The notes beneath the pieces were generated by a model, which had not been told where the DNA came from, searched no databases, and saw nothing but the letters and a program-made list of their open reading frames with translations. A program made the position numbers and the translations under genes. From NCBI RefSeq assembly GCF_000620665.1, contig NZ_KK211162.1, positions 641,764 through 705,763 on the forward strand: a stretch of DNA of 64,000 nucleotides, written 5' to 3'. Positions 1 through 64,000 of this stretch are shown here, in pieces (within the stretch, counting starts at the first letter, position 1; each line of letters begins with the position of its first letter). The DNA is from Sphingomonas sp. URHD0057. GTDB lineage: Bacteria; Pseudomonadota; Alphaproteobacteria; Sphingomonadales; Sphingomonadaceae.

Positions 1-38
1 GGCACGCCGGCGGCAGGGTCAGCCTCAGGCCCGCTTGA
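1..38 (+). CDS. dprA: 3' end of probable dprA (DNA processing protein), cut by window edge
   Basis: Only the last 11 codons (from base 3) and a TGA at 36-38 are present, reading HAGGRVSLRPA. This matches the usual end of the C-terminal winged-helix domain of DprA in sphingomonads, and dprA commonly precedes topA in this group. DprA loads RecA on incoming single-stranded DNA during natural transformation. The identification rests on a very short peptide plus gene order, so it is tentative. Confidence 0.5.
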   Translation, partial: HAGGRVSLRPA

Positions 39-88
39 CGAGTGGAATCTCGCGACCCCACCTTTACGCGTATGCGTGAGGACATCCT

Positions 89-2548
89 TTGAAGCTGGTC
101 GTCGTCGAATCGCCGGCCAAGGCGAAAACCATCGAAAAATATCTGGGGAGCGGGCACCGCGTGCTCGCCTCCTTCGGGCACGTGCGCGACCTGCCGCCGA
201 AGGATGGGTCGGTCGATCCCGACCAGGGCTTTGCGATGCAATGGCAAGTTTCGCCCGACCGGTCCAAGCAGCTCAAGGCGATCGCGGATGAAGCGAAGAA
301 CGCCGATGTGCTGATTCTCGCCACCGACCCCGACCGCGAGGGCGAAGCGATCAGCTGGCACGTGCAGGAAGTGCTTCGCCAGAGGAAGGTGCTTCCCGCC
401 AAGGTCGAGCGGGTGACTTTCAACGCGATTACCAATTCGGCGGTCACCGAGGCGATGAAAAAGCCGCGCGGGCTCGACGAGAATCTGATCGATGCGTACC
501 GCGCCCGCCGCGCGCTCGACTATCTCGTCGGTTTCACGCTTTCGCCGATCCTGTGGCGCAAGCTGCCGGGCGCCAAGTCGGCGGGACGGGTGCAGTCGGT
601 CGCCCTGCGGCTGATCGTCGACCGCGAGCGCGAGATCGAGATCTTCAGGCCGCAGGAATATTGGGCCGTCGGCGCCAGCTTCGAAGCCGGCGGCCAGGCC
701 TTCGCGGCACGGCTCGTCCAGCTCGACGGGACCAGGATCGAACGATTGACCATCGGCAACCGCGGCGACGCCGACGCCGCGAAAGCCGTGGTCAAAGCAG
801 GGCGCTTCACCGTGTCCTCAACCGAGACCAAGCCTTTTTCGCGGAACCCGCCGCCGCCGTTCACCACCTCGACGCTGCAGCAGGAAGCGGCGCGCAAGCT
901 CGGCTTTGCCGCGAGTCATACGATGCGCGTCGCCCAGTCGCTCTACGAGGACGGGTTGATTACATATATGCGGACGGACGGGGTCGACATGGCACCCGAG
1001 GCAGTGAGTGCCGCGCGCCGTGCGATCGCGAACCGGTACGATGCGGGTTACGTGCCCGACCGCCCTCGGCAATATCAAAGCAAGATCAAGAATGCGCAGG
1101 AAGCGCACGAGGCAATCCGGCCGACCGATTTCGACCGGTCTCGCGGGGCGTCCGGCGATCACGCCCGGCTCTACGAGCTGGTCTATAATCGCGCGCTCGC
1201 CAGTCAGATGGCCTCGGCGCGCCTGGAACGGACGACGGTGGAACTGACCGACGGGCCGGGCAGGGCGGTGCTTCGGGCGACGGGGCAGGTGATGCTCTTC
1301 CCCGGCTTCATGGCGCTGTACGACGAGGGCCGCGACGATCCGCAGGACGAGGAAGGCGCGCGGATGCCGCTGCTTCATGAGGGCGATGCGCCGGCGAAGA
1401 CCGGGGTCGAGGCGACTCAGCACTTCACTCAGCCGCCGCCGCGTTATTCGGAAGCGAGCCTGGTCAAGCGCCTCGAGGAGCTCGGGATCGGCCGGCCCTC
1501 GACCTACGCGTCGACCCTTCAGACCCTCAAGGACCGCGAATATGTGCGGGTCGAAAAGGGCCGCTTCGTGCCCGAGGAGAGCGGGCGGCTGGTGACGGCA
1601 TTCCTCGAGCGCTTTTTTGAGCGGTACGTCAGCTACGATTACACCGCCGAGCTCGAAGATGAGCTCGACGACGTCTCCGGCGGCCGTCTCGACTGGCAGA
1701 AGCTGCTCGACGACTTTTGGCACGACTTCCGGCCCAAGGCCGGCGAAGTGATGGACCAGCAGCCGTCTGAGATTACCGCGGCGCTCGACGAATTCCTCGC
1801 GCCCTGGCTTTATCCGCCGCGCGCCGACGGCAGCGATCCACGAACCTGCCCCCAATGCGGCAACGGCCGGCTGAGCCTGCGCGGCGGACGGTTCGGCGCC
1901 TTTGTCGCGTGCTCAAACTATCCCGACTGCAAATATACGCAGAAGTTCGGGCAGGGCGGCGATCAGGCGCAGAGCGACGGGCCAACCGAGCTCGGCGAAG
2001 GAATTCTGCTAAAGACCGGGCGCTTCGGGCCTTACGTCGAGCGCGGGGACAAGCGCGCCTCGATCCCCAAGGACGTGCCCGTGGAGGATCTTACGGCCGA
2101 AGTCGCCGAGCGCCTGTTGTCGCTGCCGCGCGAAATCGGGCCGCATCCCGAGACGGGCAAGCCGATCACCGCGTCGATCGGGCGTTACGGCCCATACCTC
2201 GCACATGACGGCAAATATGCGAAGCTCGGCTCGACTGCCGAAGTCTTCGAGACCGGCATGAACGCGGCGGTGGCGAAGCTCGCCGACGCGGCTTCGGGTA
2301 GCGGGCGGGAGCGCGGAGCTTCACGCGAGCCGATCGCGGTCCTCGGCAAGCACGCCAACGGTAAGGACGTGAAGGTGATGGCAGGCCGTTATGGGCCCTA
2401 CGTTAGCGACGGCACGACCCACGCGACCCTGCCCAAGGGCGCCGATCCCAAGGCGATCAGTCTCGATGAAGCCGTTCGACTGATCGATGAAAAAGCCGCC
2501 AAGGGTCCTTCGAAGCGCCCGGCCAGACGAGCGCGGAAGAAGTCCTGA
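89..2548 (+). CDS. topA: DNA topoisomerase I
   Basis: Type IA topoisomerase (819 aa) that relaxes negative supercoils by cutting one strand. The Toprim domain opens at the first residues (VVVESPAKAKTIEKYLG) and carries the acidic motif ATDPDREGEAISWH near residue 90. The catalytic tyrosine lies in GLITYMRTDG (about residue 293). The C-terminal part has a four-cysteine zinc motif (CPQCGNGRL then CSNYPDCKYT, about residues 588-620), then repeated GRYGPYV-type modules and a basic tail. The start is a TTG preceded by GTGAGGAC; no ATG lies upstream of the Toprim motif in this frame. It follows the dprA end by 50 bp. Confidence 0.97.
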   Translation: MKLVVVESPAKAKTIEKYLGSGHRVLASFGHVRDLPPKDGSVDPDQGFAMQWQVSPDRSKQLKAIADEAKNADVLILATDPDREGEAISWHVQEVLRQRKVLPAKVERVTFNAITNSAVTEAMKKPRGLDENLIDAYRARRALDYLVGFTLSPILWRKLPGAKSAGRVQSVALRLIVDREREIEIFRPQEYWAVGASFEAGGQAFAARLVQLDGTRIERLTIGNRGDADAAKAVVKAGRFTVSSTETKPFSRNPPPPFTTSTLQQEAARKLGFAASHTMRVAQSLYEDGLITYMRTDGVDMAPEAVSAARRAIANRYDAGYVPDRPRQYQSKIKNAQEAHEAIRPTDFDRSRGASGDHARLYELVYNRALASQMASARLERTTVELTDGPGRAVLRATGQVMLFPGFMALYDEGRDDPQDEEGARMPLLHEGDAPAKTGVEATQHFTQPPPRYSEASLVKRLEELGIGRPSTYASTLQTLKDREYVRVEKGRFVPEESGRLVTAFLERFFERYVSYDYTAELEDELDDVSGGRLDWQKLLDDFWHDFRPKAGEVMDQQPSEITAALDEFLAPWLYPPRADGSDPRTCPQCGNGRLSLRGGRFGAFVACSNYPDCKYTQKFGQGGDQAQSDGPTELGEGILLKTGRFGPYVERGDKRASIPKDVPVEDLTAEVAERLLSLPREIGPHPETGKPITASIGRYGPYLAHDGKYAKLGSTAEVFETGMNAAVAKLADAASGSGRERGASREPIAVLGKHANGKDVKVMAGRYGPYVSDGTTHATLPKGADPKAISLDEAVRLIDEKAAKGPSKRPARRARKKS

Positions 2549-2551
2549 CGC

Positions 2552-3424
2552 TTATTCGGCGACGTAACGCCAGGGCTGGTCCGGAGCGGCCTTCCGCCAC
2601 ACGGTGAAGAACGGGAATGCCGCCGGCTCGCCCGCCTTGGGCTCCTTGGCGCGGATGAACCCCCAGGTCACGCCGAGATCACCGCTCGTGGCGACCAGCG
2701 CGCCCTTGTCGGGTCCCCAGGTGATCGGCGCCGCGTTTCCTTCGCCGGCCGCCTTGGCGATCGCGGTGTTGCCGAACGTAAAGTCGGAGCCGCCGCCCAT
2801 GTTCATCGCATCTTCCGATCCGAACTCGGCGAAGGCGGGTCCGACGCCGATCTCCTGCGCCCGGTCGGAGAAGGCCTGCTCGGCGGCCTTGAGCGACACC
2901 AGGTTGTCCTGCAGCCGTTGCGGGTCTGGTGCGACCATCTCCACGGGAAGCGCGGGATCGACCCGCGTCGTGATGTCCCCGTCGGCGCTGCCGGCACGCT
3001 TGTAGAAGGCGACTCGCCAGCCCTCCGGCCGCTTCACCCAATAGGCGAGATATTTGGCCCGGCGATCGGGCTTCCCGGCATCGTGAATGAACATGAAGCC
3101 GTAGGTGAACCCCTGAGTGCCGTCGGCCGAGATGCCCGCCCGGATCGGTGACCATTCGGCGCTCGCCGCGGCGTTCGCGGGGTTGCTCTTGAGCGCCTCG
3201 ACGATGGCCGACTTGCCGATCGCAAAATCGAGCTTGGGCGTCGGCATCACGGCGTTTTCGGTCATCATGGCGCTGATCGAATCGACGATGTTCGCCTTGG
3301 CGCCGGCATTGGAAAAAGCGCGGTCGGCAGCGATCAGCTCCGACGCGAGCGTGCGCGGTTCCTGCGCCACCGCAGGAGCCGCGATGACGACCATGCATGC
3401 CAGCGGGAATAGTCTTGAGACCAT
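2552..3424 (-). CDS. Secreted NTF2-like (DUF4440/SnoaL-type) protein, copy 1
   Basis: A 290-aa protein with an N-terminal signal peptide (MVSRLFPLACMVVIAAPAVAQ). Two similar halves can be seen: each begins with an AADRAF/AAEQAFSDRA helix and ends near an aromatic YVAE or YKRAG stretch, as in tandem NTF2-like folds. Motifs such as ISADGTQGFTYGF and GDLGVTWGF are shared with the neighbour at 3570-4493, so the two are tandem paralogues. No catalytic residues can be assigned; a periplasmic role is inferred from the signal peptide. It converges on topA with 3 bp between stops. Confidence 0.8.
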   Translation of the reverse strand: MVSRLFPLACMVVIAAPAVAQEPRTLASELIAADRAFSNAGAKANIVDSISAMMTENAVMPTPKLDFAIGKSAIVEALKSNPANAAASAEWSPIRAGISADGTQGFTYGFMFIHDAGKPDRRAKYLAYWVKRPEGWRVAFYKRAGSADGDITTRVDPALPVEMVAPDPQRLQDNLVSLKAAEQAFSDRAQEIGVGPAFAEFGSEDAMNMGGGSDFTFGNTAIAKAAGEGNAAPITWGPDKGALVATSGDLGVTWGFIRAKEPKAGEPAAFPFFTVWRKAAPDQPWRYVAE

Positions 3425-3510
3425 CGTTGTTCGCTCCTGTTTGCACGGACCTTAGCGAAATCTTTTGGCGGCGGCTCGCCTCGTCGTCGAAGCCTTTGCC
3501 GTTCCATCGA

Positions 3511-3545
3511 AAGAAAGTCCCGCGAGCACGAATGCCCGCGGGACT
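3511..3545 (-). terminator. Rho-independent terminator after the second NTF2-like gene
   Basis: A perfect 9-bp inverted repeat (AGTCCCGCG at 3516-3524, CGCGGGACT at 3537-3545) with a 12-nt loop. On the minus strand the stem is followed by TTTCTTTCG. It lies just downstream of the gene ending at 3570, so the two paralogues are probably transcribed separately. Confidence 0.75.
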
Positions 3546-3569
3546 CCGTCGCCGGCTAGGAGGCCGTAC

Positions 3570-4493
3570 CTACTCGGCGACGTAGCGCCAGGGCACTTGG
3601 GGCGAAACCCGACGCCACACCGTAAACCAGGGGATGCGAGCGAGGCGGCCAGGCGGAACCGTGCCGTTGCGCTCGAGATAGCCGTAGGTGATTCCGAGAT
3701 CGCCGCTCGAGGCGACAAGCACGCCGTCCGGCGCCCAGCGCAGTGGGCTACCCTTGTCGGTCCCGAACCCCGCCGCGATCGCGTCGTTGCCGTAGGTGAA
3801 ATCGGCGCCGCCGCCGACGTTCATCGCATCGGCGCTGCCGTATTTGCGAAATCCGGCGCCCAGGCCAACCACCTGCGATTCATCGGAGAAGGCGCGCTCG
3901 GTCTTGTCGAGATCGGCGCGATAGGCGGCGATGGTCGCAGCATCGGCCGGGACTCCGACCAACCGCTCGGGAACGGCCGCGGGCCTGACGTCGGTCGACA
4001 CCGGGCCCTCGTCGCGCGGGACCAGCTTGAATGCCGCGACGCGCCATCCGGCGGGACGCTTGATCCAATAGGCGACATATTTGTCCAGGACCGGGGGCTT
4101 GCCCGCCATGGTCCGGGTCGCGAAGCCATAAGTGAAGCCTTGCGTCCCGTCCGCGGAAACGCCCGCCCGCACCGGTGCCCAGCCGAGGCTCGACGGATCG
4201 GCGGCGAACGCCTTGCCAAGAAGTTCGACCGCGTCGGAGCGCCCTTTCGCCAAAGGCGGCTGGGGCACGATGAACATGACCACGTCATCATCGAGCATCG
4301 CCGCAACGGCGTCGCCGGCCGGCTTGCCGGCGGCGGCGGCGGCAAAGCCGCGATCCGCGGCGAGCAGATCGTCCGCGACGGCCTGCGGACTTTGACTGAT
4401 GGTGGTGGTAGGCGGCGAAGACTGCGGCGCCGCCAGCGCGGTGACGGAAAGCAACGCAACTGACGCCGCGAGGCCACGCAATGCTGCGCTCAT
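3570..4493 (-). CDS. Secreted NTF2-like (DUF4440/SnoaL-type) protein, copy 2
   Basis: A 307-aa paralogue of the gene at 2552-3424. It has a signal peptide (MSAALRGLAASVALLSVTALA) and the same double NTF2-like layout. Shared blocks include DGTQGFTYGF, AYWIKRPAGWRVAAFK, DAMNVGGGADFTYGN, SSGDLGITYGY and the identical C-terminal end PWRYVAE. Divergence is enough for an old duplication. The function is unknown; relatives are usually annotated only as DUF4440 or nuclear transport factor 2 family proteins. Confidence 0.8.
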   Translation of the reverse strand: MSAALRGLAASVALLSVTALAAPQSSPPTTTISQSPQAVADDLLAADRGFAAAAAGKPAGDAVAAMLDDDVVMFIVPQPPLAKGRSDAVELLGKAFAADPSSLGWAPVRAGVSADGTQGFTYGFATRTMAGKPPVLDKYVAYWIKRPAGWRVAAFKLVPRDEGPVSTDVRPAAVPERLVGVPADAATIAAYRADLDKTERAFSDESQVVGLGAGFRKYGSADAMNVGGGADFTYGNDAIAAGFGTDKGSPLRWAPDGVLVASSGDLGITYGYLERNGTVPPGRLARIPWFTVWRRVSPQVPWRYVAE

Positions 4494-4625
4494 TTCGATC
4501 CTCGATGATTGTTCGACCTGCCTCAGGCTAGGCTGAAGGGCCGCCGATCATCCATGCGGGATCGTCGGGAAAACTGGCCTTAAGGTCACGGGATCGAAGG
4601 TTAAATCGCCTTTGACGACGAGAAT

Positions 4626-5099
4626 TTAAGCCGCTGTCTCGTGCGTCGAGTCCGCGAAGATCGGGCGCTCCTCGATGTCGGTCGACAGGATCACCGCGGT
4701 CTTGGTGTCGCCAAAGCGGGTGAACTCCCGCAGCAACTCGGTCAGGGACGCATTGTCCGCCAGGCGAACCATCAGCACCAGCAGGCTGGGCCCGGTGACT
4801 CGGTAGCAAGCGAATACCGCCTGGTGCTTGCACACCGCGGCAATGCCCTCGGCGTCATTGTTGGCACGCGGCTGGAACTCGATGAGAGCGGAGATCGGCA
4901 GGCCGACCTTCGCCGGATTGATCCTCACCGTGAAGCCCTGGATGACGCCGATGTCGCGGAGGCGCGCAATTCGCTCCGCCACGGTCGGGGCTGACAGCGA
5001 TGTCAGGCGAGCGATCTCCGAGCTCGATCGGCGGCCGTCGACTTCGAGCAATGCCAGGATCTCGCGATCCTTCGCATCGAGATCATGAACTCTGCGCAT
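4626..5099 (-). CDS. Lrp/AsnC family transcriptional regulator
   Basis: A 157-aa regulator: N-terminal winged helix (LDAKDREILALLEVDGRRSS, recognition helix LSAPTVAERIARLRDIG), then a RAM/AsnC ligand-binding domain with the FACYRVTGPSLLVLMVRLAD stretch. The reading frame is open upstream to 5207, but the ATG at 5099 is preceded by GGGGGAA and gives the usual family length. This start lies 17 bp inside the end of the MoeB-like gene, so the two are probably cotranscribed. The effector, probably an amino acid as in the family, cannot be told. Confidence 0.88.
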   Translation of the reverse strand: MRRVHDLDAKDREILALLEVDGRRSSSEIARLTSLSAPTVAERIARLRDIGVIQGFTVRINPAKVGLPISALIEFQPRANNDAEGIAAVCKHQAVFACYRVTGPSLLVLMVRLADNASLTELLREFTRFGDTKTAVILSTDIEERPIFADSTHETAA

Positions 5100-5859
5100 C
5101 GTTTCCCCCGCAAGTTTTACAAGCGCTGTCCTTGGGAATTCTAATGGGTCTGAAATTAAGGGAAAGTCCGTCAAACAGGAACAACTTTCCCGCCCCTTCG
5201 TCCCCAATATCGGCGATTTGTCGAAGAGCGAGCAGGGCCGCGAAGCTGCCCGCGATCGCGCTTACCGCGCCGAGGACCCCGTGGTCTGCGCAATTGTCGC
5301 AATCGTCGTTGTCGAACGCGTCTCCGACGAAGCAGCGGTAGCAGGGCTGGCCGGCCTCCCAGCCGCGAAACAGGCCGACCTGGCCCTGGAATTGCGCTGC
5401 GGCCGCCGAAACCAGCGGAATCCTGAGGCGATGGCTGGAATCCGATACCGCCAGTCGCGTCGCGAAATTATCGCTGCCGTCGAGGATCAAGTCGTGCCCG
5501 CCGAGCAATTCGTCGGCGTTGGTCGCATCGATGCGCTCGCGCACCGGACGAATCTCGATCGTCGGGTTGACGGACCCGGCAAACCCCGCCGCGAGCTCAG
5601 CCTTGGATTGGCCGACCTGGTCGTCGCGAAACAGCCACTGTCGTTGCAGGTTGGAGCGGTCGACGTCGTCGTCGTCAACAATGGTCAGCCGTCCAATCCC
5701 CGCGCCAGTGAGAGCGGGAATCGCCGCGCTACCGATGCCGCCGGCTCCTACGACGACCACTCGCGCCGCCTTGAGCCGCCGTTGGCCCACGCCCCCGATT
5801 TGCGGAAGGACGATGTGGCGCGCGTAACGGTCCAGCTCGTCGTCGCTGAGTTCGGTCAC
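5083..5859 (-). CDS. HesA/MoeB/ThiF family sulfur-carrier adenylyltransferase
   Basis: A 258-aa E1-like enzyme that adenylates the C-terminus of a ubiquitin-like sulfur carrier (MoaD or ThiS) for molybdopterin or thiamine synthesis. Visible are the N-terminal [16 protein letters not shown] motif, the nucleotide-binding loop [12 protein letters not shown] (about residues 35-46), the [20 protein letters not shown] segment, and two CxxC zinc pairs (CYRC, CKTC). [10 protein letters not shown] fits the MoeB crossover-loop region. It lacks a rhodanese domain. Its start overlaps the dut stop by 4 bp. MoeB and ThiF cannot be separated from sequence alone. Confidence 0.9.
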
Positions 5860-6293
5860 CGGCCGGTGCTTCCGAACCCCCCCGCGCCGCGCGCGGTCTC
5901 GGCCAGCGCTTCGACCTCGATGAAATTTGCCCGGAGCACCGGAGCCGGGACCATCTGGGCGATCCGTTCGCCGCGCCGGATTTCGAACGGTTCGGCGCCG
6001 AGGTTGGCGAGGATCACCTTCACCTCGCCGCGATAGTCGCTGTCGATCGTGCCTGGCGTGTTGAGGCAGGTGATGCCGTGCTTCAGCGCGAGGCCGGAGC
6101 GCGGCCGGACCTGGACTTCATAACCGTGCGGGATCTCGATCGCGAAACCGGTCGCCACGGCATGGCGTTGCCCGGGCCGGAGGACGAGATCTTCGGCCGC
6201 GCAAACGTCGAGGCCGGCGGCATGTTCGGTCGCATATGTCGGCAGCGGAAGGCCGTCGCCATGGGGTAGCCGCGTGAGTTTGATCTCGATCAT
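5856..6293 (-). CDS. dut: Deoxyuridine 5'-triphosphate nucleotidohydrolase (dUTPase)
   Basis: A trimeric dUTPase (145 aa) that converts dUTP to dUMP and pyrophosphate, keeping uracil out of DNA and feeding dTMP synthesis. The five family motifs are in order: [48 protein letters not shown] and the C-terminal arm [11 protein letters not shown]. Length is normal. It overlaps coaB upstream and the MoeB-like gene downstream by 4 bp each, so it sits inside the leftward operon. Confidence 0.96.
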
Positions 6294-6925
6294 CCAATCT
6301 CCTCGCCGACGCGCTCGACCAAACGGCGGGCAATCTCTTCCTTAGCCGCTTCGGGCCAATCTTCGATGCCGCCCGCGGTAATCAGGTGCACGCGGTTGCG
6401 CGCTCCGCCCATGACGTCGCCCGACACGTCGTTGGCGACGATCCAGTCGGCCTTTTTGGCGGTCCGCTTTGCCATCCCCTGCTCGACCACCCGCTCGGTC
6501 TCGGCGGCGAAGCCGATGAGCAGCCGGGGCCGCGATGTGCTGGCGCCGAGTTCGGCGAGAATGTCGCGCGTCGGCACGAACGCGAGCGTCGGCGGCCCGT
6601 CGCCCTTCTTGAGCTTGGCGCTGGCCGGCTCGACCCGCCAGTCGGCCACCGCGGCGACGAGGATCGCGACATCGGCGGGGAGGGCGGCAAACACCGCGTC
6701 CGCCAGCTCGGCCGCGGTCTCGACATCGACCCGCTGGACGCCCGTGGGCGTTTCGAGCGCGACCGGTCCGGCAATGAGCGTCACGCGTGCCCCAGCCTCC
6801 GCGGCGGCGGCGGCAACGGCGAAGCCTTGTCGCCCTGACGAACGGTTGGCGAGGACGCGCACGGGGTCGATCGGCTCGTGCGTCGGGCCGGCGGTCACGA
6901 GGATGTGCTTGCCCGCGAGCGTCAC
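6290..6925 (-). CDS. coaB: Phosphopantothenate-cysteine ligase (CoaB half)
   Basis: Second half of what is usually one CoaBC protein: joins 4'-phosphopantothenate and cysteine in coenzyme A synthesis. It shows [43 protein letters not shown] and the [10 protein letters not shown] motif. The GTG start (6923-6925) overlaps the coaC stop as GTGA, with GGCGGA just upstream, so translation is likely coupled. The frame is open further upstream to 7288, but that stretch is antisense-like composition overlapping coaC. About 211 aa. See the finding on the split. Confidence 0.88.
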
Positions 6926-7467
6926 TTTCCGCCGAGGAAGCCGTGCTGGCCAAGCCAGTCCATGATCTCCTGCGGCTCCGGCAGCCGCCCCCGGCCATAT
7001 TCGCCGCAGGCCATGTCCCCTTCGGCCGGCTCGATCACCTTGACCCCGTCTTCGACCAGCTGCTGAACGTTGCGCCGCGTCGCCGCGTGGAGCCACATCC
7101 GCACATTCATCGCCGGCGCGACCACCACGGGTTTGTCCGTCGCCAGCAACAGCGTCGTCGCGAGGTCGTCGGCGATGCCCGCCGCCATTTTTGCGAGCAG
7201 GTCGGCCGTAGCGGGACAGACGAGCAGGAAGTCGGCCGCTCGGGAAAGCTGGATATGGCCGATCTCGACCTCGTCCTTGAGCTCCCACAGCGATGTGTGA
7301 ACCTGGCTTTCTGCCAGCGTTCCCAGGCTCATCGCGGTGATGAAATGCTCGCCGCCCCTGGTCAGTACCGGCGTCACCTCGTGGCCGGCCTTCTTGAACA
7401 GCCGGACGAGCTCCAGCGCCTTGTAGGCCGCGATGCCGCCGCCGACGATGAGGAGCACCTTTGCCAT
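6922..7467 (-). CDS. coaC: Phosphopantothenoylcysteine decarboxylase (CoaC half)
   Basis: A 181-aa HFCD-type flavoprotein that decarboxylates 4'-phosphopantothenoylcysteine in coenzyme A synthesis. It has the FMN-binding start LLIVGGGIAAYKALELVR, the catalytic-His context SRAADFLLVCPATADLL, the PAMNVRMW motif and the CGEYGRGRLPEP segment. Length matches a stand-alone CoaC; in most bacteria the chain would continue straight into CoaB. It lies 4 bp downstream of ubiB. Confidence 0.93.
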   Translation of the reverse strand: MAKVLLIVGGGIAAYKALELVRLFKKAGHEVTPVLTRGGEHFITAMSLGTLAESQVHTSLWELKDEVEIGHIQLSRAADFLLVCPATADLLAKMAAGIADDLATTLLLATDKPVVVAPAMNVRMWLHAATRRNVQQLVEDGVKVIEPAEGDMACGEYGRGRLPEPQEIMDWLGQHGFLGGK

Positions 7468-7471
7468 CGCT

Positions 7472-9004
7472 CTATCCTAGCACAAACAGGAGCACGGCGC
7501 CGATGCCCGCGCCGATGATTCCTGCGATGGCGTAGCCCTGCCAATTTCGCCGCTCGATCACTGCAATGTCGGGTAGCGGCGGGGCTGGCGGGGCGGCGCC
7601 GCGCGGCGGGTAATATTCGTCGAGGCGGTTGATCAACTCGGGGATCTTTTTCAGTGCCCGGACGACCTCGATGATGCGGTCGGCATAATAGGCTTCCGGC
7701 CCCAGCTCGGAGCGGATCCATTCCTTGAGGAACGGCTCGGCCGTCTCCCACATGTTGATGTCGGGATCGAGCGCGGTCGCGACCCCCTCATTCATCACCA
7801 TCGTCTTTTGCAGCAGCAGCAGGTGGGGCTGCGTTTGCATGTCGAAGTCGCGGGTGATCGAGAACAGAGTCTCGAGCATCCGCCCGACCGAGATTTCCTT
7901 GACTGGCAGCCCACGGATTGGCTCCCCGGCGGCGCGCAGCGCGGTCGCGAACTCGCGCACGCTGTGGTGCGCCGGGACGTATTGCGCGTCGAAGTGGATT
8001 TCGGCGACGCGGTCGTAATTGCCGGTGATCAGGCCGTAGAGGATTTCGGCAAGCCAGACGCGCGCGCGGCGGTCGATCCGCCCCATGATCCCGAAGTCGA
8101 TCGCTCCGATCCGGCCGTCGGGCAGCGCGAACAAATTGCCGTGATGGAGGTCGGCATGGAAGAAGCCGTCCACCACGGCCTGGCGCAGGAAGGCGCGGAC
8201 GAGGATCGCGGCAAGCGCATTGCAGTCGTGACCCGCCTCGATCAGCGCTTCGCGGTCGTTGAGCTTGATCCCGTCGAGCCACTCCATCGTCAGCACGCGG
8301 CGAGCGGTCCGCCGCCAGTCGATTTCCGGGATGTAGTAACCCGGCTCGGCGACCATGTTCTCGCGCAGCTCGGAAGCCGAGGCGCCCTCGCGCTGAAGGT
8401 CGAGCTCACGAGCGGTCCACTGGCGGAAATGGGCGACGACCAGGCGAGGGCGCAACCGTTCCGCCTCGCCGCCGTAGCGCTCGACGTGGGCCGCCGCCCA
8501 TTCGTAGGTCTCGATCGCCCGGGCGAATTCCTCTTCGATGTGCGGACGCAGGACCTTGACCGCAACCTCGCGGCCGTCGGTCGTGACCGCGCGATGGACC
8601 TGCGCGATCGAAGCGGCGCCGATCGGCACCTCGTCAAAGCGCGAATAGATCGCTTCGAGCGGCTGGCCGAATGAGCCCTCGATGGTCTGCCGAATGGCTG
8701 CGAACGGGGCAGGCGGCAGGTCATCCTGCAGCTGCGACAGATTGGCGGCGGCGCGCTCGCCGACCAGGTCCGGTCGGGTCGAAAGGGCCTGGCCGAGCTT
8801 GATTGCCGCCGGGCCGATGTCCTGAAGCGCGCGCGCGTAATCGGGGATGGGCGGCACTCGCGCGCCCAGCCGGGCGATCCGCGCCAGCCGCCGCACCGGG
8901 CGCGGGGTCATCGGGTCTTCCTCGATGCCCTGCAGCGCGCCATGACGCGCCAGCGTCCGGCCCCACTTCAGCAAACGCCACAGATGAGTGACAGAAGTGG
9001 TCAA
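7472..9004 (-). CDS. ubiB: UbiB, ATPase/kinase-like protein of ubiquinone biosynthesis
   Basis: A 510-aa member of the ABC1/ADCK/UbiB family, needed for coenzyme Q synthesis. It shows the family KxGQ motif (IKLGQALSTRPDL), the A-rich loop GAASIAQVHRA, the lysine in VAVKVLRPHI, the catalytic-like FFHADLHHGNLF, and the metal-binding AIDFGIMG. Two hydrophobic helices at the C-terminus (AIAGIIGAGIGAVLLFVLG) anchor it to the inner membrane. Its start overlaps the ubiE stop by 4 bp. Confidence 0.96.
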   Translation of the reverse strand: MTTSVTHLWRLLKWGRTLARHGALQGIEEDPMTPRPVRRLARIARLGARVPPIPDYARALQDIGPAAIKLGQALSTRPDLVGERAAANLSQLQDDLPPAPFAAIRQTIEGSFGQPLEAIYSRFDEVPIGAASIAQVHRAVTTDGREVAVKVLRPHIEEEFARAIETYEWAAAHVERYGGEAERLRPRLVVAHFRQWTARELDLQREGASASELRENMVAEPGYYIPEIDWRRTARRVLTMEWLDGIKLNDREALIEAGHDCNALAAILVRAFLRQAVVDGFFHADLHHGNLFALPDGRIGAIDFGIMGRIDRRARVWLAEILYGLITGNYDRVAEIHFDAQYVPAHHSVREFATALRAAGEPIRGLPVKEISVGRMLETLFSITRDFDMQTQPHLLLLQKTMVMNEGVATALDPDINMWETAEPFLKEWIRSELGPEAYYADRIIEVVRALKKIPELINRLDEYYPPRGAAPPAPPLPDIAVIERRNWQGYAIAGIIGAGIGAVLLFVLG

Positions 9005-9729
9005 ATCTTCCAGCCTGAGTGAATGGTCACGAGTCCGCCTAGCATCGGCTCCGCAGCGGCGCGGACGAAGCCCGCCTCAGTCACCATCGCCTTGAACGCC
9101 GCCGGACGCGGGAAGCGGCGGATGCTTTCGACGAGATAGCGATAGCTGTCCTCGTCATCTGCGATCGCCTTGCCGAGGCGCGGGATCAGCTTACCGGCCC
9201 AGGTCTCGTACAGCTTGGCGAACCCGGGCCAGTCGCTGGACGAGAACTCCATGCAGAAGAAGCGCCCGCCGCGCTTCAGAACGCGATGCGCCTCGCGCAG
9301 CGCTGCCGGGATGTCGGTCACGTTCCGGATGCCGAACACGATGGTGTAAGCGTCAAAGTTGCCGTCGGCGAAGCTCAGCTTTTCCGCATTCTCGACCTGC
9401 CATGATAGGCTCAGGCGGTGGCCTTCAGCGCGCCGCTTGCCGACTTCGAGCATGTCGGCGTTGATATCCGCGACCGTTACGTGCGACCCGCGCCGCGCCA
9501 TTCGAAATGCGACGTCGCCGGTGCCGCCGGCCATGTCGAGGATGGTCTCGCCGGCGCGCGGCTTCACGCGGGCGACGAAGCGGTCCTTCCACAGCCGGTG
9601 CATCCCGCCCGACATCAGGTCGTTCATGAGGTCGTAGCGCCGGGCGACCGAGCTGAAGACTGCGCCGACTCGCCGTGTCTTCTCTTCGGGGCTGACGAGC
9701 TCGTCGCCGAAATTGACCTGGTCGCTCAT
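9001..9729 (-). CDS. ubiE: Ubiquinone/menaquinone methyltransferase UbiE
   Basis: A 242-aa SAM-dependent C-methyltransferase acting on 2-polyprenyl-6-methoxy-1,4-benzoquinol. Family signatures are YDLMNDLMSGGMHRLWKD near the N-terminus, SAM-binding motif I ILDMAGGTGDVAFRMA, and RNVTDIPAALREAHRVLK. It is the first gene of the leftward ubiE-ubiB-coaC-coaB-dut series. It diverges from mutM across a 50-bp gap that must hold both promoters. Confidence 0.96.
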   Translation of the reverse strand: MSDQVNFGDELVSPEEKTRRVGAVFSSVARRYDLMNDLMSGGMHRLWKDRFVARVKPRAGETILDMAGGTGDVAFRMARRGSHVTVADINADMLEVGKRRAEGHRLSLSWQVENAEKLSFADGNFDAYTIVFGIRNVTDIPAALREAHRVLKRGGRFFCMEFSSSDWPGFAKLYETWAGKLIPRLGKAIADDEDSYRYLVESIRRFPRPAAFKAMVTEAGFVRAAAEPMLGGLVTIHSGWKI

Positions 9730-9779
9730 GGGCCTGCGCCTCTAGCGGGCTTGGCAGCGGTCCGCCATATCGTGCGCCT

Positions 9780-10586
9780 ATGCCCGAGCTTCCCGAAGTC
9801 GAGACCACCGTTCGCGGACTGGCGCGCGTGCTCGACGGACGTCGCATCGCGAGCGTCGAAGCGCGGCGGCCCGATCTGCGCCGCGCCATGCCGGTCGATC
9901 TCGGCCAGCGCTTGACCGGCTCCCGGGTCACCGGGCTTCACCGCCGCGCCAAATATGGGCTGATCGACACCGACCGCGGCGACACGCTCGTCTTCCATCT
10001 CGGCATGTCCGGGCACTGGCGGGTCGACCCGGGCGAGCTTGCCAAGCACGACCACTTTCTGATCGCGACCGATGAGGGAAGGCGAGTCGCGCTTAACGAT
10101 GCCAGGCGCTTCGGATCGCTGGACCTGGTGCGAACGGACGAACTTGCGCAGTGGCCGCCGTTCAAGGCGCTCGGGCCCGAGCCGTTCGGCATCGATCCGC
10201 GGGACCTGAAGCGCCGCCTGACGGGCCGATCGGCCGCTATCAAGCTGCTCCTGCTCGACCAGACCATCATCGCCGGACTGGGCAACATCTACGTTTGCGA
10301 GGCGCTGTATCGGGCCGGCATCCATCCGCGCCGCGCCGGCCGGTCGGTCTCGCTCGAGCGATTGCGGCGGCTGGTCCCGGCGATCGAGGCGGTCCTCGAC
10401 GAAGCGATCGCGGCGGGCGGCTCAACCTTGCGCGATTTTGCCTCACCCGACGGCGAGCTGGGCTATTTTTCAAAGACCTTCCAGGTCTACGACCGGGAGG
10501 GCAAAGCTTGCGCTTGCGGTGGAACGGTCAAGCGGATCGTCCAAGGCGGCCGCTCGACCTTCCATTGCCCTCGCTGCCAGCGTTGA
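9780..10586 (+). CDS. mutM: Formamidopyrimidine-DNA glycosylase (Fpg/MutM)
   Basis: A 268-aa base-excision repair enzyme removing 8-oxoguanine and formamidopyrimidines. The catalytic N-terminus MPELPEVETTVRGL with Pro2 and Glu3 is intact. The helix-two-turn-helix region includes the LLDQTIIAGLGNIYVCEA segment, and the C-terminal zinc finger is CACGGTVKRIVQGGRSTFHC followed by PRC. Length is normal. It diverges from ubiE and precedes rpsT, a common order in sphingomonads. Confidence 0.97.
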   Translation: MPELPEVETTVRGLARVLDGRRIASVEARRPDLRRAMPVDLGQRLTGSRVTGLHRRAKYGLIDTDRGDTLVFHLGMSGHWRVDPGELAKHDHFLIATDEGRRVALNDARRFGSLDLVRTDELAQWPPFKALGPEPFGIDPRDLKRRLTGRSAAIKLLLLDQTIIAGLGNIYVCEALYRAGIHPRRAGRSVSLERLRRLVPAIEAVLDEAIAAGGSTLRDFASPDGELGYFSKTFQVYDREGKACACGGTVKRIVQGGRSTFHCPRCQR

Positions 10587-10611
10587 CCTTCACGGCCTTT
10601 GCGGGTAGGGA

Positions 10612-10655
10612 GCCGGCACTTCGGTGCGACCCCCAAGGGGCGCGCCGTTTTTCAT
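10612..10655 (+). other. Small hairpins and T-run between mutM and rpsT (leader or terminator)
   Basis: A UUCG-capped hairpin (GCAC at 10616-10619, TTCG, GTGC at 10624-10627) is followed by CCCCAAGGGG (10631-10640) and CGCGCCGTTTTTC. This could end the mutM transcript or form the rpsT leader, where S20 might act on its own mRNA. The sequence does not decide between these. Confidence 0.4.
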
Positions 10656-10672
10656 TGAGCTAGAGGATCACA

Positions 10673-10936
10673 ATGGCGAATACGCCGCAGGCCAAAAAGC
10701 GCATCCGGCGCAACGCGAGCCGCGAGACCATCAACCATTCGCGAATCAGCCGCATCCGGACCTTCATCAAGCAGGTCGAGTGGGCGATTGCGGCCGGCAA
10801 GAAGACCGACGCCGCCGAAGCTCTCAAAATGGTACAACCGGAGATGGCTCGCGGCGTTGCTCGCGGAGTCATCCACAAGAACACGGCTTCCCGCAAATTT
10901 TCCCGCCTGTCCAAGAGGGTTGCGTCGCTCGGCTAA
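10673..10936 (+). CDS. rpsT: 30S ribosomal protein S20
   Basis: An 87-aa basic primary-binding 16S rRNA protein. The sequence begins [20 protein letters not shown] and contains the conserved helix [13 protein letters not shown] and the C-terminal [16 protein letters not shown]. Length is normal. GAGGATCAC precedes the ATG. It is probably monocistronic, with a hairpin terminator just downstream. Confidence 0.97.
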
Positions 10937-10964
10937 AAGCTGGGCTTAACGAAATAGCGAACGC

Positions 10965-10992
10965 GCCGTCGGGAAACCGGCGGCTCGTTTCG
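10965..10992 (+). terminator. Rho-independent terminator of rpsT
   Basis: An 8-bp stem (GCCGTCGG at 10965-10972 with CCGGCGGC at 10977-10984, one T-G pair) closes a GAAA tetraloop and is followed by TCGTTTCGTTTC. It sits 28 bp after the rpsT stop. Confidence 0.65.
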
Positions 10993-11307
10993 TTTCGGGA
11001 CCGTCAAAAAAATGCAGCAATTCCGGCGATTCGCGCATTCGTTAACGCGGAAATAATCTTAAAAACCGCAGTTTTGCGCGACTTTCGGCCATGATTGGCC
11101 CAATTCCTATGTCAAGGGCCATTATTTCACTTTCGTGAAAAAACGGCACTTGCAAGCTTGGGCCGACACTCTCAAAACCGATCCTTCCGGGCGCGAATCC
11201 GCGCCGTGGGCAAGAGAGAAGTGAAGCGTTGAGCGCGCGACTCGGTTCGGGCGCAGCGCTTTCCTTTTGCCTTCGAACGGGGGGCTAGACGAGGGAGGCG
11301 CGGAACA
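10993..11307 (+). other. AT-rich intergenic leader upstream of dnaA
   Basis: About 315 bp without a gene, clearly richer in A+T than the flanks between roughly 11000 and 11150. It holds several short inverted repeats: AAAAC-CGCA-GTTTT, GGCC-N6-GGCC and TTTCAC-TTTC-GTGAAA (11125-11140). It must contain the dnaA promoter. I looked for TTATCCACA-type DnaA boxes and saw none, so I do not call an origin here. Confidence 0.5.
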
Positions 11308-12699
11308 GTGCAGGGGGTTGTTGCGAATTCGGTTGACGAGCCTGCCGGAGCGGTCGCCGCACCGCTCGAGGCGGCCTGGGACTCCATCCGCACCGGACTT
11401 CGCCGTGACCTTGGCGTTCGCACCTTCGACGGCTGGCTGAAGCCGGCCGAGCTTGGGACCTTCGATCCCGACAGCGGCGCACTCAATCTCGTGATGCCGA
11501 GCCAGTTCATGGCCGACTGGGTCCGCTCGCATTTCGGCGAGCGCCTGTCCCTGGCCTGGAAGACCGTGCTTCCGGTGGTTCGCGAAGTGCGGGTGGTCGC
11601 GGCATCGGACGCGCCGCGGCCGGCCCCGCTACTCATTCTCGACGAAAGCCCGTTGCCGTCCGAGCGCGATCCCAACGCGCCGAACTTCGATCCGCGGTAT
11701 CGGTTCGAGACCTTCATCGTCGGCAAGGCCAACGAAGTCGCCGCGACGGCTGCCCGCACGCTGGCGACGTCGCAGACCGTCAGCTTCAACCCGCTGTTCA
11801 TCCATGGCGGCACCGGCCGCGGCAAGACCCACTTGCTGCATGCGATCGGCCACACCTTCGTCGCCCACAACCGGGGCAGCAAGGTCGTTTCGATGTCGGC
11901 CGAAAAGTTCATGGTCGAGTTCATCCGGGCGCTAAAGGAAAACGACACGATCGGGTTCAAGCAGCGCCTCCGGAGCGCCGACCTGCTGCTCATCGATGAC
12001 GTCCAGTTCATCGCCGGCAAGGATTCCACGCAGGAGGAATTCTTCCACACAATGAACGAGATCATCACCGCCGGGCGGCGGCTGGTGATCACTTCGGACC
12101 GCGCTCCGCAGGACCTCGACGGAATTGCCCCGCGCATCCTGTCGCGCCTGTCCTGGGGTCTGGTCGCGGACATCAACGCGGCGGATTACGAGCTTCGCTT
12201 TAACATCATCGTCGCCAAGCTGGAGGTGCTTCCCGGCGTCGAAATGCCGCGTCCGGTAATCGACTTCCTCGCCCGCCGGGTGACGTCCTCGGTACGCGAG
12301 CTCGAAGGCGCGCTCAACCGCATCGGCGCCTATGCGATGATGACTGGGCGGCCGATCGACGTCGCGTTCGTCGAGGAAGTGCTGGCCAATGTGCTGCGCG
12401 CCAACCAGCGTCGCATTTCCATTGATGAAATCCAGACCCAGGTCGCCGAGCATTACCGCATCCGCAAGGCAGAGATGACCTCGGCGCGCCGGGCGCGCGA
12501 GGTCGCGCGTCCGCGCCAGGTCGCGATGTATCTGTCGAAGCAGCTGACGCCCAAGTCGCTGCCGGACATCGGCCGGCGCTTCGGCGGCCGCGATCACACC
12601 ACCGTGATCCACGCCGTCCGCCAGATCGAGAAGCTGCGCGCCAGCGACGCCGAGCTCGACGCCGACATCCGCCTGCTGACGCGCCAGCTCGAGGGCTAG
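11308..12699 (+). CDS. dnaA: Chromosomal replication initiator DnaA
   Basis: A 463-aa AAA+ initiator. The N-terminal domain I ([20 protein letters not shown]) is followed by a linker, the Walker A loop [15 protein letters not shown] (about residue 171), Walker [13 protein letters not shown], and the C-terminal DnaA-box recognition helix [20 protein letters not shown]. The start is a GTG with GAGGGAGG nine bases upstream. It stands alone, 12 bp from the convergent dioxygenase gene. Confidence 0.97.
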
Positions 12700-12711
12700 T
12701 CCGCGCGGCGG

Positions 12712-13404
12712 TCAAGCCGCGTCATGGAAGATGATTCCCAACGTGTGGCGACTTCCGGAGCGGATCTCGCTGACGCCGTGCCGGTGCTGCGCGCGATAGT
12801 AGCCGCGTGAGCCGCGAACCGGCCGATCGCGGACCGGGAAGATCACGGCGTCGCCCTGACCGAGCGGAACCACCCGCGCCAGCGACTGCCGCCGTGGCCG
12901 TTGCTCGGTCAGGATGAATTCGCCGCCTGAAAACTGTGCGGGGTCCGACAACAGCACCGCGACCTGCAGCGGGAACAGGCTTCCGCCGTACACATCCTGA
13001 TGCAGGCAATTATAGTCGCCGGGACCATAGCGGAGGATCAATGGCGTCGGCCGCGTCTGTCCGGTCGCTCGGCACCGCGCCAGAAAATCCTCGTGGCGGT
13101 CGGGATAGCGGATCGGAGAACCGAGCGCCTCCTGCCATCCGTTGGCGATCGGGACGAGCCGTTCATAGAGCATGGGCCGGAGCTCGGCGATCAGCGGCGG
13201 GAGCGGGTAGCGGTAATATTTGTATTCCCCGCGTCCGAAACCGTGGCGAGCCATGACGATGGTGCTTCGGTACTGGTCCGACTCGTAACCTGCCGACAGC
13301 GACTCACAGGCGTCCGGCGCGATAAGCCCAGGAATGATGTGGAAGCCGCGGCCGTCGAGCCCGTCGCGGACCGCCTCACAGTTGAACCCTGCTAGGTCCG
13401 TCAC
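12712..13404 (-). CDS. 2OG-Fe(II) oxygenase (proline-hydroxylase-like)
   Basis: A roughly 230-aa 2-oxoglutarate- and iron-dependent dioxygenase. The metal-binding HxD is in [17 protein letters not shown], the distal His in [12 protein letters not shown], and the 2OG-contacting Arg in RHTLGIIF. The GTG start at 13402-13404 overlaps the stop of the Ogt-like fragment as GTGA. The frame is open to 13587, but that extension simply overlaps the Ogt coding frame. Pairing with an alkyltransferase gene hints at an alkylation-damage setting, but the substrate is unknown. Confidence 0.85.
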
Positions 13405-13580
13405 GCTGCGTTCCGCTCGCCGATGAGAAGCTTCGCCTTGCGCCTGGCGCCCCACCGATAGCCGCCGAGCGAGCCGTCCGCGCGAATGACGCGATGGCAG
13501 GGGATCAGGATCGCCAGCGGATTTGCCGCGCACGCCTCGGCGACTGCACGGGCGGGCGAAACGAACGCAGGCTTGGTCAC
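13401..13580 (-). pseudogene. C-terminal remnant of Ada/Ogt O6-methylguanine-DNA methyltransferase
   Basis: Only about 50 residues are family-like: [17 protein letters not shown], the active-site [18 protein letters not shown] and a basic end. The acceptor cysteine is kept, but the preceding DNA-binding helix-turn-helix and the N-terminal domain are missing. There is no room for them before the lipoprotein gene at 13706. A GTG at 13578-13580 has AGGAG seven bases upstream, so a 59-aa product could still be made. Its stop overlaps the dioxygenase start (GTGA). Either a decayed gene or a retained mini-gene. Confidence 0.7.
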
Positions 13581-13657
13581 GACGCATCTCCTGAAGGCTT
13601 GGGAGTCGCTAACAGCGACCGCCTCCGCTTGCGTCCGGCCGATTGCGCCCAAAAGAA

Positions 13658-13690
13658 AAGGCCCGCCGGATCACTCCAGCGGGCCTGCTT
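13658..13690. terminator. Bidirectional terminator-like hairpin after the DUF4136 gene
   Basis: AGGCCCGC (13658-13665) pairs with GCGGGCCT (13678-13685), with an extra CGG/CCA partial pairing inside. The stem is flanked by T-rich DNA on both strands (TTTTCTTTT on minus, GCTTTTT on plus). It should end the transcript of the lipoprotein gene before the Ogt remnant. Confidence 0.7.
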
Positions 13691-13705
13691 TTGCGGTCGG
13701 TCTGC

Positions 13706-14368
13706 TTAGCCGCGTACTGGCTGCGGCCTTGGAACCGTAATCTTCACCACTTCGCCGTTGCGGCCCGGGAACCCGGTGAACAAGGCTTCGACCAGGCTCG
13801 GCACCAGCACGTCGAGGCGATTGGTCTGGGAGCGTGCCTGCGCACGGCCGTCGAACAGCGGCGTATTGGTCCCCGCAGCCCGGATGTGGAGGTCGATCTG
13901 GCTGTGATATTCGACGTAGCTGTCGATGCCACGGCCGCCATAGCCGCCGTACCCGAAGGGATCGTCCCACCCGTAATAGAAGGGCGAATGGAAGCCGAAG
14001 CGCGGATAATAGAACGGACTGCCGAAGCCATAGCCGCCATACCGCGGGAAGGGGTCCGACTCGATCCGGACCTGGCCGCGATCGACACCGTAGCCCAGCT
14101 GGACCGTCATTGACGCGGTTTGGAGGCTGCCGGCGGGCGTGTAGCCACGCGCTTGCAGCTGCTGTGCGACGATCCCGGCATAGCGCTGGAATTCGAGCCC
14201 GCCGTTGGCCGCCATGCCTTCACCGGGCACGACAACGAAGGTCTGGCCCTGCGGCGCCGGCATCGCCTGGTAGCGCGAAACCTCGGTGTTCAAAGTATTG
14301 GCACAGGCCGACAGGCCGAGCGCCGCGACGCCGAGAAAAGCCGTCGCTGCAAGCTTGGAAATACGCAT
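13706..14368 (-). CDS. DUF4136 domain lipoprotein
   Basis: A 220-aa protein with a lipoprotein signal (FLGVAALGLSACANTLN; lipobox LSAC). The mature part follows the DUF4136 plan: an FVVVPGEG strand, a helix YAGIVAQQLQARGY, and a repeat-rich middle loaded with Gly, Tyr, Phe and Pro (about residues 110-150). The ATG at 14368 is preferred over the upstream GTG at 14374 because AGGGG lies seven bases before it. Family function is unknown; an outer-membrane location is inferred. Confidence 0.85.
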   Translation of the reverse strand: MRISKLAATAFLGVAALGLSACANTLNTEVSRYQAMPAPQGQTFVVVPGEGMAANGGLEFQRYAGIVAQQLQARGYTPAGSLQTASMTVQLGYGVDRGQVRIESDPFPRYGGYGFGSPFYYPRFGFHSPFYYGWDDPFGYGGYGGRGIDSYVEYHSQIDLHIRAAGTNTPLFDGRAQARSQTNRLDVLVPSLVEALFTGFPGRNGEVVKITVPRPQPVRG

Positions 14369-14406
14369 ACCCACACCCCTTCGAATCGGGAAACTTGTTG
14401 AATATC

Positions 14407-14423
14407 AGTGGTGTTATACCACT
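14407..14423 (-). promoter_or_regulatory. Dyad with embedded TATAAC in front of the DUF4136 gene
   Basis: On the minus strand the sequence AGTGGTATAACACCACT is a 5-bp inverted repeat around a TATAAC, about 40 bp upstream of the lipoprotein start. The TATAAC could be a -10 box, with the dyad as an operator for a TGGT/ACCA-binding regulator such as a GntR-family protein. No such regulator lies nearby. Confidence 0.35.
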
Positions 14424-14454
14424 AACAGCGGTGAACCGTCGATGAAGCGAGTTT

Positions 14455-15471
14455 CTAGCGCGTCAGTCCGACGGCGTCATATGCAGCCGCAAGCGTAGGT
14501 GCCGCGATCTCTGTCGCCCGTTCACTGCCGCTGCGAAGCAGGCGGTCGAGTTCGGCCGGATCTTTCCGGAACTCCTCGAGACGGGAGCGCAATGGGGCGA
14601 GAAGCGCGATCAGCGCGTCGGCCAGTGCCGGCTTAAACGCGCCGAAGCCTTGACCGGCAAAGCGCTGCAGCACCTGTTCGACGCTGTCACCGGTGACTTC
14701 GGCGTAGATGCCGACGAGGTTCTTGGCCTCTGGGCGGCCGTCGAGTGCGGACTCGTCATCGGGCAGCGGCTCGGGATCGGTTTTTGCTTTGCGGATTTTC
14801 TGTCCGATCAGTTCGTCGCTGTCGGTCAAGTTGATCCGGCTCATGTCGGACGGATCGGTCTTGGACATTTTCATGTTGCCGTCGCGCAGGCTCATCACCC
14901 GCGCCGCGGTGCCGCCGCCGATATAGGGCTCGGGCGGGACGAACAGGTCGACGTCGAAGTCGGTGTTGAACTTGAGCGCGATGTCCCGCGTCAGCTCGAC
15001 ATGTTGCTTCTGGTCCTCGCCCACCGGCACGTGCGTCGCCTTGTAGAGCAGGATGTCCGCCGCCTGGAGCACCGGGTAGGTGAACAGGCCGACCGACGAG
15101 CCTTCCTTGTTCTTGCCTGCCTTGTCCTTCCACTGCGTCATCCGGTTGAGCCAGCCCATCCGGGCCGTGCCCTGAAGGATCCAGGCCAGCTCAGGGTGGG
15201 CCGCCACGGCGCTTTGGCGAAACACGATCGACTTGTTCGGATCGATCCCGCTCGCGATCAGCGCCGCCGCCATTTCGCGGACACTCGCGCCCAGGCGCGA
15301 CGGATCAACCTCGACCGTGAGCGCGTGGAGGTCGGCGAGGAAGAACAGGCATTGGGCCTCATCCTGCATCCTCACCCATCGCAGGATCGCTCCGAGCAAA
15401 TTGCCGAGGTGCAAGTCGCCGGTTGGCTGGATGCCCGAGACGACGCGCATGGGCCGCGAATCAGCCGGCAT
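14455..15471 (-). CDS. trpS: Tryptophanyl-tRNA synthetase
   Basis: A 338-aa class I aminoacyl-tRNA synthetase charging tRNA-Trp. The HIGH-type motif is TGDLHLGNLLGAI, and the KMSKS motif is KMSKTDPSDMSRI. Other landmarks are HVPVGEDQKQHVELTRDIA and MTQWKDKAG. The ATG at 15471 has GGAGG ten bases upstream, while the internal ATG at 15450 has none. The start overlaps the murJ stop by 11 bp, so the two genes are cotranscribed. Confidence 0.96.
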   Translation of the reverse strand: MPADSRPMRVVSGIQPTGDLHLGNLLGAILRWVRMQDEAQCLFFLADLHALTVEVDPSRLGASVREMAAALIASGIDPNKSIVFRQSAVAAHPELAWILQGTARMGWLNRMTQWKDKAGKNKEGSSVGLFTYPVLQAADILLYKATHVPVGEDQKQHVELTRDIALKFNTDFDVDLFVPPEPYIGGGTAARVMSLRDGNMKMSKTDPSDMSRINLTDSDELIGQKIRKAKTDPEPLPDDESALDGRPEAKNLVGIYAEVTGDSVEQVLQRFAGQGFGAFKPALADALIALLAPLRSRLEEFRKDPAELDRLLRSGSERATEIAAPTLAAAYDAVGLTR

Positions 15472-17017
15472 CGGTGTAGGACCTCCGTCGCCTCAACAGG
15501 GACTTGAACGCCTCGCGGTCGGTGCCGCCGAGGACCCACACCAGCGGAAAATAGACGAGCATGCCGCCGCTGACGACGGCAACCACTCCGACGAGCCGGT
15601 GGCCGAGCGAGCCTGTGAACCAGCTGCCGAGCAGCATCTTGATGCCGACAAGCGCGGCGACCATCGCCGCTGCGGCGATCAGCTGCCGGGCGAGGCGCGA
15701 GGCGAGCCATCTTTCCAGCCGGAAATGGCCGCGGCGGTGCAAGAGGGCATAGAGAATTGCGCAATTGAGCCACGAGCTGAGCGCAACCGCCGCGGCGAGC
15801 CCGCCGATCCCGAACGAAGGGATCAACGCGAAGTTGAGGATGACGTTGACGACGAGTACCACCAGGGCGATCTTGACCGGAGTGGCGGTGTCGCGGCGGG
15901 CATAGAAGCCGGGCGTCAAAACTTTCACCAGCACGTAAGCGGGCAGGCCGAGCGCGATGATCGACAAGGTGAGCGCCGTGAAATGCGCGTCGCGAGCGTT
16001 GAACTTGCCTGCCTCGAAGATCGCCGAGACGAGCGGCAGGGCGCTGACCGCCAGCGCCAGCGCGGCCGGCAGGCACAGCAGCATCGCCAGCTCCGCCGCC
16101 TGTCCCTGGACGCGGGCCGCCTTGCCGGCCTCGCCGATGTCGACGTGGCGGCTGACTTGCGGGAGGATGGCGGTGCCGATCGCGGCGCCGATCACGCCCA
16201 AGGGAAGCTGATTGAGGCGGTCGGCATAGTTGAACCAGCTGACCGCGCCGGTGCCGATGCGGGCGAGGAAGAAGGTGTCGATGAACACGCTCACCTGGTA
16301 GACGCCGGCGCCGAGGGTGGCGGGCAGCACCACCCTGATGAACTGCTTCACCCCGGGGGTGAGCCGCGGCTTGCGGACCTTGAGAACGATGCCGGCGCGC
16401 TTGCAGGCCGCCACTAGCAGGCCGAGCTGGAGCACGCCGCCCACGGTCACGGCGCCGGCAACGGCCGTCGCCGTGATGGCGCCACCCTGACGCACAAAGA
16501 TTAAAGCCGCCAGCATCGCCAAGTTGAGCAAGGCCGGCGCGAACGCCGCCGCGGTAAAGCGCGAGATGCTGTTGAGGATTCCGGAAAACAGCGAGACCAG
16601 GCTGATCAGCAGCAGGTAGGGAAAGGTGATCCGCGTGAGATACGTCCCGAACGCCAGTTGATCGCCGTGCCATCCCGTAATCGCGAGGATGAACAGCGGC
16701 ATGATCAGTTCGAACAGGATCGTGAACAAGATCAAGGTCGGTAGGAAAACCGCCAGCACTTCCTCGGAGAAGTTGCGAGCTTCGCCTTCGCCGCCGGACT
16801 GGAGGCGCTGGCTGTAGAGCGGCACGAACCCGGCCGAAAACGCGCCCTCGCCGAACAGCCGCCGGAAGGTATTGGGCAGGCGGAAGGCGACGTAGAAGGC
16901 ATCGGTGTAGAAGCCCGCGCCGAGTACGCGCGACATCAGCATCTCGCGCGCAAAGCCGGCGATCCGGCTGACCATCGTCAGCCCGCCGATGGTCCCGGTG
17001 GCCTTGTGGAGGTTCAT
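15461..17017 (-). CDS. murJ: Lipid II flippase MurJ
   Basis: An approximately 518-aa MOP-superfamily integral membrane protein that moves lipid II across the inner membrane for peptidoglycan synthesis. The N-terminus MNLHKATGTIGGLTMVSRIA and the FREMLMSRVLGAG/ADAFYVAFRLPNTFRRLFGEGAF region are typical, followed by about 14 hydrophobic segments. The frame is open to 17146, but the family N-terminus begins at the ATG at 17017. It lies between secB and trpS, all leftward. Confidence 0.95.
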   Translation of the reverse strand: MNLHKATGTIGGLTMVSRIAGFAREMLMSRVLGAGFYTDAFYVAFRLPNTFRRLFGEGAFSAGFVPLYSQRLQSGGEGEARNFSEEVLAVFLPTLILFTILFELIMPLFILAITGWHGDQLAFGTYLTRITFPYLLLISLVSLFSGILNSISRFTAAAFAPALLNLAMLAALIFVRQGGAITATAVAGAVTVGGVLQLGLLVAACKRAGIVLKVRKPRLTPGVKQFIRVVLPATLGAGVYQVSVFIDTFFLARIGTGAVSWFNYADRLNQLPLGVIGAAIGTAILPQVSRHVDIGEAGKAARVQGQAAELAMLLCLPAALALAVSALPLVSAIFEAGKFNARDAHFTALTLSIIALGLPAYVLVKVLTPGFYARRDTATPVKIALVVLVVNVILNFALIPSFGIGGLAAAVALSSWLNCAILYALLHRRGHFRLERWLASRLARQLIAAAAMVAALVGIKMLLGSWFTGSLGHRLVGVVAVVSGGMLVYFPLVWVLGGTDREAFKSLLRRRRSYTDAG

Positions 17018-17039
17018 CGCTCGCTCGGCCGCGCCGGCG

Positions 17040-17576
17040 TCAGGATTCCGAGGGAGCTTCGGACGGCGCCGGCTGGCCCGAGCCGTTGCTCTCGCCGCCC
17101 TGCTGTTCCTGGAACGCCTCGAGCTGCGCGAGATAGGCGCCGGCAAAGTCGATCGGGTCGAGCAACAGCGGCGGGAAGCCGGTGTTGGCGACCGCTTCCG
17201 ACACGATCTGCCGCGCGAACGGGAAGATCAGCCTCGGCGCCTCGATCAGCAGGAACGGCGGAAGCGCTTCCTCGGGGATGTTGCGCAGGCCGAACAGCCC
17301 GCCGTAGCTCAAATCGACGACGAAATGGACGCCATTCTCCGAGCGGGCGGAGACCTCCATCTTGAGCACGATCTCGTGAACGTCGTCGCCGAGCTTCTCG
17401 ACGTTGATGTTGAACTGGACGTCGACGCTTGGCTGAACCTGCCATTGGAAGACCTGAGGCGCGCTCGGATTCTCGACCGACAAGTCCTTGATATATTGCG
17501 CGAGTACCGAGACCTGCGGCTCTTCACCTGGCTCGCCCGAGCCATTGCCGTCATTGGTCGGTTCCTGGTCCGCCAT
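17040..17576 (-). CDS. secB: Protein-export chaperone SecB
   Basis: A 178-aa cytosolic chaperone that keeps preproteins unfolded and hands them to SecA. Core motifs are QYIKDLSVENPSAPQVF, NINVEKLGDDVHEIVL, YGGLFGLRNIPEEALPPFLLIEAPRLI (spread over about residues 90-120) and FPPLLLDPIDFAGAY. Acidic and Ser/Pro-rich tails flank the core. It is the first gene of the leftward secB-murJ-trpS group and diverges from the Tim44-like gene. Confidence 0.96.
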   Translation of the reverse strand: MADQEPTNDGNGSGEPGEEPQVSVLAQYIKDLSVENPSAPQVFQWQVQPSVDVQFNINVEKLGDDVHEIVLKMEVSARSENGVHFVVDLSYGGLFGLRNIPEEALPPFLLIEAPRLIFPFARQIVSEAVANTGFPPLLLDPIDFAGAYLAQLEAFQEQQGGESNGSGQPAPSEAPSES

Positions 17577-17757
17577 TCATGCTGTCCTTACAAAGCCTTG
17601 AGTTGTGTCGGGAGCCGCTTCGAGAGGGCGGCGCGTCGGGCTGGGCGACTAGCAGCCGCACAAATGGGGCGCAATGGCGGGTTCGTGCGTTGCCGGTGTT
17701 GGAATCTAAACCCGTTGCGCACTATGTTGCGCATCAGGATCGAAATAGGATTGCAAG

Positions 17758-18411
17758 TTGACCGTCATCGTTATTCTCGCCCTCGTCGCTTTGTTTGTCG
17801 GCCTGCGCCTCTATAGCGTGCTGGGCGAGCGCACCGGGCATGAGCAGCAGCCGATCCTCAAGCCAGCCGACCCCGATGCGCGGGTCGAGGCGCGGGTCAG
17901 CCAGCCGGCCGTAACCACCCCGGCAGCGACCGATGCCGGCGACATGGCGTTCGTTCCGACCGCCGGACCCGGGGTTCGCGCGATCCTCGCCGCCGACCCG
18001 GCATTCGACGTCGCCCGCTTCCTCGAAGGCGCCAAGGCTGCTTACAAGATGATCCTCGAGGCCTTCTGGAAGGGGGATCTCGACGAGGTCCGGAGCCACG
18101 TCGACGATCACGTCTATGAAACCTTCTCCAGCGCCGTCGAGCAGCGCCGGAAAGACGGGCTGGTCCTCGACAACCGCCTGGTGGCGATCGAGCAATCGGT
18201 GATTTCCGAAGCGACGGTCGATCGCAACATCGCCGTCCTCACCGTCCGCTTCGAGGCCGACATCGCGGCGGTGACTCGCAACGCAGGCGGCGACGTGGTC
18301 GCGGGGTCGATGAGCGACGCGGTCCAGACCCGCGACCTGTGGACCTTCCGCCGCGACCTTTCCACCCGCGATCCGAACTGGGTGCTGATCGAGACCGACG
18401 AGGACGAGTGA
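17758..18411 (+). CDS. Tim44/TimA-family membrane-associated protein
   Basis: A 217-aa protein with one N-terminal hydrophobic helix (VIVILALVALFVGLRLYSVLG), a Pro/Ala-rich linker, and a C-terminal Tim44-like domain (FLEGAKAAYKMILEAFWKGD, then AVLTVRFEADIAAV and WTFRRDL). Alphaproteobacterial relatives are inner-membrane proteins linked to the Tim44 import motor by homology. The TTG start is weakly supported. Its stop overlaps the mltA GTG start as GTGA. The secB gene lies divergently beside it. Confidence 0.88.
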   Translation: MTVIVILALVALFVGLRLYSVLGERTGHEQQPILKPADPDARVEARVSQPAVTTPAATDAGDMAFVPTAGPGVRAILAADPAFDVARFLEGAKAAYKMILEAFWKGDLDEVRSHVDDHVYETFSSAVEQRRKDGLVLDNRLVAIEQSVISEATVDRNIAVLTVRFEADIAAVTRNAGGDVVAGSMSDAVQTRDLWTFRRDLSTRDPNWVLIETDEDE

Positions 18412-19607
18412 CCGGCGTGATCCGGGCATTCGCGCTCGCAACCTTCCTCATTCTTGCGGCCTGCGCGACCATTCCGCCGCCAGCCCCCACTCCCCCGCCG
18501 GCACCCGTTCCAGTCCCGGTTCGACCCGTTCCGACCCCCGGTCCAACGCCGCCGACTCCTAGCCCGATCGGACCGACGGCGCGCGCAACCGGCTTCAAGG
18601 TCGAGGCGCCGCGCACGCTGAAAGCCGAAGAGGCGCGGAGAGCGCTCGCCGCCTTTCAGGCGAGCTGCCCGGCGCTGATGCGGCGCCAGGACCAGTCGCA
18701 GCTGACCAGCCCCGGCAGCTGGAATGCGGTGTGCACCGAGGCGGCGTCGCTCGCTCCCGATTATGCCCCGGGCTTCTTCTTCTACCGCTTCGACTGGCTC
18801 AAGGTCGGCGACGGCCGCGCTTTCGCCACCGGTTATTACGAGCCGGAGATCGAGGGTTCGCGAACGCCCGAGCCGGGCTATGTCCCGCTCTATCAACTGC
18901 CCCCCGACCTCGTCCGCTGCACCAAGGCCGACGGGACCACGGGCCGCGGCAGGGTCGATCAGACCGGCACCTGCGTCCTCTATTTCACTCGCGCCGAAAT
19001 CGAGGACGGCGCGCTGGCGGGTAGGGGGCTCGAATTGGCCTGGGCCAAGGATCCGGTCGACCTCTTCTTCCTCGAGATCCAGGGCTCGGGCCGCATTCGC
19101 CTTCCCGACGGGACGGTGATACGCGTCGGTTATGCTGGGCAGAATGGCCGCGACTATGTCGCGGTCGGGCGGTTGCTGCGGGACCGAGGGATCCTTCCGC
19201 CAGGCGGCGCCAGCATGCAATCGATCAAGGACTGGATCCGCGCCAATCCCGAGGCCGGCAAGGCGTTGATGCGCGAGAATCTCTCGTACGTTTTCTTCAA
19301 GGAACTGACCGGGCCAGGTCCGCTCGGCGCGCTCAATGTCGCCGTCACGCCGCACGCCACCGTCGCCGCCGATCCCAATTACGTTCCCCTCGGCGCACCC
19401 GTCTTTCTCAAGATGGACCGCGCCGAAGCGACCGGCCTGTGGGTCGCTCAGGATACCGGCGGGGCGATCAAGGGCTCCAACCGTTTCGACACCTTCTGGG
19501 GGGCGGGGCCGGAGGCGGTCGCGATTGCCGGGGGCATGTCGGCATCCGGCGAGGCGCTGATTCTCGTTCCCAAGGGAGCGGCGGGCAGTGCGTCCGCTCA
19601 GCCCTGA
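18408..19607 (+). CDS. mltA: Membrane-bound lytic murein transglycosylase A
   Basis: About 399 aa. An N-terminal lipoprotein signal ends in LILAACA, followed by a long Pro-rich tether (about residues 25-55). The MltA domain shows YYEPEIEGS, the FFLEIQGSGRIRLPDG stretch and ENLSYVFFKE. The C-terminal 3D domain has QDTGGAIKGSNRFDTFWGAG with its conserved aspartates. It cleaves glycan strands with formation of 1,6-anhydromuramic ends. GTG start chosen because it is coupled to the preceding stop. Confidence 0.93.
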   Translation: MTGVIRAFALATFLILAACATIPPPAPTPPPAPVPVPVRPVPTPGPTPPTPSPIGPTARATGFKVEAPRTLKAEEARRALAAFQASCPALMRRQDQSQLTSPGSWNAVCTEAASLAPDYAPGFFFYRFDWLKVGDGRAFATGYYEPEIEGSRTPEPGYVPLYQLPPDLVRCTKADGTTGRGRVDQTGTCVLYFTRAEIEDGALAGRGLELAWAKDPVDLFFLEIQGSGRIRLPDGTVIRVGYAGQNGRDYVAVGRLLRDRGILPPGGASMQSIKDWIRANPEAGKALMRENLSYVFFKELTGPGPLGALNVAVTPHATVAADPNYVPLGAPVFLKMDRAEATGLWVAQDTGGAIKGSNRFDTFWGAGPEAVAIAGGMSASGEALILVPKGAAGSASAQP

Positions 19608-19619
19608 CGAAGCTGAGCT

Positions 19620-20102
19620 GTGGTCCATGTCGCCGCGACCATCAAGCCGCTGTCGCGCGATAGGGTCGAACCCCAAAGCGTTGATAAACCGGCACTATCG
19701 GCCGCCAAGCCAAGCGTGGCCAAACCTCCGCGCAGCAACGCCGTCGGCCCGTCCCGGACATCTCTCGGAACGACCCTCGACGGCGGCTGGGACCGCCGGC
19801 TTCTTTCCGGCTCCGTCCAGCCCGACGTCACGCTCGACCTTCATGGGCTGAGCCTCGACGCTGCATGGACCGCGATCGACCGCACGCTGGAGCGCGCGAT
19901 TGCGAATGGCGCGCGGATCGTCCTGCTCATCACCGGCCATCATCGCGCCGGCGATCCGCCGGTCCAGCGCGGGAGGATCCGCGCTGCGGTTCACGATTGG
20001 CTCGCGGCGTCGCGCCATGCGCCCGCGATCGCCGCGGTACGGGGCGCGCATCGTCGCCATGGCGGCGGCGGCAGCCTCTACATCGTGCTCAGGCGCCACT
20101 GA
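19620..20102 (+). CDS. Smr/MutS2-domain protein with apparent N-terminal frameshift
   Basis: The 160-aa frame carries a Smr domain: LDLHGLSLDAAW (LDxH motif), IVLLITGHHRAGDP where TGxG is expected, and the C-terminal GGGGSLYIVLR strand. Relatives start with an xRxLSxxExxLWxxVAATIKPL stretch. Here VRPLSPDEAELW is encoded from a GTG at 19588 in another frame, and VAATIKPLSRD resumes one frame back near 19624, as if a single base were missing. The GTG at 19620 could still give a protein with a full Smr domain. Confidence 0.7.
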   Translation: MVHVAATIKPLSRDRVEPQSVDKPALSAAKPSVAKPPRSNAVGPSRTSLGTTLDGGWDRRLLSGSVQPDVTLDLHGLSLDAAWTAIDRTLERAIANGARIVLLITGHHRAGDPPVQRGRIRAAVHDWLAASRHAPAIAAVRGAHRRHGGGGSLYIVLRRH

Positions 20103-20176
20103 CTTTTTCTTAACCCCTCGCGCGTAACGCGAGCGGATAGGCGGGCACGCCATCCGCGCGAGGTTGCTGACGTTCG

Positions 20177-21862
20177 ATGAAAGCTGGCACGGCCCAACAG
20201 ATCAGCAACGCGATCCTGTCGTGTGTGGCCGGCTTTGCCTCCTTCCTCTTCTCGCTCGCCGCCTTCCTCTACATCACCGAGTTCGACACCAAGCTGCTGG
20301 CCGCGCTCGCCGCCGGGGCGTTTTGCCTGTTGATCAGCTACATCGCGTCGGAGCGGCCCAATAGCGAGAGCGCCCGGGCCCTGAACGCGCTCGGCGACCG
20401 CTTGCTTGCCGTGGAGCAAGGGGACCTGACGTCGCCGGCCCCGCCCGCGCTGCGCCGGACCATGCCCAAGCTGGCAACCGCGGTGGACACGCTGTTCGCC
20501 GAGGTTCGCACCTCGATCGAGAACGCGCATGCCCTCGGCATGTACGACCCGGTGACGTCGCTTCCGAACCGGCTGCATTTCCGGTCCGAGGCCGACCGGT
20601 TGCTGGGCGAAGCGCCGGCCGACGCCAGCTGCGCCATGCTGTTCGTCGATCTCGACCGCTTCAAGAACGTCAACGACAGCCTGGGCCACGCACGGGGCGA
20701 CCAGCTGCTGATCATGGTCGCCAACCGGTTACGGGTCTGCGTCAACACGGAGTTCGTCGGCAACGCGGCGACGCGACCGTTGCTGGCGCGGCTCGCCGGC
20801 GACGAGTTCACGATTTTCTTCCCCGCCATCGAGTCGGTTGCCGCGATCGAGCGGGTTGGGCGGCGGGTGGCGCAGGCGGTCTCCGAGCCGTTCGAGCTTT
20901 CTTCGCATAGCGTCGACATCGGCGCGTCCATCGGCGTTGCCGTATCGCCCGATCACGGGACCACCATTGAAGCCCTGATGCGCGCGGCCGACATCGCCAT
21001 GTACCAGGCCAAATCCAATGGCGGCGGGCAGCATTGCCTGTTCAACGCCGAGCTTGCGGCCCAGCACCAGGAGCGGATCGACACCGAGCGAGCACTGACC
21101 GAAGCGGTCCAGCGCGGCGATTTCCTGCTCGCGTTCCAGCCGCAGATGAGCCTGGTGACGGGCGTGGTCGTGGGCGCCGAAGCGCTGCTTCGCTGGAACC
21201 ACCCGCGCGACGGCCTGCGCCTGCCCGGCACCTTCATCGGGGTGGCCGAACGGACCGGCGTCATTTCGGAAATCGGCGATTGGGTGATGGCCGAGGTCGC
21301 CTCCGTCCTCGGCGATTGGCGGCGCACCGGCTTCAAGGGGCGCCTCGCGTTCAACGTGAGCCCCCGCCAGGTCGATCGCCCCGACTTTTTCCTCCGGCTG
21401 CGCTCCGCGTTCGAGGACGCGGACGTGCCCCTGTCGATGATCGAGCTCGAGTTCACCGAAACGGTCGCAATGCGGGTCAGCGAGGCGGTGCTCGAGGAAA
21501 TCGGCGCGCTTCGAGAGGATGGCGCGCGCATCGCGATCGATGACTTCGGAACCGGCTATTCCAACCTCGCACGGCTGCAGGCGATGCCGCTCGATCGGGT
21601 CAAGCTCGATCCGTCGCTGATCGCCGAGATCGAATCGTCGGAGAAAGCCCGGGTGATCGTCCAGGCGGTCATCCAGCTGATCAAGGGCGTCGGCTGCGAA
21701 GTCGTGGCCGAAGCGGTCGAGACCGTCGCTCAGGGCGACATCCTCCGCGCCATGGGCTGCGACACCGTCCAGGGCTATCTGTTCGCCGCGCCGATGTTCG
21801 AGGCCGAGTTCCTCGACTGGATCGGCAACGCCGACCGCGGCAGCGTTAAGTCGGTGGCTTAG
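20177..21862 (+). CDS. Membrane GGDEF-EAL protein (cyclic di-GMP metabolism)
   Basis: A 561-aa protein with two N-terminal membrane helices (about residues 10-60), a short helical linker, then GGDEF and EAL domains. The GGDEF signature reads LAGDEF with DPVTSLPNR and FVDLDRFKNVND intact, compatible with diguanylate cyclase activity. The EAL domain has EALLRW, NVSPRQ, ELEFTE and AIDDFGTGYSNL, so its metal-binding residues look complete. Phosphodiesterase activity is therefore likely. It has no recognisable periplasmic sensor domain. Confidence 0.93.
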   Translation: MKAGTAQQISNAILSCVAGFASFLFSLAAFLYITEFDTKLLAALAAGAFCLLISYIASERPNSESARALNALGDRLLAVEQGDLTSPAPPALRRTMPKLATAVDTLFAEVRTSIENAHALGMYDPVTSLPNRLHFRSEADRLLGEAPADASCAMLFVDLDRFKNVNDSLGHARGDQLLIMVANRLRVCVNTEFVGNAATRPLLARLAGDEFTIFFPAIESVAAIERVGRRVAQAVSEPFELSSHSVDIGASIGVAVSPDHGTTIEALMRAADIAMYQAKSNGGGQHCLFNAELAAQHQERIDTERALTEAVQRGDFLLAFQPQMSLVTGVVVGAEALLRWNHPRDGLRLPGTFIGVAERTGVISEIGDWVMAEVASVLGDWRRTGFKGRLAFNVSPRQVDRPDFFLRLRSAFEDADVPLSMIELEFTETVAMRVSEAVLEEIGALREDGARIAIDDFGTGYSNLARLQAMPLDRVKLDPSLIAEIESSEKARVIVQAVIQLIKGVGCEVVAEAVETVAQGDILRAMGCDTVQGYLFAAPMFEAEFLDWIGNADRGSVKSVA

Positions 21863-22989
21863 CCCAGCACTTTCCGCACCACCCGCTCGTAGATGCGCGA
21901 CAGTGCGCGAATGTCTTCGACCGCCGCAACTTCGTCCAGCTTGTGCATGGTCGCGTTGGGCAGGCCGAAGTCGACCACCGGGCAGAGCTGGATCAGGAAT
22001 CGCCCGTCCGACGTGCCGCCGCTGGTCGACAGCTCGGGCTTTTGGCCGGTTTCCTCCTCGATCGCCGCGACGATCACGTCGTAAAGCAGCCCCGGCGGCG
22101 TGAGGAACGCCTCGCCCGAAATCCGCGCGCGGACTTCCGATCCCGGAGCTTCGCGCGCGGCGATTTCCTCGACCATTTTGACGAGATCGGCGCCGCGTTG
22201 AAGATTGTTGAAGCGGATGTTCAACTGCGCGGTCGCCGACCCGGGGATGACGTTGCTGGCATGCGTCGGGGTGTCGATGCCGGTGAATTCGAGGTTGGAT
22301 GGCGGAAAGGTGTCTGTTCCGTCGTCGAGATGCACGGCCTCGAGCGCGGCGACGACCCGCGCCAGCGGCGGGATCGGGTTGGTTGTCCGGTGCGGGTAGG
22401 CGACGTGGCCTTGCACGCCCGGCACGTCGATCCACATGTTGACCGAGCCGCGCCGCCCGATCTTCACGGTGTCGCCGAGCCGGTCGACCGAGGTCGGCTC
22501 GCCGATCAGGATCATGTCCGGGCGGATGCCGCGCTCGTTGAGCCAGTCGATGATCCGCGGCGTACCGTAGACGGCATAGCCTTCCTCGTCGCCGGTGATC
22601 AGCAGCGACAGCGTGCCCGCGGCTTGCTCGATCCGTGACAGCGCCGCGACGTAGGCCGCGATGGCGCTCTTCATGTCGTTGGCGCCGCGGCCAACGAGCG
22701 CTCCGTCGACGATCTGACCGGCGAACGGGTCGACGCTCCAGCCATCGCCCGGCGGCACCACGTCGAGATGGCCGGCGAAGCCGAAATGCGGGCCGCCGGA
22801 CCCGCGGATCGCGACCATATTCTCGGTCGGCCCATCGGGGGCTTCGCCCATCACCCAGCGATGGACCTCGAAGCCGAGCGGCGCGAGCGCGCGCTCGAGC
22901 GTGTCGAACACCGCTCCGCTCGCCGGCGTCACGCTGGGGCAGGCGATAAGCTCTGAGGCGAAGGCGACGGGATCGATCTCGGGGGGCAT
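21859..22989 (-). CDS. dapE: Succinyl-diaminopimelate desuccinylase
   Basis: A 376-aa M20-family dinuclear zinc hydrolase releasing LL-diaminopimelate in lysine and peptidoglycan synthesis. Visible are the metal motif FGFAGHLDVVPPGD, catalytic glutamates in ITGDEEGYAVYG, GRRGSVNMW, GHVAYPHRTTNPI and STSGGTSDGRF. Length is typical. It converges on the GGDEF/EAL gene with a 4-bp overlap of stops. Confidence 0.95.
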   Translation of the reverse strand: MPPEIDPVAFASELIACPSVTPASGAVFDTLERALAPLGFEVHRWVMGEAPDGPTENMVAIRGSGGPHFGFAGHLDVVPPGDGWSVDPFAGQIVDGALVGRGANDMKSAIAAYVAALSRIEQAAGTLSLLITGDEEGYAVYGTPRIIDWLNERGIRPDMILIGEPTSVDRLGDTVKIGRRGSVNMWIDVPGVQGHVAYPHRTTNPIPPLARVVAALEAVHLDDGTDTFPPSNLEFTGIDTPTHASNVIPGSATAQLNIRFNNLQRGADLVKMVEEIAAREAPGSEVRARISGEAFLTPPGLLYDVIVAAIEEETGQKPELSTSGGTSDGRFLIQLCPVVDFGLPNATMHKLDEVAAVEDIRALSRIYERVVRKVLG

Positions 22990-23090
22990 GGGGGAGCCGT
23001 AGCAAGCCTTCGGGTCGAGGCAAGTTCGGCCCGAGCGGAACGGTTCACCGAGTCATTGGTCGGTTCATCGAAATAGGGCTTGCGTCGACG

Positions 23091-23118
23091 CTACAAATGT
23101 AGCACGCTACAAATGTAG
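23091..23118 (+). promoter_or_regulatory. Tandem BlaI/MecI-type operators upstream of the TonB receptor
   Basis: CTACAAATGTAG occurs twice, at 23091-23102 and 23107-23118, spaced 16 bp centre to centre. Each is a palindrome with the TACA-NN-TGTA core known for BlaI/MecI-family repressors. They lie 36-63 bp before the receptor ATG, where a repressor would cover the promoter. A TTGCGT at 23080-23085 may be a -35 box. No blaI/blaR1 pair is in the window. Confidence 0.65.
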
Positions 23119-23153
23119 CACTGGCGATTGTGCTAGTGAAACAGGGGAAGTCC

Positions 23154-25259
23154 ATGCTCGTGTTCGGTCGGTTGCGTGGGGTCATGCTGTGCGGAAGCGT
23201 CCTTGCCGCGCCCGCGTTCGGCCAGGCTGCAACGCCCGTGCCTGCGTCGGATCCGGCGGTGGCTTCGCCGGCGGTGGCGACGCCAGTGGCCGGGAAACGG
23301 ATCTACACCACGGCGGACTTCGCGCGCTTCGCCCCCAAGACTGCCTACGACATGCTCGTCCAGGTGCCGAGCTTCACCATTCGCACCGCCGACACGACCG
23401 AGCGAGGCCTCGGTCAGGCATCGGAGAACGTGCTGATCAACGGCGAGCGAATCGCCAACAAGTCCGGCGGCGCCGTCGATCAGCTCAAGAAGGTGCCCGC
23501 CGCCAATGTCGAGCGGATCGAGATCGTCGACGCCGCGAGCCTCGGCATCGCCGGGCTATCGGGCCAGGTGGCGAACATCGTCTTGAAGCAAGCGACGGCC
23601 TCCTCGGGCCAGTTCGACTGGGAGCCGAGCTTCCGGGCGCATTTCGCCAAGCCCGAGCTGCTCGGCGGATCGGTCAGCTATTCCGGCAGGAGTGGGCCGG
23701 TCGACTATACGCTCTCGCTCAAGAACAACCCCGGGCGCGGCGGCTTCGGTGGTCCGATCCTGATCTACGATGCCAACCACGTGCTGACCGAGCGGCGGAA
23801 CGAAATCTATCATTCCGAGACCGAGAATGCGAACGCGGAGGCCAAGTTCACCCTCCATGGGCCGGGCACGTCGATCGGCAACATGACGGTCGGCTACAAC
23901 CCCTATTGGTCGCCGACCCACATCCGGGACCGGCGCGACTTCGTCACCGGGGAGACCCGCCGGCGATCGACCATCACCAAGCTCGACGGTTATTTCTTCG
24001 ACTGGAACGGAGATTATGAGTTCGCGCTCGGGCCGGGCCGCTTGAAGACGATCGGCCTTTATCATTTCGAGCACGAGCCGCTGGTCACCACGCAGATCCT
24101 GCGCTTCGACAACGGCAATCCCAGCACCGGGACGCGGCTCGACCGCAACACGCGAATCAAGGAAATGATCGGCCGCGCCGAATATGGCTGGAAGGGTGGC
24201 AGGAACGACTGGCAGCTGTCGCTCGAGCGCGCGTTCAACTCCCTCGACCAGATCGGACGCCTGTTCAGCCTGTCGCCTGACGGCGAATTCGAGGAGGTCG
24301 AATTTCCCGGCGGAAGCGGCAAGGTCCAGGAAGTCCGCTATGAAGCGATCGGGACGCTGAGCCGGCCGCTGACATCCAATCTCGATCTGCAGGTCGCGGC
24401 GGGGGCGGAAATCTCCAAACTCGAGCGAGTCGACGGCGACCTGCCGCCGCGTAAATTCTTCCGGCCCAAGGGAAGCGTGACCTTGGGCTGGCGACCGGCG
24501 GACGGCTGGGACGCCAGCCTGAAGCTGCGCCGCCGTGTCGGCCAGATCAGCTTCTACGACTTCCTCGACCAGCCTAATCTGTCGAACGACCGCGAGAACA
24601 GCGGCAATCCCGACCTGGTCCCTCCACAAAGCTGGGAAGGCGAGGTCGAAGTGGGACGCGACCTTGGTCCGTGGGGCAAGACGCGGCTGCGCACCTGGTA
24701 TTATGCAGTCGAGGACATCATCGATCGCATCCCGTTGCCGAACAACGGCCAGGGCGTCGGGAACCTGCCAAGCGCGAAACGCTACGGATTCGAGAGCACC
24801 AGCACGATCCAGTTCGATCCGATCGGCTGGACCGGCGCCAAGCTCGACCTCACCCTTCTTCGCGAATGGACCTCGGTCCGCGATCCACTGACTCGGGAAA
24901 AGCGGTCGATCAGCGGCGTGCAGGATGTTTTTGCAATCGCCCAGCTTCGGCACGACATCCCGCATACCGCCTGGGCGTGGAGCGTTTACGTGCAGCGCAA
25001 TCACTACGCCAAATATTACTACCCCACCGAGGTTTACGACGCGCAGGATATCCCGACGATCGCCGGCTTCTACGTCGAGCACAAAAACGTCTTCGGGATG
25101 ACCGTGAGGGCAACGGTCGACAACGTCTTCAACGGCCGACATACGCTCGATCGGGTCGTCTACACCGGTTATCGCGACCGCTTTCCGGTCTCCTTCTTCG
25201 ACAAGCGTGACCAGCTCGTCGGGCCGCTGTTCAACCTGTCGGTCAAAGGCACCTTCTAG
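23154..25259 (+). CDS. TonB-dependent outer-membrane receptor
   Basis: About 701 aa with a signal peptide ending APAFGQA, a plug domain (ARFAPKTAYDMLVQVPSF, ENVLINGERIANKSGG, NVERIEIVDAASLGIAG) and a long beta-barrel rich in aromatic strands. The end LFNLSVKGTF has the terminal Phe required for outer-membrane assembly. ATG 23154 has AGGGGAAG upstream and is preferred over a GTG at 23130. The substrate cannot be inferred; no transport genes flank it. Tandem BlaI-like sites upstream suggest repression until an inducing signal. Confidence 0.88.
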   Translation: MLVFGRLRGVMLCGSVLAAPAFGQAATPVPASDPAVASPAVATPVAGKRIYTTADFARFAPKTAYDMLVQVPSFTIRTADTTERGLGQASENVLINGERIANKSGGAVDQLKKVPAANVERIEIVDAASLGIAGLSGQVANIVLKQATASSGQFDWEPSFRAHFAKPELLGGSVSYSGRSGPVDYTLSLKNNPGRGGFGGPILIYDANHVLTERRNEIYHSETENANAEAKFTLHGPGTSIGNMTVGYNPYWSPTHIRDRRDFVTGETRRRSTITKLDGYFFDWNGDYEFALGPGRLKTIGLYHFEHEPLVTTQILRFDNGNPSTGTRLDRNTRIKEMIGRAEYGWKGGRNDWQLSLERAFNSLDQIGRLFSLSPDGEFEEVEFPGGSGKVQEVRYEAIGTLSRPLTSNLDLQVAAGAEISKLERVDGDLPPRKFFRPKGSVTLGWRPADGWDASLKLRRRVGQISFYDFLDQPNLSNDRENSGNPDLVPPQSWEGEVEVGRDLGPWGKTRLRTWYYAVEDIIDRIPLPNNGQGVGNLPSAKRYGFESTSTIQFDPIGWTGAKLDLTLLREWTSVRDPLTREKRSISGVQDVFAIAQLRHDIPHTAWAWSVYVQRNHYAKYYYPTEVYDAQDIPTIAGFYVEHKNVFGMTVRATVDNVFNGRHTLDRVVYTGYRDRFPVSFFDKRDQLVGPLFNLSVKGTF

Positions 25260-25305
25260 CGCAGCCGCGCCGCCGTCTGTAACGGCGGGCGAGCGGAGGT
25301 GCAGC

Positions 25306-25753
25306 ATGCCGAAGGTCGATCTCGAAAGCGTCGAGAAGGTTCAGCGGACGGGCTACCCGCCGCCCGCACGACGCGCAAGTCCGCGGCCGCTGGGCGCAGC
25401 GGCTTGCGGCGCCGTTCGGGCTGACCGATTTCGGCGCCAACATTGCGACGCTCGAGCCCGGCGCCTGGTCGAGCCAGCGTCATTGGCACGTCGGCGAGGA
25501 CGAGCTGGTCGTGATGCTCGAAGGCGAGGCGGTGCTCGTTGAGGACGAGGGCGAGACGGTGATGCGGCCGGGCGATGTCGCGGTCTTCGCCAAGGGCGTC
25601 GCCAATGGGCACCATTTGATCAACCGCTCGGATCGGCCGTGCCGCCTCATTGCGATTGGCCGGCCGCCGGCCGACGTCTGCTATTATTCGGACATCGACA
25701 TGATGGTCGGCGCAGACGGCAAGTACACGCACAAGGACGGCTCGCCTTATTAG
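25306..25753 (+). pseudogene. Cupin-domain protein with a +1 frameshift
   Basis: An ATG with GCGGAGGTGCAGC before it begins MPKVDLESVEKVQRTGYPPP. The family sequence then continues in the next frame as HDAQVRGRWAQRL, the metal-binding SSQRHWHVGEDELVVMLEGE, RPGDVAVFAKGVANGHHLIN and the end GKYTHKDGSPY. The switch needs one extra base in the C-rich run at 25363-25366. The remaining domain looks intact (about 148 residues when corrected), so this is a very recent lesion or an assembly error. Its stop overlaps the convergent GST gene. Confidence 0.8.
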
Positions 25754-26418
25754 GCCGCCTTGTCGACCTCATACTGATCGATCACCCACGGCTCGTCCTG
25801 GGCCTTGTCGATCCACTCGGCGACGTCGGGGTGGGACAGCACCGCCTTCATGTAGACCCCCGCGAACGACGGCACGGCGACGCCGTAGGTGATGAAGCGC
25901 GTGACGACCGGCGCGTACATCATGTCCGCCGCGCACCATTCGCCGAACAGGAAGTCGCCGGTGCCGCCGAAGCGCGCCCGAGCCTGCGCCCACAGCTGGA
26001 GGATGCGGTCGATCTCGTCGCGCATCGGGTCGCTGAGGTCGATCGGGGGAAAACTCTTGCGGACGTTCATCGGCAGCTCGCGGCGGAGGTTGGCGAAGCC
26101 GGAATGCATTTCCGCCGCCATCGATCGGGCCATCCCGCGGGCGCTGTCTTCCTCCGGCCAGTAGAGCTCGCGCCCATAGCGGTCGGCGAGGAATTCGATG
26201 ATCGCCAGGCTGTCCCACACCACGCAATCGCCGTCCCACAGGATCGGCACTTTGCCCAGCGACGGCGCGAATTCGTCGCCCTCGCGGCGTTTCTCCCATT
26301 CGGAGTCGAACATCGGCACGACCAGCTCCTCGAATTCCTCGCCCGATTGCTTGCACGCGAGCCAGCCGCGCATCGACCAGGTGGAATAGGCACGGTTGCC
26401 GATAATGAGCTTGAACAA
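25750..26418 (-). CDS. Glutathione S-transferase family protein
   Basis: A 222-aa GST-fold protein. The N-terminal thioredoxin-like domain reads FKLIIGNRAYSTWSMRGWLA and has the cis-Pro region LGKVPILWDGD and DSLAIIEFLADR. An all-helical C-terminal domain follows. The TTG at 26416-26418 has GGGAG six bases upstream and gives the usual length; the frame upstream to 26556 lies over engB and is not family-like. Substrate unknown. Confidence 0.88.
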   Translation of the reverse strand: MFKLIIGNRAYSTWSMRGWLACKQSGEEFEELVVPMFDSEWEKRREGDEFAPSLGKVPILWDGDCVVWDSLAIIEFLADRYGRELYWPEEDSARGMARSMAAEMHSGFANLRRELPMNVRKSFPPIDLSDPMRDEIDRILQLWAQARARFGGTGDFLFGEWCAADMMYAPVVTRFITYGVAVPSFAGVYMKAVLSHPDVAEWIDKAQDEPWVIDQYEVDKAA

Positions 26419-26428
26419 GGTAAGCTCC

Positions 26429-27067
26429 CTAGATGGTTGCCGCTTCGAGGATCGCGGTTCGTAACTCGGCGATTCCGCTACCGGTTTCGCTCGACGTGGT
26501 GAAGATGGCCGGGTGCGCGGCGGGATGCTTGCGCGCCTCGACCATCGTGGCTTCATAGAGTGCGCCGAGCGCCGAGGGCTTCACCTTGTCGCCCTTGGTC
26601 AGCACCAGGTGATAGCCGACCGCGGCGTCATCGAGCATCCGCATCACGTCGCGGTCGACGTCCTTGAGCCCGTGGCGCGAATCGACGAGCACAAGCGCAC
26701 GCTTGAGCACTGCCCGCCCGCGCAAATAGTCGTTGACGAGGAAGCGCCAACGCCGGACCAGATCCTTGGGCGCGTCGGCGAAGCCATAGCCGGGCATGTC
26801 GACGAGCCGGATTTGCGGCGGGCTGCCGACGTCGAAGATGTTGAGCTCCTGTGTGCGCCCCGGCGTATTCGACGTCCGCGCCAGCGCCTTGCGGTTGGTC
26901 AAGGCATTCAGCAGCGAACTCTTGCCGACGTTCGAGCGCCCCGCGAAGGCGATCTCGGGCACGTCGGGATCGGGCAGGAATTTGAGCTCGGGCGCCGACT
27001 TCACGAACGCGATCGGTCCCGCGAACAGCTTGCGCGCGCGCTCCCCAAGTTCGCCGTCGTCGGTCAT
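26429..27067 (-). CDS. engB: Ribosome-biogenesis GTPase EngB (YsxC/YihA)
   Basis: A 212-aa TrmE-Era-EngA-EngB-Septin family GTPase needed for 50S subunit assembly. G1 is FAGRSNVGKSSLLNAL, G3 is DMPGYGFA, G4 is LTKGDKVK, and RTSNTPGRTQELNIF covers switch I. Its ATG overlaps the yidC stop (TGATG), so translation is coupled. The same frame stays open upstream across yidC, but that is a shadow. Confidence 0.95.
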   Translation of the reverse strand: MTDDGELGERARKLFAGPIAFVKSAPELKFLPDPDVPEIAFAGRSNVGKSSLLNALTNRKALARTSNTPGRTQELNIFDVGSPPQIRLVDMPGYGFADAPKDLVRRWRFLVNDYLRGRAVLKRALVLVDSRHGLKDVDRDVMRMLDDAAVGYHLVLTKGDKVKPSALGALYEATMVEARKHPAAHPAIFTTSSETGSGIAELRTAILEAATI

Positions 27068-28773
27068 CAGTCGTGAACCGGGTGCGTGTCGGAGAAATGG
27101 AGACCGTACTTGCGGTACAGCCACCATTGCTGGGCGATCGTCAGCAAATTGTTGGTGATCCAGTAGAGCTGCAGGCCCGCGGCGAACGGCGCCATCATGA
27201 AGACCAGGAACCACGGCATGAGCGCGAACACCTGCGCTTGCGCGGGGTCCATCGGTTGCGGGTTCAGTTTCATCGACAGCCACTGGGTCGCGCCGACCAG
27301 GATCGGGAGAATGCCGATGGCCAGGAACGCCGGCGGCGTGAAGTGGAGCAGCCCGAACAGGTTGACCGGCGTCAGTGGGTCGTGCGCGGACAGGTCCCTG
27401 ATCCAGCCCACGAAAGGCTGATGCCGCATTTCGACGCTGACTAGGAGCACCTTGTAGAGCGCATAGAAGACCGGGATCTGAAGCAGGATCGGCAGGCAGC
27501 CCGCGGCGGGATTGATCTTTTCCTGCTGGTAGAGTTTCAGGATCTCCTGCTGCTGGCGCGGTTTGTCGTCCTTGAAGCGCTCCTGGATCGCCTTCATTTT
27601 CGGCTGGACCTTGCGCATCGCCGCCATCGACTGGAACTGCTTGTTCGCGATCGGGAACATGATCGCGCGCACGATCAGCGTCAGGCAGATGATCGCGACC
27701 CCGAAATTGCCGAGCGTGCGGAACAGGAACAGCAGCAGGTCGAAGATCGGGATCATGAACCAGTGGAACCAGCCCCAGTCGATCGCATAGCTGAAGCGCG
27801 GGATGCCCGCCGTCTCGTAGCGATTGAGCAGCGGCTTCTCCTTCGCGCCCGCGAAGAAGCGCGTCGTGGTCGTTTGCGTCGCTCCCGGTGCGATGGTTGA
27901 CGATGCGAGTGCGTAATCGGCCTGATAGCCGCCGCGGGCGCTCTTGCGGAACTCGCCGCTCAGCGCGCCCTGTGGGGCCAGGGCGGTCAGCCAGTATTTG
28001 TCGGTGAAGCCGAGCCATCCGCTCGCGCCGGTGAAGGTTTCGGACTTGCCTTCGTCGAGGTCCTTCCAGTTGACGTCGTAATTGGCCTTGTCGTCGAACA
28101 CCCCGATCGGACCGACCTGATTGGTCCAGCTGTCGGGGTCGGGTGACTTGGTCGCGCGGCTGACGAGGCCGATCGGACGGACGCTCAGCGACTGCGTCGA
28201 CGCATTGGCGACCGACTGCTGGACCGTAAACAGATAGTCGGCGTCGACCGCGATTTTGATCTGGTAGCGCGCGCCGGACGGTGCCTGGGTGCTGAGGGTC
28301 ACCGGTTCGCCGGGCGTCAAAGTCGCGCGGTCCGTCGACCACACCGCGTCGAGGCCGGGCGCCTGTCCGTCGGGCGCCGTCCAGCCGAATTGGGCCACAT
28401 AGGCGCCCGGGGTTCCGAGCGGCGACAGCAGCCGCACGGGCGGCGAGTCCTTGGCGATCGTCTGCCGCTGTTTCACTAGCAGCAGATCGTCGATCTGCGC
28501 CCCCTTGAGGTTGATCGATCCCTGGAGCGAGGGCGTCTCGATGCGCACGCGCGGACCCGATCCGAGCGCCGCGGCGATGCTTTGAACCGTCTTGGGCGTC
28601 GTAGGGCCGGCCGGCTGCGCCTGCGGCTGCGGAAGCGGCTGCGACTTGCCGTTCTCGATCTTGGTGCTCGGCGGGTTGGCGGTCGGGAAATATTTGTTCG
28701 CCGCCCACGTCCAGCCGAGTAGCACGAGCGCGCTCAACACCACCGCGAGGATCATATTCTTGCTGTCGTTCAC
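27067..28773 (-). CDS. yidC: Membrane protein insertase YidC
   Basis: A 568-aa Oxa1-family insertase. An N-terminal membrane helix (MILAVVLSALVLLGWTWAAN) is followed by a large periplasmic beta-sandwich domain (about residues 60-340). The C-terminal core has five helices, including FFGVAIICLTLIVRAIMFP-like LTLIVRAIMFPIANKQ, KMKAIQERFKDDKPRQQQEI and LLQIPVFYALYKVL. It works alone or with SecYEG. It belongs to the conserved rpmH-rnpA-yidD-yidC-engB block. Confidence 0.96.
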   Translation of the reverse strand: MNDSKNMILAVVLSALVLLGWTWAANKYFPTANPPSTKIENGKSQPLPQPQAQPAGPTTPKTVQSIAAALGSGPRVRIETPSLQGSINLKGAQIDDLLLVKQRQTIAKDSPPVRLLSPLGTPGAYVAQFGWTAPDGQAPGLDAVWSTDRATLTPGEPVTLSTQAPSGARYQIKIAVDADYLFTVQQSVANASTQSLSVRPIGLVSRATKSPDPDSWTNQVGPIGVFDDKANYDVNWKDLDEGKSETFTGASGWLGFTDKYWLTALAPQGALSGEFRKSARGGYQADYALASSTIAPGATQTTTTRFFAGAKEKPLLNRYETAGIPRFSYAIDWGWFHWFMIPIFDLLLFLFRTLGNFGVAIICLTLIVRAIMFPIANKQFQSMAAMRKVQPKMKAIQERFKDDKPRQQQEILKLYQQEKINPAAGCLPILLQIPVFYALYKVLLVSVEMRHQPFVGWIRDLSAHDPLTPVNLFGLLHFTPPAFLAIGILPILVGATQWLSMKLNPQPMDPAQAQVFALMPWFLVFMMAPFAAGLQLYWITNNLLTIAQQWWLYRKYGLHFSDTHPVHD

Positions 28774-28788
28774 TGGTGTAGGATCCTC

Positions 28789-29001
28789 TTACGGTACCGG
28801 GTCATGGCCCTGGCCGCCCCACGGATGGCAGCGCAAGATGCGTTTGAGTGCCAGCCACCCGCCATGCGCCGCCCCATAGCGTTGGATTGCGGTGATCGCA
28901 TAGGCCGAGCAGCTTGGCTGGTAACGGCAGCTTGGCGGCAGGATCTGCGACGGCCCTTTCTGCCAGCCCTTGGCGATCAGGATCATCAGGCGGGCAATCA
29001 C
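28789..29001 (-). CDS. yidD: Membrane protein insertion efficiency factor YidD
   Basis: A 70-aa YidD: an amphipathic N-terminal helix, then [19 protein letters not shown] with the conserved cysteines, and the C-terminal [14 protein letters not shown]. It aids YidC-dependent insertion at the inner-membrane surface. Its ATG overlaps the rnpA stop by 4 bp, and it lies 15 bp before yidC. Confidence 0.95.
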
Positions 29002-29321
29002 GCGCGCAACCGGTCCAGCGCGTTCGCAAACTCCGAACGCAGCAGCTCGAAATCCCGTTCGATGCCATTGGCACGGCCGATCATGACATGGTCCGACCCG
29101 GCCACGCCCTTCGCTGGCACGATCTCCCGCGCAAGCGCGCGGAAGCGCCGCTTCATGCGGTTGCGGACGACCGCGCCGCCGATCTTCTTGGTCACGGTAA
29201 AGCCCACGCGCATCGACGGATCGGCGTCCTTGCGATCGCGAACCAGCAGGATGAAACCGGGGGTGGATGCCCGCTTCCCGCTGTTGGCAGCGAGGAAGTC
29301 GGCGCGTTTCCTCAGCGTGAC
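28998..29321 (-). CDS. rnpA: Ribonuclease P protein component, start codon unclear
   Basis: The conserved product is about 107 aa: [18 protein letters not shown], the RNA-binding [20 protein letters not shown] with its RNR motif, and ARGIERDF-like GIERDFELL. It assists the RNase P RNA in 5' tRNA maturation. The family N-terminus falls on GTCACGCTG right at the rpmH stop, where relatives would have GTG; no ATG, GTG or TTG is nearby. The next in-frame ATG is at 29460-29462, seven bases before the rpmH ATG, which would add 47 residues overlapping all of rpmH. See the finding. Confidence 0.85.
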
Positions 29322-29455
29322 TAGGCGCTGAGCTTCTTGCGGCCGCGGCCGCGGCGCGCGTTCAGCACCTTGCGTCCGCCGACCGTCGCCATGCGGGACC
29401 GGAACCCGTGCCGCCGCTTGCGGACCAGATTGCTCGGCTGGAAGGTGCGCTTCAT
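29321..29455 (-). CDS. rpmH: 50S ribosomal protein L34
   Basis: A 44-aa protein beginning [20 protein letters not shown], with [20 protein letters not shown] at the end, the invariant L34 sequence. AAAGG lies eight bases before the ATG. The TAG stop shares its G with the expected rnpA start position. It is first in the rpmH-rnpA-yidD-yidC-engB block. Confidence 0.96.
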
Positions 29456-29546
29456 CGCTCATGCCTTTAAGTTCGAATTCAAAGAAAAAGGGCCGCCCAG
29501 GGGCAGCCATTGTTGAGCGCGCCGATAGAGGAGAGGCCAGCCGAAG

Positions 29547-29858
29547 TCAATCGGCCGCGCCGCCTTGTTCGGCCTTGCGGAGCGCTTCGCGGCGCAGCGC
29601 GCTGCGGCGTCTCAGGCCCCAGTCCATCCACCGTCCGGCCTTGGGCTGCCAGCGCTTCAGACGGACATAGCGCCGCTTGGCCCACATGCTGGTCTTGAGG
29701 ATCAGCGCGACTCCGGGCGCAATCAGGAAGATGCCGCCCGGACCGGGCAGCGGCGCGAGGACGAGGCCGGCGACGACCAGCAACACGCCGAGCGCGAACA
29801 GCCCCCATTCGACCACGGGCATGTCGATCAGCTTCCGCCATTGCTCGCGCGAAATCAT
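29547..29858 (-). CDS. Small PGPGW-type transmembrane protein
   Basis: About 103 aa. The start ISREQWRKLIDMPVVEWGL leads into two hydrophobic segments (LFALGVLLVVAGLVLAPLPG and IFLIAPGVALILKTS) joined by a PLPGPGG turn. A strongly basic tail follows (KRRYVRLKRW, LRRRSALRREALRK), probably cytoplasmic. The ATG at 29858 is chosen over the longer frame because the upstream residues are not membrane-protein-like. Function unknown. Confidence 0.75.
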   Translation of the reverse strand: MISREQWRKLIDMPVVEWGLFALGVLLVVAGLVLAPLPGPGGIFLIAPGVALILKTSMWAKRRYVRLKRWQPKAGRWMDWGLRRRSALRREALRKAEQGGAAD

Positions 29859-29988
29859 GCGTATTGATGTGGTGACACACCTGGGTTGACGCAAGCGGCT
29901 TGCAGTTATGGTCCACCGCGGGCTAGCTTCGCTCCGCCGAGCTAGGGGGAAGTCTGACCAGCGCCGGGTTTTGTGGGGACGGGGCCTG

Positions 29989-30713
29989 ATGGCCGCGACC
30001 GTCGCCACTGTCGCTTATCTCGGCCTCGAGGCGCGCGCCGTCGAGGTTCAGGTCCAGCTGTCGTCGGGTTTGCCGGCATTCATTATCGTCGGGCTGCCGG
30101 ACAAAGCAGTTGCCGAGAGCCGCGAGCGCGTGCGCGCGGCCTTGGCGTCGATCGGCCTCGCGCTTCCGCCCAAGCGGATCACCGTCAATTTGTCGCCGGC
30201 CGATCTGCCCAAGGAAGGCTCGCACTTCGATTTGCCGATCGCTTTGTGCCTGCTGGCGGCGATCGGGGCTACGGACGCCGAGACGCTGTCGCATTATGTC
30301 GCGGTCGGTGAGCTCAGCCTCGACGGCCGGGTTGCTCCGTCGCCGGGCGTGCTGCTTGCCGCGATCCATGCCTCGGCGCAGGACAAGGGCCTGATCTGCC
30401 CGGTTGCGCAAGGCAGTGAAGCGTCCTGGGCCGGTGAGCTCGACGTCATCGCCGCGCCCGACCTGCTTGCCTTGCTCGCGCATCTCAAGGGAAGCGCGCT
30501 ACTGCCTGCGCCGCCCGTCGCAGAGGCCGAGCCGCCCGACGGCGGCCCTGATCTTGCGCAGGTCAAAGGGCAGGAGGTCGCCAAGCGCGCGCTCGAGATT
30601 TGCGCCGCGGGCGGCCACAATCTGCTGATGAGCGGCCCGCCCGGCGCCGGCAAATCGCTGCTCGCCGCGTGCCTGCCCGGCATCCTCCCGCCGCTGCAGC
30701 CGTCCGAGGCACT
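29989..30713 (+). pseudogene. comM: comM 5' part, interrupted by an IS1595-family element
   Basis: N-terminal half of a YifB/ComM AAA+ protein: the lon-protease-like fold (AYLGLEARAVEVQVQLSSG, IIVGLPDKAVAESRERVRAAL, NLSPADLPKEGSHFDLPIAL) then the linker DLAQVKGQEVAKRALEIAAAGGHN-like region and Walker A GPPGAGKSLLAACLPGI. ComM drives branch migration of heteroduplex DNA in natural transformation. The frame runs 13 bp into the element and stops after GIM at 30726. Joined to 34152-34935 it makes exactly 503 codons. Confidence 0.93.
30706..30713. repeat. Left target-site duplication
   Basis: GAGGCACT, identical to the copy at 34144-34151. In the uninterrupted gene this site is part of the codons for SEALEV. 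Confidence 0.92.
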
Positions 30714-30738
30714 CGGCATTATGTAGCAGTCTCCGGAA
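30714..30738 (+). repeat. Left terminal inverted repeat of the element
   Basis: Twenty-five bases, outer part CGGCATTATGTAGCAGTCTC, perfectly inverted at 34119-34143. Its in-frame TAG ends the comM 5' fragment. Confidence 0.93.
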
Positions 30739-30783
30739 AGGGAGCGCGCCTAGCGGCGCGAGCCGCGCTTGATTAGCGGGTGT

Positions 30784-31713
30784 CTAGGCGCGCTTCTTGC
30801 GGCCCTTCTTAGCCTTCAGAGCCAGTCCCTTTTGCGCGGGTTCTTTATGTGGGGCGGTGGTGCATTTTGTCGTGAAAACCACGCCGGTTGCCACCGATTG
30901 GCTGCCGGAAACAACATGTTGTTCGTATCGCCAGTGATCGCCAAACATATCGACGAACGTGATCGCCATATGCAATTCAAAGCGGCCAATCCCGGCGCGC
31001 ATCGCACGGAGCTTTCCGGGGCTCAGTCGCATCGGGGTGTAGGCTTCCACAGGGACCTGCGGGCCAACCGTTCCCATCGCGGTTTTGTAATTCATGCTCG
31101 GGAAAATTCTGGGCTTCTTTCGTCCAGCGATGAAGTAGAGTCGGCGCTCGCTCGCGACTTCCTCCGCCGGGGTTTTTCCAACGTTCCGCAAGAACACGTC
31201 GATGCTAGCCTCATTGCCAGAGATCCTAAGCTTCTCCTTTTCGGCAGCCAGGTAGGCCCTCAGTTCGGCGCGCGTCACCTTTTCGGAATGTCGCAGACCC
31301 TTTTCGGCGGCGTTAGCAGCCCGCCGCGCTTCGATTGCACCGGCTTCGGTGTGCTCAGCAGCGTTCTTTGCGAAAAAGGCGGCGGCGGCAGCGGCACCGA
31401 GCGTGAGCACTCCAATCAGCGTGCCCAGCCAACCAAACAACAAAGTGTAATCAGCGGCATTGCGGGCGGCGTCCGCGGCCTTCCATTGGGCGCAAAGGTC
31501 GCTGGCACCGTTGTTCTGGCCTTCCTTACATGGCTCCTGATAACCCTTGGGCTCATTCGGGCGCTGGAGCGCCGCCGCCACATTGTTGAGGGCGTTGGCT
31601 ACGTTCTGGTTGGTTGCGTCGGCTGGTTGATTACCGGTCTGCTTTGGGTCGGCGGCGGCTAGGCTTAGCCATCCGACAAACGCAACGAGGATGCACCGAC
31701 AGACTCTAGGCAT
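30784..31713 (-). CDS. Cargo membrane protein of unknown function
   Basis: A 309-aa protein. An N-terminal hydrophobic stretch (CILVAFVGWLSLAAA) looks like a signal or anchor, followed by an Asn/Gln-rich region. A second membrane helix (LFGWLGTLIGVLTLGAAAAAAFFA, about residues 93-116) is followed by a helical, coiled-coil-prone segment (EAGAIEARRAANAAEKGLRHSE) and a soluble C-terminal domain, ending in a Lys/Arg-rich tail. The start overlaps the end of the DUF6471 gene by 49 bp. I recognise no family function. Confidence 0.75.
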   Translation of the reverse strand: MPRVCRCILVAFVGWLSLAAADPKQTGNQPADATNQNVANALNNVAAALQRPNEPKGYQEPCKEGQNNGASDLCAQWKAADAARNAADYTLLFGWLGTLIGVLTLGAAAAAAFFAKNAAEHTEAGAIEARRAANAAEKGLRHSEKVTRAELRAYLAAEKEKLRISGNEASIDVFLRNVGKTPAEEVASERRLYFIAGRKKPRIFPSMNYKTAMGTVGPQVPVEAYTPMRLSPGKLRAMRAGIGRFELHMAITFVDMFGDHWRYEQHVVSGSQSVATGVVFTTKCTTAPHKEPAQKGLALKAKKGRKKRA

Positions 31714-31895
31714 TGGATTAGAAACACCGCCGTAAACTTGCCCCGAGCAAGCTTGTTTCTAACATTCGGTTCGGTTTCGTGAACCCCTATTGCGGATAGC
31801 CTCTCAACCAACTGCGCGTAGGTAACCCCACGCTTCTTCAGCTCGGCCTTGAGCAGACCCTTCGCCTTCGCCTCCCATTTCGCATTATCCGGCAT
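31665..31895 (-). CDS. Cargo DUF6471-type small protein
   Basis: A 76-aa protein: KWEAKAKGLLKAELKKRGVT, YAQLVERLSAIGVHETEPNV, NKLARGKFTAVFLIQCLESV. This pattern matches what I know as DUF6471, which resembles a small helix-turn-helix-like fold (KRGVTYAQLVERLSAIG, then an NKLARG loop). ATG 31895 has GGAG six bases upstream. It diverges from the transposase across a 100-bp promoter region and could regulate it. That role is inference. Confidence 0.75.
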   Translation of the reverse strand: MPDNAKWEAKAKGLLKAELKKRGVTYAQLVERLSAIGVHETEPNVRNKLARGKFTAVFLIQCLESVGASSLRLSDG

Positions 31896-31943
31896 TTGCC
31901 ACTCCGTTCGTCGCAAATGCCATCATATACAACACTTTTGCAC

Positions 31944-31972
31944 TTGCCTAGAGTGCATCAATGCCATTATAT
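31944..31972 (+). promoter_or_regulatory. Predicted transposase promoter
   Basis: TTGCCT (31944-31949), a 17-bp spacer and TTATAT (31967-31972), 24 bp before the transposase ATG. It lies in the only intergenic gap between the transposase and the leftward cargo pair. Confidence 0.5.
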
Positions 31973-31995
31973 CCGATGCATAGGCACTGGAAACG

Positions 31996-32955
31996 ATGGC
32001 AATTCACTTCCTCCTCTCGGCAAAGGCCCGCACTCTGAGCCTGAAAGCTGTGTTCTCGATGAGCGAGGACAAGGCTTACGAGACGTTCAAGGCTCTGCGT
32101 TTCGCAGAGACGGACGGCGAGGCTGTTTGCCCGCGCTGCGGCTGTCTCGAAAGCTACAGGAATGCCAAGCGCCGCAACTTTGAGTGCGCCGGGTGCAAGC
32201 ACCAATTCACAGTCACGAGCGGGACGATCTTCGCCAACCGCAAAATGTCGTTCACCGACTTGCTCGCGGCTATCGTGATCTTCGTGAATGGCGCGAAAGG
32301 CGTTGCCGCGCTCCAGCTGAGCCGTGACCTAGACTGCCAATATAAGACCGCGTTCGTTCTCTCGCACAAGCTGCGCGAGGCGATGGCGCGCGAGCAAGCG
32401 AGCGTCCAGCTGAACGGCATTGTCGAGATTGATGGCGGCTATTTTGGCGGCCACGTTCGCCCGGAAAACCGCAAGGAAGATCGCAAGGACCGCCGCCTGA
32501 AAGCGCACCGTTCCGACAAGCGCCAGTGCGTCGTTATCATGCGCTCCCGCAGTGGCCGCTCGCTACCGTTCGTGGTCGCCAACGAGGGTGACGCTTGTCC
32601 GATCGTTCGCGATCGCGTCGGCACCCTCGCCACCATCTACGCCGACGAAGGCACGGGTTGGGATGCGCTCCATGCCGGTTGGGATACGAAGCGCGTCAAC
32701 CACTCGGTTGCATTCATGGACGAAGGCGTTTGCACCAATCAGGCGGAGAGCTATTTCTCTCGCCTTCGTCGCGCCGAAATCGGGACGCATCACCACATCG
32801 CCGGCCCGTATCTCCACGCCTATGCGAACGAAATGGCATGGCGCGAAGATCACCGCCGCGTGGACAACGGCAGACAGGCAATGCTGGTCGCGGGAGCGGT
32901 CATGGCAAGTCGTCAGAGCCGCAGTTGGACCGGCTACTGGCAGCGAGCGGCCTAG
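31996..32955 (+). CDS. IS1595-family transposase
   Basis: A 319-aa transposase. The N-terminus HFLLSAKARTLSLKAVFSMS leads into a zinc ribbon (CPRCGCLESYRNAKRRNFEC then GCKHQFTVTSGTIF), followed by a helix-turn-helix (VAALQLSRDLDCQYKTAF). The ISXO2-like catalytic core shows the first Asp in GIVEIDGGYFGGH, the second in IYADEGTGWDAL, and the Asn/Glu motif in CTNQAESYFSRLRRAEIGTH. These match the DD-N/E layout of IS1595. Complete and unbroken, so potentially active. Closest subgroup probably ISNwi1-like (from memory). Confidence 0.92.
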   Translation: MAIHFLLSAKARTLSLKAVFSMSEDKAYETFKALRFAETDGEAVCPRCGCLESYRNAKRRNFECAGCKHQFTVTSGTIFANRKMSFTDLLAAIVIFVNGAKGVAALQLSRDLDCQYKTAFVLSHKLREAMAREQASVQLNGIVEIDGGYFGGHVRPENRKEDRKDRRLKAHRSDKRQCVVIMRSRSGRSLPFVVANEGDACPIVRDRVGTLATIYADEGTGWDALHAGWDTKRVNHSVAFMDEGVCTNQAESYFSRLRRAEIGTHHHIAGPYLHAYANEMAWREDHRRVDNGRQAMLVAGAVMASRQSRSWTGYWQRAA

Positions 32956-33197
32956 AGGTCGGGCGGCTCCCAACCCTTCGGGGCCAATCTCGCCATATCC
33001 GAGAGCAGGCGTTGGAATCCCCACGGATCGGCATAACCGTCCTCATCGACGGGGACAGTGAACGGCACATGCGGTTCCCATGGGAAGCGCCACCATTCGG
33101 CGGTATTCAGCGGGCCAACGCCTTCAAGCGGCTCACAGCCGTAGCTACGGAGAACCCCTTCCCACTCTTCGCGGGGAAACCGGCGCAGCGCGATCAA
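32952..33197 (-). CDS. Cargo hypothetical protein, second gene of a pair
   Basis: An 81-aa protein rich in Trp, Pro and acidic residues (WEPHVPFTVPVDEDGYADPW, ARLAPKGWEPPDL). No helix-turn-helix or membrane helix is evident. Its ATG follows the stop of the neighbour at 33198 with no gap, so the two are translated together. The stops of this gene and the transposase overlap by 4 bp. Compact size and tight pairing resemble toxin-antitoxin layouts, but no known family is recognised. Confidence 0.65.
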   Translation of the reverse strand: MIALRRFPREEWEGVLRSYGCEPLEGVGPLNTAEWWRFPWEPHVPFTVPVDEDGYADPWGFQRLLSDMARLAPKGWEPPDL

Positions 33198-33485
33198 TTA
33201 ACAGTTCGGGGAAAGTCCCACGTAAGGCACCGGACCGCAAAGATGCGCAGGCATATTGAACGCATCGTCATCGACGTGCGTAGCCTTAAGCACCCTCATA
33301 GGCATACCATACATGGCGGACAGGATGGTTTCGAGCGCAGGCTCGACATCGGCACGCACCAAGTCGGCATCACGGTGCGACAGGACAAAGCCAGGCACCG
33401 AGTCCGAGTATGCGCGCAGACCACCATCGTCGCGGCTTTCAAACCGGACTTTGACGATTACGGGGCTTTCGGGGCGGCTAGCCAT
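33198..33485 (-). CDS. Cargo protein with HicB-like strand pattern
   Basis: A 95-aa protein: VIVKVRFESRDDGGLRAYSD, SVPGFVLSHRDADLVRADVE, PALETILSAM. The order of strand, Gly-Leu-x-x-x-Ser strand, PGF/PGL turn, then a helix recalls the partial RNase-H fold of HicB antitoxins; this is resemblance only. ATG 33485 has GAGGA nine bases upstream and is preferred over a GTG at 33533. It is the first gene of the pair with 32952-33197. Confidence 0.65.
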   Translation of the reverse strand: MASRPESPVIVKVRFESRDDGGLRAYSDSVPGFVLSHRDADLVRADVEPALETILSAMYGMPMRVLKATHVDDDAFNMPAHLCGPVPYVGLSPNC

Positions 33486-33653
33486 AAAGTGAGTCCTCAA
33501 ATATTCGTGGCACACAACGAATCCGAGCTTCACTTGTTCACGTTAACAGAACACGCACCATCGAATCCGATGCGTAAGTCATTATTCGCAATGCAGTGAA
33601 TACCTGATTCGGGTCTTAGACGCAATTCTTTCGGCAATGCAATAGCGCGGCAA

Positions 33654-34085
33654 TTAGGACACTATCCAAAGTTGGTACTGTCCCGGCCCGTCCACAGAAG
33701 TCGCGCGGCCTTTGTCCCGCTGCTCGCGCAGGGCAACGCCAACGCGCTTCGTCATAACCCTCAACATACGTTGATCTTCGGCGTCCATTGCCCGCTCCAG
33801 CAGCATCTGAGCGGCAATCTCGCGGGTCGTTAGCGGTTCCTTGGACGTTCGCAGTATGGACAGCACCAAGCGCGACATTTGCCCGCGCTTCGCCCAATCG
33901 TCGGGCGGGCGGAACGCCTTGGGCCGTATCGCTTCCAGCTCCATATCCGGCGCGACGATCCGAAGCGTCCCGTCGATATGCTCCAGAGCATTGACCAGCT
34001 CGCGCAACCGTTCGTGCGTCCGCTCAATGTCGAAAGCTAGCTCGGCCCGCTTCTTTACGAGGCCCGTCACCATGTAGTCTGTCAT
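33654..34085 (-). CDS. Cargo coiled-coil/winged-helix-like protein
   Basis: A 143-aa protein: an N-terminal helix with heptad character (VKKRAELAFDIERTHERLRE, LVNALEHIDGTL), a linker with RPKAFRPPDDWAKRGQMSRL, and a C-terminal part like a winged helix (SKEPLTTREIAAQMLLERAM, TKRVGVALREQRDKG, GPGQYQLWIV). Similar proteins are common as hypothetical genes beside such elements in alphaproteobacteria, from memory. It is transcribed inward from the right end; a hairpin sharing part of the terminal repeat lies just before its start. Confidence 0.7.
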   Translation of the reverse strand: MTDYMVTGLVKKRAELAFDIERTHERLRELVNALEHIDGTLRIVAPDMELEAIRPKAFRPPDDWAKRGQMSRLVLSILRTSKEPLTTREIAAQMLLERAMDAEDQRMLRVMTKRVGVALREQRDKGRATSVDGPGQYQLWIVS

Positions 34086-34086
34086 G

Positions 34087-34105
34087 GCGATTATGTAGCA
34101 ATCGC
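34087..34105. promoter_or_regulatory. Hairpin containing a piece of the terminal repeat
   Basis: GCGATT (34087-34092), ATGTAGC, AATCGC (34100-34105) forms an inverted repeat one base upstream of the 143-aa gene. It includes ATTATGTAGCA, an 11-base match to the terminal repeat in the left-end orientation, 14 bp inside the right end. It might be an extra transposase site or an operator. Confidence 0.45.
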
Positions 34106-34118
34106 ACCAACGGCAGGC

Positions 34119-34143
34119 TTCCGGAGACTGCTACATAATGCCG
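34119..34143 (-). repeat. Right terminal inverted repeat of the element
   Basis: Exact reverse complement of 30714-30738; no mismatch over 25 bases. The target copy follows directly. Confidence 0.93.
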
Positions 34144-34151
34144 GAGGCACT
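34144..34151. repeat. Right target-site duplication
   Basis: GAGGCACT directly after the right inverted repeat; partner of 30706-30713. Confidence 0.92.
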
Positions 34152-34935
34152 CGAAGTGTCGATGGTCGCATCGGTCGCGGGCGAGCTCAATGGCGGCAAG
34201 ATCAGGCGGCGGCGTCCGTTCCGCGCGCCGCATCACAGCGCCTCGATGCCGGCGCTGGTCGGCGGTGGCCTTCGCGTCCGCCCTGGCGAGATCAGCCTGG
34301 CGCATCTCGGCGTCCTGTTCCTCGACGAGCTTCCCGAATTCCAGCGGCCGGTTCTCGATTCCCTTCGCCAGCCGCTGGAGACCGGATCGGTCAGCGTCGC
34401 CCGCGCCAATACCCACGTAACTTTCCCGGCGCGTGTGCAGCTGGTGGCGGCGATGAATCCGTGCCGCTGCGGCCATCTCGGCGATCCGGCGCTGGCCTGC
34501 AGTCGCGCGCCGCGCTGTGCCGCCGATTACCAGGCCAAGGTGTCGGGCCCGCTGCTCGACCGCATCGATCTGCATGTCGAGGTGCCGGGCGTGTCGGCGG
34601 CCGACCTGACGCTCCCGCCGCCCGCCGAGGGCAGTGCCGAGGTCGGCCGGCGTGTCGCCGCCGCGCGCGAGCTGCAGGCGCGGCGCTACAACGGCAATGG
34701 CGTCCGCACCAACGCCGAAGCCGACGGTGAGCTGCTGGATTCGGTGGCGACCCCCGACGACCCCGGCCGCAAGCTCCTCGCCGACGCGGCCGCCGCGATG
34801 CGCTTGTCGGCCCGCGGCTTCCATCGCGTGATGCGCGTCGCGCGAACCATCGCCGACCTCGCCGGCACCGAGCAGGTCGGCCGGATCCACATCGCCGAGG
34901 CGCTCAGCTACCGCCGCCAGGCACCGCGGAATTGA
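34152..34935 (+). pseudogene. comM: comM 3' part, separated from its 5' half
   Basis: C-terminal half of ComM: EVSMVASVAGELNGGKI, RPFRAPHHSASMPALVGGG, Walker B GVLFLDELPEFQ, the Cys motif NPCRCGHLG and the arginine-containing GPLLDRIDLHVEVPG, ending with the Mg-chelatase-type HIAEALSYR helix. An ATG at the element edge (34138) might allow a partial protein, but it would lack Walker A. The domain order shows no further damage, suggesting a recent insertion. Confidence 0.93.
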
Positions 34936-34962
34936 CCAGTTGTTAGTAACGAGGAAGGATTA

Positions 34963-35487
34963 GTGCGGGATGCGAAGGGGGCAGAGCCATTGGAAAATTT
35001 GAATCCGGTCGAATGGGCGATCCGCCCTTTTAGGCGCTACGCGGACTTTGGTGGTCGTTCGCCGAGGGCGGAATATTGGTGGTACGCCGTTTTCGTAGGG
35101 ATCGTCGGGTTCCTATTGGGCGCCATCGACGGAGGCGTACTTCACACCATCATCCTTGGCACTCTTGGCCCTCTTGGTTTGGCGTTCACAGTGGCCTGCA
35201 TCCTGCCTAGTGTCGCCGTGCTGGTCAGGCGTCTTCACGATACCGAGCGAAATGGCTGGTGGGCGCTGGTGAAAATTCCTTCCTATGGCCTCATCATGAC
35301 CGGCACCTCTACGACCGTCGGCGTTTTCGAGGCGATGCCGATGCCCATTATCGTTGTCGCTGTAATCGCATGGCTTGGAGTCGGCATTACCGTCTTCCTT
35401 TTCGTAATCAGCGAAGGCACCGGGGGTCCGAATCGCTACGGGCCAGACCCTTACGGTCCAGCCGATCTCGAGGAGGTATTCGCCTAA
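34963..35487 (+). CDS. DUF805 family membrane protein
   Basis: A 174-aa protein with the DUF805 entry motif YADFGGRSPRAEYWWYAVFV, then four hydrophobic segments, the LVRRLHDTERNGWWAL motif between the second and third, and an end GTGGPNRYGPDPYG. The GTG start has GAGGAAGG six bases upstream. It lies 28 bp after comM and converges on the ThDP enzyme. Function of the family is unclear. Confidence 0.88.
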   Translation: MRDAKGAEPLENLNPVEWAIRPFRRYADFGGRSPRAEYWWYAVFVGIVGFLLGAIDGGVLHTIILGTLGPLGLAFTVACILPSVAVLVRRLHDTERNGWWALVKIPSYGLIMTGTSTTVGVFEAMPMPIIVVAVIAWLGVGITVFLFVISEGTGGPNRYGPDPYGPADLEEVFA

Positions 35488-35490
35488 CCT

Positions 35491-37269
35491 CTAATCGGCA
35501 TCCTGCTTGTGGAGCACGGCGTTGACGACCTGTCGCGCCGTGTCGCGGATTACGTGCCCGGCATCCTCATCTTTCGACAACGCGAACATGAATTGCTTCG
35601 CCTCCTTGAAGCTGATGTGCGGCGGCAATGGCGCGATTTCCGGATCGGTTTTCACTTCGAGCACCACCGGCGTGTCGGCTGAAAGGGCCTCGTCCCACGC
35701 CGCTCCGAGGTCCTTCGGGTCGTCGACGTAAATGCCCTTGAGTCCGATCAGCTCGGCAAACCGTGAATATCGCACGTCGGGGATGTCCTGGCTCGCGTCG
35801 AAGCGCGGGTTGCCGTTCATCACGCGCTGCTCCCAGGTGACCTCGTTCAGATCCTCGTTGTTGAACACGCATGTGACAAGACGCTTGTCCGGCCAGCGCT
35901 CAGCGTATTTCGCGATGGTGATGAGCTCGGCCATGTTGTTCATCTGCATCGCTCCATCGCCGACGAGTGCGACAACCGGCCGGTCCGGATGCGCGAACTT
36001 CGCACCAATCGCGTAGGGTACGGCCGCGCCCATCGAGGCCAGACCGCCCGACAGCGAGGCCATCTGCCCCTGCTTCACGCGATAATCTCGGGCATACCAA
36101 TTGGCGCATGAGCCGCTGTCGCTGGTCACGATCGCATTGTCGGGCAGGCGCGGGGACATTTCCCAAACGACCCGCTGCGGGTTGACCGGATGCGCCTTGG
36201 TCTTGGCCCGCGCTTCGAGCGCCTGCCACCAATCGCTCATCCAGCCCTCGATCTGCTCGCGCCAGCCGGGGTCGGCCTTCCGGTCGAGCATGGGCAGGAG
36301 CAGGCGAAGAGTCTCGGCGGCGCTGCCGTGCAGGTTCACTTCGCACGGGTAGCGCAACGACAGCATCGCCGGATCGACGTCAATCTGGACGGCTCGCGCG
36401 GCGCCGGTCTTGGGCAGGAATTCCGACCAGGGGAAGCCGCTCCCAACGATCAGCAGGGTGTCGCAGCCGTTCATGAGGTCGGAGCTCGGGCGGGTGCCGA
36501 GCAGCCCGATGCAGCCGGTCACGAACGGCAGATTGTCGGGCAGGGCAGCCTTGCCGAGGAGCGCTTTGGCCACGCCCGCGCCAAGCTTTTCGGCAACTTC
36601 GATCACTTCATCCGCGGCTCCGAACGCGCCGGCGCCGATCAGTATTGCGACCTTGTTGCCGGCGTTCAGCACGTCCGCTGCGCGCCGCAGATCAGCCTCG
36701 GCCGGCACGATCACCGGGCGCGAGTATCCCGGTCCCGATCGCGTGAATCCGTGGGCCCGGGCGGGTTCTTCGAACGCTTGTTCCTGCACATCCTTCGGGA
36801 TGATGACGACCGATGGCCCACGCCGGGCAAGCGCCAGCCGGATGGCCCTGTCGATGACGTGCGGAAGCTGCGCCGGATGCGTGACCTCCTGAACATATTC
36901 GGCGACATCGGAGAAGACTCGGTCGAGGTTCAGCTCCTGCTGATAGCTTGCGCCGCGCACCGTCGACTCGGCCTGGCCGCAGATGGCAAGCACCGGCATA
37001 TGGTCGAGCCTGGCGTCGCACAGGCCGGTGATGAGGTGCGTCGCGCCTGGACCTCCAGTTGCCAGGCACACTCCAAGCTCGCCGGTGAATTTGGCATGAG
37101 CGACTGCCATGAAGGCGGCCATCTCCTCGTGACGAGGCTGGATGAAATCGATCGTCCCGTCGCGCTGCAATGCGCCGATGACGCCGTTGATGCCGTCTCC
37201 GGAATAGCCAAAGATCCGCTTGATGCCCCAGGCATTCAGCCGGTCGACAAAGAAGTCGGCTGTTTTCAT
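35491..37269 (-). CDS. Thiamine-diphosphate-dependent enzyme, pyruvate oxidase/dehydrogenase-like
   Basis: About 592 aa with the three-domain plan of the acetolactate synthase/PoxB family. The N-terminal Pyr domain has GYSGDGINGVIGAL and the activating Glu in RHEEMAAFMAVAHAKF. The central domain carries ILIGAGAFGA. The C-terminal PP domain has the ThDP-Mg motif ALVGDGAMQMNNMAELITIA ending VFNNEDLNEV. The sequence favours a quinone-linked pyruvate dehydrogenase over acetolactate synthase, but substrate is inferred. It has no membrane-binding C-terminal helix that I can identify. ATG 37269 or GTG 37278 could be the start. Confidence 0.82.
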   Translation of the reverse strand: MKTADFFVDRLNAWGIKRIFGYSGDGINGVIGALQRDGTIDFIQPRHEEMAAFMAVAHAKFTGELGVCLATGGPGATHLITGLCDARLDHMPVLAICGQAESTVRGASYQQELNLDRVFSDVAEYVQEVTHPAQLPHVIDRAIRLALARRGPSVVIIPKDVQEQAFEEPARAHGFTRSGPGYSRPVIVPAEADLRRAADVLNAGNKVAILIGAGAFGAADEVIEVAEKLGAGVAKALLGKAALPDNLPFVTGCIGLLGTRPSSDLMNGCDTLLIVGSGFPWSEFLPKTGAARAVQIDVDPAMLSLRYPCEVNLHGSAAETLRLLLPMLDRKADPGWREQIEGWMSDWWQALEARAKTKAHPVNPQRVVWEMSPRLPDNAIVTSDSGSCANWYARDYRVKQGQMASLSGGLASMGAAVPYAIGAKFAHPDRPVVALVGDGAMQMNNMAELITIAKYAERWPDKRLVTCVFNNEDLNEVTWEQRVMNGNPRFDASQDIPDVRYSRFAELIGLKGIYVDDPKDLGAAWDEALSADTPVVLEVKTDPEIAPLPPHISFKEAKQFMFALSKDEDAGHVIRDTARQVVNAVLHKQDAD

Positions 37270-37376
37270 CTCGGGCACAACAACGCGGCGGCGCGCCGTA
37301 TGCTCCCGGTTGTCGGCGGAGCGCTATACTGACATCCTGCTGGCAGGAGCCCCGTGCCGGCGATAAGGTGCCCGCC

Positions 37377-38606
37377 ATGGACGCGCGGACCCGCAAGCAT
37401 AGTGAAATCGACCCGGCCTCGGACGAGGCGCGGTTGCTGGCGGAAACGATTACGGTCAAGCGCGACCGCTTGCTCGCTTCGCTGACCCTGATCGCGGGCG
37501 TCGGCCTCATCGTCGCTTTGCCGTTCGCGCTTCGCTACGGCGCGGAATTCTTCATGCCGGTGACGGCGGCGCTAGTGGTCGCGATTGCGCTCGTCCCGCT
37601 GCTCGAATGGTTCGAACGCCGCGGAGTGCCATCGAAGCTGGCGGCGGGCCTGTGCCTCATCATCTTCCTCGCCATCGCCATCTTCGCCATCGGCTCGATC
37701 CTGGTTCCCGCGACCGATTGGGTGGCGCTGGTGCCGAAGCGTATCGGCAAGGTTCGCGATGCGCTCCAGCCGGTGCTCGACCTGTACAAGAATCTCGACC
37801 GGTTCATCGACCGTACGACGTCGCAGATCGCGATCTCCCAGCCGCAGGGACGCACCGTTCGGATCGAGACGCCCAACTCCGTGCTCGGCCTGCTTACGTC
37901 GTCGGCGCCGCACCTGCTGATCCAGCTGTTCTTTGCGCTGCTGGTGATCTTCTTCTTCCTCGCCGGCTGGACGACGATGCGGAAGAAGACGATCGTCAGC
38001 CGCGGCAGCTTCGAAGGTGCATTGACCACGGCGCGGGTGATTCAGCAGGTGGTCGACGCGACCTCGACCTATCTCGGCACGATCACGCTGATCAACGTCG
38101 GGCTAGGCGCTCTGACCGCCGCCGTCCTGTGGTGGCTCGGGATGCCGTCGCCGGTGATGTGGGGCGGCATCGTCGCGGTGCTCAACTACATCCCCTACCT
38201 CGGCCCGATCGCCTCCGCGCTGCTGCTCTTCTTTGGCGGGCTGATGACCTATCCCGACATCTGGAGCGCGCTCGCCCCGCCGGCGGCATTCATCTCCTTC
38301 CACCTGATCGAGGCGAACATCTTCACGCCGCTGGTCGTCGGTCACCGGCTGACCATCAGCCCGCTGTCGATCCTCGTCTCGCTGTCCTTCTGGGCGTGGG
38401 TGTGGGGAACCACCGGCGCGTTGCTCGCGGTGCCGCTGCTGATCATCCTCAAGACGATTTTCTCTGCTGCCGGGACGCCCGACATCGCTGGCTTCCTGTT
38501 CGAGCATGGTACGCTGACCCACATCGGCGATCCGGACGAGGAGGAAGAGGAGGAGAAGCGCGAGATCCAACCCGCGATGGTTGACACCGAAAAGCCCGCC
38601 ACCTAG
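37377..38606 (+). CDS. AI-2E family transporter (PerM-like)
   Basis: About 409 aa. Eight hydrophobic segments are arranged as in the AI-2 exporter family: two near the N-terminus (LLASLTLIAGVGLIVALPFA, VTAALVVAIALVPLLEWF), a soluble middle, then LLIQLFFALLVIFFFLAGW, the glycine-rich GGIVAVLNYIPYLGPIASAL and HLIEANIFTPLVVGHRLTIS. The acidic tail (DEEEEEEKREI) is cytoplasmic. ATG 37377 follows AAGGTG. Substrate is uncertain; few family members export autoinducer. Confidence 0.88.
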   Translation: MDARTRKHSEIDPASDEARLLAETITVKRDRLLASLTLIAGVGLIVALPFALRYGAEFFMPVTAALVVAIALVPLLEWFERRGVPSKLAAGLCLIIFLAIAIFAIGSILVPATDWVALVPKRIGKVRDALQPVLDLYKNLDRFIDRTTSQIAISQPQGRTVRIETPNSVLGLLTSSAPHLLIQLFFALLVIFFFLAGWTTMRKKTIVSRGSFEGALTTARVIQQVVDATSTYLGTITLINVGLGALTAAVLWWLGMPSPVMWGGIVAVLNYIPYLGPIASALLLFFGGLMTYPDIWSALAPPAAFISFHLIEANIFTPLVVGHRLTISPLSILVSLSFWAWVWGTTGALLAVPLLIILKTIFSAAGTPDIAGFLFEHGTLTHIGDPDEEEEEEKREIQPAMVDTEKPAT

Positions 38607-38627
38607 GTCGCCGCCCACGCCAAAAAC

Positions 38628-38704
<77 letters not shown>

Positions 38705-38739
38705 CTTTTCACGCGGCCTTGTGCTGGATAGACGGCGTC

Positions 38740-39486
38740 ATGGCCGGCCGACCCTCCGCTTATGCTGCGCTCGGGCTCGAGCCCGGTGCGGACAGCGCCG
38801 CCATCGACCAGGCCTACAAGGACCTCATCAAACGCTACCACCCCGACCGCGCCGGGGGCGATGCCGATCGCGCCGCAGAGATCATCCAGGCCTATCGCCA
38901 GCTGCGCGGTTCCGCGGCCCGGGACGCGCTGGAATTCAATGAATTCGAGGGGCTGGCGGCCAAACCCTGGTTCACCCGGGCCGCTCTTCCCATCGCGGCA
39001 GCCGGAGCGATCCTCATCCTGGTCCTGACGACTGGGCCGGTCAGCCGCCTCAAGGGTGTGCCCAGCCTGCCGCTCGGGAAAGTCAGCAGGGAGCGCCCTT
39101 CCGATCCGATGGAGCAGCCGCTGGCGCTCGCCGCGGTCGACCGCGGAGTGGAGGATGCCCTGCGGCTGAACCACTCAAGCGACGAGATGGCGCTGGCAAG
39201 CGCGACCCGCGATTGCCACCATCAGTTGCGGCTCAGGCCAAGCCTCGGCCAGCTCGACCGCTGCGCGGCGTTCGACGACGCCGTCGTCGTCCTCCAGGAC
39301 CGTGATCCGCTGCGCGACCAGGGGCCCTTCAGCGAGCTTGCCGTGACCGGCCGCCAATGGAGCGGCGCGCAGACTTTGTCGAACGACAATCTGGCGATCG
39401 ACGGCCGGCTCGACCGGATCCGCCTGCGGGTCGAGCTGGCGCTCGCGCCGGCCGTCCCGCCGTCTCCACCGCCCGAAGCCGATTAA
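38740..39486 (+). CDS. J-domain protein with one membrane helix
   Basis: About 248 aa. An N-terminal J domain (SAYAALGLEPGADSAAIDQA, then KRYHPDRAGG with the HPD motif) would stimulate DnaK. A membrane segment follows (AALPIAAAGAILILVLTTGP, about residues 80-100), and a soluble C-terminal domain with four Cys in CHHQL and LDRCAAF-type contexts is unlike known DnaJ domains. ATG 38740 is chosen; a TTG 21 bases upstream is less likely. It converges with the SleB gene (4-bp overlap). Confidence 0.83.
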   Translation: MAGRPSAYAALGLEPGADSAAIDQAYKDLIKRYHPDRAGGDADRAAEIIQAYRQLRGSAARDALEFNEFEGLAAKPWFTRAALPIAAAGAILILVLTTGPVSRLKGVPSLPLGKVSRERPSDPMEQPLALAAVDRGVEDALRLNHSSDEMALASATRDCHHQLRLRPSLGQLDRCAAFDDAVVVLQDRDPLRDQGPFSELAVTGRQWSGAQTLSNDNLAIDGRLDRIRLRVELALAPAVPPSPPPEAD

Positions 39487-40586
39487 GGCTGCGCGCCGCC
39501 TCCGGCCGGGGGAGGGGCTGCGGCGCGCTTGCCGAGAGGCTGCTCGGTCGATGCTGTCTCGCCCGACAAGGCATATTTAAGGTTGTCGGAAGCGTCGAAC
39601 TTCTTGACGTAGTCCTCGTGCCCCGCATCGTCGGCCGCCTTGCGGGCGACGAGGTTGAAGCGCACCGCGACCCGCTTGTCGCCGCGCATCGACGGCGCCA
39701 GCTTGATCGGCTCCGCGCCCGGGATCTTGGCGATCTCCGAGGCGACGCTGCCCGGCCCGGTGACAACATGCTCGACCGCGAGTGCGGCATTACGCAGTGT
39801 GACCGCGTTGGGCTCGCGCCCGGCGTAGCCCGAGCTGAACGCGGCGGGCAGGCCCCAGCCGCCGGCCCAGCGGTAGAAGATGTGCGCCCCGACGATCGCG
39901 CTCTTGGCCAGCGTCGACGACCAATAAGGGACGACGTAATTGGCGTGATAGTGAGTGGCCCAGCCGACCGGCGCATAGACCGCGCCCGACAGCGCCGCCT
40001 CGGCGACCGAATAAGCGCGCTTCCACCCATCTGCGTCGGGCCGGCGATAAAGCGAGCCGTCGCAGGTAAAGGTAAACTGGCAGCCGGTGACTCGAGTCGA
40101 GCCTTCGTAGACCACACCGCAGACGCTGGACGGGAAGGCGGGGTGGCGGACGCGATTGAGGACGACCTGGGCGACCGCACGCTTGCCATCGCTGTCCTGA
40201 TTCCCGGCCTCGTAATAGACCGCGCTGGCGAGGCAGGTGAGCGCCTGGCTGCGAGCGGCGGCATTGCCCTTGAAGGCAAACGGCGCCGCGGCCGGATTGG
40301 GGCCGGCCGCGACCGGAATCGCCTGGTTGATCTGCAGCGCCTGCTGTGGCGCCACTTGCTTGAGGATCAGCGGCGGCGGAGCCGGGGGCGCCGCCTGCGG
40401 CGTTGCGACGTCCGATACCGAGCCGACCGATCCGGCGATGGCCGCGGCGCCGATCAGGCCGAGCAGGCCCGTGCCAAGCGCCTCGCGCGGATGGGCGCGC
40501 CAGAGCTCGATCGGGCGCGCCCTGAGAGCGCCCACTCGAGCCTTGAACGCCGCCAAGGGCGGGGAAAGGGCCAGCGATGCGGTCAT
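39483..40586 (-). CDS. SleB-type cell wall hydrolase
   Basis: A 367-aa protein with an N-terminal membrane anchor (ALGTGLLGLIGAAAIAGSVG), a Pro/Ala-rich linker and a Hydrolase_2/SleB domain. That domain has LASAVYYEAGNQDSDGKRAV with the catalytic Glu, QVVLNRVRHPAFP, GCQFTFTCDG and GWATHYHANYVVPYW. In non-sporing alphaproteobacteria these are peptidoglycan lytic enzymes of the periplasm. The C-terminal 120 residues form a second region of unknown role. Confidence 0.9.
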   Translation of the reverse strand: MTASLALSPPLAAFKARVGALRARPIELWRAHPREALGTGLLGLIGAAAIAGSVGSVSDVATPQAAPPAPPPLILKQVAPQQALQINQAIPVAAGPNPAAAPFAFKGNAAARSQALTCLASAVYYEAGNQDSDGKRAVAQVVLNRVRHPAFPSSVCGVVYEGSTRVTGCQFTFTCDGSLYRRPDADGWKRAYSVAEAALSGAVYAPVGWATHYHANYVVPYWSSTLAKSAIVGAHIFYRWAGGWGLPAAFSSGYAGREPNAVTLRNAALAVEHVVTGPGSVASEIAKIPGAEPIKLAPSMRGDKRVAVRFNLVARKAADDAGHEDYVKKFDASDNLKYALSGETASTEQPLGKRAAAPPPAGGGAQP

Positions 40587-40619
40587 TGCGAAGTGATATA
40601 GTCCCCTAACACGCGTGAT

Positions 40620-40859
40620 TCAATCGCGCCGCTCAGGCGCCGCCCGGAAGCGGCCGGTTTGCGACCACCTTATCAATGGTTTCAATGGGATGATCCAGAC
40701 AAGTCCCATAATGAGATAGAATGTCATCTGAACCAGAACAGGCCAGCGCCCGACGAAATGCGCGAGGCTTGCGACGAGCATCGCCCAGACGATTATGAGC
40801 AGGAGAATCGCGGCGATTCCGGCTGCTTTCCTGCCCGAAGGTTGCGCATTGTGAGCCAT
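40620..40859 (-). CDS. DUF2842 family small membrane protein
   Basis: A 79-aa protein with two membrane helices (AAGIAAILLLIIVWAMLVAS, then VLVQMTFYLIMGLVWIIPL), a basic-aromatic end RWSQTGRF and a typical DUF2842 length. The ATG at 40859 has AAAGG seven bases upstream. The longer frame upstream to 41858 is antisense to the sugar transporter and is not real. Confidence 0.82.
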   Translation of the reverse strand: MAHNAQPSGRKAAGIAAILLLIIVWAMLVASLAHFVGRWPVLVQMTFYLIMGLVWIIPLKPLIRWSQTGRFRAAPERRD

Positions 40860-41012
40860 CGGCGCGCCTTTACACGCAAATTTGCGCCGTCCCCAGCCCC
40901 CACGGGTGGGCAACAAGAGAGCGTTCACAACGGCGGTTGCCCAAGGATTCAAACCGATTACAAATGCGTCCTGACAGGCGCCGCGCATCCGCCGACCGAG
41001 GGGAAAGATTCG

Positions 41013-42338
41013 ATGGTCATCGCAACCCAACCGACTGAAGGTGAAGCCAACACGTCGACGCTCGAGCTGCCGGAGGGCGGCGTCGACGCGCCGAACCTGC
41101 GATATTTCGTGATGGCGCTGTTTTTCATCTTCGGTGGCATCACCAGTCTCAACGATGTCATCATTCCCAAGCTGAAAGAGCTGTTCACGCTCAACTACAC
41201 GCAGGCGATGCTGGTCCAGTTCTGCTTCTTCACCGCTTATCTGGTGATCGGCATTCCCGGCGCCCAGCTGGTCAAGAAGATCGGCTACATGCGCGGCGCG
41301 GTGGCGGGCTTGCTGACGATGATGGTCGGTTGCCTGCTGTTCATTCCGGCCTCGGCGACCGCGACCTATGGCCTGTTCCTGTTCGCCTTGTTCGTGCTGG
41401 CGAGCGGCGTGGTGGTCGTCCAGGTGGTGTCGAATCCGCTGATCAGCCTGCTCGGGCCGCCCAAGACGGTCCACAGCCGGCTGACCTTCGCGCAAGCGTT
41501 CAACAGCCTCGGCACGACGATCTTCCCACGGGTCGGTTCGGCGCTGATTCTCGGCGGCCTCGCCGGTGTGACCGCCGCGCAGCTGTCGGGCGTGGCGCTC
41601 GACCAATATCGCACGGCGGAGACCCGCGCCATCGTTCACACCTACATCGGACTGGCCGTCGCGCTGGCCGTGATCGCCGCCGTCGTGTGGTCGTTCCGCA
41701 ACAAGCTGCCGGGCGAGACGCATGACCACAGCTCGCCCCTGGCCGGCTTCTCCTTGCTCAGGCGCCCCCGCTTCGGCTTCGGCGCGCTGTGCATCTTCCT
41801 TTATGTCGGGGCGGAGGTCTCGATCGGCTCGCTGATCGTCAATTACCTGATGCAACAAGATGTGCTCGGGATCACCGACGCCGACGCCGGCAAGATGATC
41901 ATGTATTATTGGGGCGGGGCGATGGTCGGCCGCTTCATCGGCTCCTACCTGCTTCGCGTCATGAGTCCCGGCAAGATCCTGGCAACGGTCGCGGCGGGAG
42001 CGATCGTGCTGATCGCCATTTCGGCCAACACCACCGGTACGACGTCCGCCTACAGCTTGCTTGCGATCGGCCTCATGAACTCGATCATGTTCCCGACGAT
42101 CTTCAGCCTTGCATGCGAGAAGCTGGGGCCGCGCGCGGCGGATGGGTCCGGGATCATCAACATCGCGATCTTCGGCGGGGCGGTGGTCCCGGTGCTGACC
42201 GGGCTGCTGGCCGACAAGTCCGGCAGTCTTCAGTTCGCGCTGCTCCTGCCGGCGCTGTGCTACGCCATCATCGCCGGGTTCGGAATCTATGCCCGCCGCC
42301 CCGCCGAAGGGCCGGTGATGAAGGCGGTGACCACCTAG
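41013..42338 (+). CDS. MFS sugar permease (FucP/GluP-like)
   Basis: About 441 aa and 12 hydrophobic helices. The FucP-type entry is NLRYFVMALFFIFGGITSLN followed by DVIIPKLKELFTLNYTQAML; the middle has VQVVSNPLISLLGPPKTVHS and LTFAQAFNSLGTTIFP, typical of the fucose and glucose/galactose:H+ symporter branch. The ATG at 41013 follows GAGGGGAAAG. No sugar catabolic genes are adjacent, so the actual sugar is unknown. Confidence 0.9.
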   Translation: MVIATQPTEGEANTSTLELPEGGVDAPNLRYFVMALFFIFGGITSLNDVIIPKLKELFTLNYTQAMLVQFCFFTAYLVIGIPGAQLVKKIGYMRGAVAGLLTMMVGCLLFIPASATATYGLFLFALFVLASGVVVVQVVSNPLISLLGPPKTVHSRLTFAQAFNSLGTTIFPRVGSALILGGLAGVTAAQLSGVALDQYRTAETRAIVHTYIGLAVALAVIAAVVWSFRNKLPGETHDHSSPLAGFSLLRRPRFGFGALCIFLYVGAEVSIGSLIVNYLMQQDVLGITDADAGKMIMYYWGGAMVGRFIGSYLLRVMSPGKILATVAAGAIVLIAISANTTGTTSAYSLLAIGLMNSIMFPTIFSLACEKLGPRAADGSGIINIAIFGGAVVPVLTGLLADKSGSLQFALLLPALCYAIIAGFGIYARRPAEGPVMKAVTT

Positions 42339-42356
42339 CCGGCGGTTTGACCCTGG

Positions 42357-42713
42357 CTATCCCATCTGGATGAGCAGGGCATCCATCAGCAAGGCGGTAT
42401 CGACCGGCTTGACGAGGACCGTGATGCGGAGCTCCAGTTGCGAAAGCGGCGAGGGAAGCGTCTTCGCCGACAGGACCGCCATCGGGATGCTCCGTTCGGC
42501 CAGCAGCTCGACCACGTCGGGGCCAGCCGATCCGCAATCGTCCCAGTCGACCACGGCCGCCGAGATGGTCTCGGATTCGAGAATGCTGATGGCGTCAGCG
42601 ATCGATGCGACCGGGCCGGCGACGCATCCGTCGCGTTCCTCGATGGCCGACGAAAGATCGAGCCCGTGATAGGCATTTCCATCAACGATCAAGACGATCT
42701 TGGAGCCGAACAT
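42357..42713 (-). CDS. Stand-alone receiver-like protein with an altered acidic pocket
   Basis: A 118-aa CheY-like fold: KIVLIVDGNAYHGLDLSSAI, then AAVVDWDDCGSAG where the phospho-acceptor Asp would sit (VVDWD), AVLSAKT for the Thr/Ser position, and VLVKPVD with the conserved Lys-Pro. The usual acidic pair after strand 1 is reduced to one Asp (VDGN). It has no output domain. It lies between the sugar permease and a Crp/Fnr regulator. Phosphorylation is possible but uncertain. Confidence 0.8.
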   Translation of the reverse strand: MFGSKIVLIVDGNAYHGLDLSSAIEERDGCVAGPVASIADAISILESETISAAVVDWDDCGSAGPDVVELLAERSIPMAVLSAKTLPSPLSQLELRITVLVKPVDTALLMDALLIQMG

Positions 42714-42829
42714 CGCACTCCTTTTGAGCGGGGAGCGCGCGAGGTCTCTCAGTCGCGGCTGGCTCGAGGCGGCTCCGCGATGCCAGTCTAATGCTTCTGA
42801 TCTATTTAAGTTTCATCCACTTACGCAGA

Positions 42830-43594
42830 TTAATTCACTGCGTCTCCGCGGTCCAGGTGCAGGTAGCCGCTGTCGAAATCGCCGGCCGCCGCCAGCTTCC
42901 GCCAATCGCCGATGTAAATGGAACGCGGATTTGCTCGATCGATCAGGCCATCCGCTTCAAGCCCCTTGATGGTGCGGTTGACGTGGACCGCCGTCAATCC
43001 AGTCGCATCGGCGAGCTGTTCCTGAGTCATCGGCAACTCATAGTCGGTTTCCACGCCCATCCCGGCGACCTTCAGGCGAATCGAGAACTCGCACAGCAGG
43101 TGAGCAATCCGGGTTCGGGCATCGCGCCGCCCCACGTTTGCGATCCATTCACGGAAGATCGAAGCGTCGACGAGAGTGTCCAGCCACATCGCGCGGCCGA
43201 TCGCCGGCCGCTCGAAGGCGATGCGCAAGATGTCTTCGCGCGGGATCAACGCGACCTTGCCCGTCGTCAGCATTTGCACGCTGTGGTCGGCCACCTTCAG
43301 AAGCGAGTTCTGCAGATCGACCATCTCCCCTTTCATGTGGATCGAGACGATCTGGCGATTTCCGTTGCACACGATTTTCGAGCGGACGGCGAAACCGGAC
43401 AGTATCACGCACGAGTGCGTCGCGACGTCCCGCTCGCGCACGACATAGTGATGCCGATCGTAGGTTCGGATGTGGAATGGCAGCGCCAGCAGCGCGTCTC
43501 GATCAGCCTGGCTGAAGCGTTCGTGGTACTCGAGCTTGCGGAGCATCGGCGCGAGGGATGACTCGCTCGGTGGTGATGTGGAGGTCTCGCTCAA
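42830..43594 (-). CDS. Crp/Fnr family transcriptional regulator
   Basis: A cyclic-nucleotide-binding-like sensor domain (YVVRERDVATHSCVILSGFA, HMKGEMVDLQNSLL), a dimerisation helix, and a C-terminal winged helix TQEQLADATGLTAVHVNRTI, KGLEADGLI. There is no Fnr-type cysteine cluster. The frame is open to a GTG at 43684; a TTG at 43594 has GGGAG six bases upstream and is my choice, while ATG 43546 lacks a ribosome site. In sphingomonads such proteins often answer to light or stress, but nothing here shows the signal. Confidence 0.88.
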   Translation of the reverse strand: MSETSTSPPSESSLAPMLRKLEYHERFSQADRDALLALPFHIRTYDRHHYVVRERDVATHSCVILSGFAVRSKIVCNGNRQIVSIHMKGEMVDLQNSLLKVADHSVQMLTTGKVALIPREDILRIAFERPAIGRAMWLDTLVDASIFREWIANVGRRDARTRIAHLLCEFSIRLKVAGMGVETDYELPMTQEQLADATGLTAVHVNRTIKGLEADGLIDRANPRSIYIGDWRKLAAAGDFDSGYLHLDRGDAVN

Positions 43595-43707
43595 CTCAGT
43601 CTCCCGCTGCAGGGGCGGGAGCACAAGTCTCTCTCTGTCGCCAAGGACAGCCCGTAATACGGTGGCGATTTCTTGCTTTAACACAGTTAGGCTGGATGGG
43701 CTGATTT

Positions 43708-43713
43708 ATTATA
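43708..43713 (-). promoter_or_regulatory. Perfect -10 box (TATAAT) upstream of the Crp/Fnr gene
   Basis: TATAAT on the minus strand, about 25 bp before the GTG at 43684 and 115 bp before the TTG at 43594. A weak CTAACT lies 17 bp upstream as a possible -35. Confidence 0.4.
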
Positions 43714-43827
43714 TCTCCTAAGGCTCTCGAAGTTAGCGGCCATCCCCGACATAGATTGGCAGCGGTTGATCCATGTTATTGGTATCTCTCGCAAATTGGT
43801 GTGGAGTACCGGCTCGGGGGTGAGGCG

Positions 43828-44013
43828 ATGTCGGAGTATCGGGTCTACTGTCTGGACCAGCAGGGCAAGAGCGTCGAGGTGCAGGAAATCGCTGCGTCGA
43901 CGGACGAAGAGGCGATCAGGCAGGCACGCGCCCTGAAAGGGTTGCGCCAGTGCGAAGTTTGGCGCGGGCACAACCTAGTCGCGAAGATTACCGATTTTAG
44001 CCTGGTGAGCTGA
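43828..44013 (+). CDS. Small conserved-looking protein of unknown function
   Basis: A 61-aa protein (MSEYRVYCLDQQGKSVEVQE, IAASTDEEAIRQARALKGLR, QCEVWRGHNLVAKI). The alternation suggests a beta-alpha-beta fold, with the helix AIRQARALKG between strands and a WRGxxLVA strand at the end. The ATG at 43828 has GTGAGG close upstream; the longer frame to 43756 is not needed. Similar short proteins are frequent in sphingomonads, usually unnamed. Confidence 0.72.
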   Translation: MSEYRVYCLDQQGKSVEVQEIAASTDEEAIRQARALKGLRQCEVWRGHNLVAKITDFSLVS

Positions 44014-44083
44014 CCCGTCCGAAGCGGCGTTGGCATTGCCGACACTCGGCCGGCGTGAGACAATCCCGGCCAGGGAGTGGCCG

Positions 44084-44572
44084 ATGCCGATACGCTTGCC
44101 GATCAAAGCTCCGTTCAATCGCATTGGCAGAGGCTCGCCTGGCGTCTCCGCCGCCGCGCTCCTGCTCGCTGCTTGCGCTCCGGTCCCGCCGGCGCAGCCC
44201 GCGATCGCCAAGGTCAATCCCGCAAGTATCGCCGCCGCTCCCGGCACGTGGGACGGGCGCGCGGTGGAGGTCGTGGGGCTGGTGCTCTGGGAGGGCGGAA
44301 GCTTCGGTCTCTATCAGGATTATGGCGCTTACTGCCGCGGGGCGGAGCGCGCGGCGATCTACGTTCATTGGGCGGAGTGGCCCGGGGTGACGAAGGCGGA
44401 CAGCCGCCGGCGCGCGATCGTGCGCGGGGTGTTCCGCAACCGTCTGGGCGCAAAACTTTCCGATGGAAGCACCTTGGGCCTGACGGCGGCGCCCGGCCCG
44501 GGACCGCTGGAGCCCGGCAGCATCGTCCGCTGGCTGTCCAAGCCTCAGCGCCCATGCCCCAATCGTTCGTAG
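44084..44572 (+). CDS. Putative lipoprotein of unknown function
   Basis: A 162-aa protein. A basic N-region and hydrophobic core (GVSAAALLLAACAPVPP) end in a lipobox LAAC. The rest may form an OB-like domain: GRAVEVVGLVLWEGGSFGLY, GAERAAIYVHWAEWPG, RRRAIVRGVFRNRLGAKLSD. GGGAG lies seven bases before the ATG. No family is recognised with certainty. Confidence 0.7.
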   Translation: MPIRLPIKAPFNRIGRGSPGVSAAALLLAACAPVPPAQPAIAKVNPASIAAAPGTWDGRAVEVVGLVLWEGGSFGLYQDYGAYCRGAERAAIYVHWAEWPGVTKADSRRRAIVRGVFRNRLGAKLSDGSTLGLTAAPGPGPLEPGSIVRWLSKPQRPCPNRS

Positions 44573-44692
44573 GCCAGGCTGAAGATCTGCGATCCCCCCA
44601 ATTCGCCGTTTTCAGCATTTCCTCACTTCCTGCTCATGCCTTTCATCCCGACTGGGGCCATGACGAGCCGCCAGTCATCAGGAGGTAGGCCC

Positions 44693-45097
44693 ATGATCGG
44701 TTCGAGCCGACCGGCCGGCGCCGCGGCATCGGCGAGCGGGAGCGGAGCCTATCGGGCAGGCGTCGCCACGGCGCTGGTGACGTCGTTCGCGACCGTGTGG
44801 ACCACGATCGTTCGCGACGATGGCAATGGCATCGGTTTCTTCCTGCTGATCATGGCGGCCACGGTGGGTGCGTTCGCCGCTTGGTTTCGGCCCGCAGGCA
44901 TGGCCCGGACCATGCTCGGCGTGGCGATCATGCAGGCCTTGCTGGGCGTGGCCATTGCCACCGCGCCGTCGATCGCGGGCTTGTCGGATGGCGGGTTCAA
45001 GCTACTGTTGTTCAGCGGCATCTTCGCGGCGCTGTGGCTGATGTCGGCAGCGCTTTTTTGCGCCGCCGCAAAGGCCGGCAGCCGGGGTTTTGATTAG
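44693..45097 (+). CDS. Four-helix membrane protein of unknown function
   Basis: A 134-aa protein with a Gly/Ser/Ala-rich start and four hydrophobic segments (about residues 22-40, 48-65, 70-90 and 103-125), including GIGFFLLIMAATVGAFAAWF and LLLFSGIFAALWLMSAALFC. The ATG has a strong AGGAGG eight bases upstream, which excludes the earlier ATG at 44636. No known domain. Confidence 0.75.
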   Translation: MIGSSRPAGAAASASGSGAYRAGVATALVTSFATVWTTIVRDDGNGIGFFLLIMAATVGAFAAWFRPAGMARTMLGVAIMQALLGVAIATAPSIAGLSDGGFKLLLFSGIFAALWLMSAALFCAAAKAGSRGFD

Positions 45098-45192
45098 GGA
45101 AAAAACGGCCGCCGTGGTAAGCAGAGTCATCGCGCGGAAAATCCGACCGTAGGCCCGCGCGACTGAGAGACTTGATGTGCTCCCGCTTACCG

Positions 45193-45303
45193 ATGTGGGA
45201 GTGCCGCGTGGACCTCAATTACCGTTACCTGGAATCTTTCGAGCGACCGGCACTGTGCCCGCGCGACGCTTTGGCTGTGGCCAAGCGGCAGGGCCAGTCA
45301 TGA
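45193..45303 (+). CDS. Possible 36-aa small protein
   Basis: ATG 45193 opens MWECRVDLNYRYLESFERPA, ending with TGA that overlaps the next ATG (ATGA). No clear ribosome-binding site precedes it, but the tight coupling to the 75-aa gene suggests it may be translated. Only a low-confidence call. Confidence 0.35.
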   Translation: MWECRVDLNYRYLESFERPALCPRDALAVAKRQGQS

Positions 45304-45527
45304 GCCGCACGCTCTATCTGAGCCTCGACGAGGGCAAAGTCGTCGCCCGATGCCTCAAGGAGAAGGTCGGAGTATCCGCGATCGAACGCTTGCCGCGCGG
45401 CGGCGTTCGGCTGGTGTGCATGAGCAGCGACGGCGCCGAGCGGATCCGGCGCGCGCTCAAGAGCCACTTGCTCGACGAGGATGGCGTAGCCCGCGAACGG
45501 CATCGGCCGAGCACGCCGTTATGGTAG
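45300..45527 (+). CDS. Small hypothetical protein (75 aa)
   Basis: A 75-aa protein: MSRTLYLSLDEGKVVARCLK, EKVGVSAIERLPRGGVRLVC, MSSDGAERIRRALKSHLL. Predicted beta-beta-alpha pattern with a basic C-terminal region. The ATG overlaps the preceding stop by 4 bp, and its own stop overlaps the next gene by 7 bp. Unknown function; the order of short genes is likely an operon. Confidence 0.65.
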   Translation: MSRTLYLSLDEGKVVARCLKEKVGVSAIERLPRGGVRLVCMSSDGAERIRRALKSHLLDEDGVARERHRPSTPLW

Positions 45528-45760
45528 CGAAGAAACCCGAGGACACCGCGGACGGGTGTCGCGCACTGGCGCAGGCCGACCGGGCGCGGGCGGCCGAAGC
45601 GGCGAACGGCCATATGCGTGGCACGCTCGAGCCAAGCGCCGAATCGTGGGCCGCCCGCGCGGATTTGCTGGCCGGGCTCCAGGCCAATTTCAGCGCCCGG
45701 GCCGAAGCCTATTCCCATGATCACGATGACCGTCGCGCCGGAAGGAAAAGCCATGGATAA
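45521..45760 (+). CDS. Small hypothetical protein (79 aa)
   Basis: A mostly helical 79-aa protein with ADGCRALAQADRARAAEAAN, then HMRGTLEPSAESWAARADLL and AGLQANFSARAEAY, ending in a His/Asp/Arg-rich tail (SHDHDDRRAGRK). Start overlaps the upstream stop by 7 bp. A further tiny frame (45753-45806, 17 aa) overlaps its end and may be part of the coupling chain. Function unknown. Confidence 0.6.
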   Translation: MVAKKPEDTADGCRALAQADRARAAEAANGHMRGTLEPSAESWAARADLLAGLQANFSARAEAYSHDHDDRRAGRKSHG

Positions 45761-45795
45761 AGGACAGATGCGACCGACCATGGAGGTCCGCGGCG

Positions 45796-46008
45796 ATGCG
45801 AATTGAAGGCTCAATTCGCTCGAACCTGATCGCGGCGGTCGCAAGCGCTCGCCGCTGGCGGGGGCGGAGGGTCCACAAGGATACCGCGGATCATTGGCGC
45901 CGACTGGTCGAACATGGGCGCCTGGTCGATCGCCAGCCTTATGGCGAAGCGGTCGGCGACCTTGTGCAGGAACTCGAAATCGAGCTGACGCACACCAAGG
46001 TCAGCTGA
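45796..46008 (+). CDS. Small basic hypothetical protein (70 aa)
   Basis: A 70-aa helical protein: MRIEGSIRSNLIAAVASARR, WRGRRVHKDTADHWRRLVEH, AVGDLVQELEIELTH. High Arg/His content in the first half suggests nucleic acid or acidic-partner binding, but no motif is clear. It is last in the run of short rightward genes and converges on the Met-rich envelope gene. Confidence 0.6.
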   Translation: MRIEGSIRSNLIAAVASARRWRGRRVHKDTADHWRRLVEHGRLVDRQPYGEAVGDLVQELEIELTHTKVS

Positions 46009-46029
46009 CGCCGCACCTCAGTTGCCGAG

Positions 46030-47484
46030 CTAGCGCAGCTTCACGCGCACGAAACCCATCGTTCCGATCGGGTTGTGCCCGCCATAGGCCGCCGCCAACG
46101 CATCGGGCACGAAATTGACCGCGACCAGTCCGCCGGCGCCGAACGACCAGTGATCGGCGATGCGGAAGTCGCGGATGGCCCCCAGCGACGCCTTGCCGAC
46201 ACGATAGGCTGGGCCATGCTCAAGGTCGGTGAGCTCGCGGTTCTCGGTCATTTCGCCGCGGCCGAAGATTGTCCACGGCCCGTGCTTGATCGACGCTTCA
46301 GCGGCTAACGCATCGTCGTTATGATGCTCGACGGTCTTGCGGCCCCAGGCAAGCGTTGTTGCCATCTTCCAGCCGGGCGCGATCTCGTCGGCCCATAGTG
46401 CGCTTGCCGACCAGCGTTTCTGGTCGATGCCGGGTTCGAGCTGCTCCGGATCCCTGAACTGCCCCCAGCTGCCCTGGAGCGCGAGCGTCCGCGCCGGATT
46501 CCATGAAACCCGGACCGCGGTCGAATCGAGCGGCCCCGTCTCGATGTTCCAGCGGCGCTGGTCGGGCTCGCGCGCGTTGAAGCGGCTGACCTCGAGCTTC
46601 ACCCGGTCGACAACGATGCCGCCAGTCACCATGCCGAAGCTGATGTGGGTCGAATCGAGCCAATGGTGGGTGATCGGCGCTTCCGGCGAATCCATGATCG
46701 CCTCGCGGTGCATGAACGCCGGCGGCCCGAACGCCGGTTCGCCAGGCAAGCCGGCATAAAGGAAGGCGCTGCTGTTGCTGCCGATGGCCTGGGACACCGA
46801 GGCCGACAGCTCCATGAACAAATCGTGCGGGTGCTGGCGGTCGATCAGCCGGGTGGTGTCGTTGGCCGTCTCGCCGCTGGCGAGCAGCAACGGATAGCCG
46901 CGACGGCCCATGAGCGGGTCGGGGCTGAGCATCGCCTTGAATTGCAGCGTGCCATTGCCGAGCGGGCGCCGGGCCATGCCCATCAGCATCCCGCTGGCGA
47001 AAATCTTGTCGTCGCCGCCCCGCCCCGACTGATGGTCGGCGACGAGGTTGAACACGCCATGCGCCATCAACGTCCAGTCGCCGCTCACGACGTGGAGTGC
47101 GTCATGCTCGGACGAGTCCGGCTGCCACGCCGTGCCCGAGCTCTCACGGGTCATCGGATAGGAGCAGAGCGCGCCGGTCATCGCCATCGCCTGTCCGGCG
47201 TGGCCAGCCGGGGGCATGCCTTCCATCGGCATTTGTCCCATTTGAGCATGGTCCATCTGGGAATGGTCCATCGGCATTGGCTGTTGCACGGGCTTGTTCG
47301 CCGGCTTCCTCGCCGCCGCCTTAGTTGGGCTCGTCTTGCCGACCGCCTTCTTCTTCGCCGCGGGCTTGGTCGCCTTCTTCTCCGGCATCGGCATGGTCAT
47401 TCCGGGCATATGCTGATGCTGCGCGGTCGCCGACGCGGCTGACAGGAGCGCGCCGGCCCCGAGCAAAAGCGAAAGATGTCTCAG
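46030..47484 (-). CDS. Met/His-rich envelope protein, probably copper-related
   Basis: About 484 aa. After a signal peptide (LSLLLGAGALLSAASATAQ) come Met/His clusters (HQHMPGMTMPMPEKK, MPMDHSQMDHAQMGQMPMEG) and a Lys/Ala/Pro stretch, then an aromatic beta-rich region like an outer-membrane barrel (about residues 130-484) ending MGFVRVKLR. Met/His runs are typical of periplasmic copper binders. The best placed start is a CTG at 47482-47484 with GAGGA seven bases upstream; the only canonical option upstream is TTG 47538, inside a hairpin. Downstream of a metallothionein-like gene. Confidence 0.75.
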   Translation of the reverse strand: MRHLSLLLGAGALLSAASATAQHQHMPGMTMPMPEKKATKPAAKKKAVGKTSPTKAAARKPANKPVQQPMPMDHSQMDHAQMGQMPMEGMPPAGHAGQAMAMTGALCSYPMTRESSGTAWQPDSSEHDALHVVSGDWTLMAHGVFNLVADHQSGRGGDDKIFASGMLMGMARRPLGNGTLQFKAMLSPDPLMGRRGYPLLLASGETANDTTRLIDRQHPHDLFMELSASVSQAIGSNSSAFLYAGLPGEPAFGPPAFMHREAIMDSPEAPITHHWLDSTHISFGMVTGGIVVDRVKLEVSRFNAREPDQRRWNIETGPLDSTAVRVSWNPARTLALQGSWGQFRDPEQLEPGIDQKRWSASALWADEIAPGWKMATTLAWGRKTVEHHNDDALAAEASIKHGPWTIFGRGEMTENRELTDLEHGPAYRVGKASLGAIRDFRIADHWSFGAGGLVAVNFVPDALAAAYGGHNPIGTMGFVRVKLR

Positions 47485-47505
47485 CGGACAGTCCTCAAAT
47501 AGCTT

Positions 47506-47532
47506 GGCGCCCCCGGAATAGCCGAGGGCGCC
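47506..47532 (-). other. Intercistronic hairpin between the Cys-rich gene and the Met-rich gene
   Basis: GGCGCCC (47506-47512) and GGGCGCC (47526-47532) form a perfect 7-bp stem. No U-run follows on the minus strand, so it may stabilise or attenuate the message rather than end it. Confidence 0.5.
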
Positions 47533-47548
47533 CCTCAATAGCGAACGA

Positions 47549-47650
47549 TCAGCAGCTGCAATTCTTACAGGTGCACGGGTTGCAGCGGCAGCCCGCGCCG
47601 GTCGCGCAGCCGCAATTCATTTCCGCCTTTTTGTCCTTACGATCGGTCAT
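47549..47650 (-). CDS. Metallothionein-like Cys-rich peptide
   Basis: A 33-aa peptide: MTDRKDKKAEMNCGCATGAG, then CRCNPCTCKNCSC. Eight of the last 22 residues are cysteine in CxC and CxxC spacing, as in small metallothionein-like metal sinks. ATG 47650 has GGAG seven bases upstream; an adjacent ATG at 47653 is possible. It is first after the MerR-type promoter and precedes the Met-rich protein. Binding of Cu(I), Zn or Cd is inferred. Confidence 0.75.
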   Translation of the reverse strand: MTDRKDKKAEMNCGCATGAGCRCNPCTCKNCSC

Positions 47651-47694
47651 CATCTTTCTCCGTTTTTCAAGTTGCTCGAAGCGAGCGAATCGCC

Positions 47695-47725
47695 ATATAG
47701 CTTCCGTACCATGGTACAGAGTCAA
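47695..47725 (-). promoter_or_regulatory. MerR-type promoter with 19-bp spacer and central dyad
   Basis: On the minus strand: TTGACT (47720-47725), a 19-bp spacer (47701-47719) and CTATAT (47695-47700). The spacer contains the palindrome GTACCATGGTAC. The overlong spacer and dyad between the boxes are the hallmark of promoters activated by MerR-family metal sensors. It points at the Cys-rich gene, and the ATG of the divergent merR-like gene lies inside the dyad. Confidence 0.8.
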
Positions 47726-48115
47726 GCGCCGCAATCACTCAGCATTGGAAAGCTCGCTACGGCGGGCGGCGTGGGGGTCGAGACGATCCGTTTCTACCAG
47801 CGCCGTGGCCTCCTCGAGACGCCATCGCGCGGCGACGGGATGCGCCGCTACGGCTCCGACGACGTCCGCCGTCTGCGCTTCATTCGCCAGGCCCAGGCCG
47901 CGGGCTTCACGCTCGAGGAGATCAAGGAGCTGCTCGACCTCGACGCGAGCGAGGATCGGAGCCGCGCCCGCGAGCTCGCCAACGCGCGAGTGAAAGCGCT
48001 GGACGCGCGAATTTTGGAACTTCAGCGTGCGCGCGACGCACTCCGCCGCCTGGCCAAAGAATGCGGCTCGGGTGGCGCCGGACCGTGCCCGATCCTGACT
48101 TCGTTCGAGGACTGA
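47711..48115 (+). CDS. MerR-family metal-responsive regulator
   Basis: A 134-aa regulator: SIGKLATAGGVGVETIRFYQ with RRGLLETPSRGDGMRRY (winged helix), a long dimerisation helix, and the end KECGSGGAGPCPIL. The two C-terminal Cys (CxxxxxxxC) match the MerR/CueR metal loop, but the Cys near residue 80 used by MerR for mercury is absent, favouring a Cu- or Zn-type sensor. ATG 47711 has no ribosome site. A TTGCTC-18-TATAGC promoter just upstream would give a nearly leaderless mRNA. Confidence 0.88.
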   Translation: MVQSQAPQSLSIGKLATAGGVGVETIRFYQRRGLLETPSRGDGMRRYGSDDVRRLRFIRQAQAAGFTLEEIKELLDLDASEDRSRARELANARVKALDARILELQRARDALRRLAKECGSGGAGPCPILTSFED

Positions 48116-48120
48116 GAAAA

Positions 48121-48471
48121 ATGCTCTATCTCGCGATCAAGGCCGCCCTGTCCGGGATCATCATCGCCGTCGTTTCCGAAGTCGCCAAGCGATATCCCGG
48201 GCTCGGCGCTCTCATCGCCTCGCTCCCGCTGGTATCGCTCCTAGGCATGATCTGGTTGTGGCGCGACAAGCCGGACGTCGCCAATATGGCGGCGCACGTC
48301 GAGGCGACGTTCTGGTTCGTCCTGCCGTCGCTGCCGATGTTCCTGCTCGTGCCATGGCTCCTGCGCCACGGGACACCCTTCTGGCTCAGCCTCGGGGTCG
48401 GCTGCGGACTGACCATTGCGCTTTATCTTACCCTGGCCGCAATCGGGTCGCGCTTCGGCCTGAGGCTCTAG
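48121..48471 (+). CDS. DUF3147-like four-helix membrane protein
   Basis: A 116-aa protein with four membrane segments: LYLAIKAALSGIIIAVVSEV, LGALIASLPLVSLLGMIWLW, FWFVLPSLPMFLLVPWLL and LSLGVGCGLTIALYLTLAAIG. The RYPGLGALIASLP loop is like DUF3147 family members. It follows the MerR-family gene by 5 bp, so probably shares its transcript. Converges on fthC with a 4-bp overlap. Confidence 0.78.
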   Translation: MLYLAIKAALSGIIIAVVSEVAKRYPGLGALIASLPLVSLLGMIWLWRDKPDVANMAAHVEATFWFVLPSLPMFLLVPWLLRHGTPFWLSLGVGCGLTIALYLTLAAIGSRFGLRL

Positions 48472-49112
48472 AAGGGCAGCGGCTGTTGCCCGAACCACTC
48501 CACGCCGTCGGGGGAAGCGAAGCCGTCGAGCGGAATGTCCCAGGCGTCCGCGGGAATCGTGTCGGCGAGGCGCTGCAAGGGCCAGCCGACGCCGATCAGC
48601 TTCGCTCCGATCTTGCGCAACCGCACCAGTGCGCGGTCGTAATGCCCCTTGCCGCGGCCGAGACGGGTGCCTCGTCCATCGATCGCGATCAGGGGCACGA
48701 GAACCAGGTCGGGCTCGACCACCGGGTGGCGCTTGGCCGGTTGCATGATCCCGAACGGGCCCGGCTCGAGTGGGTCGCCGGCGAGGAATTTGAACGGCTT
48801 GGCCGGGTTGGCGAAGCAGGGATAGCCGACGATTGCGCCGACTGCGCGGGCTTCCTCCATTGCGGAAACGGGACTGATCTCGCTGCCCATCGGGCAATAG
48901 CCGCCGACCACCGAGACTCCCGCGAACACAGACGTCAGATGCTCGGCGAGGCGCTGCTCGAGCCGGGCGCGGTCGGCGTCGGACAAAGTGCGGACGAAGG
49001 CTTTGCGCGCATCCAGCGCGGCGCGGCGAAGCGAATCCTTGGACAACGGGTCCAGCTCGGCGCGCGCATGCGCCGGGCCGCCGGGGCCGGGAGGGAGTGA
49101 CGGGACCACCAT
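48468..49112 (-). CDS. fthC: 5-formyltetrahydrofolate cyclo-ligase
   Basis: About 214 aa. ATP-dependent conversion of 5-formyl-THF to 5,10-methenyl-THF. It has SLRRAALDARKAFV, VVGGYCPMGSEISPVS, and the signature VPLIAIDGRGTRLGRGKGHYDRAL with the ATP/Mg site. The ATG at 49112 is preferred over 49142, which would fall inside the 6S RNA hairpin. In many proteobacteria this gene (ygfA) is cotranscribed with 6S RNA, as here. Confidence 0.93.
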   Translation of the reverse strand: MVVPSLPPGPGGPAHARAELDPLSKDSLRRAALDARKAFVRTLSDADRARLEQRLAEHLTSVFAGVSVVGGYCPMGSEISPVSAMEEARAVGAIVGYPCFANPAKPFKFLAGDPLEPGPFGIMQPAKRHPVVEPDLVLVPLIAIDGRGTRLGRGKGHYDRALVRLRKIGAKLIGVGWPLQRLADTIPADAWDIPLDGFASPDGVEWFGQQPLPF

Positions 49113-49129
49113 GGCCGTGTGCCGGAAAT

Positions 49130-49262
49130 CCTCTGACGCCACAAACGTCAGGTGGGAGCCATATGATCCGGACCAGGGTCCAGGCAGGGACAGCCCCCTT
49201 GGATTAATAAGCCTCAGGGATGTTCAAGGCTCGTACCGGGCAGTACCCGTCCGCCCCAATCT
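49130..49262 (-). ncRNA. ssrS: Probable 6S RNA
   Basis: The 150 bp between zapA and fthC hold no gene but strong structure on the minus strand: GGACCCTGGTCC, CTGACG-TTTGTGG-CGTCAG near the 3' end, and a central region CCTGAGGCTTATTAATCC opposite GGGGGCTGTCCCTGCC. This fits the 6S plan of a long hairpin with an open central bubble that mimics a melted promoter and binds RNA polymerase. The zapA-6S-fthC order is conserved from E. coli. Exact ends are approximate. Confidence 0.7.
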
Positions 49263-49590
49263 AGGCGTTCGAGCCCTCGCGCTCAAGGGCGTCGGCGAGC
49301 GATTCGAGGCGCGACGCAAGCGCTTCGGCGCGGCGCTGGAGCTCCGGGTCCGGTTCCACGGGGGGTGGAGGCTCAGCGGCTTCCGGCCGATTTTCTACGA
49401 TCTGGTCCGCGAGCAACAGCGCCGCGAACAGGAACTGGCGCGCTTCCGACAAAGTGCCGAGCCCGGCCAGCGCCTCGCGGCTCTTGCCGTCGACCAGGCG
49501 GCCGGCGGCGCGCAGATTCTCCTCTTCGCCCTCGCGGCAGGCGACCTGGTAGGCCCGCCCGGCGATGGTAAGGTCGACATAGGCGGCCAC
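49261..49590 (-). CDS. zapA: Cell division protein ZapA
   Basis: A 109-aa ZapA: VDLTIAGRAYQVACREGEEE, NLRAAGRLVDGKSREALAGL, ARQFLFAALLLADQIVE, then a C-terminal coiled coil. It bundles FtsZ protofilaments at the division site. Length is typical. It follows the small coiled-coil gene with its ATG directly after that gene's stop. Confidence 0.92.
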   Translation of the reverse strand: MAAYVDLTIAGRAYQVACREGEEENLRAAGRLVDGKSREALAGLGTLSEARQFLFAALLLADQIVENRPEAAEPPPPVEPDPELQRRAEALASRLESLADALEREGSNA

Positions 49591-49767
49591 TTAGACGGCG
49601 GCCTCGCGGATCAGCTGGTCGAGCTCGGCGACCGCTTCGCGGACCCGGGCGCGCAACTCCTCGTCCTTGCCGGCGGCCGGGGCCGGGCGATCGGCGAGGG
49701 CGCGCTCGACCCGTTCGAGAGCCCGTTCGGCGCGGTCGAGAGCGGTGGAAAGCGACGCATCGTCCAT
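49591..49767 (-). CDS. Small coiled-coil protein upstream of zapA
   Basis: A 58-aa acidic helix-rich protein: ASLSTALDRAERALERVERA, LADRP linker, KDEELRARVREAVAELDQLI. Heptad-like leucines suggest a coiled coil comparable in size to ZapB, but homology cannot be claimed. GGGAGAGTC precedes ATG 49767. Tight spacing to zapA suggests a division-related partner. Confidence 0.75.
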   Translation of the reverse strand: MDDASLSTALDRAERALERVERALADRPAPAAGKDEELRARVREAVAELDQLIREAAV

Positions 49768-49889
49768 GACTCTCCCGCTACGCAAGTCAGCGAGTCCCGG
49801 CAAGCTTTGACGCCGGGAATAAGGTCGCTAATGGGCGTCCCGTCACTGGCCTCGTTCATGGCCGGACCGATCCCGACCGACGGAGCCAC

Positions 49890-51878
49890 ATGCAGCCGAC
49901 CCAACGCCGCCTCGCCAACGCGATCCGCGCCCTCGCGATGGATGCGGTGGAGGCCGCCAATAGCGGCCATCCCGGCATGCCCATGGGCATGGCCGACGCG
50001 GCGACGGCGCTGTTCACCAAGCATTTGAAGTTCGACGCGGCCGATCCGCGCTGGCCCGACCGCGACCGGTTCATCCTGTCGGCCGGTCACGGCTCGATGC
50101 TGATCTACGCCTTGCTCTACCTGACCGGCTATGAGCGGCCGACGCTCGACGACATCAGGCATTTCCGCCAGCTCGGCTCGCCCACCGCGGGCCACCCCGA
50201 GAATTTCGAGCTGCCGGGGGTCGAGGTCACGACCGGGCCGCTCGGGCAGGGCGTCGCGATGGCCGTCGGCATGGCGATCGCCGAGCGGCATCTGAACGCG
50301 GTTTACGGCGACGAGCTGGTCGACCATCGCACCTTCGTCATCGCCGGCGACGGCGACCTTATGGAGGGCGTCAATCACGAGGCGGTCGGGCTCGCGGGAC
50401 ATTTGAAGCTCGGCCGGCTAATCGTGTTGTGGGACGACAACAAGATCACCATCGACGGCTCGACCGAACTGTCGCGGAGCGAGGATGTCGTCGCGCGCCA
50501 CCAGGCGGCGGGGTGGCAGACAGTGGAATGCGACGGGCTCGACGCCGGCAAGGTCAGCAAGGCGATCGAGAAAGCGGTCGCCGACGAGCGGCCGAGCCTG
50601 ATCCGCTGCCGCACGATCATCGGCTATGGCGCGCCCCACAAGCAGGGCACGGCGGCGACTCACGGCGCCGCGCTCGGCAAGGACGAGGTCGAGGCGGCGC
50701 GCAAGGAGCTTGGGCTCGAAGACCGTGACTTCGCGGTCTCCGACGATGTCCTCGGCAGCTGGCGCGCCTCCGGGCGCAATGGCGCCGCACCCCATGCCGA
50801 ATGGCAGCAGCGGCTCGAGGCGAGCGGCAAGAAGGACGAGTTCCTGGCGCGGATCGCGGGCAAGGCCGACGAGGGCTGGCTCAAGCCTTATGTCGACGGG
50901 CTGCTGGCCAATCCGGTGACCGTGGCGACGCGCAAGGCCTCGGAGATGGCGCTGGAGGCGATCAACCCCGCGCTTCCGGCGACGATCGGCGGCTCGGCCG
51001 ACCTCACCGGGTCCAACAACACGAAGACGAAGGGATTAGAGCCGCTTACGGATACGAACTACGGCGGCCGCTATATCTATTACGGGATTCGCGAGTTCGG
51101 CATGGCCGCGGCGATGAACGGGATGGCGCTGCACGGCGGCGTGATTCCGTATGGCGGTACGTTCCTCGTCTTCACCGATTACGCGCGCCCGGCGATCCGT
51201 CTCTCCGCGCTGCAGAAGGCCCGGGTCATCTACGTAATGACCCACGACAGCATCGGCCTTGGCGAAGACGGCCCGACCCACCAGCCGATCGAGCATCTCC
51301 AGAGCCTTCGCGCAATGCCGCAGCTCCAGGTCTATCGACCCGCCGACGCGGTCGAGACGGCCGAGTGTTGGGCGCTGGCGCTGGCGAGCGAGGGGCCATC
51401 CATCCTCGCCTTGACCCGGCAGAATCTGCCGCAGGTGCGAACCACCGCCGCGGACGAGAACCTCTGTGCGCGCGGCGCCTACCGGCTGAAGGTGGCGCAG
51501 GCGGAGCGCAGAGTCATCCTCATCGCCACCGGCTCGGAGGTCGAAATCGCGCTCAATGCCGCCGAGCTCCTTGAAGCGCAGGGGATCGGCACCGACGTGG
51601 TGTCCATGCCCTGCACCGAGCGGTTCGACGCCCAGCCCTGGCAATATCGGGAGGATGTCCTGCCCGATGTCAGCAATCGACAGATCCTCCGCGTCTCGAT
51701 CGAGGCGGGCACGACCTTCGGGTGGGAGCGCTACACCGGGCTTCACGGCCTCAAGGTCGGCATCGACCGCTTCGGGGTCAGCGCGCCGGCGAAGGACGCC
51801 TACGACTATTTCGGGCTCACCCCCGACAAGATCGCGGCCCGGGTCCTCGATCATATGAAACAAAGGGAAATTGCATGA
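49890..51878 (+). CDS. tkt: Transketolase
   Basis: A 662-aa ThDP enzyme moving two-carbon units between sugars in the pentose phosphate pathway. It starts RRLANAIRALAMDAVEAANS with GHPGMPMGMADAATALF, the ThDP motif GDGDLMEGVNHEAVGLAGHL, and in the second half GRYIYYGIREFGMAAAMNGM, THDSIGLGEDGPTHQPIEHL. The stop overlaps the gap start by 4 bp. It begins the rightward central-carbon cluster. Confidence 0.97.
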   Translation: MQPTQRRLANAIRALAMDAVEAANSGHPGMPMGMADAATALFTKHLKFDAADPRWPDRDRFILSAGHGSMLIYALLYLTGYERPTLDDIRHFRQLGSPTAGHPENFELPGVEVTTGPLGQGVAMAVGMAIAERHLNAVYGDELVDHRTFVIAGDGDLMEGVNHEAVGLAGHLKLGRLIVLWDDNKITIDGSTELSRSEDVVARHQAAGWQTVECDGLDAGKVSKAIEKAVADERPSLIRCRTIIGYGAPHKQGTAATHGAALGKDEVEAARKELGLEDRDFAVSDDVLGSWRASGRNGAAPHAEWQQRLEASGKKDEFLARIAGKADEGWLKPYVDGLLANPVTVATRKASEMALEAINPALPATIGGSADLTGSNNTKTKGLEPLTDTNYGGRYIYYGIREFGMAAAMNGMALHGGVIPYGGTFLVFTDYARPAIRLSALQKARVIYVMTHDSIGLGEDGPTHQPIEHLQSLRAMPQLQVYRPADAVETAECWALALASEGPSILALTRQNLPQVRTTAADENLCARGAYRLKVAQAERRVILIATGSEVEIALNAAELLEAQGIGTDVVSMPCTERFDAQPWQYREDVLPDVSNRQILRVSIEAGTTFGWERYTGLHGLKVGIDRFGVSAPAKDAYDYFGLTPDKIAARVLDHMKQREIA

Positions 51879-52882
51879 CCAAAGTGGCAATCAACGGGTT
51901 CGGCCGGATCGGACGGCTGGTCGCCCGCGCGATCCTCGAGCGCCCCGATTGCGGGCTGGAGCTGGTCAGCGTCAACGACCTCGCCGACGCCAAGTCGAAC
52001 GCGTGGCTGTTCAAGCGCGACAGCGTCCACGGCCTGTTTCCCGGCGATGTCACGACCGATGGCAATGACATCGTCGTCAACGGCAAGCGGATTCACGTCA
52101 CCGCCGAGCGGGATCCGGCGAAGTTGCCGCACAAGGCGAACGGCGTCGAGATTGCGCTCGAGTGCACGGGCTTCTTCGCCGACCGAGCCGGCGGCGAGAA
52201 GCACATTGAGGCTGGAGCGAAGCGGGTGCTGATCTCGGCTCCGGCAAAGGGCGCCGACCTGACCGTGGTCTATGGCGTCAACGACGACAAGCTGACCGCC
52301 GACAGCGTCATCGTCTCCAACGCATCGTGCACCACCAACTGCCTGGCGCCGGTCGCCAAGGTTCTCAACGACGCGCTGGGCATCGAGCGCGGGCTGATGA
52401 CGACCGTCCACGCCTACACCAACGATCAGAAGATCCTCGACCAGATCCATTCCGACCTGCGCCGGGCACGCGCAGCGGCCATGTCAATCATTCCGACGAC
52501 GACCGGCGCCGCGCGCGCGGTCGGCGAGGTGCTTCCCGAATTGAAGGGTAAGCTCGACGGCTCGGCGATCCGTGTCCCCGTGCCCGACGTCAGCCTGGTC
52601 GACCTGACCTTCACGCCGGGCCGCGACACCAGCCGCGACGAGGTCAACCAGATCCTCAAGGCCGCGTCTGAGACGCAGCGCCTCAAGGGCATCCTCGATT
52701 ACACCGATGAGCCTTTGGTCTCGATCGACCTTCAGCACACCAGCGCGAGCTCGACCATCGACAGCCTCGAAACGGCGGTGATCGAGGGCAAGCTGGTCCG
52801 CGTGGTCAGCTGGTACGACAATGAATGGGGCTTCTCGAATCGCATGGTCGACACCGCGGCGGCGATGGCGCGCCTGGGGTGA
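51875..52882 (+). CDS. gap: Glyceraldehyde-3-phosphate dehydrogenase, type I
   Basis: A 335-aa NAD(P)-dependent dehydrogenase of glycolysis. The Rossmann start is [20 protein letters not shown], the catalytic Cys is in [17 protein letters not shown], and [16 protein letters not shown] closes the catalytic domain. The ATG overlaps the tkt stop (ATGA) and ends 1 bp before the pgk start. Confidence 0.97.
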
Positions 52883-52883
52883 C

Positions 52884-54089
52884 GTGAGCGGGTTCAAGAC
52901 CCTCGACGACCTGCCGGAGGAGCTGACCGGAAAGAAGGTCCTCGTCCGGGTCGACCTCAATGTGCCGATGGACGGGGCCAAGGTTACCGACGACACGCGG
53001 CTGCGGGCCATGCTGCCGACGGTGCTGGAGCTGAGCGATCGCGGCGCGATCGTCCTGCTGCTGTCGCATTTCGGCCGGCCCAAGGGCGAAATCCGACCCG
53101 ACATGTCGACCGCGCAGCTGGTGCTTCCGATCCACCGGCTGGCGGGACGCTCGGTGCGGTTCATCGAGGATTGCCAGGGCGCGGAGGCGGCGAGGGCGAT
53201 CACGACCATGCTGCCGGGCAATATCGGCGTGCTCGAGAACACCCGCTTTCACCTCGGCGAAGAGAAGAACGATCCGGAGCTGGCCAGGGCGATGGCCGCG
53301 CTCGGCGATTTTTACGTCGACGACAGCTTCTCGACCGCGCACCGCGCGCACGCCTCCACCGAAGGCATTACGCACTACCTTCCGAGCTATGCCGGCCGCG
53401 CGATGGAGGCGGAGCTGAAGGCGCTCGAGCGCGCGCTTGGCGATCCCGAACGTCCGGTCGCGGCGGTGGTCGGCGGGGCCAAGGTCTCGACCAAGCTCGC
53501 GGTGCTCGGCCACCTCGTCGGTAAGGTCGATCATCTGATCATCGGCGGCGGCATGGCCAACACCTTCCTCGCGGCGCGCGGGGTGAATGTCGGCAAGTCC
53601 CTGTGCGAGCATGAGCTGACCGGCGAGGCGAACGCGATCTTCGATCGGGCCGAGGAAGCCGGATGCACCATCCACCTGCCCTATGATGTCGTGGTGGCCA
53701 AGGAATTCGCAGCGAACCCGCCGAGCCTGCGCACCTGCAACGTGCACGAGGTCGCGGCGGACGAGATGATCCTCGACATCGGCCCGGCCGCGGTCGAGGC
53801 CCTCGCGGACGTCTTGAAGACTTGCCGCACCCTAGTGTGGAACGGTCCGCTGGGAGCGTTCGAGACGCCGCCGTTCGATGAAGCTACCGTCGCGCTGGCC
53901 AAGACGGCCGCGGCGCTGACCAAGGAAGGCTCGCTCGTTTCGGTCGCGGGCGGCGGAGATACGGTGGCCGCGCTTAATCTCGCTGGGGTCGCCGGCGACT
54001 TCACCTTTGTCTCGACCGCCGGCGGAGCGTTTCTGGAATGGATGGAAGGCCGCACGCTTCCTGGCGTCGCCGCCCTGGAACGCCAATGA
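52884..54089 (+). CDS. pgk: Phosphoglycerate kinase
   Basis: A 401-aa glycolytic kinase generating ATP from 1,3-bisphosphoglycerate. N-terminal substrate motifs are [13 protein letters not shown] and [12 protein letters not shown]; the nucleotide side has [26 protein letters not shown] and the end [28 protein letters not shown]. It starts with GTG 1 bp after the gap stop. It overlaps the acetyltransferase gene by 4 bp. Confidence 0.97.
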
Positions 54090-54589
54090 TCCGGCCGGCG
54101 CGGGACAGTGACCGGGATGCCATTGCGGCGATCCATACTGCGAGCTGGCAGGACACCTATCGCGATGTGTTGCCCGATGATCTTCTCGACGGAACGCTCA
54201 GCAGTATCATGGCCGATCGGTGGCAGACGCAGGAGATCGGGGATCGCGACGTGGTGCTGGTCGCGCAAGCGGACGACGGTGAAATCCTCGGTTTCGCGGC
54301 CACCTGGGTCGAGGAACAAGGCGGCGGCTACATCGACAACCTTCATGTGCAGTTTTCCGCGCAGTCGCAGGGCCTGGGCCGGGCAATGCTGCGCGAAACA
54401 GCCGCTCAGCTGTTGCGCAACGGTGTTCCGACCGGGTACCTGCACGTGGTCGCTTCGAACCAGCGGGCCCGCTCGCTCTACATGAGGCTCGGCGGCGAGC
54501 CTGGTCCGATCGAAGACAAGAATCTCTATGGCACGATTGTGCCCAATCAGCGGATCGATTGGTCCGATCTTTCAATCCTTGCGGGGTGA
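54086..54589 (+). CDS. GNAT-family N-acetyltransferase within the glycolytic cluster
   Basis: A 167-aa acetyl-CoA-dependent acyltransferase: [20 protein letters not shown], the central strand [20 protein letters not shown], and the acetyl-CoA loop [17 protein letters not shown] (Q-x-x-G-x-G/A-like), ending with [15 protein letters not shown]. The ATG overlaps the pgk stop (ATGA), and the fba gene follows 3 bp later. Its place between pgk and fba suggests coregulation, possibly modification of a metabolite or enzyme, but the substrate is unknown. Confidence 0.88.
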
Positions 54590-54592
54590 CGA

Positions 54593-55492
54593 ATGAACCA
54601 GTCTGAGATGACGGCCAAGATCGAGCAGGGCGACGGCTTCATCGCCGCGCTCGACCAGTCGGGCGGGTCCACGCCCAAGGCGCTGCAGGGTTATGGCATC
54701 GAAGAAGGCGCCCGGTCGACTGACGCCGAGATGTTCGACCTCATCCACCAGATGCGCTCGCGGGTGATCACTTCCCCCTGCTTCGCCAGCGGCAAGGTGA
54801 TCGGCGCGATCCTGTTCGAGCGGACGATGGACGGCACGGTCGACGGCAAGCCGACCCCGCAGGCGTTGATCGACCGCGGAATCGTGCCCTTCATCAAGAT
54901 CGACAAGGGGCTCGAGGACGAAGAGAATGGCGTCCAGATGATGAAGCCGATGCCAGGGCTCAGCGGCCTGCTCGAGCGCGCGCGGCAGCTCGGGGTGTTC
55001 GGGACCAAGGAACGGTCGGTCATCAATCTGGCGAACGAGGGTGGAATCGCGGTCCTCGTCGCGCAACAGTTCCAGGTCGCTCAGCAGGTCCTGGAGCACG
55101 GCCTGGTCCCGATCATCGAGCCCGAAGTGAACATCAAAAGCCCGGAGCGAGCCGAATGCGACCGGCTGTTGCTCGCGGCATTGCTCGAAGAGCTCGATGA
55201 GATTCCCGATGGTCAACGGGTCATGCTGAAGCTCTCAATTCCGGCCGAGCCAAACTCGTTCGCCCCGCTGGTCAGTCATCCGAAGGTGCTGCGAGTGGTT
55301 GCGCTGTCCGGAGGGTTCAGCCGCGAGGATGCCTGCCGCGAGCTGGCCAGGAACCCCGGGATGATCGCAAGCTTCAGCCGCGCGTTGCTGTCGGACCTCC
55401 GCGCTCAGCAGAGTGACGAGGAGTTCGACCGCACCCTCGGCGCGGCAATCGACGAGATCTACCAGGCGTCGACCGAGAAGGTGCTCGCCTAA
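54593..55492 (+). CDS. fda: Class I fructose-bisphosphate aldolase
   Basis: A 299-aa Schiff-base aldolase cleaving fructose 1,6-bisphosphate. Typical bacterial class I motifs are DGFIAALDQSGGSTPKAL, ILFERTMDGTVDGKPTPQAL, FIKIDKGLEDE, PIIEPEVNIKSPERAE and the Schiff-base lysine context VMLKLSIPAEPNSF. Length is normal. Final gene of tkt-gap-pgk-GNAT-fda. Confidence 0.95.
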   Translation: MNQSEMTAKIEQGDGFIAALDQSGGSTPKALQGYGIEEGARSTDAEMFDLIHQMRSRVITSPCFASGKVIGAILFERTMDGTVDGKPTPQALIDRGIVPFIKIDKGLEDEENGVQMMKPMPGLSGLLERARQLGVFGTKERSVINLANEGGIAVLVAQQFQVAQQVLEHGLVPIIEPEVNIKSPERAECDRLLLAALLEELDEIPDGQRVMLKLSIPAEPNSFAPLVSHPKVLRVVALSGGFSREDACRELARNPGMIASFSRALLSDLRAQQSDEEFDRTLGAAIDEIYQASTEKVLA

Positions 55493-55493
55493 T

Positions 55494-55775
55494 CTACGAT
55501 GGCTGTCGTTTCTCGCGCCACGCCGCCGCGTAGGGCAAACCGAACATGTAGAGGCCCGTGAACATCAGCAGGAACAGGGGCGGCAACGGCGAGTAAGTGA
55601 TCCAAGCGGGAGGCTGGCCAAGCGCCATGGCGATGAAATTTGCGATTACGGTCAGCGTGAATAGAATTGCCAACCAGCGGTGCACCTGCCGGAACCAGCT
55701 GCTCCACTTCAGTTGAGGCTCCTTTGACTGAGGACGAGAATCATCTGGCTTTGTCGAGTAGAACCGCGCCCACAT
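55494..55775 (-). CDS. Small two-helix membrane protein
   Basis: A 93-aa protein with two hydrophobic helices (WLAILFTLTVIANFIAMALG and LPPLFLLMFTGLYMFGLPY) and Lys/Arg-rich ends. The HRWLAILFTLTV segment recalls the entry helix of PepSY/cytochrome-b-like proteins, but it is too short for those. It converges on the aldolase gene and is one base after the VOC gene stop. Confidence 0.72.
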   Translation of the reverse strand: MWARFYSTKPDDSRPQSKEPQLKWSSWFRQVHRWLAILFTLTVIANFIAMALGQPPAWITYSPLPPLFLLMFTGLYMFGLPYAAAWREKRQPS

Positions 55776-55776
55776 C

Positions 55777-56181
55777 TTACCGTGCCTCGATCATCTTCCA
55801 CCCGTTCCCCGACGGGTCGCGGAAGTTCGCGTCGACATTGCCGAAGCGTTCGGTCGGCTCCTGGGTGAATTCCACGCCGCGTGCGCGAAACCGCTCGTAC
55901 GCCTCGCGGCAATCGTCGACCACGAGGATGAGCGGCGGCATGGCACCCTTGGCGACGATTTCGCTCAGCGTCTGCGCGGTCGCTTCGTCGACGGTCGGCG
56001 GCTGAGGCTTGAATAATCCGAGCTGCACGCTCGGCTGGTCCGGATGCTGCACCGTCAGCCAGCGATAGTTGCCGTTCCGCGCGTCGGTGTGGACGCGAAA
56101 GCCGAGCTTCTCGACATAGAAATCTAGGGCCTCGTCCTGATCGCGGACGTAAAGACCGGCCACTCCGACACCCTGACTCAT
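55777..56181 (-). CDS. VOC (glyoxalase/bleomycin-resistance-like) protein
   Basis: A 134-aa vicinal-oxygen-chelate fold: VAGLYVRDQDEALDFYVEKL, GFRVHTDARNGNYRWLTVQH, VQLGLF, then the second beta-alpha-beta-beta-beta module ILVVDDCREAYERFRARGVE, NVDANFRDPSGNGWKMIE. Metal ligands at the usual places (His/Glu/Gln) are partly present. The start overlaps the AraC-type gene stop by 4 bp, so they form an operon. The substrate is unknown. Confidence 0.88.
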   Translation of the reverse strand: MSQGVGVAGLYVRDQDEALDFYVEKLGFRVHTDARNGNYRWLTVQHPDQPSVQLGLFKPQPPTVDEATAQTLSEIVAKGAMPPLILVVDDCREAYERFRARGVEFTQEPTERFGNVDANFRDPSGNGWKMIEAR

Positions 56182-56678
56182 GGAATCTCCTCTTGGTTGG
56201 GCCTAAGCGCATTATTGTCTGATTCCTGCCGTCGCTTCTCCGAAACTGCGATTGTAAGGTTGGGCCGGTGGGCCGCGCTAACGAAGCAGTGAGGCACGTC
56301 CGCGAGGCGGTGCGGGACGGCTTTTTCGCGGGCCCGAAGCTCACTCGGGCTCTCGCCCGTGATGTCGCGGAAGATGCGTCCGAACGTCCCCAGGCTGTTC
56401 CAGCCTGTGTCGAACGCGATCTCGGTGATGGACCGCTCAGTGTCGCGGAGCAGCGCCTTGGCCCGCTCGATTCGACGAGTGAGCAAGTAGCGGTGCGGCG
56501 GGATTCCGAACGCGTCCTTAAACGACCGCGCGAAATGGGCCTCGGAAACGCCGCTGACGCGCGCGAGACAGGAGACCGTCCATTCTTCATCGCTGGCGGC
56601 GTCCATCCGGTCCTTTGCGCGCAGGAGGCGGCGCAGCAGCGCGGGGTCGTGGCTGGCTGGGCTGCGTTTGTCTCGCAT
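56178..56678 (-). CDS. AraC-family regulator
   Basis: A 166-aa regulator consisting mainly of the AraC DNA-binding domain: SCLARVSGVSEAHFARSFKD, FGIPPHRYLLTRRIERAKAL, then ITEIAFDTGWNSLGTFGRIF with the second helix-turn-helix and GESPSELR. No separate sensor domain is present. ATG 56678 is chosen, since upstream residues overlap thiE. It is cotranscribed with the VOC gene, probably as its regulator. Confidence 0.88.
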   Translation of the reverse strand: MRDKRSPASHDPALLRRLLRAKDRMDAASDEEWTVSCLARVSGVSEAHFARSFKDAFGIPPHRYLLTRRIERAKALLRDTERSITEIAFDTGWNSLGTFGRIFRDITGESPSELRAREKAVPHRLADVPHCFVSAAHRPNLTIAVSEKRRQESDNNALRPNQEEIP

Positions 56679-56735
56679 CGGCCCCCGATAGGGGCGACTA
56701 GCCTCCCCGTGCAAACACGCTAGTGAGCGATCGCG

Positions 56736-57401
56736 ATGGACGAGGACGACTTCGACCCGATCGACTTTCCGCCGCCCGAGCGGACCGAGCCGTCGCGACT
56801 CTATCTGATCAGCCCGCAGGAGGTCGGTGGAGCGTTCCCGGACCGGCTCAAAGCGGCACTGGAGCCGGGCGTCGCGACGGCGTTCCAGCTCCGCGTCAAG
56901 GACGTCGGCGAGCATGAGCTGGCGCGGCTGGCAGAGCCGCTACAGCGGATTTGCGCCGAGGCCGGCGTGGCCTTCATCGTCAACGACAGCATGGCGCTAG
57001 CGAAGCGTCTTGGCGCTGACGGAGTGCACCTCGGCCAGTCGGACGGGGACATCCGCGAGGCGCGGGCGCTGCTCGGGGCGGACGCGCAGATCGGACGGAC
57101 CTGCCACGACAGCCGCCACCTCGCGATGCAGGCGGGCGAGGATGGCGCCGATTATGTCGCATTCGGGGCCTTCCATCCGACCACGACCAAGCCGTCGCAT
57201 TACCGTCCGCAGCCTTCGATCCTGAGCTGGTGGTCGACCGTGTTCGAAATCCCCTGCGTGGCGATCGGTGGAATCACGCCGGACAATGCGCGGCCGCTGG
57301 TCGAGGCCGGGGCCGACTTCATTGCCGTATGCCAGGCGGTGTGGGGCACCGACGATCCGGGCGCCGCCGCCGCTGCATTCGGCCCGGTACTCGCACTCTG
57401 A
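56736..57401 (+). CDS. thiE: Thiamine-phosphate synthase
   Basis: A 221-aa TIM-barrel enzyme joining the pyrimidine and thiazole moieties of thiamine. It shows RLYLISPQEVGG, AFQLRVKDVGEHELARL, AFIVNDSMALAKRLGADGVH with LGQSD, the IGRTCHDSRHLAMQAGEDGA motif, and AIGGITPDNARPLVEAGADF. No TPP riboswitch was visible upstream in the 57-bp gap. It converges on the S9 peptidase gene. Confidence 0.93.
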   Translation: MDEDDFDPIDFPPPERTEPSRLYLISPQEVGGAFPDRLKAALEPGVATAFQLRVKDVGEHELARLAEPLQRICAEAGVAFIVNDSMALAKRLGADGVHLGQSDGDIREARALLGADAQIGRTCHDSRHLAMQAGEDGADYVAFGAFHPTTTKPSHYRPQPSILSWWSTVFEIPCVAIGGITPDNARPLVEAGADFIAVCQAVWGTDDPGAAAAAFGPVLAL

Positions 57402-59408
57402 TTATTTGAGATACTTGGCGTACCAGTCGAGGTAGCGCTGATAGCGGTCGCGGAGGAAGCTCGGCCGTTTCAGCCCGTGATATTGGCCCGGGTAGATCAC
57501 CAGCTCGGTCGGCACGCCGCGGCTCTTCAGCGCCTGGTACATCTGCTCGCTGTTGAGCAGCGGCACGTTGAAATCCTTGTCGCCGACCTGGAACAGCGTC
57601 GGGGTGACGATCTTGTCGACGTGATAGAAGGGGTAGGAGTTCTTCATCCACACATCGAGATGCTCCCACGGCTTGCCCAGCTCCACCTCATAGTCGCGGA
57701 TATATTGGTCGGTGCCGTAGCCGGCGAGGATATTGGAGATGCTGGCGCCGCTGGTCGCGGCCTTGAAGCGCGGGTCGGATGCGATGGTGTAGTTGGTCAG
57801 CATCCCGCCGTAGCTCCAGCCGCCGACGCCGAGCCGATTGGGATCGGCAATCCCGCGGGCGACCGCGTCATCGACGGCGGCAAGCACGTCAGGCACGGCA
57901 ACTCCGCCCCAGTCGGCGTAGAGGGCCTTGGCATAATCCTGCCCAAACCCGGTGCCGCCGCGCGGATTTGCAGCGACGACGGCGTAGCCGTTGGCGGCAA
58001 GCAACTGCCATTCGAAGGTGAACCCGTAGTCAAACTGTGACTGCGGTCCGCCGTGAAGGCGGAGGACCGTTGGGACGCGGCCGTTGGCGCCGGTCAGCGG
58101 GCGGACGAGAAAGCCATGGACCTCGGTGCCGTCCTTGCTGTGCAGCACCGTGTCCTCGACCGGGGCGAGTTGGACGTCGGCCAACCAGGCATCGTTCTGG
58201 CGGGAGATGCGGCGGAGGTTTGTGCCGTCGAGCGCGAACACTTCGGGCGGACGCGCGAAGTCCTCGGCGAGAGCGACTGCATGACCCTTCGCCTCGGCTT
58301 GCGCCCAGACAACCGTCTTGCCGGTGGTGAGCCGACGGACGGCGCCGCCTGATGCCGGCACGCTCGCGAGATACTGGGCCTTGTCGTCCTCGACGATGAT
58401 CCGCAGCGACTTGCCGTCGGCCGACCAGATCGGGTTGCCGACATTGCGGTCGAGCGAGGCGGTAACGACGCGTGGCTCCCCGCCCGAGGCGGGCACCACG
58501 GCGAGATGCCGGGTGCCGTAAGAGAAAAGCTCGACCGGACCGCCCTGGATGTAAGCGATGCTACGGCCGTCCGGACTCCAGGCCGGGTAGCTCGAATAAT
58601 CGGGATCGTTGTCGTCGCCGGCAAAGATGGTGAGCCGGGTCGGGGCCTGCGCCGCGCCATTCGTCGGTACGACCCACAGATCGGTGTTGTAGGTGCGGTC
58701 CGGGTCCTTATCGCGATTGCTGACGAAGGCGATCTGGCTGCCGTCGGGCGAGAAAGCGGGGAGGTAATCGTCGAAGTCGCCGGTGACGAGGCGGCGCGCC
58801 TGGCCGCTCGCGACATCGAGCAACATCAGCCGCTGGCGACGGTTCGAGAGATAGCCTTCGATGTCGCGCTTGAACTGGAAGCGGTCGATGACGATCGGCT
58901 TGGGTGGCTTGTCGTCGTCCTTGGCGTCGTCCGACGATTGCTCAGGATCGGGATCGAGGACGATTAGTGCGATTTGTCGGCCGTTGGGCGACCAGGCATA
59001 ATCCACTACGCTGCCGTCCACCTTCGTCAGCGGGCGCGCTTCGCCGCCGGTGCGGTCGAGCAGCCACAGCTGGTCGTTGTCGTGCTTGTCCGTGCGCGAG
59101 GAAATGAACCCGAGATAGCGCCCGTCGGGGCTCCAGCGGGGCGTGCTTTCGCTTTCCTTTTCGCGACTGGTCAGCTGCAGCGTCCGTGCGCCGTCCCACG
59201 AGGTCATCCAGAGATGCGTGAAGGCCTTGTCGGCTTTTACATCGACCGAGCCGACTTGGTAGGCGACCCAGGTCCCGCTCGGGTCGATCGCGGGCGCTGA
59301 GACGTCGCGAATGTTGTTGATGTCACTGACGGCGATCGGCCGAGCGGCAGTGGGAGAAGCGCAGATGGCGGTCGTCGCCACGGCGAACGCGAGATAGTTT
59401 GATTTCAC
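57402..59408 (-). CDS. S9-family prolyl oligopeptidase-like serine peptidase
   Basis: A 668-aa secreted peptidase with a signal peptide (YLAFAVATTAICASPTAARP). A beta-propeller of WD40/PD40-like TolB repeats follows (SPDGRYLGFISSR, SPNGRQIALI, SPDGSQIAFVSNR, SPDGRSIAYIQ). The C-terminal alpha/beta hydrolase domain carries the nucleophile in GVGGWSYGGMLT, Asp in VGDKDFNVPL and His in YPGQYHGL. GTG 59408 has GAGGGGG eight bases upstream. Acylaminoacyl- or dipeptidyl-peptidase activity is likely. Confidence 0.92.
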   Translation of the reverse strand: MKSNYLAFAVATTAICASPTAARPIAVSDINNIRDVSAPAIDPSGTWVAYQVGSVDVKADKAFTHLWMTSWDGARTLQLTSREKESESTPRWSPDGRYLGFISSRTDKHDNDQLWLLDRTGGEARPLTKVDGSVVDYAWSPNGRQIALIVLDPDPEQSSDDAKDDDKPPKPIVIDRFQFKRDIEGYLSNRRQRLMLLDVASGQARRLVTGDFDDYLPAFSPDGSQIAFVSNRDKDPDRTYNTDLWVVPTNGAAQAPTRLTIFAGDDNDPDYSSYPAWSPDGRSIAYIQGGPVELFSYGTRHLAVVPASGGEPRVVTASLDRNVGNPIWSADGKSLRIIVEDDKAQYLASVPASGGAVRRLTTGKTVVWAQAEAKGHAVALAEDFARPPEVFALDGTNLRRISRQNDAWLADVQLAPVEDTVLHSKDGTEVHGFLVRPLTGANGRVPTVLRLHGGPQSQFDYGFTFEWQLLAANGYAVVAANPRGGTGFGQDYAKALYADWGGVAVPDVLAAVDDAVARGIADPNRLGVGGWSYGGMLTNYTIASDPRFKAATSGASISNILAGYGTDQYIRDYEVELGKPWEHLDVWMKNSYPFYHVDKIVTPTLFQVGDKDFNVPLLNSEQMYQALKSRGVPTELVIYPGQYHGLKRPSFLRDRYQRYLDWYAKYLK

Positions 59409-59440
59409 GAGAACGGCCCCCTCTTCAGAAGGAGCGAGGG

Positions 59441-60199
59441 TTAAGCGCCTTCTCCGTCCGCGACCATCCCTTTCAACGTGCGCGCGTCTTCGATCGCGTC
59501 GCCGCCGATGTCGTTGTTGAAATAGGCCCAGACGGAGCGGCCTTCGTCGCGTTGGGCGAGGAGCCATTCGGCCCATTCGTGCAGCTGGCCGTCGGAATAA
59601 CGCCCGCGATATTTGCCGCCGGTGCCGTGGAGGCGGACATAGGCAGTCCGGCCGCTCGCCCAGCGAGGGGTCTTCAACCCGACGAGGTCATGAGTGACGA
59701 AGCCCGCCCCATGACGGTCGAGCAGGGCGAGAACATCCTCGTGGTACCAGCTGTTGTGGCGGAACTCGAAGACGTGCTCGACCGAGGTTGGAAGGAGGTT
59801 CAGAAAGGGTTCGAGCCGCGGAAGGTCTTTGTGAAGGCTCGGCGGCAACTGATAGAGGATCGGGCCGAGATAGGACTTCAAGCGCTGCGCGAGATCTACG
59901 AACGTGTCGAGCGCTTCCTCACAGTCCTTGAGCTTCTTCATGTGGGTGATGAAGCGGTTCGCCTTGACCGCGTAGCGGAACCCCGGTGGTGCCTGGTCGT
60001 GCCATTTGTCGAATGTGGAGGCGAGCGGGAGTCGGTAGAAGCTGGCGTTGATCTCAACCGTGTCGAACTCGCTCGCATAACGCTCGAACCAGCGCTTCTG
60101 CGGCAGGCCTTCGGGATAAAAACTCCCCTTCCAGTGGCGATAGACCCAGCCCGAGCAGCCGACGTGGACGCGGCCATTGGAAACAGTTGAACGCTCCAT
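59441..60199 (-). CDS. DUF72 family protein
   Basis: A 252-aa TIM-barrel-like DUF72 protein: VHVGCSGWVYRHWKGSFYPE, FDTVEINASFYRLPLASTFD, FRYAVKANRFITHMKKL, LGPILYQLPPSLHKDL, VFEFRHNSWYHEDVL and the end VWAYFNNDIGGDAIEDARTL. The conserved EINxSFYR and FEFRHxSW motifs define the family. Its biochemical role is unsettled. Confidence 0.9.
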   Translation of the reverse strand: MERSTVSNGRVHVGCSGWVYRHWKGSFYPEGLPQKRWFERYASEFDTVEINASFYRLPLASTFDKWHDQAPPGFRYAVKANRFITHMKKLKDCEEALDTFVDLAQRLKSYLGPILYQLPPSLHKDLPRLEPFLNLLPTSVEHVFEFRHNSWYHEDVLALLDRHGAGFVTHDLVGLKTPRWASGRTAYVRLHGTGGKYRGRYSDGQLHEWAEWLLAQRDEGRSVWAYFNNDIGGDAIEDARTLKGMVADGEGA

Positions 60200-60238
60200 C
60201 GTTGCAACGCCGAACCTTCATTCACGAGGAGAGTTGCG

Positions 60239-61294
60239 TTGCGTGCCTTGATGTTTTCGGCCGGCCTGATCGGGGCGGCCGTCGCCGCGAGTGCCTGGGC
60301 AGTGCCAGGCCACGAAAATCCGCCGCCTTCGCGGATCAGCGGCTGGGTCGCGCCGGGAACGCCGGGATCGCAGATCGACGGCGAGCTGTTCCACGCCCAG
60401 GTGCTGCTCGACGCCGCGGGCTTTTCAGCGGGCGTGATCGACGGGAAGAAGGGAACGTCCTTCACACAGGCCGTGCGCGGCTTCCAGGAAGCCAACGGAC
60501 TTCAGGCCTCGGGCAAGCTCGACGGCCCGACGCGAAGCGCGCTGCTTCGGCAGAACCGCGTGTCGACGATCTACGTAAAGCTCACCGGCGACGACGTTGG
60601 CGGGCCGTTCGTCTACCCGTTTCCGAAGAAGCCTGAAGCCCAGGCGAAGCTCAAGTTCATGGGCTATCGCAACATGCTGGAGAAGGTCGCCGAGCGTTAC
60701 CACACCACGCCGCAAACGGTTGTCGCGCTCAATGGTCCGGACAAGCTGATCGGGCCGGGACAGACGCTGCGCCTGCCCAACGTCGTGCCGGCTTCGCGCA
60801 ACTATGGCGGCGCTATCAATGACAAGCAGGTGCAGCTCATGGCCATGCTCAACGTCGGCGGCGATCAGCCCAAGGGCGATTATGTGGTGGTCGACAAGAG
60901 CGACGGCACGCTCAAGGTCTATCAAGGCGACAAGCCGGCCGGCCGGCTGATCGCGCAATTTCCCGTGACGACGGGCTCGGGCCACGACCCGCTGCCGTTG
61001 GGCACGTGGAAGGCGACGACCTATTCCTTCCTGCCGCCGTTCAACTATCAGCCGGACCTATTCTGGGATGTCGCCGACGACAAGGCCGAGCAGAAGCTGC
61101 CGCCGGGACCGAACGGGCCGGTCGGCGTCGCTTGGCTCGATCTCACCAAGAAGCATTACGGCATTCACGGCACCAACGAGCCGCAGACCATCCAGCACAC
61201 CGAAAGCCACGGCTGCCTGCGGTTGACGAACTGGGATGTGATGCGCTTGTCGCGGATGATGAAGCCCGGCTTCACTGCGGTGTTCGTCGCCTGA
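60239..61294 (+). CDS. L,D-transpeptidase (YkuD) with peptidoglycan-binding domain
   Basis: A 351-aa exported protein: signal peptide (GLIGAAVAASAWA), a PG_binding_1-type domain (FHAQVLLDAAGFSAGVIDGK, AVRGFQEANGLQ), a LysM-like middle (LEKVAERYHTTPQTVVALNG), and a YkuD domain with YGIHGTNEPQ and the catalytic SHGCLRLTNWD. It forms 3-3 peptidoglycan cross-links or attaches proteins. TTG start with GAGGAGAG upstream. The stop overlaps the M23 peptidase ATG (TGATG). Confidence 0.93.
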   Translation: MRALMFSAGLIGAAVAASAWAVPGHENPPPSRISGWVAPGTPGSQIDGELFHAQVLLDAAGFSAGVIDGKKGTSFTQAVRGFQEANGLQASGKLDGPTRSALLRQNRVSTIYVKLTGDDVGGPFVYPFPKKPEAQAKLKFMGYRNMLEKVAERYHTTPQTVVALNGPDKLIGPGQTLRLPNVVPASRNYGGAINDKQVQLMAMLNVGGDQPKGDYVVVDKSDGTLKVYQGDKPAGRLIAQFPVTTGSGHDPLPLGTWKATTYSFLPPFNYQPDLFWDVADDKAEQKLPPGPNGPVGVAWLDLTKKHYGIHGTNEPQTIQHTESHGCLRLTNWDVMRLSRMMKPGFTAVFVA

Positions 61295-61914
61295 TGCTGC
61301 GGCTGATCGGAACCGCGCTGCTCACCGCCGTAGTGACGAGCGCCTTCTGGATTTGGTTCTATAATTTCGTGCCGCAGGGAACGCCCGCGGTCGCACGCAG
61401 CGGGAATATCGTCACCGTGCAGCCGGACCAGGAAGCGCCTGTCGTGGTGGCGCAGCAGGTCGTGGTCGGCCCCGCGGGGCTCGCGTTGCCGGTAGTTGGC
61501 ATCAGGACGGATCAGCTCGTCGACACGTACGACCAGGCTAGGGGCCAAGGTCGGAGGCACGACGCGATCGACATCATGGCCGCGGAAGGGACGCCGGTGA
61601 TCGCCGCCGCCGACGGCACCATCGAGAAGCTGTTCAATAGCGTTCGCGGCGGATTGACCATCTACGAACGCTCGCCCGACCGGAAGTGGACCTATTATTA
61701 CGCGCATCTCTCGGCCTACGCGCCCGGGCTCAGCGAAGGGCAGCAGGTCAAACGCGGCCAGGTGATCGCCCGCGTCGGTCACACCGGCGATGCCAGCGCG
61801 GCCGGCCCGCACCTCCATTTCGCGATCAACCAGATGGCTCCCGGCGAGCGGTGGTGGAACGGCACGCCGATCAATCCCTATCCCCTGCTTGCCGGGAAAA
61901 AGGCCAACGGCTAG
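61294..61914 (+). CDS. M23-family peptidoglycan endopeptidase
   Basis: A 206-aa membrane-anchored LytM/M23 protein: one N-terminal helix (LIGTALLTAVVTSAFWIWFY), a linker, and the M23 domain RRHDAIDIMAAEGTPVIAAA with the first zinc ligands, YYYAHLSAYAPGLSEGQQVK and GPHLHFAIN with the HxH motif. The classic HxxxD first ligand is retained in RHDAID. The gene is coupled to the L,D-transpeptidase, so the pair likely remodels the wall together. Confidence 0.92.
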   Translation: MLRLIGTALLTAVVTSAFWIWFYNFVPQGTPAVARSGNIVTVQPDQEAPVVVAQQVVVGPAGLALPVVGIRTDQLVDTYDQARGQGRRHDAIDIMAAEGTPVIAAADGTIEKLFNSVRGGLTIYERSPDRKWTYYYAHLSAYAPGLSEGQQVKRGQVIARVGHTGDASAAGPHLHFAINQMAPGERWWNGTPINPYPLLAGKKANG

Positions 61915-61957
61915 GGCTGCGAGGCTCTTTCAATCAGTCTAGCAGGTAAGCGATCCC

Positions 61958-62521
61958 ATGAAGATCAGCGGCGTGGACATTCGTCCCGGCAACATCATCG
62001 AATATGAAGGCGGCATTTGGCGCGCCGTGAAGATCCAGCACACCCAGCCGGGCAAGGGCGGCGCCTACATGCAGGTCGAGATGAAGAACCTCATCGACGG
62101 CCGCAAGACCAACGTCCGCTTCCGCTCCGCCGAGACCGTCGAGCGCGTCCGCCTCGACACCAAGGACTACCAGTACCTCTATCATGACGGCGACATGCTC
62201 GTGTTCATGGACAAGGATACCTACGAGCAGGTGTCACTGCCCGAGGATTTGATCGGCGAGCCGGCGGCCTTCCTCCAGGACGGCATGGACGTGGTGATGG
62301 AGCTCTACAACGAGCGGCCGATCTCGGTTCAGTTGCCCGATCAGGTCGAAGGCACGATCGTCGAGGCCGATGCGGTGGTGAAGGGTCAGACCGCGTCATC
62401 CAGCTACAAGCCGGCCAAGCTCGATAACGGCGTCCGGGTCATGGTACCGCCGCACATTGCGGCCGGAACGCGGATCGTGGTCGATGTCTACAACAGGGAA
62501 TATGTCCGCCGCGCGGACTAG
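61958..62521 (+). CDS. efp: Elongation factor P
   Basis: A 187-aa translation factor relieving ribosome stalling at proline runs. The KOW-like N-terminus has [20 protein letters not shown], the modification loop is [16 protein letters not shown] with the Lys normally modified, and OB domains follow ([39 protein letters not shown]). No epmAB genes are adjacent. Suitable distance from the M23 gene for its own promoter. Confidence 0.97.
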
Positions 62522-62524
62522 CTT

Positions 62525-63337
62525 ATGGTCTCTCACTCCGGCCTGATCACCGTCATGCAACGCGCCGCGCGCAAGGCGGCGCCGCGGCTGAGGCGCGACT
62601 TCGGCGAAGTCGAGCAATTGCAGGTCAGCCGCAAGGGGCCGGCCGACTTCGTGTCGATGGCCGACAAGCGGTCGGAAGCGACGATCGTCGACGAGCTCAG
62701 GTACGCGCGGCCCGACTGGGGCCTGCTCGTCGAGGAAGCCGGTGAAATCGCCGGCAATCCGGACAAGCCGCGGTGGATCGTCGACCCGCTCGACGGCACC
62801 ACCAACTTCCTTCACGGCGTGCCGCATTTCTCGATCTCGATCGCGGTCGAGGAGAAGAAGGCCGGCGGCGGGACCGAGATCACGCAGGCGTTGGTCTACC
62901 AACCGCTGACCGATGACAGCTACTGGGCGGAAAAGGGCAGGGGCGCGTGGCTCCAGGATGCGCGGCTACGCGTGTCGGCGCGCCGCGACCTCAACGAAAG
63001 TCTGATCGGCACCGGCATGCCGCATTGCGGACGCGGCGATCCCGAGCGCTGGGCGAAGATCTATGCCGCGGTCGGGCCGCAGGTCTCGGGCGTGCGCCGG
63101 TTCGGATCCGCTGCGCTTGATCTGGCGTGGGTGGCCGCTGGTCGAATGGATGGCTTCTGGGAAGACGATCTCGACCTATGGGATACCGCGGCCGGCGTGC
63201 TGCTGGTCAAGGAAGCGGGAGGGTTCGTGACCGACTATCGAGGCGGTGACCGCTCGTTCGAGCGGCGCGAATATGTCGCCGGGTCGTCGGCGATCCACAG
63301 CAAGCTGCAGAAACTGGTTGCCGGAGCGGTCCGGTGA
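62525..63337 (+). CDS. suhB: Inositol monophosphatase family protein (SuhB-like)
   Basis: A 270-aa Mg-dependent phosphatase: DFVSMADKRSEATIVDELRY, LVEEAGEIAG, the metal motif IVDPLDGTTNFLHGVPHFSI and a second motif FWEDDLDLWDTAAGVLLVKE, GGFVTDYRGG. The family acts on inositol phosphates and related sugar phosphates, and E. coli SuhB also aids rRNA transcription. It starts 3 bp after efp. Its stop overlaps the following GTG as GTGA. Confidence 0.93.
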   Translation: MVSHSGLITVMQRAARKAAPRLRRDFGEVEQLQVSRKGPADFVSMADKRSEATIVDELRYARPDWGLLVEEAGEIAGNPDKPRWIVDPLDGTTNFLHGVPHFSISIAVEEKKAGGGTEITQALVYQPLTDDSYWAEKGRGAWLQDARLRVSARRDLNESLIGTGMPHCGRGDPERWAKIYAAVGPQVSGVRRFGSAALDLAWVAAGRMDGFWEDDLDLWDTAAGVLLVKEAGGFVTDYRGGDRSFERREYVAGSSAIHSKLQKLVAGAVR

Positions 63338-64000
63338 TCGGGCTGCTGGCGCTGGCAGCCGCCGCCGCACAGCCGCAGACCGTCCTGACCATCGATCCCA
63401 GGCACCGCCTGGTCGAAGGCGTCGCGAGCGACGGCAAGACGATTTGGGTCTCGAGCATTCTCGACCGCCAGGTGCTGGAGTGCCAGGCGACATGCCGCAC
63501 CCTCGCGACCCTGCCCGAAGGCCTGCATCCCTTCGCCATCGCCTGGGACAGTTTGCGCGAGCGGTTGTGGGTTGCGGCGGATTGTCCGCCCGGGGTTCCG
63601 GGGATCAAGGCGTGCGACCGTGGCGCGCTGTTGGCGCTCGACACCAAGGGCCGCATCCAGACGCGCATTGCGCCGTTCATCGGCGAGTTCCATCCCGGCG
63701 ACGTATCTGCTTCGCGCGGGCAGGTGTTCGTCAGCGACAGCCAGAACGGCATGGTCTTCCGCCTGACCAAGAACGAACGGGGCATCATGGCAGTGGTGCT
63801 GCCGGACGCCGGCAAGAGCGCGCAAGGGACTGCGCTCAACGCGAACGGGACGGAACTCCTCGTCGCCGACTACAGCCAGGGTATCGCGGTGGCGGACCTA
63901 GCGAGTTTCAAGCGAACCCTCCTTCCGAGGCAGGACGGCAAGCCCCTGCGCGGGATCGATGGCCTGGTCCGCTGCGGATCGACCTATTACGGCATTTACA
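63334..64000 (+). CDS. Secreted beta-propeller-like protein, 3' end beyond the window
   Basis: GTG 63334 overlaps the suhB stop (GTGA) and opens a frame that is still open at the window end (222 codons seen). It begins with a short signal-like stretch (GLLALAAAAAQPQ), then repeats resembling SMP-30/NHL strands: EGVASDGKTIWVSSILDRQV, PFAIAWDSLRERLWVAADCP, GDVSASRGQVFVSDSQNGMV, GTALNANGTELLVADYSQGI. Four cysteines in the first third may form disulfides. Function unknown; an esterase/lactonase-type propeller is one option. Confidence 0.75.
   Translation, partial: MIGLLALAAAAAQPQTVLTIDPRHRLVEGVASDGKTIWVSSILDRQVLECQATCRTLATLPEGLHPFAIAWDSLRERLWVAADCPPGVPGIKACDRGALLALDTKGRIQTRIAPFIGEFHPGDVSASRGQVFVSDSQNGMVFRLTKNERGIMAVVLPDAGKSAQGTALNANGTELLVADYSQGIAVADLASFKRTLLPRQDGKPLRGIDGLVRCGSTYYGIY

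What the first reader, a model, noticed from the sequence alone, without database searches (positions are those of the whole stretch)
29989..34935. comM cleanly split by a 3,430-bp cargo transposon whose removal would restore the gene
The two gene halves are in register: 725 bp plus 784 bp gives exactly 503 codons once the element and one GAGGCACT copy are removed. Inverted repeats are perfect over 25 bp, the 8-bp target copies are identical, and neither comM half shows other damage. This points to a recent, possibly reversible loss of a natural-transformation helicase. comM is also the well-known island target in Acinetobacter baumannii, so this may be an independent use of comM as a landing site that blocks recombinational loss of the insert.
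Basis: partly seen in the sequence, partly recalled or inferred. Interest (0 to 1): 0.75.

Follow-up and report, generated by a model that had tools for sequence, protein, structure and literature searches.

The report
Jumping gene with swappable address tag
A small bacterial transposon sits inside a DNA-uptake gene, and relatives in many species land at the very same bases, apparently guided by a small DNA-binding protein that the transposons swap among themselves to choose their landing site.

Summary
The suspected comM preference is real and goes further. Of 104 related elements with a clean duplication (window, 80 from first scans, 23 held-out), 34 lie in comM, at only two exact positions: 18 at codon 240 (as here), 16 at codon 304, just after Walker B, in both orientations. 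Others recur in an NfrB-like glycosyltransferase gene (11) and elsewhere. Target follows a ~143-aa right-end protein (RE143; window 33654-34085, minus), not the transposase: on trees of the same 103 elements target labels need 25 changes for RE143, 53 for transposase, 70 shuffled. Held-out, RE143 predicted comM/NfrB targets in 10 of 12. RE143 is predicted to be a long helix plus winged helix. Best reading: an exchangeable target selector. Against: seven elements with comM-type RE143 lie elsewhere; three of their hosts have an uninterrupted comM, a fourth an unsplit one with an apparent frameshift. No bench test. Known parallel: TnsF guides Tn6022 and Tsy to comM; no TnsF-like gene matched here.

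The parts
29989..30713 (+). 5' part of comM (yifB family), Walker A included; reads on into the element to a TAG at 30724-30726
   Evidence: PF13541 1.8e-40, PF01078 3e-21; TIGR00368
30706..30713 (.). left copy of 8-bp target duplication GAGGCACT
   Evidence: sequence
30714..30738 (.). left terminal inverted repeat, 25 nt
   Evidence: relatives' ends mostly CGGCATTATGTAGCAAACGC-like
30784..31713 (-). left-end cargo gene, 309 aa, function unknown; family found in 35 of 81 elements, weakly tied to target
   Evidence: no Pfam/NCBIfam/PADLOC/PHROGs match
31665..31916 (-). DUF6471 protein, 83 aa, backbone gene beside the transposase
   Evidence: PF20075 5e-30; profile match in 75 of 81 elements
31996..32955 (+). 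IS1595-family DDE transposase, 319 aa
   Evidence: PF12762 9.3e-40, PF12760 1.1e-11; NF033547 153.6 bits, cut-off 75
32952..33197 (-). cargo ORF, 81 aa, unknown
   Evidence: no family match; relative in L157
33198..33533 (-). cargo ORF, 111 aa, unknown
   Evidence: only PF16817 at E 0.024, below cut-off; relative in L157
33654..34085 (-). RE143, proposed target selector, 143 aa: long helix plus winged helix
   Evidence: profile match in 80 of 81 elements, at the right end on the minus strand in 73, and in 103 of 104; AF2 pLDDT 85.8; sorts by target
34119..34143 (.). right terminal inverted repeat, 25 nt
34144..34151 (.). right copy of target duplication GAGGCACT
   Evidence: sequence
34152..34935 (+). 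3' part of comM, Walker B and C-terminal domain; open from ATG 34138 supplied by the inverted repeat
   Evidence: PF01078 1.7e-65, PF13335 1.6e-29; ORF

Best explanation
The insert belongs to an alphaproteobacterial group of IS1595-family transposons with a fixed backbone (DUF6471, DDE transposase, the RE143 protein, inverted repeats of about 20-25 bp, 8-bp duplications) and replaceable cargo. The transposase cuts and joins (inferred from its family). RE143, a winged-helix protein with a long N-terminal helix (predicted), binds a particular conserved host sequence and brings the transposase there (inferred from the association; not shown biochemically). RE143 of one type sends elements to comM codon 240, other types to comM codon 304 after Walker B, to an NfrB-like gene, the tRNA-Gln 3' end or intergenic repeats. 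RE143 has been exchanged among elements with nearly the same transposase. In the window the codon-240 type inserted recently and split comM.
For: Exact recurrence: the 18 site-A elements (18 of 18) duplicate the octamer starting at comM codon 240 and the 16 site-B elements (16 of 16) at codon 304; orientations 5+/13- and 10+/6-. Modularity: RE143 at >=50% identity gave the same target in 117 of 117 pairs among the 49 elements with a then-labelled recurring target (30 'other' rows left out), including 9 of 9 with transposases under 60% identical; transposases >=80% identical with RE143 under 25% identical: 0 of 9 same target, at 25-35%: 4 of 57. Nearest neighbour of the same target: RE143 48 of 49, transposase 32 of 49, DUF6471 21 of 44, left-end gene 6 of 23, shuffled mean 10.5 of 49. 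Trees of the same 103 elements: 25 changes (RE143) against 53 (transposase), shuffled 70. Sister elements L036 (comM) and L059 (NfrB-like) share a 1,267-bp core at 88% but, of the right end, only 29 bp. Held-out: RE143 >=50% identical to a comM/NfrB type predicted the target in 10 of 12 new loci. Fold: winged helix. No guide-like shared stretch between element and own target (mean longest shared word 9.58 own, 9.69 others).
Against: Seven elements with RE143 >=50% identical to a comM type are inserted elsewhere: L056, L065 and L198, whose hosts G1035, G1047 and G111 have an uninterrupted comM; L205, whose host G293 has comM in two overlapping pieces in different frames, unsplit at both sites but apparently frameshifted near its end; and L148, L150, L158 in virus contigs. 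L146 (virus contig, fragmentary RE143) also falls among the site-A types without being in comM. With every element counted, 181 of 261 pairs at >=50% share the target (the 80 mismatches involve those seven), and nearest neighbours agree in 37 of 45. Held-out misses: L198, L205 and, in another type, L230. Several small target labels (repeats, adhesin-like, tRNA) were assigned by eye, partly after looking at RE143 sisters, so the 25-change figure leans towards RE143; the comM and NfrB labels were assigned by sequence search. The short terminal DNA next to RE143 usually moves with it, so the protein is not separated from it. Trees are quick ones on few columns; the careful transposase tree did not finish. 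No biochemical data.
Confidence: 0.8

Rival explanations
1. The transposase alone (with a weak palindromic octamer preference) picks sites, and comM insertions are simply the ones that survive because they do little harm or block loss by transformation.
For: The 53 non-comM sites of the first set show a weak symmetric consensus in the duplication, 0.35-0.54 bit at six positions. comM is missing or partial in some genus genomes (no match in 5 of 53 good-quality ones).
Against: Selection for comM loss would give insertions all over the 1.5-kb gene; 34 of 34 lie at two codons. Near-identical transposases go to different fixed targets while RE143 predicts them.
Confidence: 0.08
2. Elements already at one site recombine with each other, so the right end becomes alike among elements at the same site; RE143 is a passenger of the site, not its chooser.
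For: Cargo and ends are clearly exchanged between elements.
Against: The left-end gene, equally near a flank, hardly follows the target (6 of 23). RE143 of one type is shared by elements in opposite orientations in comM, such as the window (+) and L042 (-), or L088 (+) and L079 (-), where exchange through the flanks would not make one end alike.
Confidence: 0.07
3. comM insertions are old and inherited, so the shared position reflects common descent.
For: Some neighbours on the transposase tree share target and genus (Bradyrhizobium L078, L079, L088).
Against: Two sites, both orientations, different cargo, hosts in several families; starred branches force at least 11 changes of the site-A label and 7 of the site-B label on the transposase tree; of 61 genus genomes searched only the window's own carries the element.
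Confidence: 0.03
4. Target choice is set by the non-coding right-end DNA or by an RNA made there, not by the RE143 protein.
For: A short stretch (median 68 bp, terminal repeat included) between RE143 and the element's end travels with it in most elements.
Against: No word shared between element and its own target above background; RE143 is a predicted DNA-binding protein found in 80 of 81 elements.
Confidence: 0.07

Closest known systems
IS1595 insertion-sequence family
   Same: DDE_Tnp_IS1595 and zinc-ribbon domains, inverted repeats, 8-bp duplications.
   Different: Carries a conserved winged-helix gene and cargo, and lands at fixed sites. I recall no IS1595 member described with a separate target selector; the listings (listings only, open-licence papers) showed none.
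Tn6022 / AbaR-type Tn7-like transposons (TnsF)
   Same: Protein-guided insertion into comM, near Walker B (PMC10293859: passages and section 14 read).
   Different: TnsF is an inactivated tyrosine recombinase, RE143 a small predicted winged helix; the Tn7-type machinery (recalled) was not matched here. One of the two sites here (codon 240) lies between Walker A and B. Orientation is not fixed here.
Tsy (tyrosine recombinase element)
   Same: Inserts into comM at the Walker B region.
   Different: Recombinase chemistry and no detectable inverted repeats; here a DDE transposase with inverted repeats and 8-bp duplications.
Tn7 TnsD/TnsE and TniQ-type selectors
   Same: Works like them: a separate exchangeable protein chooses a conserved attachment site (recalled, and the summary of PMC10293859 as shown).
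   Different: None of the six element ORFs matched such a family in Pfam or NCBIfam, and none matched an AAA+ regulator.

Membership tests
IS1595 family transposon | IS1595-type DDE transposase above curated cut-off | tested here: met
   NF033547 153.6 bits vs 75; PF12762 136.6 vs 27
IS1595 family transposon | terminal inverted repeats and 8-bp target duplication | tested here: met
   that 8 bp is typical of IS1595 is recalled
IS1595 family transposon | place in one of the named ISfinder subgroups | not tested
   no ISfinder copy on hand
Tn7-like transposon (Tn6022/AbaR) | TnsA/TnsB/TnsC and TnsF genes inside the element | tested here: not met
   the six element ORFs gave only IS1595, DUF6471 and sub-threshold matches in Pfam and NCBIfam
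Tn7-like transposon (Tn6022/AbaR) | insertion into comM at a fixed site | tested here: met
   codon 240: 18 of 104; codon 304: 16 of 104; a likeness in target only
Tsy | tyrosine recombinase and TnsF homologue, no inverted repeats | tested here: not met
   perfect 25-bp repeats; no recombinase domain matched
dedicated transposon target selector (functional class) | separate protein whose type predicts the target independently of transposase kinship | tested here: met
   with the exceptions
dedicated transposon target selector (functional class) | specific binding to the attachment site and requirement for targeting | not testable with these tools
   needs bench work

The most novel reading that the evidence does not exclude
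A simple one-transposase element of the IS1595 family has evolved a system of interchangeable ~143-aa winged-helix address proteins; swapping this single gene redirects the transposon among fixed attachment sites (two in comM, others in an NfrB-like gene, tRNA-Gln, a gene-transfer-agent baseplate gene, intergenic repeats). comM is thus a landing site for at least three unrelated transposition systems, and several of the targets are genes of DNA uptake, phage adsorption or gene transfer, so the elements may also shut down routes by which they or their host could be displaced.
Probability: 0.7. Interest if true: 0.92.

Novelty: new variant of a known kind. Interest (0 to 1): 0.85.

Why it matters
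Separate, swappable target selectors are known for Tn7-like elements, which are larger and more complex (recalled). A 3-4-kb element with one transposase and one 143-aa selector would be a far smaller solution to the same problem, and natural selector variants with different fixed targets make the code of target recognition directly comparable. It also adds an unrelated lineage to those that hit comM, sharpening the question of why this gene is attacked again and again.

Tried and rejected
Guide-RNA idea: no word shared between element and own target above that with other targets, rejected as far as exact words go. Transposase as chooser: targets intermix on its tree. DUF6471 or left-end gene as chooser: weak association. 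Which part of RE143 carries specificity: N-terminal helix, C-terminal domain and third helix alone did about equally well (38, 38 and 40 of 45, full length 37 of 45), so unresolved. Sequence search of RE143 against solved structures gave mostly coiled-coil matches of PI3-kinase regulatory subunits. No PDB fold match reached E 0.001. A pattern search for one repeat in L195 found none; the repeat-type labels rest on reading flanks by eye. In one search the printed site-B rows are partly not turned round, so its site-B consensus is void; one search replaces it. One search stopped with a script error after its first cluster; one search repeats it. Elements L097, L112, L077 and L230 share an RE143 type but no target that I could recognise. 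Rows dropped: of 101 fetched loci had no clean duplication (at most one mismatch) and left the counts; of 46 later loci 17 repeat earlier elements, 1 had no pair of ends and 5 no clean duplication, leaving 23. G990, a hit that starts at a contig edge, was not fetched. One search returned the best 80 of 201 places, so more distant members are under-sampled. Cargo scan: 98 of 105 ORFs were given.
Full report
What is there. The window lies in a 2.79-Mb genome. comM (yifB family) is split by a 3,430-bp element at 30714-34143 with 25-bp perfect inverted repeats and an 8-bp duplication GAGGCACT. Taking out the element and one octamer gives 1,509 bp, 502 codons plus stop, the length of comM in relatives. 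Private codon changes (3 amino-acid, 15 silent) give a ratio of 0.2, lower than in 19 of 25 relatives, so no decay is seen. The element is single-copy in its genome, and none of 60 other genus members searched has a transposase match above 41% identity. comEC and dprA domains are present in the genome.

The element. It encodes an IS1595-family transposase, a DUF6471 protein, a left-end 309-aa protein of unknown function, two small ORFs and a 143-aa right-end protein, here called RE143. The inverted repeat happens to add an in-frame TAG to the comM 5' part and an in-frame ATG to the 3' part.

Family. A scan of genome contigs (80 best of 201 kept) and of virus contigs (21) gave 101 relatives with transposases 56-81% identical. 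80 of these 101, plus the window, have similar ends and an 8-bp duplication with at most one mismatch. In these 81 elements a profile finds the transposase in 81, RE143 in 80 (73 of them at the right end on the minus strand, 7 elsewhere in the element, none in L076) and DUF6471 in 75. Cargo differs even between sisters: L036 and L059 share 1,267 bp at 88% and 25-29 bp at their ends. Of 98 cargo ORFs of at least 120 aa scanned (of 105), Pfam hits include Panacea (4), Bro-N (3), KilA-N (3), M78 peptidase (3) and one each of Fic, PemK and a DprA-like domain; PADLOC hits among the 25 of 78 families shown include BstA (5), RmrA (4), capP (3) and candidate systems PDC-S05 and PDC-S13. The window's own cargo has no match above a cut-off.

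comM is a fixed target. In the first set 28 of 81 elements are in comM. With 23 further, non-duplicate elements from draws of order, class and family it is 34 of 104. The 18 site-A elements start their duplication at codon 240 and the 16 site-B elements at codon 304 (DELP-EF), six bases after the Walker B DE codons (motif named by recall); orientations 5+/13- and 10+/6-. In the order draw (396 genomes) 21 genomes had a transposase hit at E 3.3e-113 or better; 20 of these elements have a clean duplication and 7 of the 20 are in comM.

Other recurring targets. Eleven elements are in one glycosyltransferase gene, at more than one position within it, so less exact than comM. Its pieces from L040 best match NF011307 'glycosyl transferase family protein' and also the NfrB model NF008411 (6e-65 and 1e-30), halves being below whole-protein cut-offs; I call it NfrB-like. 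L034 and L044 sit at the 3' end of a tRNA-Gln. L110 and L157 share flanks, and the L157 piece matches the gene-transfer-agent 'megatron' baseplate model. L155 and L164 share flanks; the gene is methylase-like by recall, without a model match. By eye only: an adhesin-like repeat gene in L050 and L054 (weak autotransporter-model matches for L054); L038, L197, L209 and L238 with the octamer GTCATTCC/GGAATGAC in a palindromic repeat; L047 and L202 with AACTTGTT, L211 similar; ten elements, most from Rhodobacterales hosts, by a CCTCCGGCGGGG-type repeat. 'HNH' in my scripts is a working name by recall for four elements with shared flanks.

The target follows RE143. Among 49 elements with a then-labelled recurring target (30 'other' rows left out), RE143 pairs at >=50% identity share the target in 117 of 117, also when transposases are under 60% identical (9 of 9); pairs with transposases >=80% but RE143 under 25% share it in 0 of 9, at 25-35% in 4 of 57. 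Nearest neighbours agree in target for 48 of 49 by RE143, 32 of 49 by transposase, 21 of 44 by DUF6471 and 6 of 23 by the left-end gene; shuffled mean 10.5 of 49. Counting every element against comM and NfrB types, 181 of 261 pairs at >=50% agree and nearest neighbours agree in 37 of 45; the 80 disagreeing pairs come from seven elements: L056, L198, L205, L065, L148, L150, L158. On trees of the same 103 elements with 14 labels, RE143 needs 25 changes and the transposase 53, shuffled 70. Nine of the 13 shared labels are one side of a single branch in the RE143 tree (eight with support of 95 or more, the 'HNH' label with 8), against two of 13 in the transposase tree (supports 97 and 57). Some of the small labels were given by eye after looking at RE143 sisters and so lean towards RE143; the site-A, site-B and NfrB labels do not (7, 3 and 1 changes against 16, 11 and 9). 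These are quick trees on few columns.

Held-out test. For new elements whose RE143 is >=50% identical to a typed one, comM or NfrB was predicted for 12 and found in 10 (L204, L208, L210, L232, L233, L237, L242, L243, L244, L245; misses L198, L205). Counting the other types too, 15 of 18 agree, L211 only by eye; L230 is the third miss. Below the cut, L207 (48%, NfrB) and L227 (49%, comM) also agree.

Exceptions. Hosts G1035, G111 and G1047 (of L056, L198, L065) have a comM match over residues 2-502, 1-499 and 1-500 in one open frame without stops; G293 (L205) has comM as 1-451 plus 431-502 in another frame, so unsplit at both sites but apparently frameshifted near its end. So comM-type RE143 does not always lead to comM. 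The other three lie in virus contigs; those of L148 and L150 hold no comM match, that of L158 was not searched.

Fold. AlphaFold2 on RE143 with 51 relatives: pLDDT 85.8, pTM 0.57, helix 2-44, then three helices and a two-stranded wing. Foldseek lists winged-helix proteins (2mh2, target-normalised TM 0.83, E 0.01; MarR and Fur types), none at E 0.001 or better. The DNA-binding role is inferred.

Mechanism, step by step. Shown: fixed sites, 8-bp duplications, RE143 type predicting target better than transposase does. Predicted: winged-helix fold. Inferred: RE143 binds the site and recruits the transposase; transposition is by the usual IS1595 DDE chemistry; ComM is inactive in this strain. Speculative: that hitting comM, NfrB-like and gene-transfer-agent genes benefits the element by closing routes of DNA replacement or phage entry. 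For comM the idea that mobile elements gain from its loss is argued in print (PMC11472951, passages read).

Prior art. TnsF directs Tn6022 (Tn7-like) and Tsy (tyrosine recombinase) to comM and needs a conserved 10-bp stretch in Walker B (PMC10293859, passages and section 14 read). Site B here lies just beside that motif; RE143 is unlike TnsF as described there. I saw no paper on IS1595 in comM, on DUF6471 or on a selector for IS1595 in the listings; these cover only open-licence papers and, apart from the two named, I read none of them.

Verdict.

Noticed in passing
L072:3526-8942: Three copies of the octamer GAATTCAG: the element at comM site B is followed by about 1.3 kb ending in another inverted repeat and the octamer before comM resumes, as if a second element had used the same site.
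   Followed up: partly
L056 and L205, flank beside the duplication: Both off-target elements with site-A type RE143 have GATCnnnn followed by CACGGCCTG, perhaps a secondary recognition sequence.
   Followed up: no
genus genomes: 8 of 71 genus genomes (5 of 53 good-quality ones) gave no comM C-terminal match and several only partial ones; comM seems to be lost by other means too.
   Followed up: no
G000 C4:482895, C7:170672, C10:49921: Three further, distant IS1595-type transposases (30-34% identity) in the window's genome.
   Followed up: no
30784-31713 and 35 of 81 elements: Left-end gene family (about 300 aa) without any known domain in the window copy, shared across targets; function open.
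   Followed up: partly
cargo of L034-L164: Cargo with defence-like genes such as BstA (5 of 98 ORFs) and Panacea-type antitoxins (4 of 98).
   Followed up: partly
30714-30726 and 34138-34143: The inverted repeat reads in frame as a stop for the upstream comM half and a start for the downstream half.
   Followed up: no
L148:3282-3715: In this virus-contig element the RE143-like gene lies at the left end on the plus strand instead of the right end.
   Followed up: no
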